The notes under the pieces: generated by a model | What the model was told of the DNA's origin: nothing | The model's database searches: none | Seen by the model: only the letters and a program-made list of their open reading frames with translations | Origin: Methanobacteriota archaeon | GTDB lineage: Archaea; Thermoplasmatota; Poseidoniia; Poseidoniales; Poseidoniaceae | Assembly: GCA_018659375.1 (NCBI GenBank) | Contig: JABJMO010000051.1 | Location: forward strand, 1-49,448 | DNA: 49,448 nucleotides | Direction: 5' to 3' | Made by a program: the position numbers and the translations under genes | Shown here: positions 1 through 49,448 of the stretch, in pieces | Position numbering within the stretch: position 1 is the first letter of the stretch | How the letters are laid out: every line of letters starts with the position of its first letter

Positions 1-1599
1 ACAGGTAACATCCAAATGTTCCGGTAATGGTTCTGGATTCACTTTGTCTAGTTGTTCTAATTCCCACATCCATCTGTAATGCAATGCTGCTCTTGGGTCA
101 TCCTTTTCTAATGGATTACCGTTTACGTCTTCCCCGCGAAGATTAGCAATGGTTGCATCATCATCGACGACATAGCTAGTAACCTCAATACTTGGATCAA
201 TAACAGAACGGCTGATTTCTTTCTTAATAACTAAACCTGGCAGGAAATTAGGTGCAGGTAGTACCTCATGAATATCTGGACGTACAGTTGTTTCTTCCAT
301 ACATTCTGGGTTGTGACATCTAAATCCTGCATTGATTAAACGACTTCTTGCATTGATTCTAACTCTTCTCTTGTCTCCTCTGATGATATAATTTACACCA
401 GGGTGAACATCGGGACCTCGTAGAATCATTTGACGCATTTGCTCTCTGTTCCTCATAGTTACTCTAATTGGGACAGTTAGTTCACGAGCGATCTTTTCAG
501 GGACACCCACTTCATTGATTCCAAGGTACGGATCAGGAGATATAACTGAACGAGCACAGAAATTTACACGCTTACCTGACAGGTTGCTACGGAATCTTCC
601 TTCTTTTCCTTTGAGTCTTTGTGTTAGTGTCTTAAGTGTTCTTCCTGAACGATGTCTAGCCGGAGGAATTCCCGACGTTTGATTGTCAAAGTAAGTAGTA
701 ACGTGGTATTGTAATAGTTCCCAAAGGTCCTCAACAATCAATTGAGGTGCTCCAGAATCTCTGTTCTCTCTAAGTCTTTGATTGATACGCAGTACGTCGA
801 CTAATTTGTGTGTCAAATCGTCTTCTGAGCGGTCTCCGCTATCGAGGGTAATCGACGGCCTTACGGTGATTGGTGGAACTGGTAGAACCTTCAATACAAC
901 CCATTCAGGTCTGTTACCGGTATCCATTCCGATGAATATAAGATGTTCAACAGGGATGCTGCTCAACCATTCTCTCACATCTCTAGGATTGAGTTTACGC
1001 TCGGTTTCTTTTCCACTACCTTGAGTTTCAAGTTTTTCTTTGAAAGTTGTTGGCTTGTCTAAAGTAATCTTACCTTGGGCGGCTCCACAATGCATGCAGA
1101 CCTTACGCTTGGCACCAGATGTAACTTTTTCGATTTCTTTGATAATCTTGGAAAATTCTGTTGACCCAACACCGTGTTTTAGTTGGATGTCTCTAACTCT
1201 GTTGCGGTAGAAGTCTTGCTCACTTAGTTCTGGATTCGACGGGTGAGTGTTTGCCTCATCGTGCAATAGAATTTTACTGCACGTGTTGCAAGTAGCCTTC
1301 AATGCTGTTTTTATCAAACCAACGAAACCAATGTGTATAACTGGTAATTCAAGTTGTATATGTCCAAAGTGACCAGGGCTTTCGTCATACTTACAGTTGT
1401 CAGTAGGACATACTAGCCCAGGTTCAATTACACCCATGTGAGGATCCATCAAACCTTGGCGGTAAGCGTGTCCATCATCTTTGTAGGTATCAGGGGTTTT
1501 AACCTCAACAGCTGACATTTTTCTAATTTCACTAGGGTCCATTAATCCGAAACGGATACTAGCAATTCTCTTTGGGATAAGGGTCGTAATTCTGCTCAT
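1..1599 (-). CDS. rpoA1: DNA-directed RNA polymerase subunit A' (partial, C-terminal part beyond window)
   Basis: Large catalytic subunit of archaeal RNA polymerase, equivalent to the N-terminal two thirds of bacterial beta-prime. The frame is open from the ATG at 1599 to the window edge, giving 533 residues. Recognisable parts include the start region with GVIEPG, the clamp motif PGHFGH (residues 75-80), a Cys pair CNTC with a later CMHC, and the conserved block around GRFRSNLSGKRVNFCARSVI followed by SPDPYLGINEVGVP. The ATG overlaps the rpoB stop in an ATGA, so the two are translationally coupled. Two oddities are visible. The first zinc site reads C64-x4-C69-x4-S74-PGH instead of the usual C-x2-C...C-PGH. 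After NYIIRGDKRRV (about residue 410) comes at least 100 residues of unfamiliar sequence, containing a C-x4-C, where the active-site approach normally follows. The NADFDGD catalytic motif is not reached inside the window. Confidence 0.97.
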   Translation of the reverse strand, partial: MSRITTLIPKRIASIRFGLMDPSEIRKMSAVEVKTPDTYKDDGHAYRQGLMDPHMGVIEPGLVCPTDNCKYDESPGHFGHIQLELPVIHIGFVGLIKTALKATCNTCSKILLHDEANTHPSNPELSEQDFYRNRVRDIQLKHGVGSTEFSKIIKEIEKVTSGAKRKVCMHCGAAQGKITLDKPTTFKEKLETQGSGKETERKLNPRDVREWLSSIPVEHLIFIGMDTGNRPEWVVLKVLPVPPITVRPSITLDSGDRSEDDLTHKLVDVLRINQRLRENRDSGAPQLIVEDLWELLQYHVTTYFDNQTSGIPPARHRSGRTLKTLTQRLKGKEGRFRSNLSGKRVNFCARSVISPDPYLGINEVGVPEKIARELTVPIRVTMRNREQMRQMILRGPDVHPGVNYIIRGDKRRVRINARSRLINAGFRCHNPECMEETTVRPDIHEVLPAPNFLPGLVIKKEISRSVIDPSIEVTSYVVDDDATIANLRGEDVNGNPLEKDDPRAALHYRWMWELEQLDKVNPEPLPEHLDVTC

Positions 1600-4500
1600 C
1601 TTCTGTCCTCCAGTTCTAGTCTCATAGCCACGCCTAAACCCTTCATTTCATCTAGTAGCAACTTGAAAGCATATGATGTTTGTACCTTGTATACTTCAGC
1701 ACCATCTCCGTGGATTGGACTGACGTAGGTTCTTCTCTTGGGGTCGTACCAGGCCAAGTGTCCTGATTGAGCACACACATACATGTCAATACCATCAGAT
1801 TCGTCTAATAATCTGTCTTTGATAACCATGGATGCTCCATGGGCAATAAGACAGTCACGTTCCATCTCACCAAATCGCAATCCACCTTGTCTAGCACGAC
1901 CTTCGGTCGGTTGACGAGTCAAGATTTGCACTCGACCTCTAGATCTGGCGTGAATCTTAGAACTTACCAAGTGATGTAGTCTCTGATAATAGATACAACC
2001 TACGAAAATTTCTGCAGGGTATGCCTGTCCAGTTTCACCATTAATCATGGTTTCACGCCCTGAGTGAGCAAAACCATTACGGATTAGGCCATCTCTTAGG
2101 CTTCCTTCTTTCTCACCTCTAAAGGCAGTACCATCAATACGTCGTCCTTCTAGAGAACCGACTTTACCGCCGATCATTTCTAAGACGTGAGCAACAGTCA
2201 TTCTTGATGGAATTGCGTGTGGGTTAATGATCAAGTCCGGAACTACACCATCAGAAGTGAAAGGCATATCTTCAGGATTGACTAACCTACCAATAACACC
2301 TTTTTGTCCGTGCCTTGAGGCAAATTTGTCTCCAACTTCAGGGATTTTGTGACTGCGAACCATCACTCTAACCAAGCGACCAGAGTCAAGAGATTCGGTG
2401 ACGTACACGTTGTCTATCCAGCCTTTTTCTCCATGACGGATTAGCATAGATGATTCTCTACGCTCTTGAGCCATTAAGAAAGCACCACCTGATGATTCCT
2501 CAAGGAATCTTGGAGGGCTTGTCTTGCCGACAAGAACATCTCCACCTTCCAGATATTTTTCTGGTAATGGCAATCCATCTGCTTCAAGATGGATATATGC
2601 TTCATCGGGTTTTAGTCCCTTTACTTCTTGTAGGGAGGATCCTGGCTTTTCGATTTCTTCTACTTGTCCGCCAGGGAATCTTCTACGCTCCGCGTTGTAG
2701 GTACGCATGAATGTTGATCGTGCTAGACCCAAATCTATTGAACCACGATTCATAATTACTGCGTCTTGCATGTTGTAACCGTGAAGAGACATGATGGCTA
2801 CAATAAAGTTTTGACCACCAGGTCTGTTATCGAAGTTGGTAGTTTCCATTGCTCTTGTTTTGGTAATGGAACGTTGTGGGTAATGTAAAATGTGGGCCCT
2901 AGTATCTGGACGTAGTCTGTAGTTTGAGGAAGGTAGACCAAGAGATTGTTTTACCATAGCCGTACCGCCTGTAACACGAGGTGTTGAGTTGTGTTCAGGA
3001 TACGGAATAAGGGAAGCACAGACACCCAACACGAGTTGTGGGTCAATTTCACAATGAGTATGTTCGGTTGAGTATTCTAGATCTACCGAAAAACTTGCAA
3101 TCTGCCAATCATTGTTCGGCATTCTAACCTTTACCTTGAGTTTTGCAGAAGTTGATCCTGGTTCACCAAGATTAGTCCACTCAACGTTCTCGTTAGTTAG
3201 AGGTCTGCCAGCATACTTGCCGCCTGGAACTGTTGCAGGTAGCACGAATGGTTTGGGCGCTATGTAAAGATCTTCTTCTTCCTCTGCGTCTACCCATTCC
3301 ACGATTCCTTCGTTGACTAAGTTCTTGAAAGTCATCTCACCGTTGGTTAATGCGGCTAAGTGTTGCGATGTCAAACGAGGTGCTCCATCGTACAAGATCA
3401 ATAACGGACGAAGTATTCTACCTTTGTCAGTGTTAATGAAAATGTCACGATTTTTGCTGTCATATCTAATAGATACTTCAGGGGGTATAGTTCCTCTTCG
3501 TCGTGCAGACTTAAAGTGTCTAACTAAGTTAGTTCCACGCTTGTGAATCCCGTAAATATCACCGTTAACGTGAACTCTGTCCCCGTCACTCCAATCATCT
3601 GGCTGATAAACATCTAGTTCGTCAAGTTGATTTCTGACATCTTGTTCGCTAATATATTCTGAAACGTCAATCATTTGAGCTGCATTCTTTACTAGACCAC
3701 AATTTTGGCCTTCAGGAGTTTCGTTAGGGCATAGCCTACCCCAGTGTGTCGGGTGAAGGTCACGGGCTTCGAAATGAGGTTGGCTTCTAACTAGCGGTGA
3801 GGTAACCCTTCTCATGTGAGATAGAGCAGCAAGATATGTGGTTCTGTCCAGTAGTTGGCTGACACCAGATCGTCCACCAACCCAGTTTCCTGTAGCAAGT
3901 GCGTGCATAATTTTGGAAGTAAGCACGTCTGGCCTTAGACATGAGGTGATTCTTAGTTCACGCTTCCTGTTGTGGTGTCTTTCAAGTTGGTATTTCAAGT
4001 CTCTAGCAAGTTGATTGGAAGAGACACGGAATAAGTCTTCAATAAGGTCACCAGCAAGCCTTACGCGCTTGTTTGCGTAGTGGTCTTTATCATTAGGTTC
4101 CTTGGAGTGCATTGCCATTTCTAGAACTTGTCTAACAATTCTTCCTAGGAAAACCGCTTTCTTCTTTCGGTCAGTTCCTTGGTCGCCCAAGTGAGGTAGT
4201 AATTCCCTGTCAAGTAATTGGTCTACTCTTGCTTCACGGTAATCCTTTTGCTGACCGGCAGCAAATTTCTTTTGTAACCATTCATGAGCTTCTAGCATAT
4301 TTTGCACTGCATACTCTTCGTTGTCATTAACTTCGTTGATATTGGCAACGATATACTTGAAAGTCTCTGTTGGGCCTGCAATAGCAGTAAAGATTTCCTG
4401 GTCATTATCAATTCCAAGAGCTCTCATTAGAAGAACAACAGGAATTGGCGTAGTACCGGCAGTACTAATTTTCACCATAAGCATACCATCTCTTCTCTTC

Positions 4501-5204
4501 TCGACGGTTAGGGGTTTCCTCATACCGTCTTTTTGTGAGAAAATTTTGGCAACCTCTGTTCTCTTGGCATATCTCTTGTTGATTTCCACGGTTACTCTGT
4601 TGGGCGCAAGATCTTCTGTTGAGATAAGTACTCTTTCTGTGCCGTTGATAATGAAGTAACCACCAGGGTCAAGTGGGTCTTCACCTTTCTTCTTCAGCAT
4701 TTCTTTCCAAGAATCTGAATCCTCAGCAGAAGTTGTTGGATAAAGTTGGCGGTCACCAGCAATATGTGCTGGATGTAAGTTACATCTCTTTGAGCGGACC
4801 ATAATTGGCATGCTTCCAACTTGAACCCCTTCTTCTTTTGGAGAAGGGATACCGTTTCTAACTATCTGAAAATCGATAGTTACGGGAGACATGTAGGTTA
4901 GTTTTCTTAACCTGCACTCCATAGGTGTGGATGGATGTTCCGAACCATTGGCTTCTCTAATGGTGGGTTCTCCAAGTTGAATGTTCTTCATGCGAATGAC
5001 AATGTCTTGATCGACAACGTCAAGTTTGATAAAACCACCATCATCATCATCAACTTCTCCGTCGATTCCAACTCTGATGTTACGAATGATTTTCTCCATT
5101 CTTGAAATCATGTTGTCCCCAGCTGGGATACAGTCATCATATGATGCGATTTGATGGTTGACTAGGCTTCTTTCTTTGAAAAATGATTGAATTATTTCCT
5201 GCAT
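1596..5204 (-). CDS. rpoB: DNA-directed RNA polymerase subunit B (unsplit)
   Basis: Second largest polymerase subunit, 1202 residues, as one chain rather than the B'/B'' split seen in many methanogens and halophiles. Hallmarks are the fork-loop region HPTHWGRLCPNETPEGQNCG, GGTAMVKQSLGLP, the hybrid-binding GDKFASRHGQKGVIG, and near the C-terminus RQPTEGRARQGGLRFGEMER with YAFKLLLDEM. The C-terminal zinc ribbon is degenerate. Where archaeal homologues normally have a CxxC...CxxC pair, this protein has CAQS and later SPIH, so three of the four cysteines are replaced. The ATG at 5204 is 9 bases after the rpoH stop, and the stop overlaps the rpoA1 start by 4 bases, so the operon order is rpoH-rpoB-rpoA1. 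Identity is certain; the effect of the zinc-ligand loss is unknown. Confidence 0.99.
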   Translation of the reverse strand: MQEIIQSFFKERSLVNHQIASYDDCIPAGDNMISRMEKIIRNIRVGIDGEVDDDDGGFIKLDVVDQDIVIRMKNIQLGEPTIREANGSEHPSTPMECRLRKLTYMSPVTIDFQIVRNGIPSPKEEGVQVGSMPIMVRSKRCNLHPAHIAGDRQLYPTTSAEDSDSWKEMLKKKGEDPLDPGGYFIINGTERVLISTEDLAPNRVTVEINKRYAKRTEVAKIFSQKDGMRKPLTVEKRRDGMLMVKISTAGTTPIPVVLLMRALGIDNDQEIFTAIAGPTETFKYIVANINEVNDNEEYAVQNMLEAHEWLQKKFAAGQQKDYREARVDQLLDRELLPHLGDQGTDRKKKAVFLGRIVRQVLEMAMHSKEPNDKDHYANKRVRLAGDLIEDLFRVSSNQLARDLKYQLERHHNRKRELRITSCLRPDVLTSKIMHALATGNWVGGRSGVSQLLDRTTYLAALSHMRRVTSPLVRSQPHFEARDLHPTHWGRLCPNETPEGQNCGLVKNAAQMIDVSEYISEQDVRNQLDELDVYQPDDWSDGDRVHVNGDIYGIHKRGTNLVRHFKSARRRGTIPPEVSIRYDSKNRDIFINTDKGRILRPLLILYDGAPRLTSQHLAALTNGEMTFKNLVNEGIVEWVDAEEEEDLYIAPKPFVLPATVPGGKYAGRPLTNENVEWTNLGEPGSTSAKLKVKVRMPNNDWQIASFSVDLEYSTEHTHCEIDPQLVLGVCASLIPYPEHNSTPRVTGGTAMVKQSLGLPSSNYRLRPDTRAHILHYPQRSITKTRAMETTNFDNRPGGQNFIVAIMSLHGYNMQDAVIMNRGSIDLGLARSTFMRTYNAERRRFPGGQVEEIEKPGSSLQEVKGLKPDEAYIHLEADGLPLPEKYLEGGDVLVGKTSPPRFLEESSGGAFLMAQERRESSMLIRHGEKGWIDNVYVTESLDSGRLVRVMVRSHKIPEVGDKFASRHGQKGVIGRLVNPEDMPFTSDGVVPDLIINPHAIPSRMTVAHVLEMIGGKVGSLEGRRIDGTAFRGEKEGSLRDGLIRNGFAHSGRETMINGETGQAYPAEIFVGCIYYQRLHHLVSSKIHARSRGRVQILTRQPTEGRARQGGLRFGEMERDCLIAHGASMVIKDRLLDESDGIDMYVCAQSGHLAWYDPKRRTYVSPIHGDGAEVYKVQTSYAFKLLLDEMKGLGVAMRLELEDRR

Positions 5205-5213
5205 TGCTATCCC

Positions 5214-5864
5214 TCAGTTACCCTCTACTATCAGCCTGTAGGCCATTGTTTTCCCGGCGGAAGGTGAACGTCTGATGACCTTTACCACTCTGTCGGCAAT
5301 CCATCCCGCTGCAAGTGGCTTGTGTTCGGGGTCTGCAGCCAGCTTTGCGTTATCGATAGATTCTGCTTCTTCCTTCAAAACTTGGACCACGGGGTCGGTG
5401 ATCAAGATTTTTGGAAGCAATTCCTTTGCGATTCTGTTTTCACCGGTCTCATCATCAGTCTCTACCATTTTCCAAGGGTCTAATTCCGCCTTTTCAATTT
5501 CGTACTGTTCTTCTTCGGTGATATTTGCCTCGCCAACCAATTCTTGATGAGGTACAAGTTCATGGTTAAGCGCATTGAATCTTAAGGTAATCTCAGGTCT
5601 ATCGAATTCATCAATAGCACGGGAACGTATAGTGATTTTCTTACTCTTTTTCTGAGCACGGCGTCTAGAGCCTTGTTCGGCGATAACCGACATGACGTTA
5701 GTGAAAGATTCGGAATCTTTGGAAATTCCAAGAACGGAAGCAATCTCGTCGTGTGAGAGAGATTTGATGTCAGTCATGTTTCTGTCCGTCGCCAATTTGT
5801 GGGCGAATTCTTCAGATACTCCAAGTTCCATTAATCGCTTTTTTGTTGCGCTTTTTACTACCAT
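5214..5864 (-). CDS. rpoH: RNA polymerase subunit H with N-terminal extension
   Basis: Archaeal RpoH (Rpb5 C-terminal-domain homologue) is normally about 75-90 residues. This protein has 216. The RpoH core is visible in two pieces: HELVPHQELV at residues 101-110, then ELLPKILITDPVVQVL (about 148-163) and VVKVIRRSPSAGKTMAYRLIV (about 193-213). Residues 1-60 form predicted short helices resembling a helix-hairpin-helix/SAM-like unit, followed by a basic linker (SRRRAQKKSKK, 66-76). Two acidic insertions interrupt the core, at about 115-147 and 164-188. It is the first protein gene after tRNA-Lys and lies 9 bases before rpoB, the usual archaeal position. The core assignment is secure. The fold and role of the extension are inference; it might contact DNA or a factor near the downstream jaw. 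Confidence 0.9.
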   Translation of the reverse strand: MVVKSATKKRLMELGVSEEFAHKLATDRNMTDIKSLSHDEIASVLGISKDSESFTNVMSVIAEQGSRRRAQKKSKKITIRSRAIDEFDRPEITLRFNALNHELVPHQELVGEANITEEEQYEIEKAELDPWKMVETDDETGENRIAKELLPKILITDPVVQVLKEEAESIDNAKLAADPEHKPLAAGWIADRVVKVIRRSPSAGKTMAYRLIVEGN

Positions 5865-5914
5865 GCCAGACCCCTCAAAATACCCAGAACTGGCTAGACC
5901 TATAGCGAGTCAGG

Positions 5915-5988
5915 CGGGCCTGACGGGGTTCGAACCCGCGACCGTCCGGTTAAAAGCCGGATGCTCTACCTGACTGAGCTACAGGCCC
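5915..5988 (-). tRNA. tRNA-Lys (anticodon UUU)
   Basis: A complete cloverleaf can be drawn on the minus strand. The acceptor stem pairs GGGCCTG (5988-5982) with CAGGCCC (5922-5916), and the discriminator G is at 5915. The anticodon stem TCCGG/CCGGA encloses a loop CTTTTAA with anticodon TTT. The T-arm has loop TTCGAAC. CC but not CCA follows the discriminator, so the CCA end is probably added after transcription. There is no intron. It sits 50 bases upstream of rpoH on the same strand and may share its promoter. Confidence 0.97.
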
Positions 5989-6029
5989 AACATAGCAACT
6001 TGGGCTTTCCTGCCGACTTGCCTAGTGTT

Positions 6030-6037
6030 CATATAAC
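6030..6037 (-). promoter_or_regulatory. TATA box for tRNA-Lys / polymerase operon
   Basis: The minus strand reads GTTATATG, centred about 46 bases before the tRNA 5' end. Archaeal TATA boxes usually lie about 26 bases before the start site, so transcription would begin about 20 bases upstream of the mature tRNA. No better TATA element is seen between the tRNA and rpoH, so the tRNA and polymerase genes may be cotranscribed. Confidence 0.5.
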
Positions 6038-6164
6038 TTGCGGCCAGTTAAGCGTTATTGAGTTTGTAAAAATCTTGCTATATTTTATCTATTTTAACCC
6101 ATTTTGACCAATTATCATCCAAACAAGGCAATGAATAAATGCCGACTTCAAAACCTACATTCCA

Positions 6165-7631
6165 ATGAGCGGAAAGAGTTTCGATGAAGACTCGGTTTCT
6201 CGCGAGTTGGAATTAATTGCCAAGGGACACAAAATTTCTTCTTGGAAATCACCGTCTGGAGAAATTTTTCAACTAAATTTACCTCATACTGTATATCCAC
6301 CAAAAGAAGATACCAATTTGCTAGCCAAACGATTGGTAAAACTCGGATCTGGAAACGGCAAGAAGTGTTTAGAAATCGGCACGGGAAGCGGCATATTATC
6401 ACTGTTATGTCGGCGCCAAGGATGGCAAGTTGAGGCTTGTGACATAAATCCAATTGCTGTTGCTTCAGCAAGGGAAATGTTCAAACAAAATCACTCTGCA
6501 GATATTCGAGTGTTCGAAGGCGGCCCAGGACCACAAGAAGATGGGGATATTACTCAATGGGCCAAACAAAAAAACTATGATTTGATTTTCTGGAATCTAC
6601 CCTACCTAGAAGTCGATGAAGATGCTGAATTACTTGGCCCTTTGGAAGATGCAGCCTTAATCGAAACCCAAGGCAAGGATTTGTTTGGATTAGTATTAAA
6701 AAAAATACATCAAAATCAATTATTATCAAATACTGGAATCGGATTATTTTTAGTTGGTGAATCAAAATCAACCGAACAACTAGTAAATACTGCGGCTAAA
6801 TCAGGTTTTGCCTGCAGAGTAATCGATGATGAAACATTTGATGACGGCGAGGAAATCAAAATCATTGCTGTATGGCGACCGTTTGTCAACGCCAAGAAAA
6901 TCCACCAAACTAGTCTTACCTCCACAAGCACTGAATTGTTATCATCCAATTGGCCTATTGGCAGCTCCCTATCAAGTGACCATCAAACCGATGGCCATGG
7001 GAGAAGAGGAAGACGCTGGGATAATGCCGGTGAAGTGCTTGCTTGCTCCTGGAAAATTGGAAATACGTTTGATATTTCACCCAATATTTTGCAGTTAATC
7101 TGCGGCGTTACTGTCAAACAATGCCTACAACAACACAATCAATCGCCTGGTAGCATACAGATTATTCAAAAATGGCCTAATGATATTTTATTAAAGCAGG
7201 ACGGTCAGATTGGCAAGGTTTGTGGCGTTTTGATCGAATCCATCTCGAAAGGGAATGTTAACGAGACTGTGATTGGTATCGGTATTAACCTATCTAAATT
7301 AGAAAATATGCCAGTTTATGATATTCCAGCCAGTTTCGCAGAATCATTGGACAAGGAAATCAGCAGAATGATTTTACAATCAGAAATTGATTGCCGTTTA
7401 GCCGGATTATTTGACGAGGCCCCAAATATTCCAAAGGCTAATTTAACGGCTTATCATAGACTTGCTAGTAAATCAATAACTGATGGTTTTGTAGCACCTA
7501 GTAAACTAATCTATAGAAATTACGAAGTGTCTTTTGACTCAGTAAATTTGGATGGTTTTGTTATTGTTCGTGACCAAAAAAATCAACTCCTTTTGTGTGA
7601 TGAGGGTGAATCACTCAAATGGGAATTTTGA
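6165..7631 (+). CDS. Fusion: PrmC/Mtq2-like methyltransferase + biotin-protein ligase
   Basis: A 488-residue protein with two enzyme modules. Residues about 35-235 form a class I SAM methyltransferase of the HemK2/Mtq2 (archaeal PrmC-like) type. It has YPPKEDTNLLA (44-54), the SAM loop EIGTGSG (70-76), an acidic-loop Asp in ACDINP (91-96) and NLPY at 144-147 in place of the family's NPPY. Such enzymes methylate the Gln of release-factor GGQ motifs. Residues about 255-488 form a biotin-protein ligase with GRRGRRW (279-285), KWPND (336-340), KVCGVLIE (351-358) and GIGIN (371-375). It lacks the N-terminal DNA-binding domain of bacterial BirA, so it should be enzymatic only. The natural target is the biotin carrier protein at 25645. 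The Pro-to-Leu change in NLPY may alter substrate choice. The frame is continuous through the junction, so this is a real fusion and not two adjacent ORFs. Confidence 0.9.
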   Translation: MSGKSFDEDSVSRELELIAKGHKISSWKSPSGEIFQLNLPHTVYPPKEDTNLLAKRLVKLGSGNGKKCLEIGTGSGILSLLCRRQGWQVEACDINPIAVASAREMFKQNHSADIRVFEGGPGPQEDGDITQWAKQKNYDLIFWNLPYLEVDEDAELLGPLEDAALIETQGKDLFGLVLKKIHQNQLLSNTGIGLFLVGESKSTEQLVNTAAKSGFACRVIDDETFDDGEEIKIIAVWRPFVNAKKIHQTSLTSTSTELLSSNWPIGSSLSSDHQTDGHGRRGRRWDNAGEVLACSWKIGNTFDISPNILQLICGVTVKQCLQQHNQSPGSIQIIQKWPNDILLKQDGQIGKVCGVLIESISKGNVNETVIGIGINLSKLENMPVYDIPASFAESLDKEISRMILQSEIDCRLAGLFDEAPNIPKANLTAYHRLASKSITDGFVAPSKLIYRNYEVSFDSVNLDGFVIVRDQKNQLLLCDEGESLKWEF

Positions 7632-7633
7632 TG

Positions 7634-8149
7634 TCAAATTTCCGCATCAATTGGCGCTGATTCTTGTTCAACTCGTCTTTTTTGCAGACCAAATAGTAAA
7701 ATTGCAATTCCGATTGGATAAATGATGAAATCAAGCATAAAAACCCGTTTTACATCAATTTCTGCTTCAGCTTCTCCCCAATCTATGTTGATGGACACTG
7801 GAAGAGATCCTGAATCTTTCGAATCGAAAGTGTATGTGAATTTCTCACCTTCCATTAATTGATATGGTTGTGTTGTCGGATCGTCTGAACCATCGTAGAT
7901 GATGACATTACCACTACAATCAAAAGGTGCTGTCGTCAAAAAAGGTTGGCTAATGCATTCAACATTAAACTCTACTTTGTCACCATCAAGAAGGGTTAGT
8001 GATTTACTATATTCAGGGTTTTCTGCATAATCAATAGAGGTCGTCTCGACCCAACCATGAATAATGAAACCAGCACATAATACTCCAACTCCAACTAAAA
8101 TTAGAACGTCGCTGAATTTCATCGCATCAGCAGAACCACCAGCGCCCAT
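7634..8149 (-). CDS. Hypothetical membrane protein with two TM helices
   Basis: 171 residues and no family recognised. A hydrophobic segment at about 13-30 (DVLILVGVGVLCAGFIIHG) is followed by a roughly 100-residue beta-rich, acidic, presumably exoplasmic domain. That domain holds two cysteines (in VECISQ and FDCSGN) that could form a disulfide. A second TM follows at about 136-157, then a short charged tail. Its stop is 2 bases from the stop of the convergent methyltransferase/biotin-ligase gene. An alternative ATG at residue 10 would begin MKFSDVL, a more typical N-terminus. No functional clue was found. Confidence 0.75.
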   Translation of the reverse strand: MGAGGSADAMKFSDVLILVGVGVLCAGFIIHGWVETTSIDYAENPEYSKSLTLLDGDKVEFNVECISQPFLTTAPFDCSGNVIIYDGSDDPTTQPYQLMEGEKFTYTFDSKDSGSLPVSINIDWGEAEAEIDVKRVFMLDFIIYPIGIAILLFGLQKRRVEQESAPIDAEI

Positions 8150-8183
8150 GTTAGGGTGTGAGTGTGTATCACAAATGAAACTT

Positions 8184-8522
8184 TCATTGCTTTTTTGCCA
8201 GATTAAGCCTGTCCCTTACCAACCTAATCTTGCCACTTGCAGTTATACTCTGAACTCCAAATGTATCAATCGATTCGTCATTATCGATATTTTCTCGCAA
8301 CAAGTTATAGTCTGGTAATTTCACCTCAATTATTGCAAGAGAAAACTCGTCTTTAGCAGACAATTCAAAATCCATCAGACGGATTTGTTTGGAGAGTTTT
8401 AGATTACTAGCTAACGAATTCAAATGGTCAGAGAGTTGCCTCCGTGTCGTATATTGGCTATCCACCTTAATGCCAAACCAACGGCGTTTACCGCGTAGTG
8501 CCTTGGTAAGTCGCTTGGCCAT
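8184..8522 (-). CDS. rnp2: Ribonuclease P protein component 2 (Pop5 family)
   Basis: Archaeal Pop5 homologue, part of the RNase P holoenzyme that matures tRNA 5' ends. The chosen ATG at 8522 gives 112 residues beginning MAKRLTKALRGKRRWFGIKV, which matches the usual Pop5 opening of a basic stretch followed by a first strand with aromatic residues. The C-terminal part, VQSITASGKIRLVRDRL, corresponds to the conserved G-v-s-G-t-I-k-s-L-r region. Six further residues could be added from an upstream start at 8540. It is followed 35 bases on by the two-TM membrane protein gene on the same strand. The assignment rests on overall pattern and length. Confidence 0.75.
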   Translation of the reverse strand: MAKRLTKALRGKRRWFGIKVDSQYTTRRQLSDHLNSLASNLKLSKQIRLMDFELSAKDEFSLAIIEVKLPDYNLLRENIDNDESIDTFGVQSITASGKIRLVRDRLNLAKKQ

Positions 8523-8601
8523 ATCACTAACAATTAGCATTTGGCTTTATTTCTTTGGATAAGATGAAATCTAAGAGACATTAGCCTACCAATGATGCCA
8601 C

Positions 8602-9960
8602 ATGGACAGTGACACAGAAGAATTGGGAGATTCTAGCCAGGATTTATTGGCAGAATATGAAAATTCTAATGTTTCATTGATCTCTCTTGCTAGGACTTTG
8701 TTATCTTCTTCCACAATGCCTCACATCATTTTAGTGATTATATTATCAGCTATACTATACATCACCTCAAGCGCAGATTCATTAACCAATATCTCCGCAA
8801 TGGCGTTTACCAGTTTATCCATCGGCTATGGAGTTAGTGCAATAACAAGCAATAGTACAATAGTCAAAAAATGGATTACCCTGGATTATGATGAAACCGA
8901 CGAACGGCCGCTCTTAATTCGTAATCTAGCCAAATTTCGAATCTGTATTTTCCCGTTATTAATGGCCTTTATTTCGCTTCTAGCCATGTTATTTTTCTTT
9001 GGTGAAAACGGAGTAATACCAATTGGCGATGGAGTTCTACCTCTGGCCATGGGTAGCCTATTTGTCGTCTGGTCAATTGTCCAAGGAACTTCATTTACCA
9101 AATGGGCCTCCTCAGCAAGCGCTAAACTAATCGACAAACAAAGACCTACTTATTTACAAATGTCTGTGTTATTTTCAATTGGTATAATCGCCTTAATGTC
9201 AAGTGTTTTTGCCACCATATTTTACAAAATTAACAACTTCAATTTGTCTCTTAGTGGAGCATTTTTAGACAGCCTGCTATTTACTAGCATCGCAGTATTA
9301 GTGTTAGTTGCAAATGTCGGATATAATTGGCAATTGAAGAAATTGGCTTCGATGAAATACCGATTACATAATTTTAGTAATAGGTGGACCATTATTTGTC
9401 ATGTTTTTATCTCATGGCACTTACTAACTCTTTGGCGACAAATTTTCCTCGACCCCACTGATATTCAAGTATTGTTTGAAGAATTAGTTTTGATGATTTT
9501 TACCGTCTTTATCGCAATTTGGTCGATGACGGCTAAAGGTTACAAAAGTAGTTTTAGGCCCATCAACGAAGAAAATGCGTTGTCATGGGGCTTAGCATTT
9601 GGATATGCTTATGCTGGTAGCGTGGCGATGCTAACTACTGTCTTTGATGACATCACAACGGTGATGCAGATTGGGCATACAGTGGTGATAATAGCCGTGC
9701 TATATATTCACAGAAAGGTGCTCACAGACATAATTGGGCAAGACAACTTAGCAGTAGAAGTAAATCGCATCGTAGAACATAGCGAACCAAAAAACACCCA
9801 CATCCAAGATGACAAATTCAATGAAACTGCAGATGAAGCAGGTGAAAAAAATTCTGACGATGATTCGTGGCAAGAGGATGACGAAGTCGATTGGGAAAAG
9901 GAGAAAACAACTCCGGTTATTGAAGATGTTGAGTGGGATACGATTATTGAAGTTGATTAG
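8602..9960 (+). CDS. Polytopic membrane protein with acidic C-terminal tail, unknown function
   Basis: 452 residues with about nine to ten predicted TM helices between residues 38 and 375, for example SSTMPHIILVIILSAILYIT and FRICIFPLLMAFISLLAMLFFF. A hydrophilic tail of about 70 residues (385-452) is rich in Asp, Glu and Trp and contains repeated WxxD/E-type motifs (SWQEDDEVDW, VEWDTIIEVD). The N-terminus is also acidic, so both ends are probably cytoplasmic. No transporter or enzyme signature was recognised. It runs convergently into the FtsZ-family gene, overlapping its 3' end by 17 bases. Confidence 0.8.
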   Translation: MDSDTEELGDSSQDLLAEYENSNVSLISLARTLLSSSTMPHIILVIILSAILYITSSADSLTNISAMAFTSLSIGYGVSAITSNSTIVKKWITLDYDETDERPLLIRNLAKFRICIFPLLMAFISLLAMLFFFGENGVIPIGDGVLPLAMGSLFVVWSIVQGTSFTKWASSASAKLIDKQRPTYLQMSVLFSIGIIALMSSVFATIFYKINNFNLSLSGAFLDSLLFTSIAVLVLVANVGYNWQLKKLASMKYRLHNFSNRWTIICHVFISWHLLTLWRQIFLDPTDIQVLFEELVLMIFTVFIAIWSMTAKGYKSSFRPINEENALSWGLAFGYAYAGSVAMLTTVFDDITTVMQIGHTVVIIAVLYIHRKVLTDIIGQDNLAVEVNRIVEHSEPKNTHIQDDKFNETADEAGEKNSDDDSWQEDDEVDWEKEKTTPVIEDVEWDTIIEVD

Positions 9961-10870
9961 AGTCCTTTATCCCTGAAAGTAATGTCACAACTCTGATAGT
10001 ATTTACCAAATCTTCGCTAACTCTTGCTCCTAAAATTACTTGGGCGTCAGAATCGAGTGCTTCAGTGAATAACCTTGCTACTGAATCAACCTGGCTTAAC
10101 GTCATACCCAACCCACCTTCTATTTGAATCAAGCAACCTGTAGCACCACTTACGTCCAAGGCTGCCAATGGCGCCATCATTGCTGAGTGTAGAATTTTTT
10201 CGGGCTCTTCTGGCTCCCCCATACCCACTAGTAAAGTAGCGTTGCCTTCCTGTTCCACTATCGCTCTGAGGTCCATCAAATCCAAATTAATCAAACCCAT
10301 TCTGAGTAAGGTCCTTACCAAACCATCAACCAAATCTTCAACCCACTCAGCGCCCATTTGCCAAGAACGCCCTTTTTCCCTAGCTTGTCTTGCAAGTCGT
10401 TCTAAGGATAGTCTTACAGTTACATGGGCAAATTTATCTAGACGGTCAAATCCATCCTCAGCAATTCTCAACCTTGTAGATTGGACTTCAAATGGCATTG
10501 CTGAAACTGCGATCACAATAGCTCCAGATAATCGGGCCTGACGGGCAAATTCATGAGCTGCCCCCGTCCCAGTCCCACCACCTAGTCCGGTTAACAAAAT
10601 CACTAATTCCACAGGTTCCATCAATTTACTGACAACTGAAGAAACACTCCTCATGCGTTGTTCAGCCAGTGGCGGTAGCGACGCACAACCAAGCTTGTCG
10701 ACAACACTGCCTAAGCGTAGAACATGACCACGTTCAATATCGGAGAAACTTTCATCATCTGCGTCTATTAGCAGAATATCTGCTTCGGAATCGCATCGCG
10801 ACCAAGCACCTTTGGCCCATGAGCAACCAATTCCGCCAACACCGGCGATGAGAATCTGCGATGATTCCAT
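9944..10870 (-). CDS. Divergent FtsZ/tubulin-superfamily GTPase
   Basis: Tubulin-superfamily GTPase, likely in cell division or cytoskeletal positioning. It has the N-terminal GVGGIG loop after the first strand, the T4 signature GGGTGTG, a T7-type NLDLMD with the N-x-D-x-x-D catalytic pattern, and a C-terminal domain ending in DAQVILGARVSEDL and TIRVVTLLSG, as in FtsZ. At 308 residues it is short and lacks the long linker and conserved C-terminal peptide. The usual NTD/NTDAQ region is replaced by IDADDES. I chose the ATG at 10870 because a GGGGAG ribosome-binding site lies 5 bases upstream and the first strand starts at once; a TTG at 10918 would add 16 residues. It probably forms an operon with the upstream TPR gene. 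It could be a non-canonical paralogue rather than the main division FtsZ. Confidence 0.85.
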   Translation of the reverse strand: MESSQILIAGVGGIGCSWAKGAWSRCDSEADILLIDADDESFSDIERGHVLRLGSVVDKLGCASLPPLAEQRMRSVSSVVSKLMEPVELVILLTGLGGGTGTGAAHEFARQARLSGAIVIAVSAMPFEVQSTRLRIAEDGFDRLDKFAHVTVRLSLERLARQAREKGRSWQMGAEWVEDLVDGLVRTLLRMGLINLDLMDLRAIVEQEGNATLLVGMGEPEEPEKILHSAMMAPLAALDVSGATGCLIQIEGGLGMTLSQVDSVARLFTEALDSDAQVILGARVSEDLVNTIRVVTLLSGIKDSNQLQ

Positions 10871-10910
10871 TAAACTCCCCTGAACTTGAACATCAATGAA
10901 CTTTAGCCCA

Positions 10911-11207
10911 TCAATCAATATAGCGAAGATACCTTCTTCTCGAATCTCTAGCCCAAGCGTTATCCGGTTCCAATGCTAAAACTCGGTCATAATATTTTAC
11001 GGCGGTTTCAAACTCCGACAAATAGCGACCGTAGAGGTGACCTAGGTTAGATAAAACTGGAATACAGTCATCGTCTAATTCAAGCATCTTGAGCAATAAT
11101 TCTTCAGCTTTTCCAAGACTGTTTTTTAGAATAAGTTCTTCTGCCTCTCCTAAATCTGCTAATTGACTCTCGGATAAATCGTAGGTGTTCTCAAACGGAG
11201 TTGACAT
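10911..11207 (-). CDS. Small TPR-repeat protein
   Basis: 98 residues with tetratricopeptide repeats. A helix pair around LSNLGHLYGRYLSEFETAVK is followed by YYDRVLALEPDNAWARD, a classic TPR C-terminal consensus. An N-terminal half-repeat (AEELLLKMLELDDDCIPVL) precedes it. It is a likely protein-protein adaptor. Upstream of the FtsZ-family gene on the same strand, it could bind that GTPase or a division partner (inference). I chose the ATG at 11207. An AT-rich TATA-like stretch about 28 bases upstream (11231-11240) fits a leaderless transcript. A TTG at 11225 would add six residues. Confidence 0.8.
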   Translation of the reverse strand: MSTPFENTYDLSESQLADLGEAEELILKNSLGKAEELLLKMLELDDDCIPVLSNLGHLYGRYLSEFETAVKYYDRVLALEPDNAWARDSRRRYLRYID

Positions 11208-11281
11208 AAGAATCAATATTCCCAAAAACTCCTAATTATTGAACTATCCCCTTTGATAATGATTTTAAGGCTGTTTTCATA

Positions 11282-11291
11282 GTTTATAAAC
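11282..11291 (+). promoter_or_regulatory. Palindromic TATA-like element upstream of respiratory operon
   Basis: The sequence GTTTATAAAC is a perfect 10-base palindrome containing a TATA core, in the divergent region between the TPR gene and the Rieske/cytochrome b operon. It would place a start about 70-75 bases before the first ATG at 11387. A second, closer candidate (GTTTAAAG, about 11343-11350) is also possible. Because the element is palindromic, its direction cannot be read from it alone. Confidence 0.4.
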
Positions 11292-11386
11292 CCGCACAAA
11301 AACGAGGTACTGCGAATAAATTAACCCGCCCAATTTGACAATGTTTAAAGGGTTCACATAGGTGGGGGAAATAACTGGGTGTGTTT

Positions 11387-12205
11387 ATGTTGCGCAAGCC
11401 TATCTCGAAACGCCTTGCGCTAGGCATATCCTTGTTGATTATTCTTATCACACCCAGCCTTGCTTCATCCTATCACGGAGGCATTGGTGGTGAACAATCA
11501 AACGCCGGTGAGACCATTGATGATGTAGCCAAAGAAGGCTGTCTGTGCCACAATCCTGTGGCAGACAACACTGTACAAATTATTCTCGATGATGTGCCAT
11601 ATGCGTGGGCTGGTGGAGAATCTTACGAATTAAAACTACAAATTATCGGGGGGCCTACTGCAGCAAGCCCTTGGACTGCTGGTTTTTCAATGCGTGTCTC
11701 TAGCGGGATACTTTCTGGTGACAACTTGCAAAATTGGGAGGAAGACCCAACGACCCTGACTCAAACCGAAGCCTCGGCAGGCAACTCTGACAGAATGTGG
11801 ATATTCACTTGGGCTGCACCAGATTCAGGAAACGGAGTTGTTGACTTCTGGATAACTGGAAATTCAGTTAACGGAGACCAAGGACCTGGACCTGAAGATA
11901 AATGGAACCAACTTATCTTTGCCCTGCAAGAAGGTGATGAAGACACCTCTGCAATGGGCACAAGGACACTATTTGCCGGCGATGGCAATGTCAGCCCACC
12001 TGTACCAGAAGAAACCGGAGTAGACCTACATCATATGGGCGCAGAGTTTAGGGCACACGTGTTAGGGTTGCTTGGGTTTGGCGCTGTTATTGCAGTTATA
12101 TTATTTGCAGGATTAATGCTCAGGTATAGTTTCTCATCATCTTACAAAGGTAGAAGTAACCAGCTTAGGTTGCGATACAAGATAAGGCGAAGAGGTGATC
12201 AATGA
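11387..12205 (+). CDS. Secreted, C-terminally anchored protein with CxCH motif (respiratory operon)
   Basis: 272 residues from the ATG at 11387; a GTG at 11381 would add two. A signal peptide (about 1-28, ISLLIILITPSLASS) precedes a domain with GCLCHN at 51-56, then a beta-rich region with AGGESYEL and GFSMRVSSG. This resembles the Reeler/choice-of-anchor V type domain, which often carries Cys-x-x-Cys-His near its start. A TM helix near 225-246 and a very basic tail (RLRYKIRRRGDQ) anchor it with the main domain outside. The motif is C-L-C-H, one residue short of a c-type haem CxxCH, so haem attachment is uncertain. As first gene of the operon it may be an electron-transfer or assembly partner of the Rieske/cytochrome b complex. 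Its stop overlaps the next start by 4 bases. Confidence 0.7.
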   Translation: MLRKPISKRLALGISLLIILITPSLASSYHGGIGGEQSNAGETIDDVAKEGCLCHNPVADNTVQIILDDVPYAWAGGESYELKLQIIGGPTAASPWTAGFSMRVSSGILSGDNLQNWEEDPTTLTQTEASAGNSDRMWIFTWAAPDSGNGVVDFWITGNSVNGDQGPGPEDKWNQLIFALQEGDEDTSAMGTRTLFAGDGNVSPPVPEETGVDLHHMGAEFRAHVLGLLGFGAVIAVILFAGLMLRYSFSSSYKGRSNQLRLRYKIRRRGDQ

Positions 12206-12648
12206 TGGATGATACAATCACAAAACTACTACGAGGAGTGGCCAAGGGTGATATCACCGTAGAAGACGCAAGAAAATCCTTGGAAGATGCCAGTCTTACA
12301 GAAGAAGAAATGGAGATGGCAATCGACAAAGGTGTATTTACCGAAGCTGATATGGGTTCGATTGTAAGCGCAAAATTAGCACCATCTGGGGCATCATACC
12401 TTACCATGTTCTTTTTCATTTGGGGGATTTTTTGGTCATGCTATTGGGTGTTTTCATTAATCTATGGACTAGCCAAAGATTGGGATCAAAGACAATTGGC
12501 ATTCCATCTAGCAATGTCGTTAACTACCCTCATTATGATGGGTTTGGTATATCTAAGATTCATCTTACCAGATACTATCATTGTAAAACATGCAATAAAC
12601 AAATTCATCCCCGAGCATCAAAAGGATTGGAAAGAATACAAGGTGTGA
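12202..12648 (+). CDS. Small two-TM membrane protein in Rieske/cytochrome b operon
   Basis: 148 residues with no recognised family. An N-terminal soluble helical region (1-60, acidic, with repeated short helices such as ITVEDARKSLEDASL) precedes TM helices at about 66-90 and 99-122. A short charged C-terminus ends KDWKEYKV. A GAGGTGATC ribosome-binding site lies just before the ATG, which overlaps the preceding stop in ATGA. Placement between the CxCH protein and the Rieske gene suggests an accessory subunit of the complex (inference). Confidence 0.7.
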   Translation: MMDDTITKLLRGVAKGDITVEDARKSLEDASLTEEEMEMAIDKGVFTEADMGSIVSAKLAPSGASYLTMFFFIWGIFWSCYWVFSLIYGLAKDWDQRQLAFHLAMSLTTLIMMGLVYLRFILPDTIIVKHAINKFIPEHQKDWKEYKV

Positions 12649-12653
12649 TTTAA

Positions 12654-13505
12654 TTGGCAAGAGAATATGATTTGAAACCTGCACCTTCTTTGGGCGGAGA
12701 TGAAGCCGCATATGGTGCTGGGAAAGTCATCAATCGCCGACAATTTTTGAAGTACGGATTCAACACTGCGACTGGAGTATTAGCAGCATCATTGGGTGTT
12801 CTGGGATTCACTGCACTCATTATGCCGCCCGACACCGAGGGGACTGGCGGAGAAGGCACCATACAATTCTGGGCCAAGGGTCGTGAAGATGAGGCTTGGT
12901 ATGGGGCGAAACACGAAGTCAACATGACTCGTCAAGATTTCGTTGACGAAGCCGCAAAATCGAGTACTGGAACAGCCGGAGCAGCTGGAATTTGGAATGG
13001 AGTCCCGGTCATTGTAGTGTATGTCGATCACGAGAAAAACAAAGACACTCCAGTATCTCTTGGTAAAGCAAGATTCCAAATGATGGAAGGATACGACGAA
13101 ACTGGTAAGCGAATTGGCCATTTTGAGGACATGTCAGACGTTGACCCGCGGATTTTCCCATCTGACAATATAGTAATTATTTATGGGCGATGCACTCATC
13201 TTTGTTGCATACCAGGTTGGCAATTAGTTTCTAACTCATTTACTGATGATTCATGGACTCCAGGCGGCGGTGATGATGGCGGAACTAAACTATTCTGTAT
13301 CTGTCACTCTTCAAGATTTGACCCTACTGCCCTAGAGATGAACTCTAACAGAAATCGTTCTAGTGGTGCAACATTCAGTTATGCAGGAATAAAGGCTTCA
13401 GGGGGCCCTGCTCCTGTAGGACTTCCTATTATTCCTGTATTAATGGACGGTGATGTGATAACCGGCATCACCGATTATGTAGATTGGTTAACATATTGTG
13501 ATTGA
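12654..13505 (+). CDS. Rieske [2Fe-2S] iron-sulfur protein
   Basis: Rieske subunit of a cytochrome bc-type quinol oxidising complex, located outside the membrane. Box I reads CTHLCC (180-185) and box II CICHSS (215-220). C180, H182, C215 and H218 are the expected cluster ligands, and C185 with C217 the expected disulfide. Box I has Cys where Gly is usual (CTHLGC). The N-terminus has NRRQFLKYGF (28-36) before a hydrophobic stretch (40-57), a Tat-like uncleaved anchor consistent with folded export of the cofactor. At 283 residues it is longer than bacterial Rieske proteins, with an insertion of about 60 residues between the anchor and the cluster fold. The start is TTG at 12654, preceded by AGGTGTGAT. 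Cytochrome b follows 9 bases later. Confidence 0.93.
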   Translation: MAREYDLKPAPSLGGDEAAYGAGKVINRRQFLKYGFNTATGVLAASLGVLGFTALIMPPDTEGTGGEGTIQFWAKGREDEAWYGAKHEVNMTRQDFVDEAAKSSTGTAGAAGIWNGVPVIVVYVDHEKNKDTPVSLGKARFQMMEGYDETGKRIGHFEDMSDVDPRIFPSDNIVIIYGRCTHLCCIPGWQLVSNSFTDDSWTPGGGDDGGTKLFCICHSSRFDPTALEMNSNRNRSSGATFSYAGIKASGGPAPVGLPIIPVLMDGDVITGITDYVDWLTYCD

Positions 13506-13514
13506 GGTGATTAA

Positions 13515-14381
13515 ATGACTACAATGTTCTGGATTCTTTGGTTCTTTATTGCCTTCATTATTGTTCTTGTTGCGTTTACCCTGCGCAAAGAGAATGAAGA
13601 AATGCCTCGCAGAGAGATTCTGCGAGCCGTTGAATCTTCCGGAAAGATGGGCTTTGCTGAGCGATCATTCCTTTGGGTATTTTCATGGCTAGACACACGA
13701 TTTAGAATACAAGATTATTGGAATATGTCAAAAGGTGCATACTACAACATGCACAGACAGATGCCACTGACTCACGCTGAAAAGTATAAACTTCGCATAA
13801 TCTGGTATTGGTATCCATTATACTGCCTAGGAGGGATATCATTCCTCTCGTTCATTATTCTAGTCTTGACTGGTACTGTGCTGGGTATCTACTATGTTCC
13901 TGGCGGAAATGGAATTCCATCTCCAGCTTATTTGAGCATGCAATATATCATGACTGAATTACCGTTTGGTTATATCATAAGGGCAGTCCACCATTGGGGA
14001 ACTCACTTCATGGTGGCCAGCGTATTCTTGCACATGTGCCGTGTATACTTCACAGGAGCTTATCGAAATCCAAGAGAACTTAACTGGCTAATTGGTGTCG
14101 CACTAATGGCTCTAACAATTGTCTTTGGATATTCAGGCTACTTACTACCATGGGACTCACTAGCGTATGGTGCTGCGGTAATTGGTATAAACCTAGCAAA
14201 CTCAAGCCCATTAGTCGGCAAGTATGTCGCAACGTTACTATTTGGTGGCTCGTCATTAACCGAAAGAACAGTAACTAGGATGTACTTTATTCACGTATTC
14301 ATACTACCAGTTATAGTCACAGGGCTAATTATAGTCCATTTGTTTATTGTTTGGGTGCAAGGAATTGCGGAGCCACATTGA
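13515..14381 (+). CDS. Cytochrome b/b6, N-terminal haem-binding half
   Basis: Membrane subunit carrying the two b haems of a quinol:acceptor complex, 288 residues. The haem-ligand histidines are seen as H159 and H173 in one helix (VHHWGTHFMVASVFLH) and H260 and H275 in another (FIHVFILPVIVTGLIIVH). The 15-residue spacing of the second pair is like cytochrome b6. Other hallmarks are TGAYRNPRELNW and GYSGYLLPWD. An additional N-terminal TM helix (3-22) and a basic linker come before the usual amphipathic start. The C-terminal helices are encoded by the next gene, 16 bases downstream, so cytochrome b is split as in b6/subunit IV systems. Confidence 0.95.
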   Translation: MTTMFWILWFFIAFIIVLVAFTLRKENEEMPRREILRAVESSGKMGFAERSFLWVFSWLDTRFRIQDYWNMSKGAYYNMHRQMPLTHAEKYKLRIIWYWYPLYCLGGISFLSFIILVLTGTVLGIYYVPGGNGIPSPAYLSMQYIMTELPFGYIIRAVHHWGTHFMVASVFLHMCRVYFTGAYRNPRELNWLIGVALMALTIVFGYSGYLLPWDSLAYGAAVIGINLANSSPLVGKYVATLLFGGSSLTERTVTRMYFIHVFILPVIVTGLIIVHLFIVWVQGIAEPH

Positions 14382-14397
14382 TCTTAGGGGGAATTAA

Positions 14398-17211
14398 ATG
14401 GGACTAGTAGAGAATCTGGGTAGAGTAGCATCTTCATATATGGATGAAAAAGAAAAGCTTCAATCAACTGAAGGTAAGCGCGAAAGAACACGCCTAGGCC
14501 ATGGTTTTTGGCCGCATGAAGTATTGAGAGATATCTTGATTTTTGCATTCATGGGTGCTGTCCTGTTGTATTATGCATGGATTATCCCTCCACCACTGCA
14601 CGGTGCAGCGGACCCTTACGCACAAGCTGGATTCGTATTCCCTGACTGGTATGTGTTGTTTTCTTACGGTTATCTTAGATGGGGTGAATATCTACCCCAA
14701 TTTACCGTCCCTACTGGTTTCATCGGAGAGATTGTCGGTCAACCTGTATTCCCTTGGAATGCAGCATGGTGGGGAGCAGCCCTAACTGGAATCCCAATAG
14801 GTATACTTATCCTACCACCGTTCCTTGGTGGCAGAGAAAAGCGGCCAGTCGAAGATCCATGGTTTGCTGCTGCAGGTGCTGTTTACTTAGCACACATTTG
14901 GTTCATATCGGTGTTCTCAATCAATATTTTCTTAGAACTTTACCACAAGAATCGGTCAGACTATTGTAAATTAGACAGTCATGGCGATCTACTTTGTGGG
15001 GTGCGGGAGCCTTGGATGGCCGAAGCGTTCAACGCCATACCTTGGGCGATGACTGGTATTCTGTTATGGATATGTATCTACTTTGGCGCCAGAATGGTGT
15101 TATCAAAAGCATGGGGCTCAGCGTTTACGCCGAACCATGCCAAGCAAATTCTAGTTGGGGCGTTAATTTTGTCCACTGCTGCAACTGTTGCAACATGGGA
15201 TACTTACGACAAAGGCTTCTGGGGCGCTAAAGGCCTGGGAACCATATCAGACTATGGTGAGTTAGAAGAAATGCGAACTCAGCCTGTCGATGTCCACGTT
15301 CACGACACCAACGAATTTACCGATAATTTTGGCTGGTCAGAGGATGCCACCGTACCAACTACGGCGTGGTTAGATTGGGTAATTTATCAACCAGGTCAAG
15401 AAGTAATTATCGATTTCTTTGATTCCAACGGACATCAAATACCAGCAGATGGTATTAATTCTGCATTTGAATCTGCAACCTTGACTACCGAAGACTCATA
15501 TTCAGTTAGTGATACATTTACAGTTACTGAAGACCCTGTATTATTCCCAGAAGGACATCATGAATCTGTTAGTAAGATAACTACTGATATATCATGTGAA
15601 CATCGAGCTGAAGAAAGAAAGATCAATGACGTCAAGACCGATTCTATGATTAGCAGCACCTTGTCTGTCACCAACGCAGATGGCAATGTTGTCGCTGACA
15701 TAAATGACTGTGCAGGAACAAGTGTCGACTTACCAGTTGGAACTTACCAGTATCAATTTGATGTTACAATCACCGGGCCTTTGGCTCTTAATGATACAAT
15801 GATGAAAGAAATCAAACTAGAAATTGCTTCATTCCAGCCGTTATTAGTTTGGAATAGCGCAGCACCAGCTGCACTAGAGGGTAAGACTGTCAATCTTAGC
15901 AGCACCACAGACATGGCGCTTGGTGGCTCAAACTACGGACAAATCGATAACCCTGGATATCACATGAACCCAAAGAGCCTAGATGCGAAACTAATCTATG
16001 CAATGTTCATCCCTTGTCTTACTTTTGGCGCAATGGTATTCATCCTGCTGCGCTCAATGGCTAGAGGCTATGAATTCGAGATGAACAAGTGTTACGGATG
16101 TGACCTTTGTGATGATGCTTGTCCTGTTAGATTATTCAACGGTGGTGACAAACTCAACATCATTTACAACTCATGGAACAATGAAGACGATGGAGTCCCA
16201 ATGTATTCATGTCTTACCTGTACAGCCTGTACCAATGCATGTCCTCAACTAGTTGACTATGACTCATATGTCGACATTCGCAGAGGACTAATCGTTGGTG
16301 GTCCACAGGCTGAAATCCCTCACACAGTATTACAAGCAGTTCTTGCTGCTGAGGCTGAAGAAGATGCAGATCAGGATTTCATTACTGTTGAGGACTACCC
16401 GATCGATTCTAATATCGGTTATTATCCAGGTTGCGTAGACTACCTAGACCAAGAAATGGTTTTCTCTCACGTCAATGAAGGTGAAATGAACCTTGGAGCC
16501 GCAACTACATCGGCATATACTCTGTTTGATGAACTTGGAGTAGACGTCTCATACTTAGGCAGGGACTTCCTAAAATGCTGTGGTCACGATCAAAAATGGC
16601 AAGGTCTTACTGAAGTATTTGACAAGTTGAAAGCTTACAACCAAAAGAAAATCCATCAGTCTGGAATTGACACACTAGTATCATCCTGTGCTGAGTGTTT
16701 CAGAACCTTTGCTAGAGATTACGAACTTGAAGATGTCAAGGTTATGCACACAACAGAATTTTTACTTGAACAAGGATTTGATATGGACTTGAAGGTTGCT
16801 GAAGAAACCACAGTTACCTATCACGACCCATGCAGACTTGGCAGGCAAATGGGAGTCTATGAAGAACCTAGGGAATTAATCAATGCTGTCGAAGGCGTAA
16901 ATCTGGTCGAGATGGAACACAGCGGCGAAGATGCAATGTGCTGTGGCGTTTCCAGTATGATGTCTTGTAATGAAAATGCTAGAGCACTTCGTGTCTCTAG
17001 AATGGAGGAGATCAAGTCAACCGGTGCTGATACCATGCTAACATCTTGCCCAAAATGTGTAACTCACTTTGAATGTTTGAAGTTTGAAGATGATGACAAA
17101 TACTCAGACATTAAGATCCTTGACGTAGTGACCTTCCTAGCACAACAGATTAATGAGAAGAAGTCAAAGATTGCCGAAGAAGCGATTACTACTTTAGAGA
17201 CTGAAGCTTGA
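14398..17211 (+). CDS. Fusion: cytochrome b C-terminal half + exoplasmic domain + 2[4Fe-4S] + HdrD-like CCG domains
   Basis: 937 residues with four parts. (1) Residues 40-262 resemble cytochrome b subunit IV with several TM helices; PDWY at 82-85 corresponds to the quinol-site PEWY. (2) Residues about 265-525 form a beta-rich hydrophilic domain, probably outside the membrane. (3) A TM helix at about 530-553 leads to two [4Fe-4S] motifs, C565xxC568xxC571xxxC575P and C605xxC608xxC611xxxC615P. (4) Two CCG domains follow, C679...C727C728G-x35-C764xxC767 and C812-x35-C848C849G...C884xxC887. Parts 3 and 4 match HdrD/GlpC-type subunits. In methanogen HdrD a CCG domain holds the noncubane cluster that reduces the CoM-CoB heterodisulfide. 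A GGGGG ribosome-binding site precedes the ATG. Cytosolic placement of the HdrD part near the inner quinone site is inferred from topology. The substrate is unknown; GlpC or LutA-like dehydrogenase roles are alternatives. Confidence 0.92.
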   Translation: MGLVENLGRVASSYMDEKEKLQSTEGKRERTRLGHGFWPHEVLRDILIFAFMGAVLLYYAWIIPPPLHGAADPYAQAGFVFPDWYVLFSYGYLRWGEYLPQFTVPTGFIGEIVGQPVFPWNAAWWGAALTGIPIGILILPPFLGGREKRPVEDPWFAAAGAVYLAHIWFISVFSINIFLELYHKNRSDYCKLDSHGDLLCGVREPWMAEAFNAIPWAMTGILLWICIYFGARMVLSKAWGSAFTPNHAKQILVGALILSTAATVATWDTYDKGFWGAKGLGTISDYGELEEMRTQPVDVHVHDTNEFTDNFGWSEDATVPTTAWLDWVIYQPGQEVIIDFFDSNGHQIPADGINSAFESATLTTEDSYSVSDTFTVTEDPVLFPEGHHESVSKITTDISCEHRAEERKINDVKTDSMISSTLSVTNADGNVVADINDCAGTSVDLPVGTYQYQFDVTITGPLALNDTMMKEIKLEIASFQPLLVWNSAAPAALEGKTVNLSSTTDMALGGSNYGQIDNPGYHMNPKSLDAKLIYAMFIPCLTFGAMVFILLRSMARGYEFEMNKCYGCDLCDDACPVRLFNGGDKLNIIYNSWNNEDDGVPMYSCLTCTACTNACPQLVDYDSYVDIRRGLIVGGPQAEIPHTVLQAVLAAEAEEDADQDFITVEDYPIDSNIGYYPGCVDYLDQEMVFSHVNEGEMNLGAATTSAYTLFDELGVDVSYLGRDFLKCCGHDQKWQGLTEVFDKLKAYNQKKIHQSGIDTLVSSCAECFRTFARDYELEDVKVMHTTEFLLEQGFDMDLKVAEETTVTYHDPCRLGRQMGVYEEPRELINAVEGVNLVEMEHSGEDAMCCGVSSMMSCNENARALRVSRMEEIKSTGADTMLTSCPKCVTHFECLKFEDDDKYSDIKILDVVTFLAQQINEKKSKIAEEAITTLETEA

Positions 17212-17212
17212 G

Positions 17213-17503
17213 TCAATCCTCAGTCGTCTCATCGTCATCACTCATACCGAGTATTTCATAATTTGACGGGAATAAAGCAACACCAACTCCTGCAATTAGG
17301 GTGACTAGTCCCCACATGAACATCTGTTGAACAAATAGCATCTCCAAAGCTAGTACACACAAGATTAAACCACCAATATTTGAAGTCCAAACTAGGGTCT
17401 TGAAAGTTGATAATGGTACTCCTGTAGTCCCTGGTTTACGGTAAGGGCCAAATTCGCCACCAAATCGTTGAGCGTCATTTTTAGCTTCGTCTTTTCCACT
17501 CAT
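17213..17503 (-). CDS. Small membrane protein with two TM helices
   Basis: 96 residues from the ATG at 17503, which has AGGTGAT 3 bases upstream. A start at 17518 would overlap the ferredoxin gene and lacks such a site. A charged N-terminus (GKDEAKNDAQRFGGEFGPYRKPG) leads into two hydrophobic segments (about 41-60 and 63-84) and an acidic tail. No family recognised. It is the last gene of the asnB-gshA-ferredoxin operon, ends 2 bases from the stop of the cytochrome b/HdrD fusion gene, and might anchor the ferredoxin (inference). Confidence 0.7.
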   Translation of the reverse strand: MSGKDEAKNDAQRFGGEFGPYRKPGTTGVPLSTFKTLVWTSNIGGLILCVLALEMLFVQQMFMWGLVTLIAGVGVALFPSNYEILGMSDDDETTED

Positions 17504-17507
17504 AGCA

Positions 17508-17840
17508 TCACCTATCAATCATCGATATTGCATCTGTTGGACACGCTAGAACGCAAAGTCTGCAACCAGTACAAGCATCGCGAATAATCTTCGCTTTACG
17601 ATTTGATTCAACGTTCATCAATGGACTTCGCATTGGGACTTTGTAAAGTTCAATCGCGTCATCATCACATACTATGTCACATTGATCGCAACCAATGCAC
17701 AAATTTTCCTCAACGAAGGCAACTGTATTTTCGCCGCCTTTGATAGATGAATGTTGAACACTACGCTGTCGGTTAAGTGAAGTTCGAATGCGCAAAGCTT
17801 CCGCTTCTCTACGCTTTTTCAACTCATCCGCTGATGTCAT
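17508..17840 (-). CDS. 2[4Fe-4S] ferredoxin
   Basis: 110 residues. Two cluster motifs are present, C48xxC51xxC54xxxC58 followed by Asp instead of the usual Pro, and C90xxC93xxC96xxxC100P. A basic, probably helical N-terminal extension of about 40 residues and a 30-residue spacer between the motifs distinguish it from minimal clostridial ferredoxins. It is probably a cytoplasmic low-potential electron carrier. It overlaps the upstream membrane protein gene by 4 bases. Its operon converges on the cytochrome b/HdrD fusion gene, so electron exchange with that complex is plausible but unproven. Confidence 0.9.
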   Translation of the reverse strand: MTSADELKKRREAEALRIRTSLNRQRSVQHSSIKGGENTVAFVEENLCIGCDQCDIVCDDDAIELYKVPMRSPLMNVESNRKAKIIRDACTGCRLCVLACPTDAISMIDR

Positions 17841-18517
17841 TCATGCAACCCCACGTGGGCCTTCTCTTCAAACCTAACGACTGTCATATTCACCAGTAAA
17901 TCACCAAAACAATAGAAGGCACCAACAAGTAATGGTGGGTTCCAAGCAGTCAAACCGGTCCATGGAACCTCGTTTACCCAAGTCCAGTTGCCTAACTGTG
18001 TACCAACTATTTCCATTGCTAATGCCGCCCAAGCCATCGATGCATACAATCGTGGTTGAGGGCCGTAACGGGTAAAAACTAATACCAAGAACAAAAGAAT
18101 AAGTCCAGAGGTGTCACTGCCATCGTAGACACCGTATGCCACCATTGGGATGAAGGGTAGCAAAATTGGCAAAGCCGAGGTTTGTTTCATTTTGTCTGCC
18201 ATAATTCTGCCAAGGTCGAATAAGAAATAATGTCCAGCTGGTACAAATAATGGCATTAATCCTCTTTGATATTCATATATATTCCACACTTCGCTAAAGA
18301 ACAATTCCATTGGTGTGGCAAAAGCAAGAACTGTAATCATCTCTATTCTTTCTTTTCGACCAGTTGTCTTGTAGATATAGCCAAACACACCCCAGCACCA
18401 GATATTTACTGGCCATTCTGCCAAGTTATCAGGAAGTAATCCACCAAGCGCAGTAGCAGAAACCCACAGGCCAATGAGGATAGTGAGTGAATATAACCAC
18501 GCTCTGCCCATAAACAT
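17837..18517 (-). CDS. Polytopic membrane protein, unknown function
   Basis: 226 residues with about six or seven TM helices and no recognised family. Conserved-looking polar residues within membrane segments are ELFFSEVWNIYEYQRG, VPAGHYFLFD, EIVGTQLGNWTW and AWNPPLL. Such buried Glu, His, Asp and Trp positions suggest an enzyme or a quinone/lipid-binding protein rather than a simple anchor, but this is inference. The start could be the ATG at 18517 or the one two codons later. It lies 29 bases downstream of gshA and overlaps the ferredoxin start by 4 bases, so it belongs to that operon. Confidence 0.75.
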   Translation of the reverse strand: MFMGRAWLYSLTILIGLWVSATALGGLLPDNLAEWPVNIWCWGVFGYIYKTTGRKERIEMITVLAFATPMELFFSEVWNIYEYQRGLMPLFVPAGHYFLFDLGRIMADKMKQTSALPILLPFIPMVAYGVYDGSDTSGLILLFLVLVFTRYGPQPRLYASMAWAALAMEIVGTQLGNWTWVNEVPWTGLTAWNPPLLVGAFYCFGDLLVNMTVVRFEEKAHVGLHE

Positions 18518-18546
18518 CCCAAGGTATCCTTAGCATTATTTATTTG

Positions 18547-19764
18547 CTAGACATTAATTTTGATATGCTGAAAACTCTTTGCCATAGCAAGCATCGAAAG
18601 TTCGGCAACCAAGGCATGCCAGCCATGAGCGTGTTTGCCATAAATGTGACCAACTTCTGAATAGCTTTGAAAAACTGCGCTAGGAGAGTTAAGATTTTCA
18701 ATATCTGATTTCTTTTCGTTAATTCGGTAAAACCAAGATGCTGCCTGACCATCAACCAAGTAAACAACCGGCTCCACTGGACCATCAGACTGGGTAGTAA
18801 GACAAGTCGGGACTCCTTCTTGGATTAAGAAATCCTCTACATCGACACCGCCTTTAGAGTACATTAATTTCTTCATTTTGCGATTGGAAAGTTCGAGTAA
18901 TTCACTACCACTCTTGACTGATAAAATTCCAAGACCATAGGTGCCACTATTGTTTTTGATGAATACTACTGGCTCTCTATCAATCCCCATTGCTTGGTAC
19001 CTTGCTCCAATCCTTGATAGAAAATCATCGACTTCTCCAGCAAGTTCAATTCTGCATGCTTCCTTATCCAAGCATTTATCCTTAGAAACAAACCATTGAG
19101 TCATCAAATACCATGATTCTATGCCTAACATTTCAGCAATCTCATCGACATAATCCTGTAGGGCTTGATAGTGATCTGACTTCTTTCTTACATGCCAACC
19201 CATTTCAGTGGGAGGGGACACTCTACTGGAGGCAAGTCCAGGCAGTAAGCCTTCAGTCAAATCATTGTTGAGAAGTATCAAATCTGGTCGCTTACCATCA
19301 ATAGCAATCCCTTGTTGACCATCAAAGTCTTTCAACTCCACATTATCTAGATTCAAGGGTCCTGATAGACCAGCAATTGAACCGTGTCCTTCAAGTTCCG
19401 GTGAGCCAACAGTCACACGGAAATCAACCATTTTTAGCAACCGCTGTAGAGTCCGTAGGTTCTCTGCATATGCTGAATTTCTAGTATGCGATTCAGGATA
19501 TAGGTGAACCCACTTACAGTTCTTATCACGTCGTAAAATATTATTTCTAAGTAATGCAGCAAGATGTTCTTCATCTTCTTTGGCGACATTATTGAAACCT
19601 GCAGGGAAGTGATTGGCATCGACTACAGCAATTTTCCAGCCAGCATCACGGATATCAACACTACCGTAGATTGGAATAGAAACTTCTTGCCGTTTTTTCT
19701 CCATCCAAGCGGTAATTTCAGTTCTCTTGTCTTCAATTAATGTTGTTAGTTCGTGTAAGTTCAT
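18547..19764 (-). CDS. gshA: Glutamate-cysteine ligase, GshA (proteobacterial/cyanobacterial) type
   Basis: Predicted to join glutamate and cysteine into gamma-glutamylcysteine using ATP. The 405-residue sequence carries the two strongest signatures I know for the GshA family (distinct from E. coli GshA and plant GCL): IPIYGSVDIRDAGWKIAVVD with FPAGFNN at residues 30-59, and VFIKNNSGTYGLGI at 267-280. It is of usual length. Its ATG overlaps the asnB stop (ATGA), so the two are coupled. No glutathione synthetase is visible in the window, so the product could be gamma-glutamylcysteine itself, which serves as the main thiol in haloarchaea. Use of another acceptor amine cannot be excluded. Confidence 0.85.
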   Translation of the reverse strand: MNLHELTTLIEDKRTEITAWMEKKRQEVSIPIYGSVDIRDAGWKIAVVDANHFPAGFNNVAKEDEEHLAALLRNNILRRDKNCKWVHLYPESHTRNSAYAENLRTLQRLLKMVDFRVTVGSPELEGHGSIAGLSGPLNLDNVELKDFDGQQGIAIDGKRPDLILLNNDLTEGLLPGLASSRVSPPTEMGWHVRKKSDHYQALQDYVDEIAEMLGIESWYLMTQWFVSKDKCLDKEACRIELAGEVDDFLSRIGARYQAMGIDREPVVFIKNNSGTYGLGILSVKSGSELLELSNRKMKKLMYSKGGVDVEDFLIQEGVPTCLTTQSDGPVEPVVYLVDGQAASWFYRINEKKSDIENLNSPSAVFQSYSEVGHIYGKHAHGWHALVAELSMLAMAKSFQHIKINV

Positions 19765-21539
19765 GCTATCACCTCATCAATCAATGATTCTATAGAAAAG
19801 TTAGTCCGGCTATGTAGTGGTTGGGTAATGTGCAATGCCTCAAACAAACCGAGACCGATTGCCATATCAGGTTGATTATTCAATAGTTTACTAAATTTAG
19901 TATATTTTTCTGCTACTACTTCTGCGAGATGTGAGAACTCACTTAGGAATTGACGAAGTTGATTTGGTGATGTTGCAGTTCCTGCTGGAAGTTTTGGCCG
20001 GTCAGTAATTGACCTTGGTAATTTGGTTAACCTTGCCGCTGACCTTAATGCGGCTTTTTCTAAACCATCGTTAGGCAAACGCCAATCAGTTGGCAAGCGG
20101 TAGGAATGTTGTCGGTGTTGCTTGCCAAGGAATGGCACTCTAACTTCTAAAGAATTAGCCATTGAGTGGCGGTCTACTAATCTTAATTGGAAATTACTTA
20201 ACTGACCGCGCTCAAGTTCAAAGTTAAGGAATTCCGCCAAATTATTAGTATAATCTTCAGGCAATAAACTACTCGTGTACCAGCAACTGTTAGTATCAAG
20301 GTTACGATTAATTATCGGCTTTGTAACTGATTGTTCCATTTGATTAAGCCTAGAGTTTACTACTTCAGTATGCTTGGTTAACGACCTATAGCGCGGATAA
20401 CCGGCATGCAATTCATCAGCACCTTGACCGCAAAGCCCAACTTTGACATGCTTTTGCATTTCTTTGAAAAGTGGCTGGAAGAATAATACAGATACATCCA
20501 GATCCTCACCATAATAGGCCAGTTTTGGGATGTCTTTGACAAACCCGTCACTTGACATAATTTTGGTATGATGTGCTAAATCAAGCGAACTTGCAACTTC
20601 TTGTGCAGCAAGCCAATCCGGGTTATCTTCGCTTTCAGCGACAGTCCAACAAGCCGGCACTGGCTTTGATTCACGCATCGCAGCATCACTAGCAACTGCG
20701 GCAACTAATGAGGAATCAAGACCGCCAGAGAGCACTATTCCGACTGGCACATCAGCCATAAGTCGTTCTTGAACGCTGTAGGTAAAGGACTCAAGCAAAC
20801 TTTTTGCTTCTAAATCAGGATTCCAGTTATCAACAGGGTTTAGTTGCTGCCGCTCAAAGCTAGTTACTGAGTGTAAATACGGTTGGCCAATATCGTTTTC
20901 TCGCCAGACCTCTACAGTACCTGGTCGTACCTGATGTACGTTTTTAATCAAAGTTGAGGAATCCAAGCAATATTCCCATGCCAATCTTAGCGCTAATGCA
21001 GTTTCATCAATTACTGGTTGATAGGATTCATGTGCATGAAATGCCTTTATTTCGCTGGCAAACAATAGGCTGCCATCAATGATTGTGCGAACTAATGGTT
21101 TGATACCAAGCGAATCTCTTGCCAGTATCAGTTCTCGAGTTTCACTATCCCACAAGGCAAAACTGAACATACCATTCAGTTGTTTAACCCAATTCGTATG
21201 ATTAATATCACTAACTTTGGCAACATTTTTTGCATACTTTTCGTGAAGAGCAAGAATAACTTCAGAGTCCCCCGAGGTTTTCCAATTATAGTTTAGTTTG
21301 TTACGTAAATCTAAATGGTTGTAGATTTCACCATTAGCGATAAGTGTAGTATTTGAGTTGCCAGTTATAGGTTGTTGACTACCGTTAATATCAACAATTG
21401 AAAGGCGATTATGACCCAAGCTTATGGTTTCATCCGACCAAACTCCAGACCCATCTGGCCCACGATGTTCAAGAATTTTGACCATTTTGTTAACCACAGA
21501 ATTATCGGGAGATGAAAACATCCCTGATATTCCGCACAT
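19761..21539 (-). CDS. asnB: Asparagine synthetase (glutamine-hydrolysing), AsnB type
   Basis: 592 residues. The N-terminal glutaminase domain starts with catalytic Cys2 (MCGISG) and has HRGPDG, NHRLSIVD-like and NGEIYNH motifs. The synthetase domain has the ATP pyrophosphatase loop SGGLDSS at 271-277 and GQGADELHAGYPRY further on. It amidates Asp, or possibly another carboxylate, using Gln-derived ammonia. Length and motifs are normal. It is the first gene of a five-gene operon that continues into gshA. A TATA box centred about 24 bases upstream suggests a leaderless transcript starting close to the ATG. Pairing with gshA leaves open a specialised amidotransferase role. Confidence 0.9.
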   Translation of the reverse strand: MCGISGMFSSPDNSVVNKMVKILEHRGPDGSGVWSDETISLGHNRLSIVDINGSQQPITGNSNTTLIANGEIYNHLDLRNKLNYNWKTSGDSEVILALHEKYAKNVAKVSDINHTNWVKQLNGMFSFALWDSETRELILARDSLGIKPLVRTIIDGSLLFASEIKAFHAHESYQPVIDETALALRLAWEYCLDSSTLIKNVHQVRPGTVEVWRENDIGQPYLHSVTSFERQQLNPVDNWNPDLEAKSLLESFTYSVQERLMADVPVGIVLSGGLDSSLVAAVASDAAMRESKPVPACWTVAESEDNPDWLAAQEVASSLDLAHHTKIMSSDGFVKDIPKLAYYGEDLDVSVLFFQPLFKEMQKHVKVGLCGQGADELHAGYPRYRSLTKHTEVVNSRLNQMEQSVTKPIINRNLDTNSCWYTSSLLPEDYTNNLAEFLNFELERGQLSNFQLRLVDRHSMANSLEVRVPFLGKQHRQHSYRLPTDWRLPNDGLEKAALRSAARLTKLPRSITDRPKLPAGTATSPNQLRQFLSEFSHLAEVVAEKYTKFSKLLNNQPDMAIGLGLFEALHITQPLHSRTNFSIESLIDEVIA

Positions 21540-21550
21540 AAATTTTGATT

Positions 21551-21576
21551 AGCGATTACTTATATGAAGAATCGCT
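21551..21576 (-). promoter_or_regulatory. asnB TATA box inside a perfect inverted repeat (putative operator)
   Basis: Arms AGCGATT (21551-21557) and AATCGCT (21570-21576) are perfect 7-base inverted repeats separated by 12 bases. The minus-strand TATA box CATATAAG (21559-21566) lies in the middle, centred about 24 bases before the asnB ATG. This arrangement suits a dimeric repressor that blocks TBP binding. On the plus strand the right arm is followed by a T run, but no plus-strand gene ends here, so a terminator is less likely. Confidence 0.5.
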
Positions 21577-21590
21577 TTTTGTTGGGTAAT

Positions 21591-21704
21591 TTACCAAAGA
21601 GGGTAAGCAAACATTGCCACACCGAGTAAAATCATCGATAGAATGTATACGAAGTAATAGGCGCCTTGTGGCGGGTCGGAATATTTGGTATCTCCTTCAT
21701 CCAT
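21591..21704 (-). CDS. 37-residue single-TM membrane microprotein
   Basis: A short ORF with an ATG at 21704 and a TAA ending at 21591. It encodes an acidic, hydrophilic N-terminus (MDEGDTKYSDPPQG) followed by one hydrophobic helix (AYYFVYILSMILLGVAMFAY) and ending PLW. A G-rich stretch (GGGGGATT) lies 6-12 bases before the ATG. The layout of a short acidic head with a Pro-x-Gly turn and one TM resembles the small subunit IIa of ba3-type cytochrome oxidases, but at this length similarity alone is weak. It lies in the 215-base gap between the polyprenol-kinase-like gene and asnB. I consider it probably real because of its coherent topology and start site. Confidence 0.5.
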   Translation of the reverse strand: MDEGDTKYSDPPQGAYYFVYILSMILLGVAMFAYPLW

Positions 21705-21754
21705 GCTGCTCAATCCCCCCTACACCAATCCACATTTTAACATATTGAAAGATA

Positions 21755-22378
21755 TCATAGTAATCCAAGGAATGGTTCGAGGATTAAAATCCCGGCAAGT
21801 GGAATAAGTAGCATTGTAGCATTGTCGTCAATGTAACGCAACCTAGGCATTTCCGAAAAGACACAAAGTGGTGCAAAGATTACCGCTAACCACCACGGAG
21901 TGGCAAATAGATGCCAACAAGTTAGCCACAAAGCAATAAGGAAAATTGTTGAGAAAATAATCACTTCCCTAGTCTGAAACCCTTTACGGCGCAACTCACC
22001 CATGAACGGGTCGCCAAAAGACAATGAAAAGATCAAAGGATAAGCGTATTGCTTCACTGGAGCCAATAGTAATACCATTCCAACAGCAAAGCCACCCCAT
22101 GCTAATGCAGAAACTTGTTTTGCTTCATATTCTCGCTGACCAAATACAGTGACACCAAATTTTAATCTCAATGCTTCACCAAAAATAGCCACAATAATAA
22201 CTAACGAAACTACCTCAGGTAAAGTATAACCAATTCTTTCAGCTACTTCGTTACCAAATTCAAAGTAGATGTAGGGAATTATGAACATCGAAATATGAAA
22301 TATGCGACGGAATATATGCCCACTCATACCACCGACCGACAAATCAACTGGGTTCGTTAGTTCTACTTGTTCACTCAT
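21755..22378 (-). CDS. Polyprenol/dolichol kinase-like (CTP transferase-type) membrane protein
   Basis: 207 residues with about six TM helices. Features of the SEC59/DGK1/phosphatidate cytidylyltransferase-like group are visible: an early RRIFHI after the N-terminus, FGEALRLKFG (66-75), SFGDPFMGELRRKG (120-133) and a C-terminal RYIDDNATMLLIP. It might phosphorylate a polyprenol or another isoprenoid alcohol using CTP, in lipid or glycan-carrier metabolism. The start overlaps the end of meaB by 8 bases, so it is cotranscribed with the methylmalonyl-CoA genes, with no clear metabolic link. The assignment is from motif pattern only. Confidence 0.6.
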   Translation of the reverse strand: MSEQVELTNPVDLSVGGMSGHIFRRIFHISMFIIPYIYFEFGNEVAERIGYTLPEVVSLVIIVAIFGEALRLKFGVTVFGQREYEAKQVSALAWGGFAVGMVLLLAPVKQYAYPLIFSLSFGDPFMGELRRKGFQTREVIIFSTIFLIALWLTCWHLFATPWWLAVIFAPLCVFSEMPRLRYIDDNATMLLIPLAGILILEPFLGLL

Positions 22379-23285
22379 TTTTATTGCCCCCTAATATATC
22401 GAGGGCTTCAATTATAGAAATTGAACCTGCCGCCAACAAAACAAGTATTTCTTCCAACTTTGCTGATTCTAAGATTCTCCGTTCATGTTGGGCAAGTAGC
22501 CTCTCACGCCAACGTGCTCGGTTGGAACGTCCAGAATCTTTTATGCCCAGTAAGGTACTAGATGCAGCCGCAATACCGTCACCGTTGATGGCTGATGTAA
22601 GCAATACTGGAGGCGCATCGCCAAGACCAAGATGAAATGATTCAATTAATTCCTCGGCATGCCTCTCAGCACCATCAAGGTCTGATTTGTTAACAATTAC
22701 TGCGTCTGCTAATTCAAGCAAGCCGGCTTTTTCTGCTTGCACCCCATCTCCTCTTGCCGGACCTTCGACTACTACAATACGATCTGCTATCGCAGCACAG
22801 CGCACCTCAGCCTGTCCAGAACCTACTGTTTCGATAATCACTTTATCCCAGCCTGCTAAAATCAAAAATTCAATCATATCAGAAACAATTAACGGCACAC
22901 TGCCTGAAGACTTTCTAGTAGCAATCGACCTTACGTAAATCTTGTCTTTAACATCCACTAAGTCAATCGCAGTAATTCTAACACGATCACCAAGTAGAGC
23001 TCCACCAGTACGTGGTGAAGAGGGATCGATGGCTAGTAGTGCAACTTTCAGCCCAGTTCCAGCCCAATTGGCCAGTAATTTATCTATCAAACAAGATTTA
23101 CCAACTCCTGGAGCTCCAGTTATGGCTATTGAGTGCCATTTATCATTATCCTTTGCCAACATGCTGATGTCTGCAATCTGCCTTATTTGGCCAAGTGTAA
23201 TATGACCATTTTCCAACCCTGATAGAGTCCTAGCAACTGACCGACGATTACCGTTAATGGCATCTATTATCAGTTGCTCATTCAA
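22371..23285 (-). CDS. meaB: Methylmalonyl-CoA mutase-associated GTPase MeaB (ArgK family)
   Basis: G-protein chaperone that loads and protects the B12 cofactor of methylmalonyl-CoA mutase. The Walker A motif GAPGVGKS lies at residues 57-64 of the chosen protein. LAIDPSSPRTGGALLGDRVR follows, then ETVGSGQAEV and the NKSD base-recognition motif. I chose a TTG at 23285 because GAGGTG lies just before it and it avoids a 47-base overlap with mcmB. A start at 23342 would add 19 residues. It directly follows mcmB. The total of 304 residues is normal for the family. Confidence 0.95.
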   Translation of the reverse strand: MNEQLIIDAINGNRRSVARTLSGLENGHITLGQIRQIADISMLAKDNDKWHSIAITGAPGVGKSCLIDKLLANWAGTGLKVALLAIDPSSPRTGGALLGDRVRITAIDLVDVKDKIYVRSIATRKSSGSVPLIVSDMIEFLILAGWDKVIIETVGSGQAEVRCAAIADRIVVVEGPARGDGVQAEKAGLLELADAVIVNKSDLDGAERHAEELIESFHLGLGDAPPVLLTSAINGDGIAAASSTLLGIKDSGRSNRARWRERLLAQHERRILESAKLEEILVLLAAGSISIIEALDILGGNKNE

Positions 23286-23295
23286 AAAAAACACC

Positions 23296-23742
23296 TCAAG
23301 CAGAAGATTCCCAAAACCAGTCATTGGAGTCTCCAACCCCAATATCAGCCATATTCGACGAGGTGTCGATAAATTCTAAGATTTCAGCGGTTGGAGTTCC
23401 CGGACCAAATATTGCGCGTATTTTGCAACTAAACAAACCACTTCGGTCATCATGAGGAATAATCCCTCCAGCAAACACAATGACATCATTCAATCCCTCT
23501 GCAACTAATAATTCACAAACTCTTGGGAATAAATGATTATGGGCTCCTGACAACGAAGATAGCCCTAAAAATCTAGCATCTTCGTCTCTGACGGTTTCCA
23601 CAATCTGCTGTGCTGTTCTGCGCAATCCTGTGTAAATTACTTCATGACCTGCATCACGCAGGGTTCTAGCCACTACTTTTGCACCTCTGTCATGACCATC
23701 AAGACCGGGCTTGGCAACAACGATTCGTAATGGTTGGCTCAT
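23296..23742 (-). CDS. mcmB: Methylmalonyl-CoA mutase, B12-binding small subunit
   Basis: 148 residues corresponding to the C-terminal cobalamin-binding domain of methylmalonyl-CoA mutase as a separate subunit, common in archaea. GLDGHDRG (13-20) contains the D-x-H-x-x-G motif whose His17 is the lower cobalt ligand. LSSLSGAHNHLFP, VFAGGIIPHDD and IFGPGTPTAEI are the other conserved blocks. It converts (R)-methylmalonyl-CoA to succinyl-CoA together with a large catalytic subunit that is not in this window. It is divergent from pccB, the previous step of the pathway, with meaB downstream. Confidence 0.95.
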   Translation of the reverse strand: MSQPLRIVVAKPGLDGHDRGAKVVARTLRDAGHEVIYTGLRRTAQQIVETVRDEDARFLGLSSLSGAHNHLFPRVCELLVAEGLNDVIVFAGGIIPHDDRSGLFSCKIRAIFGPGTPTAEILEFIDTSSNMADIGVGDSNDWFWESSA

Positions 23743-23851
23743 GATTGGTCGAATAAATGCTCACCTATCAAGACAACCCTTGAAATCATCTTCGGAACAT
23801 ACTTTCACCTCTAATGCAATAACTTCATGGCCCAAAAACATGGTAAGCAAT

Positions 23852-23864
23852 AAAGGCGGCCTTT
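23852..23864. promoter_or_regulatory. Perfect 13-base palindrome in pccB promoter region
   Basis: AAAGGC-G-GCCTTT is a perfect inverted repeat centred about 31 bases before the pccB ATG and about 116 bases from the mcmB start. It occupies the position where a TATA box would sit for a near-leaderless pccB transcript, so it may be an operator. It is short and could be fortuitous. Confidence 0.35.
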
Positions 23865-23888
23865 TGATACACCAACTAGTTGACACCA

Positions 23889-25442
23889 ATGCCTACGACT
23901 GAAGAAAGACTGCGGGACCTGCGTAATAGGAAGGCGCAAAGTGAAGCAGGTGGCGGTCAAGCGAGAGTTGACGCACAGCACAATCGCGGCAAGTTAACTG
24001 CACGAGAACGCATAGAAATTCTACTTGATGACGGTAGTTTTCAAGAAATGGACGCATTGGTTGAACATCGATGCCGAGACTTTGACATGGACAAGAATGT
24101 CATCCCTGGTGATGGAGTAGTCACTGGACATGGGATGATAAACGGCCGAGAAGTTTTCGCTTTCGCTCAGGATTTCACCGTTTATGGTGGCTCTCTTGGA
24201 GAAATGCACGGTCTCAAAATTTGCAAAGTACTGGACATGGCACTCAAGACGGGAAAACCAGTCATAGGTTTGAACGACTCTGGCGGTGCTAGAATCCAAG
24301 AAGGGGTTGCATCACTAGGCAGTTATGCCGAGATTTTCTTCCGTAATGTCAGAGCATCTGGAGTAGTCCCGCAAATTTCGGTCATAATGGGGCCGTGTGC
24401 TGGTGGAGCGGTTTATTCTCCTGCAATTACTGATTTTGTAATAATGGTCGACCAAACTGCCCACATGTTTATCACCGGGCCAGAAGTAATCAAAACAGTA
24501 ACTAATGAAGTGGTTTCATTTGAAGAATTAGGTGGGGCTATGACTCATGGAAGTAGATCTGGAGTATCCCATTTCACCGCTGAGGATGACGAAGCAGCCA
24601 TTCAATTGGCAAGAGACCTATGCGACCTATTACCGGCAAATAACATGGAAAAACCCCCTGTTAAGAAAACCTCAGACCCAATTGGTCGAAGTTGTGACAA
24701 ACTCGATACCATTATCCCTGAGGAATCCAACAAACCATACGATGTTGTTGATGTTATATCTGAAGTACTAGACGATAATGGTTTCCTTGAGGTCCAAGCT
24801 GACTGGGCCCAAAATATCGTCATCGGATTTGGCCACTTAAGCGGACAAACCGTTGGTATTGTCGCAAATCAACCAAAAATTCTTGCAGGCTGCTTAGATA
24901 TTGACGCTAGTGATAAGGCTGCAAGGTTCGTCCGGTTTTGTGATGCCTTTAACGTACCAATAATCACCTTTGAAGACGTACCAGGATTCCTCCCTGGAAC
25001 CAATCAAGAGTGGGGTGGAATTATCAGACATGGTGCAAAATTACTTTATGCATTTGCTGAAGCAACGGTTCCAAAATTGACCGTTATCATGAGGAAAGCC
25101 TATGGCGGTGCTTATGATGTTATGTCTTCAAAGCATATCCGTGGAGATTACAACGTAGCATGGCCTTCAGCCGAACTTGCAGTTATGGGTGCGGATGGTG
25201 CAGTTGAGATTATTCATCGTCGAAGATTGAAGAGTGCCCGTAATAGTGAGCAAGAGCGTGTGCGTTTGACTGAGGACTTCAATGATAAATTTGCCAATCC
25301 ATACAAAGCAGCTGCACTTGGTTACATAGATGATGTAATCGAACCAAACCAAACTCGTTCGAAGTTGGCTAGAGCGCTGGAAATGCTACTAGACAAAGAA
25401 GAATTAAGACCGGCCAGAAAACATGGAAATATTCCGCTGTGA
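23889..25442 (+). CDS. pccB: Propionyl-CoA (acyl-CoA) carboxylase carboxyltransferase subunit
   Basis: 517 residues from the ATG at 23889; a TTG three codons earlier is possible. The family's carboxyltransferase folds are visible: [52 protein letters not shown], then in the second half [26 protein letters not shown] and the closing GYIDDVIEP. It transfers carboxyl from carboxybiotin to an acyl-CoA. The mcmB/meaB genes next door point to propionyl-CoA as the main substrate, though archaeal enzymes often also accept acetyl-CoA. It is followed by a small protein and the biotin carrier. The biotin carboxylase subunit is absent here and must be elsewhere. Confidence 0.96.
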
Positions 25443-25451
25443 GGCATTAAT

Positions 25452-25640
25452 ATGACTGATGAAGCAATACTTAGAATCGCGGCAATAAGTGCTGTTCTAT
25501 CCGTTATTGAATCACAAGGTGATGATGGCTCAAATATCGGCAGAAATGCTGGTAATGCATGGTCTCAGGACCATATTAGAATGAATATGGGCTTAAGTTC
25601 ATTGATGAATGTTAGATCTAGCAGGTCACCATGGAGATGA
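25452..25640 (+). CDS. Small acyl-CoA carboxylase-associated protein
   Basis: 62 residues between pccB and the biotin carrier gene, with GAGG 7 bases before the ATG and 4 bases to the next start. An N-terminal hydrophobic/amphipathic helix (EAILRIAAISAVLSVIES) is followed by a polar region with NAWSQDHIRM and a basic end. Small proteins with an opening helix and a later W...R segment occur at this place in many biotin-carboxylase operons (epsilon or OadG-like subunits). I assign it to that role by position and shape only. Confidence 0.65.
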   Translation: MTDEAILRIAAISAVLSVIESQGDDGSNIGRNAGNAWSQDHIRMNMGLSSLMNVRSSRSPWR

Positions 25641-25644
25641 TTAG

Positions 25645-26040
25645 ATGACTGAAAAGAGGAAAGTAATCGTCGATGGACAAGAGTTCGAAGTGGTTGTTGA
25701 AGTAGAAAACGGGAAATGGCTGGCTACTGTAGAAGACCGAACCTTTGAAATCGAAATTCCTAATTCTGGTCCTGTAGTTAAGAAACGACGTGCAGGTGGT
25801 GGCAAGAAAAAGAAATCGGGAACCGTATCTGCCAATATTCCGGGTAAGATTGTCACAATTGAGGTTTCTGAAGGGCAAGAAGTTACCGAAGGACAAGTTA
25901 TTTTGATTCTTGAAGCCATGAAAATGCAAAATGAAATTCAAGCACCTGTCAATGGCAAAGTGGTTTCAGTCAATTGCGAAGAAGGCCAATCTATTGAAGC
26001 AAACGTGCCGTTGGTAGTAATCGAGCCTAAAGAAGAATAA
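25645..26040 (+). CDS. Biotin carboxyl carrier protein of acyl-CoA carboxylase
   Basis: 131 residues. The C-terminal biotinyl domain contains EAMKMQNE, with Lys93 as the biotinylation site, flanked by IPGKIVTIEVSEGQEV and later APVNGKV. The N-terminal 40 residues form a small beta domain as in decarboxylase gamma chains. The linker is unusually basic and Gly-rich (KKRRAGGGKKKK, 46-57) rather than Ala/Pro-rich. The carrier shuttles carboxybiotin between biotin carboxylase (not in window) and PccB. The likely modifying enzyme is the biotin ligase half of the fusion protein at 6165. Confidence 0.96.
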   Translation: MTEKRKVIVDGQEFEVVVEVENGKWLATVEDRTFEIEIPNSGPVVKKRRAGGGKKKKSGTVSANIPGKIVTIEVSEGQEVTEGQVILILEAMKMQNEIQAPVNGKVVSVNCEEGQSIEANVPLVVIEPKEE

Positions 26041-26100
26041 TCACTTCTAATCTGCTTGTAAAATGCGATGGTTAAAGTGGAGATAACTCTAGGTTAGTCT

Positions 26101-26340
26101 ATGGCAGCACCCGCAGTTTGTGATTTTCCGGGCTGTGGCGGAGTTGGAGAAATAGTCTCAAGGCTCTCACCAGAAGGTTTTCTAGTCGCTACTGGAAAGA
26201 AGGCTTATTCATTTAGAGAAGCATATCGAAGGTTCCATTATTGCCAGAATTGCCACGACCAGTTAATGGGCGGTGTTTGGTCAAGGGTTAGAAAACCCGA
26301 TGACAAAAAAGATGGCCATGTCGCACCGACCGCCATTTGA
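26101..26340 (+). CDS. Small zinc-finger-like protein
   Basis: 79 residues. C7-x4-C12 near the start and C48-x2-C51-H52 later form a likely zinc ribbon or treble-clef site. A Tyr/Arg-rich helix lies between them (YSFREAYRRFHYC). There are no TM segments. Function is unknown. It overlaps a possible TTG start of the following secreted protein, but the better ATG for that gene lies at 26388. Confidence 0.75.
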   Translation: MAAPAVCDFPGCGGVGEIVSRLSPEGFLVATGKKAYSFREAYRRFHYCQNCHDQLMGGVWSRVRKPDDKKDGHVAPTAI

Positions 26341-26387
26341 TTTTGAAAATAGCAACATTCTATTACTATCGTCACTTATTGAGCATC

Positions 26388-29300
26388 ATGCAAGGCAATA
26401 AGGCGAATGCTTTTCAATCTCGAACGAGCAGTTTATGTTTAGTAGTCATGATGGTTTTGACATCATTATCACTAGCAATAACCCCTGTTTCAGCAGTAGG
26501 TCAAAATCAAAATGATATTGCTACTTCTGGCGGAGATTTGCCAGATAATTTAACTTCTCCAACCACAATACCCAATCTAATTTTTACCAACTCTATTTCA
26601 GGTACTGGAGAACTTGTTAGTAGCACTGACACATCTGATTACTTACGTGTATCACTCGGGTCAAATGAAGGTATAGCAGTTGAATTGTCTTTTGATTCGG
26701 CTGATGACTTTGACCTAGGTTTGTATGATTCAGCGCAATCTATGATTGATGACTCTTGGATTAATAACCCCGAAACCGTCACCACAAACGGCTCGTCAAC
26801 CGGAGGAATGGTTTACATTGAAATCTACGGCTATTCATTTGGACCAACGTCAACTGGCGCTTATAGCATCACTATTTGGAAATTTACCACTGGCTCTAGT
26901 ACTAATGGTACAGGAAACCAAAACGACGTTGGGATTTCCAATTATGATTTGCCAGATTCAAATACTTTGCTCCAAGCAGATCCATATTGGCCGCTAAATT
27001 TTGTGGGAGCTGCACCTATTTATTCTGGTGTAGATAATGCTGAATTAGACCTTAATGGAGATAATGAAGACTGGTTATCTTTTACTCTTGATGTAAATGA
27101 TGGCTTTGCCTTCCAAATATCATACAGTTCCTTCTCATCTCTTAATGGCTCTTTGGTGACCAATGACTTTGAATTAGCAATTTATGACTCAAGCATGAAC
27201 TTGATTGACGCATCTGCTGGTAACAACCCTGAATATGTAACCACTAATAATACAGTAACTATTCCCGGAGGCAGTGTCCATGGCGGTACAATTTATGTCC
27301 AAATTAACAGATATTCTGGATTTGGTACGTATGATTTAGAGTTCTGGGTGTGGAGTACAACATCAACCGGTGGAGGCACAGGTAGTAATGGAATCGCGGT
27401 CCCATCGCCATGCAATGGCAATAATGCAGTCCCAGATATTCTTGAGCCTAATGACGATGGAACCACTGCTACGTTAGCATCTATCCTCCCGATTTACTGT
27501 ACTGGGCTATCAGTAGATATTGATGCATCAGGAAATGCCAATGAAGACTACTATGAAATTGAAATGATTACAGGAGTGACCTATTATTTCAACTTGACAT
27601 TCTCACACGTCAATGGAGATATAGATGCAAGATTAGAAGATTCGTCTGGAAGTACTTTAAGTTTCAACAACTTTGGCTCAATGTCGTCGTCTTCAGATAA
27701 TGAGGCAGCCGAATATACTGCAAACTCCAATTTTACTGCATACTTTGTCGTCTATCATTTCTCAAGTTTCGGGTCAACTGGTGCTATATCAAATAACTAT
27801 GATGTTGAGATCTCCACAGATAACCCTGGAGGAGGTCAAACTTTCCAAGAAATCGATGTAGTAATGAATAACTTAACCAACGTCTCACTCCAGATGTCGG
27901 GGTTAATAATTGGCGACTCATATACCTACGAATCTGTCCAATCTTTTGAGAATGGCGTCAATGGAACAATCAGTATCCTATCAACACAAGGCCCTGTCAC
28001 ATTTGTCGCAACTTCTGTAAATGAAACAGTAAACTACACCATCACAGAAGGTAGTACAGAAGGAGCATATTCAGTTACTGCAAACCTCTATGATAGTCAA
28101 TCTATAGCCCTTGCATCAGGTGAAGATTTCATTTATCTTGAAAGATTAGTAGTTGCGACTACCTCATCAACTACTGGAGAGATATTTGCTAGTAATATGA
28201 CACTTGGAGATCAGTACACCATACACTGGATCACCATTGACATCGACATGTTCGATGATTTAATAATAGCTGGACAAAATATTACTGATGCCTTTAATTC
28301 ATCACTTGTTGATGAAAATTTTACTAATTTCACGGCTACATCAAACGCCGATTCATGGCAAGTAAATTGGTCAAACCCTACCACCGCAAATAATCACATA
28401 TTCTATGCAGCCATATCTCAATTTGGAACACAAACTGATTTATTCTCTGACACAGGCTATCTGGGCGCCCATGAAGATGAATTCATCCCTCAATTACCGT
28501 CAGCTGTAATTACCAACTATTCTTTTAGCGTGACTGCGACAAATAACGATTTCACCTCAGAAGGACTTGACTTAGTTGTTGGTCAAACATACTACCAGCA
28601 GTTTAGAGTTGAGGATTCGGGTGGCGCTGATATCGATTATTCAACGGTAAACTCATACACAGCTACTTCGCAAAATACCTCTTTTGGTACTTTCTATTAC
28701 ACAACACCATCTGCATCTGGACAATATTGCTTATACTCAGAACTATATGATGTAAATATGATACAATTAGTTGGGGATTATGTTTGTCTGCAATACATCT
28801 TTGATGATGATAATGATGGTGTAGCCAACGAATATGACTTATGCCCAAATACCCAAATTTCAAGCATGGTTGACACCAATGGTTGTGCACTGGAGCAGAA
28901 GGATTCTGACAGTGATGGTTACAATGATTCTGTTGATGATTTCCCGTACGATGACACACAATGGCTAGATACTGATGGAGACGGATTTGGCGACAACCTT
29001 ACCGGAAACAATCCTGACTCGTTCCCTACCGACAATACTCAATGGAGTGACATAGATGGCGATGGATATGGCGATAATGCCGCAGGTAATTCACCTGATC
29101 AGTTCCCATACGACCCAACTCAATGGTATGATTCAGACGGTGATGGTTACGGCGATAATGCAAACGGCAACAATCCAGATTTGTGGCCAACTGACTCAAC
29201 TCAATGGACCGACTCTGATGGTGATGGCTATGGAGATAATCCAGCCGGAACTGCTGGAGATGCATTCCCATTCGATTCAACCCAATGGGCAGATGCTGAC

Positions 29301-31001
29301 GGTGATGGATTTGGTGATAATTCAGCACCGGCAAGTAATCCAGACGCATTCCCTAATGATGGAACTCAATGGGAGGATACAGATGGTGATGGTTATGGCG
29401 ATAACCAAGGTGGATCTAATGCTGATAGATTTGTGAATGATCCGACTCAATGGTTTGATTCTGATAATGATGGCTACGGCGATAATCCAGCACCAGCAAA
29501 TAATCCAGATGCATTCCCTAGTGACGGCACTCAATGGATAGATACTGACCAAGATGGTTATGGAGATAACCAAAATGGTAACAATCCTGATAAATTCCCT
29601 AATGACAATACTCAATGGCAGGATTCAGATTATGACGGCTTAGGAGACAACGCAAATGGCAATAATCCAGATTTATGCCCTGGAACACCATTTGGAGAAA
29701 CAGTTGATGTTAACGGATGCTCAACATCTCAGACCGATGAAGACCAAGACATGGTTCCAGACAATCAAGATGCATGCCCAGGCACCCCTGCGGGTGAATA
29801 TGTCAGTACCAACGGTTGCTCTGCTACACAACTTGACGATGATAATGACGGAGTAGTTAACCAATACGACTTATGTCCCGCTACTCCTCTTGGTAGTAGC
29901 ACTGATTCTGCTGGGTGCTCTGCTAGTCAACTCGACACAGATGATGACGGTATTAACGATGAATTAGACCAATGCCCATCAACATCACCAAATGTTCCAA
30001 TCAATGGATTTGGCTGTGCTGCTGATCAGAGAGATACAGACATGGATGGATTAAACGATAATGTTGATTCTTGCCCAAACACTCCTTCAAACGAAATAGC
30101 CAACAATAACGGATGCTCACCATCGCAAACAGATACCGACTTAGATGGAATTTTTGACAACCAAGACTTGTGTGCCAATACAATACTTACCGACTTGAAT
30201 GGGGATGGTAACTTTGATGTTGATACAGCCGGATGTTCACCAATACAATATGATGATGATAATGACATGATTGACAATACTATCGACATTTGTCCTGCAA
30301 CACCAAATGGCGAACAAACCGATTCTGTTGGTTGTTCTGATTCACAATTAGATGAAGATATTGATTCGATTTGGAACTCAGATGACTTATGCTTTGATAC
30401 GCCTGCTGGAGAGTCTGTTGACCAAAATGGTTGTTCTGAATATCAAAAGGATGATGATCAAGATGGTTATGTTAACGCTGAAGACGATTGTCGTAACACA
30501 CCACTAAACAATATTACCGATGATAATGGATGTAGTCTAATTCAATTAGACTCTGATGGAGACGGTGTCAATGATTTCTTCGATGCGTTCCCATTTGACA
30601 GGAATGAGTCAGTAGATACGGACGGGGATGGAATCACGGACAGATTAGATGCTTACCCACTAGATAATACAAAATCTGAGGCAGAAGTTGAAGATGGTGG
30701 TGGTGGATTCATGTATATCGCATTAGCAATACTGATAATAGGTGTTGTTGGAGCGTTACTAGTGGTTAGAAATAAGCAAGAAGGTGGTTATCAATCACCA
30801 TTTTCACAGGCTAGAAATGCAGATGAGTTAACTGAAACTAATATGACTCAAACAAATTATGAAACCAAAGATGTGCCACAAATTAGTGAGCAGCAAAACC
30901 AAACTTGGGAAGAGAATGGTGTTCACTGGTCAGTTGATGAAAATGGTCAATTATCTTACTTTGATGATGGTACACAATCATGGCAATTGTTCCAGCAGTG
31001 A
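26388..31001 (+). CDS. Large secreted membrane-anchored protein with PPC-like domains and thrombospondin-type-3-like repeats
   Basis: 1537 residues from the ATG at 26388; the reading frame extends 17 residues upstream from a TTG. A signal peptide ends near ITPVSA. Three N-terminal regions resemble pre-peptidase C-terminal (PPC) beta domains, with recurrent D-x-Y/W-L-x-[FV] and LYD or IYDSS patterns. A long middle region is followed by eight tandem 27-28-residue Asp-rich repeats (DGDGYGDN...FP.D.TQW; 28965-29618). About ten thrombospondin-type-3-like repeats come next (D-x-D-x-D-G-V...D-x-CP-x-TP...NGC). The repeats should bind calcium. A TM helix near 1440-1462 leaves a cytoplasmic tail ending in a WW/DUF2510-like motif (VHWSVDENGQLSYFDDG). 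It is probably a cell-surface adhesin or substrate-capture protein. Confidence 0.88.
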   Translation: MQGNKANAFQSRTSSLCLVVMMVLTSLSLAITPVSAVGQNQNDIATSGGDLPDNLTSPTTIPNLIFTNSISGTGELVSSTDTSDYLRVSLGSNEGIAVELSFDSADDFDLGLYDSAQSMIDDSWINNPETVTTNGSSTGGMVYIEIYGYSFGPTSTGAYSITIWKFTTGSSTNGTGNQNDVGISNYDLPDSNTLLQADPYWPLNFVGAAPIYSGVDNAELDLNGDNEDWLSFTLDVNDGFAFQISYSSFSSLNGSLVTNDFELAIYDSSMNLIDASAGNNPEYVTTNNTVTIPGGSVHGGTIYVQINRYSGFGTYDLEFWVWSTTSTGGGTGSNGIAVPSPCNGNNAVPDILEPNDDGTTATLASILPIYCTGLSVDIDASGNANEDYYEIEMITGVTYYFNLTFSHVNGDIDARLEDSSGSTLSFNNFGSMSSSSDNEAAEYTANSNFTAYFVVYHFSSFGSTGAISNNYDVEISTDNPGGGQTFQEIDVVMNNLTNVSLQMSGLIIGDSYTYESVQSFENGVNGTISILSTQGPVTFVATSVNETVNYTITEGSTEGAYSVTANLYDSQSIALASGEDFIYLERLVVATTSSTTGEIFASNMTLGDQYTIHWITIDIDMFDDLIIAGQNITDAFNSSLVDENFTNFTATSNADSWQVNWSNPTTANNHIFYAAISQFGTQTDLFSDTGYLGAHEDEFIPQLPSAVITNYSFSVTATNNDFTSEGLDLVVGQTYYQQFRVEDSGGADIDYSTVNSYTATSQNTSFGTFYYTTPSASGQYCLYSELYDVNMIQLVGDYVCLQYIFDDDNDGVANEYDLCPNTQISSMVDTNGCALEQKDSDSDGYNDSVDDFPYDDTQWLDTDGDGFGDNLTGNNPDSFPTDNTQWSDIDGDGYGDNAAGNSPDQFPYDPTQWYDSDGDGYGDNANGNNPDLWPTDSTQWTDSDGDGYGDNPAGTAGDAFPFDSTQWADADGDGFGDNSAPASNPDAFPNDGTQWEDTDGDGYGDNQGGSNADRFVNDPTQWFDSDNDGYGDNPAPANNPDAFPSDGTQWIDTDQDGYGDNQNGNNPDKFPNDNTQWQDSDYDGLGDNANGNNPDLCPGTPFGETVDVNGCSTSQTDEDQDMVPDNQDACPGTPAGEYVSTNGCSATQLDDDNDGVVNQYDLCPATPLGSSTDSAGCSASQLDTDDDGINDELDQCPSTSPNVPINGFGCAADQRDTDMDGLNDNVDSCPNTPSNEIANNNGCSPSQTDTDLDGIFDNQDLCANTILTDLNGDGNFDVDTAGCSPIQYDDDNDMIDNTIDICPATPNGEQTDSVGCSDSQLDEDIDSIWNSDDLCFDTPAGESVDQNGCSEYQKDDDQDGYVNAEDDCRNTPLNNITDDNGCSLIQLDSDGDGVNDFFDAFPFDRNESVDTDGDGITDRLDAYPLDNTKSEAEVEDGGGGFMYIALAILIIGVVGALLVVRNKQEGGYQSPFSQARNADELTETNMTQTNYETKDVPQISEQQNQTWEENGVHWSVDENGQLSYFDDGTQSWQLFQQ
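28965..29618 (+). repeat. Eight tandem 81/84-bp in-frame repeats (Asp-rich, calcium-type)
   Basis: The protein repeats with consensus xDxDGDGYGDNxxGNxPDxFPxDxTQW. Six units have 27 residues and two have 28, because SAPAS and PAPAN versions insert one residue. The total of 654 bases matches six 81-base and two 84-base units. Third codon positions differ widely between units, so the array is old and held by protein-level selection rather than freshly expanded. Confidence 0.9.
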
Positions 31002-31031
31002 TGGGTCCAAATTATAATTCTAGGTGATAAT

Positions 31032-31937
31032 TTGAGTATTCGGTCAAAAATTATTGCCGGAATTATTAGACCCAACAAATTGCTGTACAAGTTGTTTAAG
31101 CCATCGGCAAAATCTGTTCGAAATTATGTTCACCCACAAGCGTGGATTGGTGGAGTAATATTCTCTTCTTTTGGAATAAATGTTGAACGTGCTAATTTTA
31201 GTGGAATTCCTGGTGCTATTTTCGCCCCTAGAAAAAAGGTCAATGAAAAATCTATAATTGTATACTTACATGGCGGTGGTTATTGTTTTGGTTCATCTCT
31301 AACAACCCACAAAGTTGGCCTCAGTAAATTAGCCAAACAAACTAAATTAGTTTGTTATTCAATTGATTACCGATTGGCACCCGAAAACCAGTATCCAGCT
31401 GCTTTAGATGATGCCGTAATTGCTTGGAAACATATTGTTAGCCAGAACCCTAATTGTGATATTATCTTAGCAGGAGATTCTGCTGGCGGTGGACTAAGCC
31501 TTGCCTTGATGATGTATTTGAGAGATAACAACGAGCGTTTACCTAATGCTTCGGTATTATTTTCACCTTGGACTGATCTAACTTGTAGTGGGAATACCTA
31601 TCAAACAAGAGCCAAGTATGACCCCATGTTTACTACCCAGATGCCAAAGGATTCAGCCCAGTACTATGTCCCAAAAGATATGGCAAAAACTGACCCCTAC
31701 GTCTCGCCATCATTTGGCAATTATACAGGTCTACCAAGGATTCTAGTGTGTGTTGGTGAAAATGAAATTCTACTTGACGATAGTAGAAAATTAAGTCAAA
31801 AAGCCGAACAAGCCGGTGTTGATGTTGAAATTGATATATGGCCTAATATGTTTCACGATTGGTGGTTATTTGGTTCTTTCATACCCGAAACTAAACAGGT
31901 ACTAGATAAAGTGGCAATGTGGATTAGCAATAAATGA
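31032..31937 (+). CDS. Alpha/beta-hydrolase, hormone-sensitive-lipase family esterase
   Basis: 301 residues. The HGGG oxyanion motif is at 80-83, DYRLAPE at 112-118, the nucleophile motif GDSAG at 148-152 with Ser150, a likely acid residue in ENEILLDD (243-250), and catalytic His275 in FHDWW. Bacterial and archaeal HSL (family IV) esterases hydrolyse short to medium acyl esters. The start is TTG at 31032, with AGGTGATAA 2 bases upstream. No signal peptide is seen, so it is cytoplasmic, though the first 25 residues are somewhat hydrophobic. It follows the secreted protein by 30 bases and may be cotranscribed. Confidence 0.93.
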   Translation: MSIRSKIIAGIIRPNKLLYKLFKPSAKSVRNYVHPQAWIGGVIFSSFGINVERANFSGIPGAIFAPRKKVNEKSIIVYLHGGGYCFGSSLTTHKVGLSKLAKQTKLVCYSIDYRLAPENQYPAALDDAVIAWKHIVSQNPNCDIILAGDSAGGGLSLALMMYLRDNNERLPNASVLFSPWTDLTCSGNTYQTRAKYDPMFTTQMPKDSAQYYVPKDMAKTDPYVSPSFGNYTGLPRILVCVGENEILLDDSRKLSQKAEQAGVDVEIDIWPNMFHDWWLFGSFIPETKQVLDKVAMWISNK

Positions 31938-31957
31938 ATAGTTTGTTTTTAGTCTAA

Positions 31958-33325
<1,368 letters not shown>

Positions 33326-33401
33326 TCACTTTGTGATGGCCCGTCCAATTTTTCCCCCTTTCTAATAGTTGCCCCGTTCTGCAACGCTAAGGGCTTGGTT
33401 T

Positions 33402-33851
33402 TCAGTTGAATGGACAAACCGTGTTAAAGCGGTTTAGCCGTTCAATTCGCCTAGTACCGTTGGTATCAACATCAGCCATTTGACGAATTGCTTCCTCAAT
33501 CATACCATGCTGGTCTGGCTGAAGACCGATCAAATTTCTCAACACTTCAAGCATTGACCATTCATCTTCGGTAATTACTTCATCATCCAGAGCGGCAATC
33601 AATGCACTTTGGTATGTTGTTACATCACCTAAATGGTGCCCAGAATAGTTTTCTTCTAAATCATCAAACGGGTTTTTTTCGTCCCCTCTTACTATTGCTA
33701 GGCACTCAGCTGTACTGCCTGGAGACACGCCTAAAGCATTGGCTAGTACATGTAGAATACTAGCCTCATCATCTGTAACAATTTCATCATCCATTGCAAT
33801 ATCTAAGGTTCTCAAGTAAAGATACAGACCTCGGCTTGGTGTTACGCTCAT
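33402..33851 (-). CDS. TerB-like tandem-repeat protein
   Basis: 149 residues. Two similar halves, AMDDEIVTDDEASILHVLAN (about 19-38) and ALDDEVITEDEWSMLEVLRN (about 87-106), each start with an acidic loop followed by a helix, like the TerB fold. An acidic linker with DDLEENYSGHHLGD separates them. Such proteins may bind metal, as suggested for TerB of tellurite resistance, but the function here is unknown. A clear TATA box about 25 bases upstream of the ATG points to a leaderless transcript. It is divergent from the ribbon-helix-helix regulator. Confidence 0.7.
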   Translation of the reverse strand: MSVTPSRGLYLYLRTLDIAMDDEIVTDDEASILHVLANALGVSPGSTAECLAIVRGDEKNPFDDLEENYSGHHLGDVTTYQSALIAALDDEVITEDEWSMLEVLRNLIGLQPDQHGMIEEAIRQMADVDTNGTRRIERLNRFNTVCPFN

Positions 33852-33872
33852 GATTGTTCTAGAGGTCTAAGG

Positions 33873-33885
33873 TATATGATTATAA
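33873..33885 (-). promoter_or_regulatory. TATA box for TerB-like gene
   Basis: The minus-strand AT-rich run TTATAATCATATA is centred about 27 bases upstream of the ATG at 33851. By archaeal spacing, transcription would start at or within a few bases of the start codon. Confidence 0.55.
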
Positions 33886-33964
33886 CAGTCAAATGTTCTT
33901 CCACCCAAATACGAAACGGGGCATAGCGGACCACTAACCATGTTTAAGTAGGACATATTACAGC

Positions 33965-33991
33965 GTGTTACATTGTGTGACATTTCGTCAC
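33965..33991. promoter_or_regulatory. Direct and inverted repeats upstream of the RHH gene (putative operator)
   Basis: GTGTTACATT (33965-33974) is followed directly by GTGTGACATT (33975-33984), a tandem repeat with one mismatch. The second copy also begins an inverted repeat, GTGAC (33977-33981) and GTCAC (33987-33991). It lies 14 bases before the TATA box TTTATATG (34005-34012) of the ribbon-helix-helix gene. RHH proteins bind short tandem or inverted repeats, so autoregulation is plausible. Confidence 0.45.
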
Positions 33992-34004
33992 CAAATAAGA
34001 TACG

Positions 34005-34012
34005 TTTATATG
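34005..34012 (+). promoter_or_regulatory. TATA box for RHH regulator gene
   Basis: TTTATATG is centred 36-37 bases before the ATG at 34045, predicting a start near 34034 and a leader of about 10 bases that holds GAGGAAG as ribosome-binding site. Confidence 0.55.
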
Positions 34013-34044
34013 CTCTCTAACGTACCGTGGGTTGAGGAAGACAC

Positions 34045-34416
34045 ATGGCAGCGCCGAGTTCACACATATCTCTTCGTATCAATGAAGAGGACTTGATGCT
34101 GCTAGATGCCAAGATTGGGCAGCATGGTGCAAGAAACCGATCTGATGTTGTTAGACTAGCAATCCAGGATTATCTTAGAGGACAACCAAGATTACCAGAG
34201 ATGGATACTATCAAAATCCCACTAGGCAGGAGAGATAAGATGCATCTCGAAATGCTCTACGAACTTGAAGGCACCAGTAAAGAACAAGCTGCTCTTGAAG
34301 GACTCAAATTATACATTACCAACTCGATAAAAAGAGATGAAGATACAATACAACTCGAAGATGCTCTTGAGAAATCAAGAGCCTTGACTTTGAAAAGCAA
34401 AGATTACCAAGAATAA
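34045..34416 (+). CDS. Ribbon-helix-helix (CopG/MetJ-type) DNA-binding protein
   Basis: 123 residues. The N-terminal strand SHISLRI (6-12) is followed by two helices, EEDLMLLDAKIG and RNRSDVVRLAIQDYLRG, the RHH fold with the typical R-S-D-V-V-R-x-A-I segment. A C-terminal 75-residue helical region (for example KMHLEMLYELEGTSKEQAALEGLKLY) may carry dimer or ligand contacts. A possible operator with direct and inverted repeats lies just upstream, suggesting autorepression. It may also control the divergent TerB-like gene and the small downstream gene (inference). Confidence 0.88.
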   Translation: MAAPSSHISLRINEEDLMLLDAKIGQHGARNRSDVVRLAIQDYLRGQPRLPEMDTIKIPLGRRDKMHLEMLYELEGTSKEQAALEGLKLYITNSIKRDEDTIQLEDALEKSRALTLKSKDYQE

Positions 34417-34442
34417 GGTGAGAGTGCAGAGGGGATGGGAAT

Positions 34443-34646
34443 ATGAAGCAAAACGAAAATACAAATCGTGATGCTACCCTCAAGGGTGATGAAATTAGAT
34501 CCGGTTTCGTCACCATCAACAACTTGCGGATGCGTGCCCGTCTTGCACGTAACGGAACATTGGGAGGAGACACCGGCAACAGTGACAACTCCTTTACCCC
34601 CCCTGGAGGCGGTTGGGGGGACTCAAATTCCACCCCAGCTAGCTGA
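34443..34646 (+). CDS. Small Gly/Asn/Ser-rich protein, unknown
   Basis: 67 residues, starting 26 bases after the RHH gene with GGGGATGGGAAT before the ATG. The N-terminal half is charged with a basic helix (TINNLRMRARLARNG). The C-terminal half is low-complexity and polar (GGDTGNSDNSFTPPGGGWG). There is no TM or signal peptide and no family recognised. It might be a regulator partner or a disordered nucleic-acid-binding protein. The leader-plus-flexible-tail shape also resembles some RiPP precursors, but no maturation enzyme is nearby. The gene is plausible but not certain. Confidence 0.5.
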   Translation: MKQNENTNRDATLKGDEIRSGFVTINNLRMRARLARNGTLGGDTGNSDNSFTPPGGGWGDSNSTPAS

Positions 34647-34661
34647 GTTGGTGGTTTCCAC

Positions 34662-34690
34662 GTGCCCAGACCCCCCACTTTTCTGGGCAC
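34662..34690 (+). terminator. Stem-loop after the RHH / small-protein genes
   Basis: A perfect 9-base inverted repeat, GTGCCCAGA (34662-34670) and TCTGGGCAC (34682-34690), encloses an 11-base loop rich in C and T. It lies 15 bases after the stop of the small Gly-rich protein gene and 65 bases before the XPD start. It could end or stabilise the upstream transcript. No strong U-run follows, so a classic terminator is uncertain and a regulatory RNA structure is possible. Confidence 0.45.
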
Positions 34691-34755
34691 AATTATCCAA
34701 AATTAGTGCAGCCGCGAGGCGAATCCTTTAGAATCGTCGACATTGGCTGTTAACT

Positions 34756-36798
34756 ATGGCGGGAGATTCTATCATCAATGATGGTGGCGAGTTTCCGTTT
34801 TTAGCGCATATTGAACCTCGACCAGGCCAAATCGATATGATTCGAGAGTGCCGTGAGTCACTTAAGAAAAATGGCCACCACCTAGCGGCGGCTCCTACTG
34901 GAATTGGTAAGACTGCGGCTGCAATAGCAGCAGCTTTAGAAGTCGCACTTGATAAAAATGAAAAACCGCACATATTATTCTTAACTGGCCGACAATCGCA
35001 ACATAAAATTGTCATTGATACTGTCAGAAAGATTAATTCGATGATTGAGGGAGTTAAACGCCCTATCAAAGTGGTTGATATTATTGGCCGAGAATCAATG
35101 TGCGAGGTTGTTGATATTCAAACGGGAAGATGTTTATGTGAGCAAGGCTCTAGTGAATCTGCTAGAGGACGACTCAAAGATGATGTCAGAAAATTTATTT
35201 TAGAACATCCTCGACATGTTGAGGAAATAGTGGATAAATCAAAAACATGGGGTGTTTGTGCGTGGCAGACATGTCGATCTGCGGTCAAGGATAGTGACAT
35301 ATTAGTCTGTGATTATAACCATATTTTTGCTGAACAAATTAGAGAGAATTCATTGCCTTCAATGGGAGTTAGTTTGAATAATTGTATTCTAATCGTTGAC
35401 GAGGCACACAATTTACCTGACAGAATAAGAATGAGCATGGAGCGTGTAATTACCCCAATAATTATTCGAAATGCAGCCATGGAGCTAGAAGAATACATGG
35501 GTACTTTGGAAAACTCTGCTATGAAAAACCCTTCAGCCAATACCATGCAATCGCTTGAAGAAGTACAGTGGACTTTTGAAGTCATCAAATTACTCAGAAT
35601 TAAGTTAGGTGATTATTTTAGGTCCCTCCATTCACAAGCTTCAGATGATGATGAAATAATGGTCAACATCTCACAGTTTACCGAAAAAATCCATCAAGCA
35701 TGTGATGAGTTTGAAGGTATAGTCGGACAAATGAAAATTGGTGAAAGTTTGGATTTAAGACCCTTTGTTGATAGATCCAAAAGACTGAATAAACTCTCCG
35801 AAGTATTGGCCAAAGTTGTGATTGAGTCTGAAAGTGAGGAAGAATCTTCCGAGCCAGATTCACATCGAATATCATACATATTTGACACTGTAGAGAAATA
35901 TGGCAACACATCCGCCTTATGTATGGTTTTTTCAACCAAAGGGAAGGAAGGTAAAATCACTACTCACTTACTTGACCCCGGGGTTTTGTCAGGAGAGATA
36001 TTCTCAACGTGTAGCGGTTCCATATTGATGTCAGGAACTCTATACCCACCTGGAATGTATGCAGACATTTTGTCACTACCTAAACGACTGACTACAAAAA
36101 CCTCGTACAAATCTCCTTTCGCTGGAGAAAGAAGACCTGTCTTGATTGCCAAAGATGTCACAACTAGGTATAACGAACGTTCTGAAGTCATGTGGAACCG
36201 CATGCGCTCACACATTCAAGCACTAATTGATGGCAGTGAAGGGCATATTGCGGTATTCTGCCCATCATATCGATTGATGGATGAAATTATTGGTGATGTA
36301 TATTTCAAAGGAGTCAAGAAGAGAGTTGAGTCTAGAGACTGGTCAAAAGATGATATCGACAAAATAGTCGCTGAACTAAAAAACGAAAGAAGTTCTGGAA
36401 ATCGCATATTACTATGTGGAGTGTTTGGCGCAAGATTGTCTGAAGGAATTGATTATAATGATGGTATATTAAGTTCAGTAGTATGTATTGGAATCCCCAA
36501 TCCACCTCCATCGGTCTTATCCAACTCCTTGAAAGAATATGTTGGTGAAAAATTTGGCAAGGAAAACGCATGGAGGTATACCGTCACACAGCCAGCCATA
36601 AATTCAATCTTACAGGCGATGGGTCGACCAATTAGATCTGTTGAAGATAGAGCCTTGATATTGCTTCTTGACAAGCGTAACGGGGACAGAACTTACACAA
36701 ACTGTTATCCAAAGTCGATGAAAATGAATGCAACTAATGACCCACAAACCACCAAAGGCTTTGCTAAGCGGTTTTTCAAAAGAGTAAAACGTAACTAA
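34756..36798 (+). CDS. xpd: XPD/Rad3-family DNA helicase with iron-sulfur cluster
   Basis: 680 residues of a superfamily 2, 5'-to-3' DNA helicase acting in DNA repair. Walker A is APTGIGKTA (46-54) and DEAH is at 215-218. A Cys cluster between them (C116, C126, C128, C168, with C173 nearby) matches the XPD [4Fe-4S] domain. The second half has SGTLYPPGMYA, GARLSEGIDY, CIGIPNPPP and the late arginine motif QAMGRPIRS. Length is in the usual range for archaeal XPD (550-680). No clear TATA box is seen in the short upstream gap. The Hsp20-like gene follows 53 bases later. Confidence 0.95.
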   Translation: MAGDSIINDGGEFPFLAHIEPRPGQIDMIRECRESLKKNGHHLAAAPTGIGKTAAAIAAALEVALDKNEKPHILFLTGRQSQHKIVIDTVRKINSMIEGVKRPIKVVDIIGRESMCEVVDIQTGRCLCEQGSSESARGRLKDDVRKFILEHPRHVEEIVDKSKTWGVCAWQTCRSAVKDSDILVCDYNHIFAEQIRENSLPSMGVSLNNCILIVDEAHNLPDRIRMSMERVITPIIIRNAAMELEEYMGTLENSAMKNPSANTMQSLEEVQWTFEVIKLLRIKLGDYFRSLHSQASDDDEIMVNISQFTEKIHQACDEFEGIVGQMKIGESLDLRPFVDRSKRLNKLSEVLAKVVIESESEEESSEPDSHRISYIFDTVEKYGNTSALCMVFSTKGKEGKITTHLLDPGVLSGEIFSTCSGSILMSGTLYPPGMYADILSLPKRLTTKTSYKSPFAGERRPVLIAKDVTTRYNERSEVMWNRMRSHIQALIDGSEGHIAVFCPSYRLMDEIIGDVYFKGVKKRVESRDWSKDDIDKIVAELKNERSSGNRILLCGVFGARLSEGIDYNDGILSSVVCIGIPNPPPSVLSNSLKEYVGEKFGKENAWRYTVTQPAINSILQAMGRPIRSVEDRALILLLDKRNGDRTYTNCYPKSMKMNATNDPQTTKGFAKRFFKRVKRN

Positions 36799-36851
36799 TC
36801 TCGACTTTGAAAATAAAAAGGTTCATTGATGTTTGACAACGGGGACTTCCT

Positions 36852-37328
36852 ATGACAACATGGCAGCGGGTCGAAATATCTGACGAAAAAGGTGGCCAAA
36901 GTGAAGAGAATCAACAACCAGGCTCCGATGGGTTAGCCACAAGTCCGGAACTATTGCACGGAGAATTTCATGCCACTGCTAATCACTTATCCGAAGTACA
37001 CACCCAGCACCAACAAGTGCTAGTCACTGCTGGAATGATTCCTGAAGAACATATTGCAAATGTTGAACCGTCGTTAAAATTAGAGTGGCTAGTGGATGAA
37101 CTCAATGGGAGAATAAATCCTGATGGTTTAACAATACCACTGCTCGGTGTTGAACAAAGTCAAGTAGAGTTATTTTCACGTCAAATCAACAATAGCACCG
37201 TTATCAAGCTAAAAATCACTGAAGATGATGGAGACACTCTTGAAAGAGAATTAACTGCTCCAGAAGGAGTGACAACCGAAAACCTAACAGCAAGTCTGGT
37301 CAATAACAGACTCAAACTTCGTTGGTAA
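36852..37328 (+). CDS. Hsp20/alpha-crystallin-like C-terminal domain protein
   Basis: 158 residues. The N-terminal 40 residues are polar and probably disordered. The middle has helical segments. The C-terminal part (about 105-158) looks like an alpha-crystallin sandwich end, with LKITEDDGDTLERELTAPEG, then TENLTASLVNNRLKLRW, parallel to the Hsp20 pattern of P-x-G-V...I-x-A-x-x-x-N-G-x-L-x-[IV]. The I-x-I/V tail motif is missing. It could be a small chaperone or a CS-domain adaptor. Its stop is 4 bases from the stop of the giant surface gene on the other strand. Confidence 0.6.
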   Translation: MTTWQRVEISDEKGGQSEENQQPGSDGLATSPELLHGEFHATANHLSEVHTQHQQVLVTAGMIPEEHIANVEPSLKLEWLVDELNGRINPDGLTIPLLGVEQSQVELFSRQINNSTVIKLKITEDDGDTLERELTAPEGVTTENLTASLVNNRLKLRW

Positions 37329-37331
37329 ACA

Positions 37332-40300
37332 TCAACGGTTTGGTATCGCTGCAAACGATGAAATCTCTTGGACCATTCTCTCCAGTGCCATTTGTGCTGC
37401 TTGTTGATGTTGAGCACCCATTTCATCTCTGCTGTATCTTGCCATCTCAAACATATTGTCAAGTGCTGTTAGAGCATCGTCGGAAATTTGTGGCATAGCT
37501 TGTCTTATCGCAACTTCAAACTCACGTACAGTCTCGAAATCTCTTCGCAAGAAACCATTCTGTTGTAATACTGAACACATGCTTTGGTAGCATGTGAAGA
37601 TAGTCTCTCTAATCGCATCACCTGCTGCAAGTAATTCAGCAGTATAAGCAAACACTTCGGCTGCCTCTTGTAACAATTCATTCTTGTTCTTCATCCGGTA
37701 AGTCACAATTCCAGCGGTAACCAGAGCAATTACTAATAGAATTACTAAATATGCCCACGCAGGTACCGTTGATTCTTCCTCATCAAATTTGTATTTAGGA
37801 TTAAATTCATTAGAATTCCTAAGTGATTCAAATTTCAGTTTACTATTGTCAGAAATAATTGGGTCATTGACTTGAGCATCAATAGTTACGTAGCCCCAAC
37901 TTTCGTAATCACCAAATGGAGGGTCAGAGATAAACTCAAATTCGGCCAAACCAGATGGGTCAGTCACTACGGTTAGCGGATTTGTCAACTGCCCGTTAGA
38001 TTCGTTTAGCAAGGTGTAAGTCACTGATATACCAGGGACGCCCAGTCCTGTATCATTTGCCAGTATTGTTATAGCACCAGTAATTTCATTATTCCCACTT
38101 TCTTCTAGTTGAGCAATATCCCATTGGTAATCTACATTCAACTTGATAAATATCGCCCGATTAACGGAAACACCGTTAATGTATAGAGAACTATTTTCAA
38201 GAACATCCAAGTAGATATACTGAGATCCTAATCCGTACCAAGATGGAGCAACTGTATCAATAGTGAAATTACCATTGAACCAATTAATGTTAACCAAACT
38301 ACTCGGTATGCATTTTGCTCCTTCTCTTTGAGTAGCACATTCCGTGCCGTTTCCAACGTTGATGGTCAAATCTTCAAATATTTCTCCAGTCCCGCCAATT
38401 TCAGAAATTGAACCTGTAAGCGTAATTGGTCCGAAGGTACCATCTGATCTAACAGCCACGTTGGTTGAACTTGAATCGATAGAAACTTGCAAATTAGCCC
38501 ACACAAATGCTGACAATTCTTGATTCGTCCCAATGTGGGAATAGGTGCCTTCGAATACAAAATCAAACTGATGCTGCCCTCTAGTCAAGTCCTGAGTGGC
38601 CAGTATAACGACATTCCAATCACCATTTGTGCCAGTTGTCGTAGTAGCAACTAATTCACCATCAAGATAGATTTCTAAATCCTCATCTTCAAGTCCTTCA
38701 TTTGTCAGTGAGTCTATGTCAAACAAACGACCAGAAATTTCCCAAATATCTCCTCTAGTAACTTGTGATTTAGTGTCAAAAGATGCTGTAATATCTGCTC
38801 TGTGGGCTAAAAAGAATGTCGTATTCGTGCTACTTGCCCGATAATAACCTTGACTCCCTGAATATGCAGTTAGCGTGCGGTTTCCGAAGTCAAATAAGTC
38901 AGTAACAAACCAATTGTAACTGAAATCACCATTTTCATCCGTAATAATGGAAGCAATGGTTATGCCCTCAATGATTAATTCAACTTGGTGATTTGGGATA
39001 GGCGATAATTGGTTATCTACAACACTTCCAGTTATTGTTACATTTTGCCCAACTGCTAAAGTTTCTGGAATGGATACATCTAGCACTATGTGGCTGAATA
39101 TATTCCATGTACCATTTGCATCACTTGGCAGATAAAATTGACTTCCAGAAAATCTAATTTCAAGAACTACAGGACCAAGTTCTGCGTCTGCTGGCACAGG
39201 GTAAATTGCCGTGAACAAACCTGCAGAATCCGTCGTGACATTGGTCATGAATTCGCCATCTAACCAAACCTCTACAGTTAATTCATTAAGCGGATTATCT
39301 ACTAAGTCAAGTAATAATCCTTCAATTATCATAATTTCTTCACGGTTTACATCTCCACCTTGGGTGATTAACGATATTTTTGTAGGAACGCTCACATTGA
39401 ACAGAACACTACTAACGCTTGGGAGATAGTATTCAGGGTTTGATGGCTCACCAACACCGATTGGGTCAACCCAATCACGCCCTCCAAAGAATTCAACTGT
39501 GATAGTGTGGGAACCTGCCGTTACGTCGTCCGGCAGCATATATCCTAGACTAAAATCACCGGTTGAAGAATTGGTTTCTACACTAGCAACTGATTCATCA
39601 TCGATCATCAGATGAACTACAGCTGATGATGGAATACCTTGAATTGCTAATTGCTGACCTAAATCATCTAATAAGGTCCCATTTACCGAGAGGTAATCAC
39701 CGGCGACCAAACTAATTGGGTAATCTGTGATGGCTATTTGTGTACTTGCTAGCACTACGAAAGTCGAATTAGACTCCGAACCTAATAATCCAGTTGTACC
39801 CGGAGTTCCGGTGAAAATCGCATTAACTGATTTTTCACCCACACTCATATTTGCCGGAATAGGAATAGTCCCAAATGCAGTGCCATTTTCTGCAGTAGTT
39901 AAGATTGTAGTAATCTGAGTCCCAGTAAGTGTGATGGTAATTAATTGGCCATCAACTGGCAAGCCCGTATTGTCGATTAACAGTACCTTAACATCAATGT
40001 CATTTCCTCTCTCAACTCTGTCGTTTAGAGTAGGTTGTCCTTGTATATCCAAGGCTGGCTCAATAAATCGAATCTCAGTAAAACCTCGAGTATCAAATTG
40101 TGTTGTTGAATTAGAACCAAGATAGAAGTTTATTGCAGGTATGTAAGCAGCCTCTATCGTATTATTACCAGCGGCAAAATTTGGTGAAAGTAGGATAGAA
40201 GCATTCCAATACCCGCCGGCCGTGACAAAACCACCAGATACGGTGAACCCAATTGACTCATCATTGATATCAAACAGGATATTTGCCGGCAATAGAGTCC

Positions 40301-43300
40301 CATCTACTTGTTCTAGCCCACTACCATTATCTGATGTAACTCTACCCGAAATGTTGAACTGATCTCCAGCAATTGGATTATCAATTATATCATCGATGAC
40401 TAAGAAAGTCAGTGACCTTACATTTATAGTCGAGAAATTAGCACTTGTAGATAATAAATCTGAACTGCCTGCAAAAATCACATCAACAGTAGTAATTCCA
40501 AGTGGTTGACTGAAGGGTATATTGTGAGTAATATTGGCGAACCCTCGGACATCTGTTTGGACAGTCCCAATTTGAGAGCCACGGAACTGATAAGTCACAT
40601 CATATCCTGGTAGTGGCTGGAATAGATTGGAAGATTCGACTAATTGAGAAGTCATATTGACATCATCTCCACGGTTAACTACAATGGCATTGAGTGGTTG
40701 AATTGAATCAAATTGAGTGACACCAAAGACAAATATTGCTGATTCTACAGAAGAAGTCAGATAGAATTTTGAAGAACCGTCAACTACTGATATTACTAGA
40801 GTTTTAGCGCCACGTAAAGTACCGTTATTGGATGTATCAGTTGGTAAAGTTAGATTGAATGAGCCATTATTTGTAGTTACATATGATTCAACTAAGGTTT
40901 CATTAGCATTGTTTAACCAGTTAGCCTTCAGTTTTACTGATTCGATTAACACTCTGCTAGCATCATCATCATCCATTACTTGTCCTATCACATTAAAATC
41001 TAGACCAGCGGTAATTGAATTGGGCACTGAATCAATTCGGATATCTGTATTGGCTTGTACTGTAACATTGATGATAGTAAAATTACCTGTGTGTCTAGAA
41101 TTATTTACGGCTAGTGAATCTGTCAAATCATCATCAACCAAAATTAGAACTTCATAATTACCCGGTGAAATGGAAGTAGCAGGCCAAATTAAACTTGAAC
41201 TACCGTTTTCGTCTGTTTGTGAACTACCCATTGAGAGGTTTGATGAGTTAAAATCAAAGAAATAATTTACTGTTACACTGGGTAAGAATGAGGAATCTGC
41301 TATGTCTGTTACAACTGATGAAATCTCTAAGTCTTCATTTGTTAGGACAACAAAGGTACTATCTTCTTGTCCGCCAGAGACTACGAATTCTGATTCAACA
41401 CCACCAAGTAAGTTAGGAGTAGGAAGTGCTGTTAGTTCCCCTGACACCTCATCAAAGATTGGGTCTTCAGAAGCATAATATGGGCCTCCTGCTGGTTGCT
41501 GGCTGTAAAAGTCAAAACTTACTTGGATGGTATATGCATTTGATTTGATGTTGAATGGGATTGTTATGTTTGCACTAAAATCAGATGTCAAATTGTTTAC
41601 TAAACCTTGAGCTAAGTCTATTTGTTTAGTCTCATCAGTAATCATTACAATCGTGTATTGTGAGATATTATCACCTAGAATTGGTGTTTGATAAACAGCA
41701 TCATAGATTGTTCCGTTAATGAAGGTAGTATTCCCAATATGTGTCCAGTCTTGGGCGATAGTGATGTTCCAGCCAATCTCTGCCTTGACTCTAAGGAAAT
41801 CATTCCCTGATGAAGAATCATAATCATCACTGCCATTAAAGGCGATATTTAATTGATAATCTCCTGCAGGTAAATTACTATCTAAAGGAACTACTTTTTG
41901 GAATGAACCCGAAAGATTCGAACTAGTATTGTACCAAGTTCCATTGAACGAGAAGTCAAAATCACCATTTACAAATCTAACACTTTGACCTCGATGGTCT
42001 AGTAAATTAACGCCATATGATGCATCATAACCTCGAAGTTGAGGTGAAGATTCGAATTCAAATGTTAGGAAACTCTTCAATTTGTAAGGTTCATTGATGG
42101 ACAAATTCGCATCATCTGTGGCTGAAATAGAATTAGGTAAGAACCTTAACCTAAGTTCTAAATCTCCTGCACCAAAATTAGCCAATTGAGCGGTTAATTG
42201 TTGTTGAACAGAAAAAGTTCCGTTTACCGTTATGCTGAAGATTTCACTCCACTCTTCAAAAGTACCATTCTCTCTCATCGACAATACCAACTGACCTTCC
42301 ATATCAATAGGGGATATACCTAATGATCTAGCAGTGCCGTTGACCCACAAATCTTGGTTGACAATGAATATACTATTATTTGCAAGTGGGCCTTCTACAG
42401 TTGCGGTAAGATTGGGCGCTTCCCTTACATCTAGAGTAATATTTAGTTTAGAAGGCCGTAAGTGATATTCAGGGAGACTTAGTGTCCCATCAGTATCTTG
42501 TAACCAGCCTTCAAACCATAATTCTGCATTTTTCAGTCCAAGAACTTCCGTCTCGTCTAATTCAACACTAACAGACCATGCACCAGTGTTAGTAACAAAA
42601 CCTGTTAAATTGTTTGTACCATTTACGCTAGAGGTAAATGAAAGGTAGATTGATCTGTTTGCATCTTGGATAAAATAATCTGTAGGATTATTTTCATAAT
42701 TAATTTGTCCTTGAATCGTAGTTAATGAACCAGCACCGACAACTGGGATGTTTACGGCCAATGGGAATTCATGGTTGATAACTGAATCTTCTGTCACATT
42801 AACATAACTGGAATAGATAATGACATCATTGGAAATTAATTCAAAGGGTCTATGAAGCATTACTATAGAATACACACCAGGGTCGAGTATTGCCGTTATT
42901 GTATCATTGAAGCTAAAAACACCTGTTGAATTAGTCTCTACAATTCCAATCAATCGATCGCCATTTAACCCAGATCCTGGCAGATTAGATAGTTCGTTAA
43001 TCGGAACAAAGTAAGCCTCTAATTCATAAGTATCAATTGCAGTAAGGTTATCGGCAAATACAAATTTCCCGGATAATTCCAAATTTGTGCTAAGGTCTCT
43101 ATCAAAAGACAAAGGATTAACAGATTGGTTTGTGATTGTTAAATTCTCAGATTGTGGGCAAGAATCAAACGGAATCCAACCCAAGTCAATTACGTTAGAT
43201 CCTGTATCGATTGATAGTTTTACTTCACCCCATGAGGTGTAATCCTGAGTAGTTACTGTGTAGCCTTCACCATTCCATTGCCCAGCAGAATATCCTGTGA

Positions 43301-46268
43301 CATACCTTGCAGGAATCCCTGCTAATCTAGCCATAGTAACAAAGGCAGTGTTGTAATCAGTACAACTGCCGATTTGATTCTGTAGTACAAATTGTGTAAT
43401 ATCCTGACCAGCGGGTGAGTTGATATTAGAGTGATATAATTTAAAATCAAATGTATCATTACCAAGTCTCAAGAAGTCGCTCAATGATTGAGCGGTTGTG
43501 AACGCATCTTGAGAAGTGGCATTAGCCACGACTGAAGAAACTGTTTGGTTAACAACGTGTTCTGGTTTAGAAACATCATTGAAATAATCGGGAGTAATTA
43601 ATTGATAATCGCTATTTGTGCTGGCGATTGTATTACTTGCAATACTATTCCAATCAAAGAAATACTCTTCTTGTTTGACATTGATGCGATTAATTACACC
43701 GTCTTCAATGCCAAGATTCACGGTATCGTTAGAACGAGTCAACTGGGTATTAGGATCAGACCAAAATGTGATATTACGATAATACGAAGAAATAGGTATG
43801 TTACCTATCTCAATTGTATTGTTGAATGTTATATCCCAGTCTACAGTGCCATTAGAGAACGATAGGTCTGGAAGCAAAGTATAATTATCAATATTTGGCA
43901 ATATCGGACTGGCTGGGTGTACCTCTGCCAAATTGGCATAAGTCGTCCCTGTGTAGAAGTCATTGGTATTCATCCTCCAGCGATGTATTTGTTCTAAATC
44001 CACCGTTCCTGAAGTATTATTTGCCCAGAAAACCACTCCACTCGAAGTAATATCATCAGTTGGATCAAATGGGTCAAATGGTGAGTTCAAGCATCCTGTG
44101 CCCCAAAAGGCGATTGGACATTCATCACCATCAGACATACCGCCACCATCGGTATCTGGGTTAGTCCAATCAGTGCCTGTAAGATTTTCAATAGCATCTG
44201 GTATGCCGTCACCATCAAAATCCTCGGGTAAAATATCATCTAATGGATTCGATTCAGGATTAGTACCGTCTGTATATTCGGTTCTATCATCCACCCCGCC
44301 ACTATCTGTATCAAATAAAGTAGGACTAGTCACCCAAACATCAAGACTACCGTTACCAATTCCAATCCATATCAAATCACATCCAGTGGTGTCTTCAAAA
44401 TAATTGTTTAATGAATCTGAATCATCATCAAGAAGATTACTACAAGGTTCGTTAGGGTCTGTGAAATCAAATACTTCATCAAAATCACTTACTCCGTCTG
44501 AATCTGTATCAACCAAACTAGGATTGGAAAACCAACCATAGACACCTAAAATCTCTTCCCAGTCTGCTAGACCATCTCCATCACTATCCTCATAATCGTC
44601 GTCACAATATTGTTGTGTAGTCAACAATGTCCCAGCTGCTGTTGCCGAGGTATGACAAAAAGAACCATTCCGATTCAGTGCTTCTGTAACTCCAACACCT
44701 GGTCCAACTGAAACACCAACTAAGGATTGGCTTGATACTGATATGTAACTAAATGGTATTAAATTCCCTGAAGAGTTGTACCAACCCTCACCTCCATTTG
44801 GATTGAATCCCGAAGCATCCTGTAGAGTAAGTAAGGAGGAACCTGAGTTCCAACTGTTTATCGAAGTGGCAAAATTAACAAATGAATCACATGGATCTGT
44901 GCCATGGGTTACGTTTAGTTCTTCACCGTCATTGACTCCACCAAAATCTGAATCTGCTACGTCCCAGAGGGTACAGGATAGGTTTTCTTCCCAATTTTGC
45001 AGTCCGTCTTGGTCTTCATCTCCGGAATCTTCCTTTCTAGTTGGGTCCGTTTCACCAGGGTCTACGACACCGTTGCTGTTGTTATCTTCCTCACCATCAT
45101 CAAACGCGTCATCATCTGTGTTGTTGTTTCTAGGGTCGCTTGCTTGAGCAGGATTACCGTATAATCCATTTACCTCAACTCCATCAGGAATACCATCGTT
45201 ATCTGTGTCAGATGCTGTTGGGTCAGTTAACAAAATCAATGCTTCATATGAATCGTTTAATCCATCATTATCGCTATCTGCTCTTTGTGGATTGGTGGAA
45301 GTAATTCCGTCAACTTCTGCAGTGTAGGTAGCACATCCCCCAGGACCAATACCCCTTACTGGATCGCATGGAGAGGTTGTTTCAGTAAATCCACCATTTG
45401 GCCCGTTTCTAAAACATGGCACTGAACCACACATAGTATCCCATGTTGGATTGACGTATTCTAATAAATTGTTTAACCCATCGCCATCAGGGTCGCCGTT
45501 TGGACCGTCTGCATTGGACGGAGAGGTTGCGTTGAGGCCATTTGCAGCCTCCCAACCATCAGGCATCCCGTCACCATCAGTATCCCAACCAGATACATCT
45601 TCATCAATTAGACCGTCACCATCATCATCATTGGAGAAACAATCAGCGTCGCCATCACCATCTGGGTCAGCTGAATCTACTAAACCATCTTGGTCATCAT
45701 CAAATCCGTTAGCGCACACGTTACCTACTGGGTCTTCATCACAGAGTATCGTATTACCTAATCCATCTGCACCTGCATCGCCACACAAAGGACGTAGGTA
45801 TTGCAGAGAATCCTCTTCATTCCAATCATTTACCGGAACGGTACCGTTCCACCATATGCCATTATCAAGCATATTTGGAGTTGATGGATTATCCCATCCT
45901 GCTGGCATGAGGTAAGTATATTCCTGTAGGTTTGACATTCCGTCACCGTCAGGGTCGCCAACTGCACCATCATCATTAGCGCTAGATAGAGGATTTAGCC
46001 CGTATTTCCATTCCCAACCATCAGGCAATCCATCATTATCGGTATCCGGGTCGTTAGGAAATGAATTTATTAGATACTCTAATCCATAAGTCAAACCATC
46101 GCCGTCCTGGTCAGTATTTGTAGCACTTGCATCGATTGCAAAGAATTGGATTGAAGCCAATGAGGAAAGTAGCATCAACAAAATAAGGGAAATTGATTTC
46201 ATCGCATCCTTGTGTTTCACAATTTGCAATTTTGCAGCCGGCTGAGTGACTATTGAACGCTTTCGCAT
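37332..46268 (-). CDS. Giant surface protein: calcium-type repeats, transglutaminase-like core, Ig-like domains, DUF4129-like tail
   Basis: 2978 residues. A signal peptide (LILLMLLSSLASIQFFAIDASA) follows a basic 22-residue start. Residues about 50-720 hold many D-x-D-x-D-G-(L/M/I) calcium-type repeats spaced by WE...NGLNP or TDPT elements. Around 900-1040 lies a transglutaminase-like domain with GSCTDYNTAFVTMARLAGIP (Cys969) and WIPFD, but the usual H-x-W is T-S-W near residue 1012. A long series of Ig-like domains follows to about 2830, each with a D-x-x-G-x-F/W and a closing F-x-G-S/T motif. A TM helix at about 2840-2862 leads to a cytoplasmic helical tail resembling DUF4129, a known partner of transglutaminase domains. 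A TATA box 25 bases before the ATG at 46268 supports that start; an ATG at 46202 is the alternative. It probably projects from the cell as an adhesin or surface scaffold. Confidence 0.88.
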   Translation of the reverse strand: MRKRSIVTQPAAKLQIVKHKDAMKSISLILLMLLSSLASIQFFAIDASATNTDQDGDGLTYGLEYLINSFPNDPDTDNDGLPDGWEWKYGLNPLSSANDDGAVGDPDGDGMSNLQEYTYLMPAGWDNPSTPNMLDNGIWWNGTVPVNDWNEEDSLQYLRPLCGDAGADGLGNTILCDEDPVGNVCANGFDDDQDGLVDSADPDGDGDADCFSNDDDGDGLIDEDVSGWDTDGDGMPDGWEAANGLNATSPSNADGPNGDPDGDGLNNLLEYVNPTWDTMCGSVPCFRNGPNGGFTETTSPCDPVRGIGPGGCATYTAEVDGITSTNPQRADSDNDGLNDSYEALILLTDPTASDTDNDGIPDGVEVNGLYGNPAQASDPRNNNTDDDAFDDGEEDNNSNGVVDPGETDPTRKEDSGDEDQDGLQNWEENLSCTLWDVADSDFGGVNDGEELNVTHGTDPCDSFVNFATSINSWNSGSSLLTLQDASGFNPNGGEGWYNSSGNLIPFSYISVSSQSLVGVSVGPGVGVTEALNRNGSFCHTSATAAGTLLTTQQYCDDDYEDSDGDGLADWEEILGVYGWFSNPSLVDTDSDGVSDFDEVFDFTDPNEPCSNLLDDDSDSLNNYFEDTTGCDLIWIGIGNGSLDVWVTSPTLFDTDSGGVDDRTEYTDGTNPESNPLDDILPEDFDGDGIPDAIENLTGTDWTNPDTDGGGMSDGDECPIAFWGTGCLNSPFDPFDPTDDITSSGVVFWANNTSGTVDLEQIHRWRMNTNDFYTGTTYANLAEVHPASPILPNIDNYTLLPDLSFSNGTVDWDITFNNTIEIGNIPISSYYRNITFWSDPNTQLTRSNDTVNLGIEDGVINRINVKQEEYFFDWNSIASNTIASTNSDYQLITPDYFNDVSKPEHVVNQTVSSVVANATSQDAFTTAQSLSDFLRLGNDTFDFKLYHSNINSPAGQDITQFVLQNQIGSCTDYNTAFVTMARLAGIPARYVTGYSAGQWNGEGYTVTTQDYTSWGEVKLSIDTGSNVIDLGWIPFDSCPQSENLTITNQSVNPLSFDRDLSTNLELSGKFVFADNLTAIDTYELEAYFVPINELSNLPGSGLNGDRLIGIVETNSTGVFSFNDTITAILDPGVYSIVMLHRPFELISNDVIIYSSYVNVTEDSVINHEFPLAVNIPVVGAGSLTTIQGQINYENNPTDYFIQDANRSIYLSFTSSVNGTNNLTGFVTNTGAWSVSVELDETEVLGLKNAELWFEGWLQDTDGTLSLPEYHLRPSKLNITLDVREAPNLTATVEGPLANNSIFIVNQDLWVNGTARSLGISPIDMEGQLVLSMRENGTFEEWSEIFSITVNGTFSVQQQLTAQLANFGAGDLELRLRFLPNSISATDDANLSINEPYKLKSFLTFEFESSPQLRGYDASYGVNLLDHRGQSVRFVNGDFDFSFNGTWYNTSSNLSGSFQKVVPLDSNLPAGDYQLNIAFNGSDDYDSSSGNDFLRVKAEIGWNITIAQDWTHIGNTTFINGTIYDAVYQTPILGDNISQYTIVMITDETKQIDLAQGLVNNLTSDFSANITIPFNIKSNAYTIQVSFDFYSQQPAGGPYYASEDPIFDEVSGELTALPTPNLLGGVESEFVVSGGQEDSTFVVLTNEDLEISSVVTDIADSSFLPSVTVNYFFDFNSSNLSMGSSQTDENGSSSLIWPATSISPGNYEVLILVDDDLTDSLAVNNSRHTGNFTIINVTVQANTDIRIDSVPNSITAGLDFNVIGQVMDDDDASRVLIESVKLKANWLNNANETLVESYVTTNNGSFNLTLPTDTSNNGTLRGAKTLVISVVDGSSKFYLTSSVESAIFVFGVTQFDSIQPLNAIVVNRGDDVNMTSQLVESSNLFQPLPGYDVTYQFRGSQIGTVQTDVRGFANITHNIPFSQPLGITTVDVIFAGSSDLLSTSANFSTINVRSLTFLVIDDIIDNPIAGDQFNISGRVTSDNGSGLEQVDGTLLPANILFDINDESIGFTVSGGFVTAGGYWNASILLSPNFAAGNNTIEAAYIPAINFYLGSNSTTQFDTRGFTEIRFIEPALDIQGQPTLNDRVERGNDIDVKVLLIDNTGLPVDGQLITITLTGTQITTILTTAENGTAFGTIPIPANMSVGEKSVNAIFTGTPGTTGLLGSESNSTFVVLASTQIAITDYPISLVAGDYLSVNGTLLDDLGQQLAIQGIPSSAVVHLMIDDESVASVETNSSTGDFSLGYMLPDDVTAGSHTITVEFFGGRDWVDPIGVGEPSNPEYYLPSVSSVLFNVSVPTKISLITQGGDVNREEIMIIEGLLLDLVDNPLNELTVEVWLDGEFMTNVTTDSAGLFTAIYPVPADAELGPVVLEIRFSGSQFYLPSDANGTWNIFSHIVLDVSIPETLAVGQNVTITGSVVDNQLSPIPNHQVELIIEGITIASIITDENGDFSYNWFVTDLFDFGNRTLTAYSGSQGYYRASSTNTTFFLAHRADITASFDTKSQVTRGDIWEISGRLFDIDSLTNEGLEDEDLEIYLDGELVATTTTGTNGDWNVVILATQDLTRGQHQFDFVFEGTYSHIGTNQELSAFVWANLQVSIDSSSTNVAVRSDGTFGPITLTGSISEIGGTGEIFEDLTINVGNGTECATQREGAKCIPSSLVNINWFNGNFTIDTVAPSWYGLGSQYIYLDVLENSSLYINGVSVNRAIFIKLNVDYQWDIAQLEESGNNEITGAITILANDTGLGVPGISVTYTLLNESNGQLTNPLTVVTDPSGLAEFEFISDPPFGDYESWGYVTIDAQVNDPIISDNSKLKFESLRNSNEFNPKYKFDEEESTVPAWAYLVILLVIALVTAGIVTYRMKNKNELLQEAAEVFAYTAELLAAGDAIRETIFTCYQSMCSVLQQNGFLRRDFETVREFEVAIRQAMPQISDDALTALDNMFEMARYSRDEMGAQHQQAAQMALERMVQEISSFAAIPNR

Positions 46269-46289
46269 GATACCAACATGCTTCGGCTG

Positions 46290-46297
46290 TTTTTATG
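46290..46297 (-). promoter_or_regulatory. TATA box for giant surface protein gene
   Basis: The minus strand reads CATAAAAA, centred about 25 bases before the ATG at 46268, so the transcript is probably leaderless and the long N-terminal form of the protein is favoured. It lies in the 91-base gap after the upstream surface gene. Confidence 0.5.
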
Positions 46298-46359
46298 ATT
46301 GATAAGGCAAATGGTACGATGTTCATACAATGCGTCGAAACCAATCAAATAGTGACTAT

Positions 46360-49284
46360 TCAAATCTCGTCTAGTGCATCGAGTAATTCGATATCATCAT
46401 CCTCTGCAGTTACCGGTTCTGGGATGTCAAACTCCATTTCATCGGATTCATCCAATTTGCTTTGTAACTCCTCAGGCAATTGAGTTATGTTTACAACGGA
46501 TGAATCATATCTTCCTCTGCGATAAACTGCGAAGATGAACAAGACAACCAGACCTGCCCCCAAGGCTAGTGTTTGAGGCTCGGGATCGTATACTTCGTTA
46601 ATTAAGCAAGAAAAGCCAGTACACTCGGTCTTGAAATTGAATTTTGAGAGTTGTGTATAAGTTGAGTTGTAAGGAACCTCATCGTCCATTGGAGTCACAC
46701 GGAGGACAAATTCTACGTCTGAACCATCCTTTAGGTTAGCTGGTGCAGTCAATTCAACAAAGAAATCTTTACTGGTGTATGCTGGTAAAGTGACTAACAA
46801 GAAGCCACCACCATCTTGAGATGATAATGCAGCAATTTCGCCGTCCCAGCCAGTTGGTTCTTCTAACTCAATCACTACATCAAGAGGTACGTTATTATCG
46901 TTGACAATGCGGAACTCTATATTTTTGGTTTCTTCAGAAGTGAATCTGGTGTACTCGCTCTTTTGAGTAATAGGCAAACGACCTGGTTGAACATCTTCCT
47001 CGACTCTAACTACGATTGGCAAGTCAAAGTACCTAGCTTCATTAGATTCAACACCTTCTTCAGAAACTCTAAGGTAAATTGTTTGATTACCTGCTGCAAC
47101 ATTCTCAGGCAAATCGATAGTTAAATCAATATCTGCGTAGGTATCTGGTGCAAGATTGACCACAATGATTTCGTTGCCCGAGGTATCTGTTATCGAGTAA
47201 TCCCATGTAGTGTATCCCATATCAGCATCAATGTTTCTCGAGAGGTCTTTCGGATTGACGATCCTCCATGTAGTTTCACCGGCAATATCGCTGGTATCAG
47301 TCACTCTAATTGTATAATCCACAGTATTACCTGGAGCTATTGGACCAACGCTACCTAGAGTACCACCATCACTATCAGAGATTACCTCTGCTAGGATTCC
47401 AAATGTCCGATGCACAGTAAAACTATTGTCGGTTTGTAATTCTGAATCTCCTTCGCTGGTAATTTGCAAGGATACCAATCCAATATCCTGTGAGTCTCTT
47501 TCTAGCGGCGGGTAGACCTCCATCCTCACAGTCAATATGTCATGTGACCCTATATCTGGAGTCACTGAGTTGATTCCTTCCTCGGATAACTCCATTCCTG
47601 TATCGTTGTCAAAGAATTTGTATTGCCAAGAAGTTGGCATTGCATTTACTCTAATAAAGAAAGAGTCTGTATCAAATCCTGAGTTGAAGATGTCAATAAA
47701 AAAATCTCCAATCTCATCTGAATCAACATAATGCGATAACATTTCATCATAAAATTCAGGCCTGGTTGAATCAGATATCTGGATTTGATGTTCTTCATCT
47801 TCATAGATGGAAATTCTTGGAGGCGCAAAAACTCCGACTTCTTCAATATTGAGAACTATCTCTACAACGGCTACTTCGGTTGTAGTTCCATCAATGTCAG
47901 CAAATGCTCGAGCTTCAACTTCTAATTTATCTGGAGCGGTCGATAGGTCGCCATCTGGGACATCAATCTGCAAAATTGGCCTAGCAGAGGTACTGCCCCC
48001 TTGTAGGGAATAGCCTTGTGGTTTATCCCAAATTGGGTCAGACCAAGTTGATGGCAATGAGCGTGACAAGTCGAAAACGACTTCTAAATCAGAGGACGTT
48101 GAACCCGTATGTTCTACTAAGAACTCTATGCTAGTAGTTTGACCTGGGGCAATCAGTACCGTATCAGGCTGATTTGATGGCAATGAGAGATAAATACCAT
48201 GTTCCAAGAATTCTAGTCCTTGATGTTCAAATAATACGGTATGGCCTTGAATATCTTTAATTTCAAGAGTAACCTCGTAATCACCTGGTTCGATTCCTTG
48301 ATTGAAGGTGTAGGTGAAATTGCCCACTAAACCATTATTATCCAAGGTTAAATCATCATCTTCAAATTCTTCATTGAAAACTACTGTTGCCCCTTCATTA
48401 GTACTCATAATCAGGTTTACGCTTTCGATGTCGTCTCTGCCAAATGCGTCTTTAACTTGAATAGTAAATTGCATTTCTCTAAATTCTTGTCGATGATTAG
48501 GATACCATTCAAGAACTTCACTATCGGTCCATCCAGAACCTGGCATGTGAACCTTTACCGCAGATTGTGATAGAGCGTTAGCCTTGACTTCCAGTTTGGA
48601 AAAACTGTTGGTTGAATCTATATCGCCAAATTGGACCATAACGTCACAATTACCGCTATCTCCGCCAATGCCGCCACCTTGACATCCATCTATAGTAGCG
48701 TCAATTTCCACACCGAGTTTCTTACCGTTCTCAACGGTAAATCCAGCTTCAGTAATTTCGAAATTAACCACATTTACTGCATAGGTACAGGAGCCACCGC
48801 CAATTCCACCAAATCCGCCACCACCGTTACAAGGATCATCTAACTCAACAACTTCTTGTTCAATTGTGGTGCTACCAGAAACCAGTTTGAAAGTTATGTC
48901 AGCAGTAGCGCCATCATTACCTTCAAACTTAACATACATGCTTAGTTCAATGTAATTATTTGCTCCTTCTCCGTATACCTGCAGATCGCTGATCATCTCA
49001 TCTGTGTAGAATTCTACAGTCGAAAGCACGCTTAATTCCTCAGAGGAACCTTCAGGCTCCATTGTTGAAATTGACCCATCTCCACCAGATTCTGAGGTTG
49101 GTGAATCAATATATAGGTCATAAGACTCGTTTGATGAACTGGAAAAGAAGTTGGAGTTATCCTCTAGTGTAAGGCTAACATCACTAGTTGGACTACCAAA
49201 TAACGGAGTAAGCGAGGCAAGCAATAGAAGCACAATAGTTGAGGAAATAAGCCGGGCGCCGGCGTTGTTTTCATCGCGTTTCAT
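46360..49284 (-). CDS. Large secreted membrane-anchored protein with CARDB/NEW3-like domains
   Basis: 974 residues from the ATG at 49284; a GTG three codons earlier is equally possible, with GGAG nearby. A signal peptide is seen at about 12-35 (LISSTIVLLLLASLTPLFGS). Two Gly-rich loops contain Cys (DPCNGGGGFGGIGGGSC and later GCQGGGIGGDSGNC), likely disulfide-closed. The rest is beta-rich with several CARDB/NEW3-like segments, seen as ...FxVEHTGSTSSDLEV..., IDIFNSGFDTDSFFIRV and FRIVNDNNVPLDVVIE. A TM helix (LALGAGLVVLFIFAVYRRG) leads to an acidic cytoplasmic tail of about 50 residues. It lies just upstream of, and codirectional with, the giant protein, so the two may act together on the surface. 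Confidence 0.85.
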   Translation of the reverse strand: MKRDENNAGARLISSTIVLLLLASLTPLFGSPTSDVSLTLEDNSNFFSSSSNESYDLYIDSPTSESGGDGSISTMEPEGSSEELSVLSTVEFYTDEMISDLQVYGEGANNYIELSMYVKFEGNDGATADITFKLVSGSTTIEQEVVELDDPCNGGGGFGGIGGGSCTYAVNVVNFEITEAGFTVENGKKLGVEIDATIDGCQGGGIGGDSGNCDVMVQFGDIDSTNSFSKLEVKANALSQSAVKVHMPGSGWTDSEVLEWYPNHRQEFREMQFTIQVKDAFGRDDIESVNLIMSTNEGATVVFNEEFEDDDLTLDNNGLVGNFTYTFNQGIEPGDYEVTLEIKDIQGHTVLFEHQGLEFLEHGIYLSLPSNQPDTVLIAPGQTTSIEFLVEHTGSTSSDLEVVFDLSRSLPSTWSDPIWDKPQGYSLQGGSTSARPILQIDVPDGDLSTAPDKLEVEARAFADIDGTTTEVAVVEIVLNIEEVGVFAPPRISIYEDEEHQIQISDSTRPEFYDEMLSHYVDSDEIGDFFIDIFNSGFDTDSFFIRVNAMPTSWQYKFFDNDTGMELSEEGINSVTPDIGSHDILTVRMEVYPPLERDSQDIGLVSLQITSEGDSELQTDNSFTVHRTFGILAEVISDSDGGTLGSVGPIAPGNTVDYTIRVTDTSDIAGETTWRIVNPKDLSRNIDADMGYTTWDYSITDTSGNEIIVVNLAPDTYADIDLTIDLPENVAAGNQTIYLRVSEEGVESNEARYFDLPIVVRVEEDVQPGRLPITQKSEYTRFTSEETKNIEFRIVNDNNVPLDVVIELEEPTGWDGEIAALSSQDGGGFLLVTLPAYTSKDFFVELTAPANLKDGSDVEFVLRVTPMDDEVPYNSTYTQLSKFNFKTECTGFSCLINEVYDPEPQTLALGAGLVVLFIFAVYRRGRYDSSVVNITQLPEELQSKLDESDEMEFDIPEPVTAEDDDIELLDALDEI

Positions 49285-49353
49285 GGTGTTCACGGACTCC
49301 GCTGGTAATAGGACGGTTAAACGGTTTTGGGTTGATGTTTCAAATTATTCAAG

Positions 49354-49361
49354 TTTTATAG
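49354..49361 (-). promoter_or_regulatory. TATA box upstream of the 974-residue surface protein
   Basis: The minus strand CTATAAAA is centred about 73 bases before the chosen ATG, giving a leader of about 45 bases. The remaining sequence to the window end (49362-49448) shows no gene or other structure I can support. Confidence 0.45.
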
Positions 49362-49448
49362 TGGCTAGAAACATGCTGATTTTCAACTTTTACTCAAATG
49401 TAACACGAGTTCAGTCATGTGTTTTGCAACTTGGTGCAGGGAGTGGGA

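Follow-up and report, generated by a model that had tools for sequence, protein, structure and literature searches.

The window, that is the whole stretch of 49,448 nucleotides that was analysed, carries a cluster of Rieske and cytochrome b genes on the plus strand. The first gene of the cluster (11381..12205, +) encodes an exported, membrane-anchored choice-of-anchor V protein of 274 aa (NF041895, 1.9e-21, above cut-off) with two hydrophobic spans, and the second (12202..12648, +) a small membrane protein of 148 aa, in which the span scan also finds two hydrophobic spans and which is conserved in the cluster by synteny (76/76). They are followed by the Rieske protein (12654..13505, +), which has the cluster motifs CTHLCC and CICH and a Tat-type signal, RRQFL, at residue 28; its profile scores are weak (PF00355, 13.5 bits against a cut-off of 20.3, 0.07; TIGR01416, 2.1e-10, below cut-off). 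Directly after it comes the N-terminal half of cytochrome b (13515..14381, +; PF00033, 9.4e-43), in which His159/173 and His260/275 were chosen by eye as pairs that we take to be haem ligands at a b6-type spacing. The cytochrome b gene ends 16 bp before the gene under study. That Rieske and cytochrome b genes lie immediately upstream had been pointed out in a first-pass annotation of this DNA, and it holds beyond the window as well, since the cytochrome b, Rieske, 148-aa and 274-aa genes precede the fusion gene described below on the same strand in all 76 loci with room for them. A motif scan of the 274-aa partner protein found no c-type CxxCH spacing, only a CxCH, and a pattern scan showed this GCxCH to recur in relatives. 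Upstream of the cluster and divergent from it lie FtsZ-like and TPR genes (9944-11225), each matched in 65/80 stretches, some of these stretches being too short.

The gene that follows cytochrome b (14398-17211, +) is a single ORF of 937 codons, running from ATG to TGA with no internal stops, in which a subunit IV, a beta-rich domain predicted outside, an HdrC-type [4Fe-4S] dicluster and an HdrB-type CCG pair succeed one another. Residues 1-290 (14398..15267, +) make up subunit IV, the C-terminal half of cytochrome b, with five predicted membrane spans and a PDWY motif at residues 82-85. The beta-rich domain (residues 291-525; 15268..15972, +), which comprises about 235 aa and separates membrane part and Fe-S module, had not been recorded in the first-pass annotation; its placement outside comes from the model, and the Foldseek matches of the modelled domain are weak ones to GOLD domains and do not indicate a cupredoxin. 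A sixth predicted span (residues 526-556; 15973..16065, +), seen in both hydropathy and model, leads to the dicluster (residues 557-640; 16066..16317, +), whose two CxxCxxCxxxCP motifs begin at C565 and C605 and which is matched above cut-off by three Fer4 dicluster models (PF13183, PF13187 and PF13237). The CCG domain pair (residues 641-920; 16318..17157, +) has ten cluster cysteines, C679, C727, C728, C764 and C767 in CCG1 and C812, C848, C849, C884 and C887 in CCG2, and PF02754 matches it at 1.4e-23 across two stretches. No Pfam match was found for the membrane part of the window protein. Shorter homologues from two other genomes are matched above cut-off by PF00032 (Cytochrom_B_C), with 22.5 bits in G187 and 39.3 bits (cut-off 20.7) in G195, where Fer4 and CCG matches also lie above cut-off on the same chain. 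The reading frame, the motifs with their cysteine positions, Pfam and the G195 chain together confirm what had been claimed for the gene, that is one 937-codon frame of subunit IV and an HdrD-like module, with two intact [4Fe-4S] motifs and two intact CCG domains.

Conservation of the fusion and other architectures in Thermoplasmatota

Relatives were collected as a set of 92 loci, made up of the best 80 of 307 relatives, labelled Euryarchaeota, euryarchaeote, Thermoplasmatota, Poseidonia, Poseidoniales or Poseidoniaceae, and 12 loci picked from a second family, f2. By our own reading of the names, families f1 and f2 correspond to Marine Group II and f3 to Marine Group III; many of the f1 loci are labelled Poseidoniales or Poseidoniaceae. 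An uninterrupted fusion ORF of 924-966 aa was present in 86/92 loci. In one further locus (L091) an internal stop left 521 aa, and five gave no ORF, four of them ending at contig ends (L074, L086, L096 and L104) and one having been overlooked by the ORF script (L101). At the level of genomes, the fusion stands in one frame of at least 900 aa in 50/59, including one with a TGA inside (G029), and in the remaining 9/59 the gene is cut by contigs, in pieces or missing. The two halves lie in two different frames of the same contig in G039, G102 and G160. All 18 cysteines of the dicluster and the CCG pair are invariant in 89 aligned rows (the window, 87 loci and G187). The search for the full architecture in relatives that had been proposed at first pass thus bears on the join itself, and the 86/92 loci with an uninterrupted ORF rule out an assembly error as its source. 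Subunit IV is genuinely fused with an Hdr-type module, and Ca. Poseidoniales conserve the fusion.

The same parts are distributed in another way in f3, which belongs to the same class. Here subunit IV and the dicluster share one gene and the CCG domains follow in the next (seven loci examined), and in all ten f3 genomes searched the parts were separate. A survey of the phylum covered 389 genomes drawn from more, and the fused lineages among the matches listed are therefore a lower bound. In this survey the fusion recurs without the extra domain in at least two other families, represented by G187 (789 aa; f22) and by G195 and G200 (f25; 606 aa in G195); no counterpart of the beta-rich domain was found in the f3, G187 and G195 forms. 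The G200 fusion is spread over two contigs (L189 and L209) whose overlap is identical by eye, and we infer that the halves are one gene. Subunit IV frames with no Fer or CCG matches are present in G165, G184, G192 and G205, and for four matches of the survey (G319, G227, G176 and G202) ORF picking gave no clear frame. The subunit IV of G184 (L187:5997-7733) runs on into a Laminin_G_3 domain (7.2e-14), which is another domain added to subunit IV.

Downstream of the fusion in the window, on the minus strand, lie a small membrane protein (17213..17518, −) and an RnfB-like ferredoxin with two 4-Cys motifs (17508..17840, −), which is a candidate electron partner (PF14697, 5.8e-16; rnfB, 4.2e-13, below cut-off). 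The small protein has a weak match in G165 (1.2e-4), and inspection by eye shows comparable short membrane proteins after the ferredoxin-type genes of G187 and G200. The RnfB-like gene lies at most 3 kb downstream of the fusion in 66/70 loci, on the same strand in 15 and on the opposite strand in 51; in the other four (L064, L067, L069 and L072) it is absent near the fusion and from the rest of the fetched stretch. In f3, the CCG gene is followed by a ferredoxin, which in the two loci where it was read (L154 and L157) is a four-cluster protein; its N half in L157 matches the zinc ferredoxin 1xer at 3.6e-29, and the zinc ferredoxin profile NF041165 stays below cut-off. The neighbour of the fusion is a 273-aa polyferredoxin in G187 and a 511-aa HdrA-like protein in G200, the latter with FlpD (MvhD) above cut-off (1.4e-17) and FAD and Fer4 matches below. 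Its counterpart in G195, cut by the contig end, matches HdrA2 at 2.1e-17, far below cut-off. Since the HdrA2 and FAD matches are below cut-off, HdrA-like denotes partial similarity only, and FAD binding is putative.

Cluster ligands, paralogues and topology

The Marine Group II rows, G187 and G195 have CCG and CAEC in CCG1 and a complete CCG2. In f3 CCG1 is one cysteine short in 7/7 loci, reading CAEG in L154, L156 and L160 (genus g22) and CSG in L155, L158, L159 and L157 (three of g23 and one of g24). In the assembly to which the window belongs (90.65% complete) only two PF02754 proteins were found, the fusion and a 700-aa paralogue (L161:7238-9340, C41) with CTG and CPHC, which is the ligand pattern of EtfD (PMC13083937). 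A second match of the EtfD-pattern kind is present in 52/59 genomes.

For a tree of the CCG modules 37/39 segments were used, all from fetched rows, including 10/92 Marine Group II loci and the window; L123 and L202 were left out for their degenerate motifs. In this tree, which is midpoint-rooted and carries a long-branch warning, the fused modules cluster together (20 rows, 93/90, not starred), they group with the soluble MvhD-HdrC-HdrB of G195 and G200 (22 rows, 100/99), and rows with the EtfD pattern fall apart from them. Scored against the CCG part of the window protein, L200 and L201 reach 137 and the EtfD-type rows 75-92; L205 totals 171.5, over a much longer matching stretch. L200, from G195, has FlpD, Fer4 and CCG all above cut-off on one chain, and this soluble MvhD-HdrC-HdrB is by sequence the closest paralogue among those examined. 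HdrA-like genes stand on both sides of it, and G195 has many more CCG matches. The identity of the fusion as an EtfD was ruled out by its ligands, which are CCG/CAEC and not CTG/CPHC, and by the tree. Profile matches to TfrB, LdhH and GlpC were all below cut-off, that to TfrB (NF004898) with 114.9 bits against a curated cut-off of 385.

Hydropathy gives six spans for the window protein, and the average over 88 rows gives the same number; the AlphaFold2 models have six long helices in the window protein and four in the G195 form. Subunit IV is taken to start inside, and since an even number of spans would put both ends on one side, the Fe-S module is predicted to lie on the inner side of the membrane. 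Single-sequence span scans of the homologues gave 3 (f3), 5 (G195) and 7 (G187), the mean hydropathy of f3 gives 4 or 5, according to which row serves as reference, and the distribution of positive charges does not clearly tell inner from outer loops. The inner location of the module proposed at first pass thus agrees with the spans of the window protein and of the averaged rows, with the helices of both models and with the Tat-type signal of its Rieske neighbour, but less well with the span scans of homologues and the mixed loop charges. The model of the window protein reaches pLDDT 68.7 and pTM 0.44, that of G195 68.2 and 0.55, and cluster-haem distances were dropped because these pTM values are too weak. 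For the CCG part the Foldseek matches were EtfD, LutA and HdrB, with EtfD as the best fold match, and the G195 model also matched a bcc cytochrome b chain (E 7.9e-3). The join of subunit IV with the Hdr-type module, taken with the predicted inner position of the latter, makes a bc-type complex with a third electron branch likely.

Direction of electron flow and relation to known complexes

Cytochrome b has exactly one match in 57/60 genomes, two in G046 and none in two, so the complex presumably serves as complex III. POR_N is present in 58/60 genomes. NuoF was found in only 7/60 Poseidoniales genomes and complex I therefore looks headless in most of them; it has been called canonical (PMC6336850).

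We favour, with a probability of about one half, a complex III with ferredoxin-type electron input at its inner (N) face. Ferredoxin reduced by 2-oxoacid:ferredoxin oxidoreductases would donate electrons to the CCG/dicluster module, either directly or via the RnfB-like protein, and the clusters of the module would hand them to haem bH or the N-side quinone, where they would join the electron from the Qo site. The module would then give complex III a ferredoxin:quinone reductase of its own. One may tentatively go further and speculate that the complex is confurcating, with the N-side ferredoxin electrons merging with the Qo electron. Per Qo turnover, one quinone would be reduced by one cytosolic electron and one Qo electron, and by our own derivation this would give a ferredoxin:outer-carrier oxidoreductase that moves about 2 protons per electron and on balance draws nothing from the quinone pool.

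Ferredoxin input is favoured by the RnfB-like gene within 3 kb in 66/70 loci and by the zinc-ferredoxin-like, polyferredoxin and HdrA-like neighbours in f3, G187 and G200/G195, respectively. In Sulfolobus and Thermoplasma, 2-oxoacid oxidoreductases pass electrons on to zinc ferredoxins (PMC2946596). The combination of POR_N (58/60), scarce NuoF (7/60) and a single cytochrome b (57/60) points the same way, as does the retention of the module in 7/7 f3 loci despite the loss of the CCG1 cysteine. Furthermore, the CSG of f3 recalls the CTG of EtfD, which is the best fold match and serves as an electron wire to menaquinone (PMC13083937), and ferredoxin entry is already in print for Angelarchaeales (PMC9038741). 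Against this reading, the RnfB-like gene is absent nearby in 4/70 loci and on the opposite strand in 51/66, a complex I lacking NuoF could be an alternative oxidiser of ferredoxin, and none of the ten CCG cysteines is lost in any aligned Marine Group II row, which is what Hdr catalysis would require. The mixed single-sequence scans behind the predicted inner location, and models too weak to give cluster-haem distances, also count against it.

The complete Hdr cysteine set in both CCG motifs of Marine Group II, G187 and G195, unlike the CTG/CPHC of EtfD, argues for a module that works as an output, in which low-potential electrons from Qo would reach the module by way of haems bL and bH and be spent in the cytosol on a disulfide or ferredoxin, in a bifurcating oxidation of quinol such as had been put forward at first pass. 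A closest examined paralogue that is a soluble MvhD-HdrC-HdrB flanked by HdrA-like genes is in line with this, and the anammox Rieske/cytochrome b complex with its NAD(P) oxidoreductase has been proposed to run likewise (PMC12954380). However, the CCG1 cysteine is missing in 7/7 f3 loci and FlpD was found in 0/88 Marine Group II genomes, which makes such an output unlikely. In addition, to our knowledge these archaea have no known disulfide substrate, and electron transfer from quinol to ferredoxin is strongly uphill. Disulfide reduction, the role first envisaged for the module, is not borne out in view of the soluble MvhD-Hdr paralogue, the ferredoxin neighbours and the cysteine loss in f3.

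The likeness to EtfD, whose CCG module is a wire from a flavoprotein (PMC13083937), brings up another donor, such that a flavoprotein dehydrogenase or a thiol system would feed the CCG domains as ETF feeds EtfD and the ferredoxin neighbours would be incidental. TfrB, LdhH and GlpC among the profile matches, all below cut-off, and the 4/70 loci with no RnfB-like gene nearby are consistent with this, but the same genome encodes the CTG/CPHC pattern of EtfD in another protein and the window genes used as synteny queries include no flavoprotein dehydrogenase, and we consider such a donor doubtful. A structural or regulatory appendage on an otherwise ordinary complex III, which would suit the single cytochrome b of 57/60 genomes and its presumed service as complex III, is highly improbable, as 18/18 invariant cluster cysteines in 89 rows are unexpected for a dead appendage.

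The favoured complex III with ferredoxin input shares with cytochrome b6f and bc-type complexes the Rieske motifs, the N half of cytochrome b and a separate subunit IV with PDWY, but its subunit IV bears HdrC- and HdrB-type domains and its 274-aa partner has no CxxCH. Judged from its motif, that partner (11381-12205) may be the acceptor of electrons on the outside, with its GCxCH binding haem or a metal in an unusual way. The HdrC-type dicluster and HdrB-type double CCG recall HdrABC-MvhD, as does the HdrA-like protein with FlpD after the G200 fusion; in contrast to HdrABC-MvhD, the module is joined to subunit IV, and no FlpD was found in the 88 Marine Group II genomes. HdrDE differs in that the partner of its module is an HdrE-type haem b anchor; here it is a set of subunit IV-type spans. 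As in the CCG modules of HdrB and HdrD there are two motifs with five Cys each (89 rows), f3 being one short (7/7). Mycobacterial EtfD (9ojn) also combines a membrane part, two [4Fe-4S] clusters and two CCG domains in one chain, but it has its own haem b and CTG/CPHC, whereas the fusion has subunit IV and CCG/CAEC.

In Angelarchaeales-1, complex III was reported in 2022 to have hdrD-like and rnfB-like genes in its proximity, and ferredoxin entry was suggested (PMC9038741). That locus resembles the present one, with the genes described there as proximal and not as fused, and its hdrD-like gene may be the same fusion, unrecognised. The anammox Rieske/cytochrome b complex (PMC12954380) is likewise of bc type and has an additional redox module, probably at its cytoplasmic face; unlike in the fusion, this module is an NAD(P) oxidoreductase and not Hdr-type, and is proposed to produce NAD(P)H. 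Cytochrome b, Rieske, RnfB and a group-specific complex III have been noted in PMC6336850, the title of which calls the group globally abundant, and Hdr subunit fusions have been reported in archaea in PMC11237513, with no mention of a subunit IV fusion in the accessible part of that report. Among the matches listed in a literature search, as far as their text was accessible, no description of a subunit IV-Hdr fusion was found. The initial statement that the fusion was not known agrees with this as regards the fusion itself, but nearby hdrD-like and rnfB-like genes and ferredoxin entry had been published for Angelarchaeales (PMC9038741), so that the idea of ferredoxin entry is partly in print.

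The reoxidation of reduced ferredoxin in aerobic and thermoacidophilic archaea was still to be established according to a 2010 review (PMC2946596), and a 2026 paper considers that b6f may act as a ferredoxin-plastoquinone reductase (PMC13287000). Both questions could be tested directly on a complex III whose subunit IV carries a covalent Fe-S entry. In G195 and G200, with an HdrA-like/MvhD protein after the fusion, quinone-based and flavin-based bifurcation could be combined in one enzyme. FlpD was found in 0/88 f1 and f2 (Marine Group II) genomes and in 1/10 f3 genomes, and the sole match among these 98 genomes lies in a 1158-aa frame (G059:C12:9716-10081).
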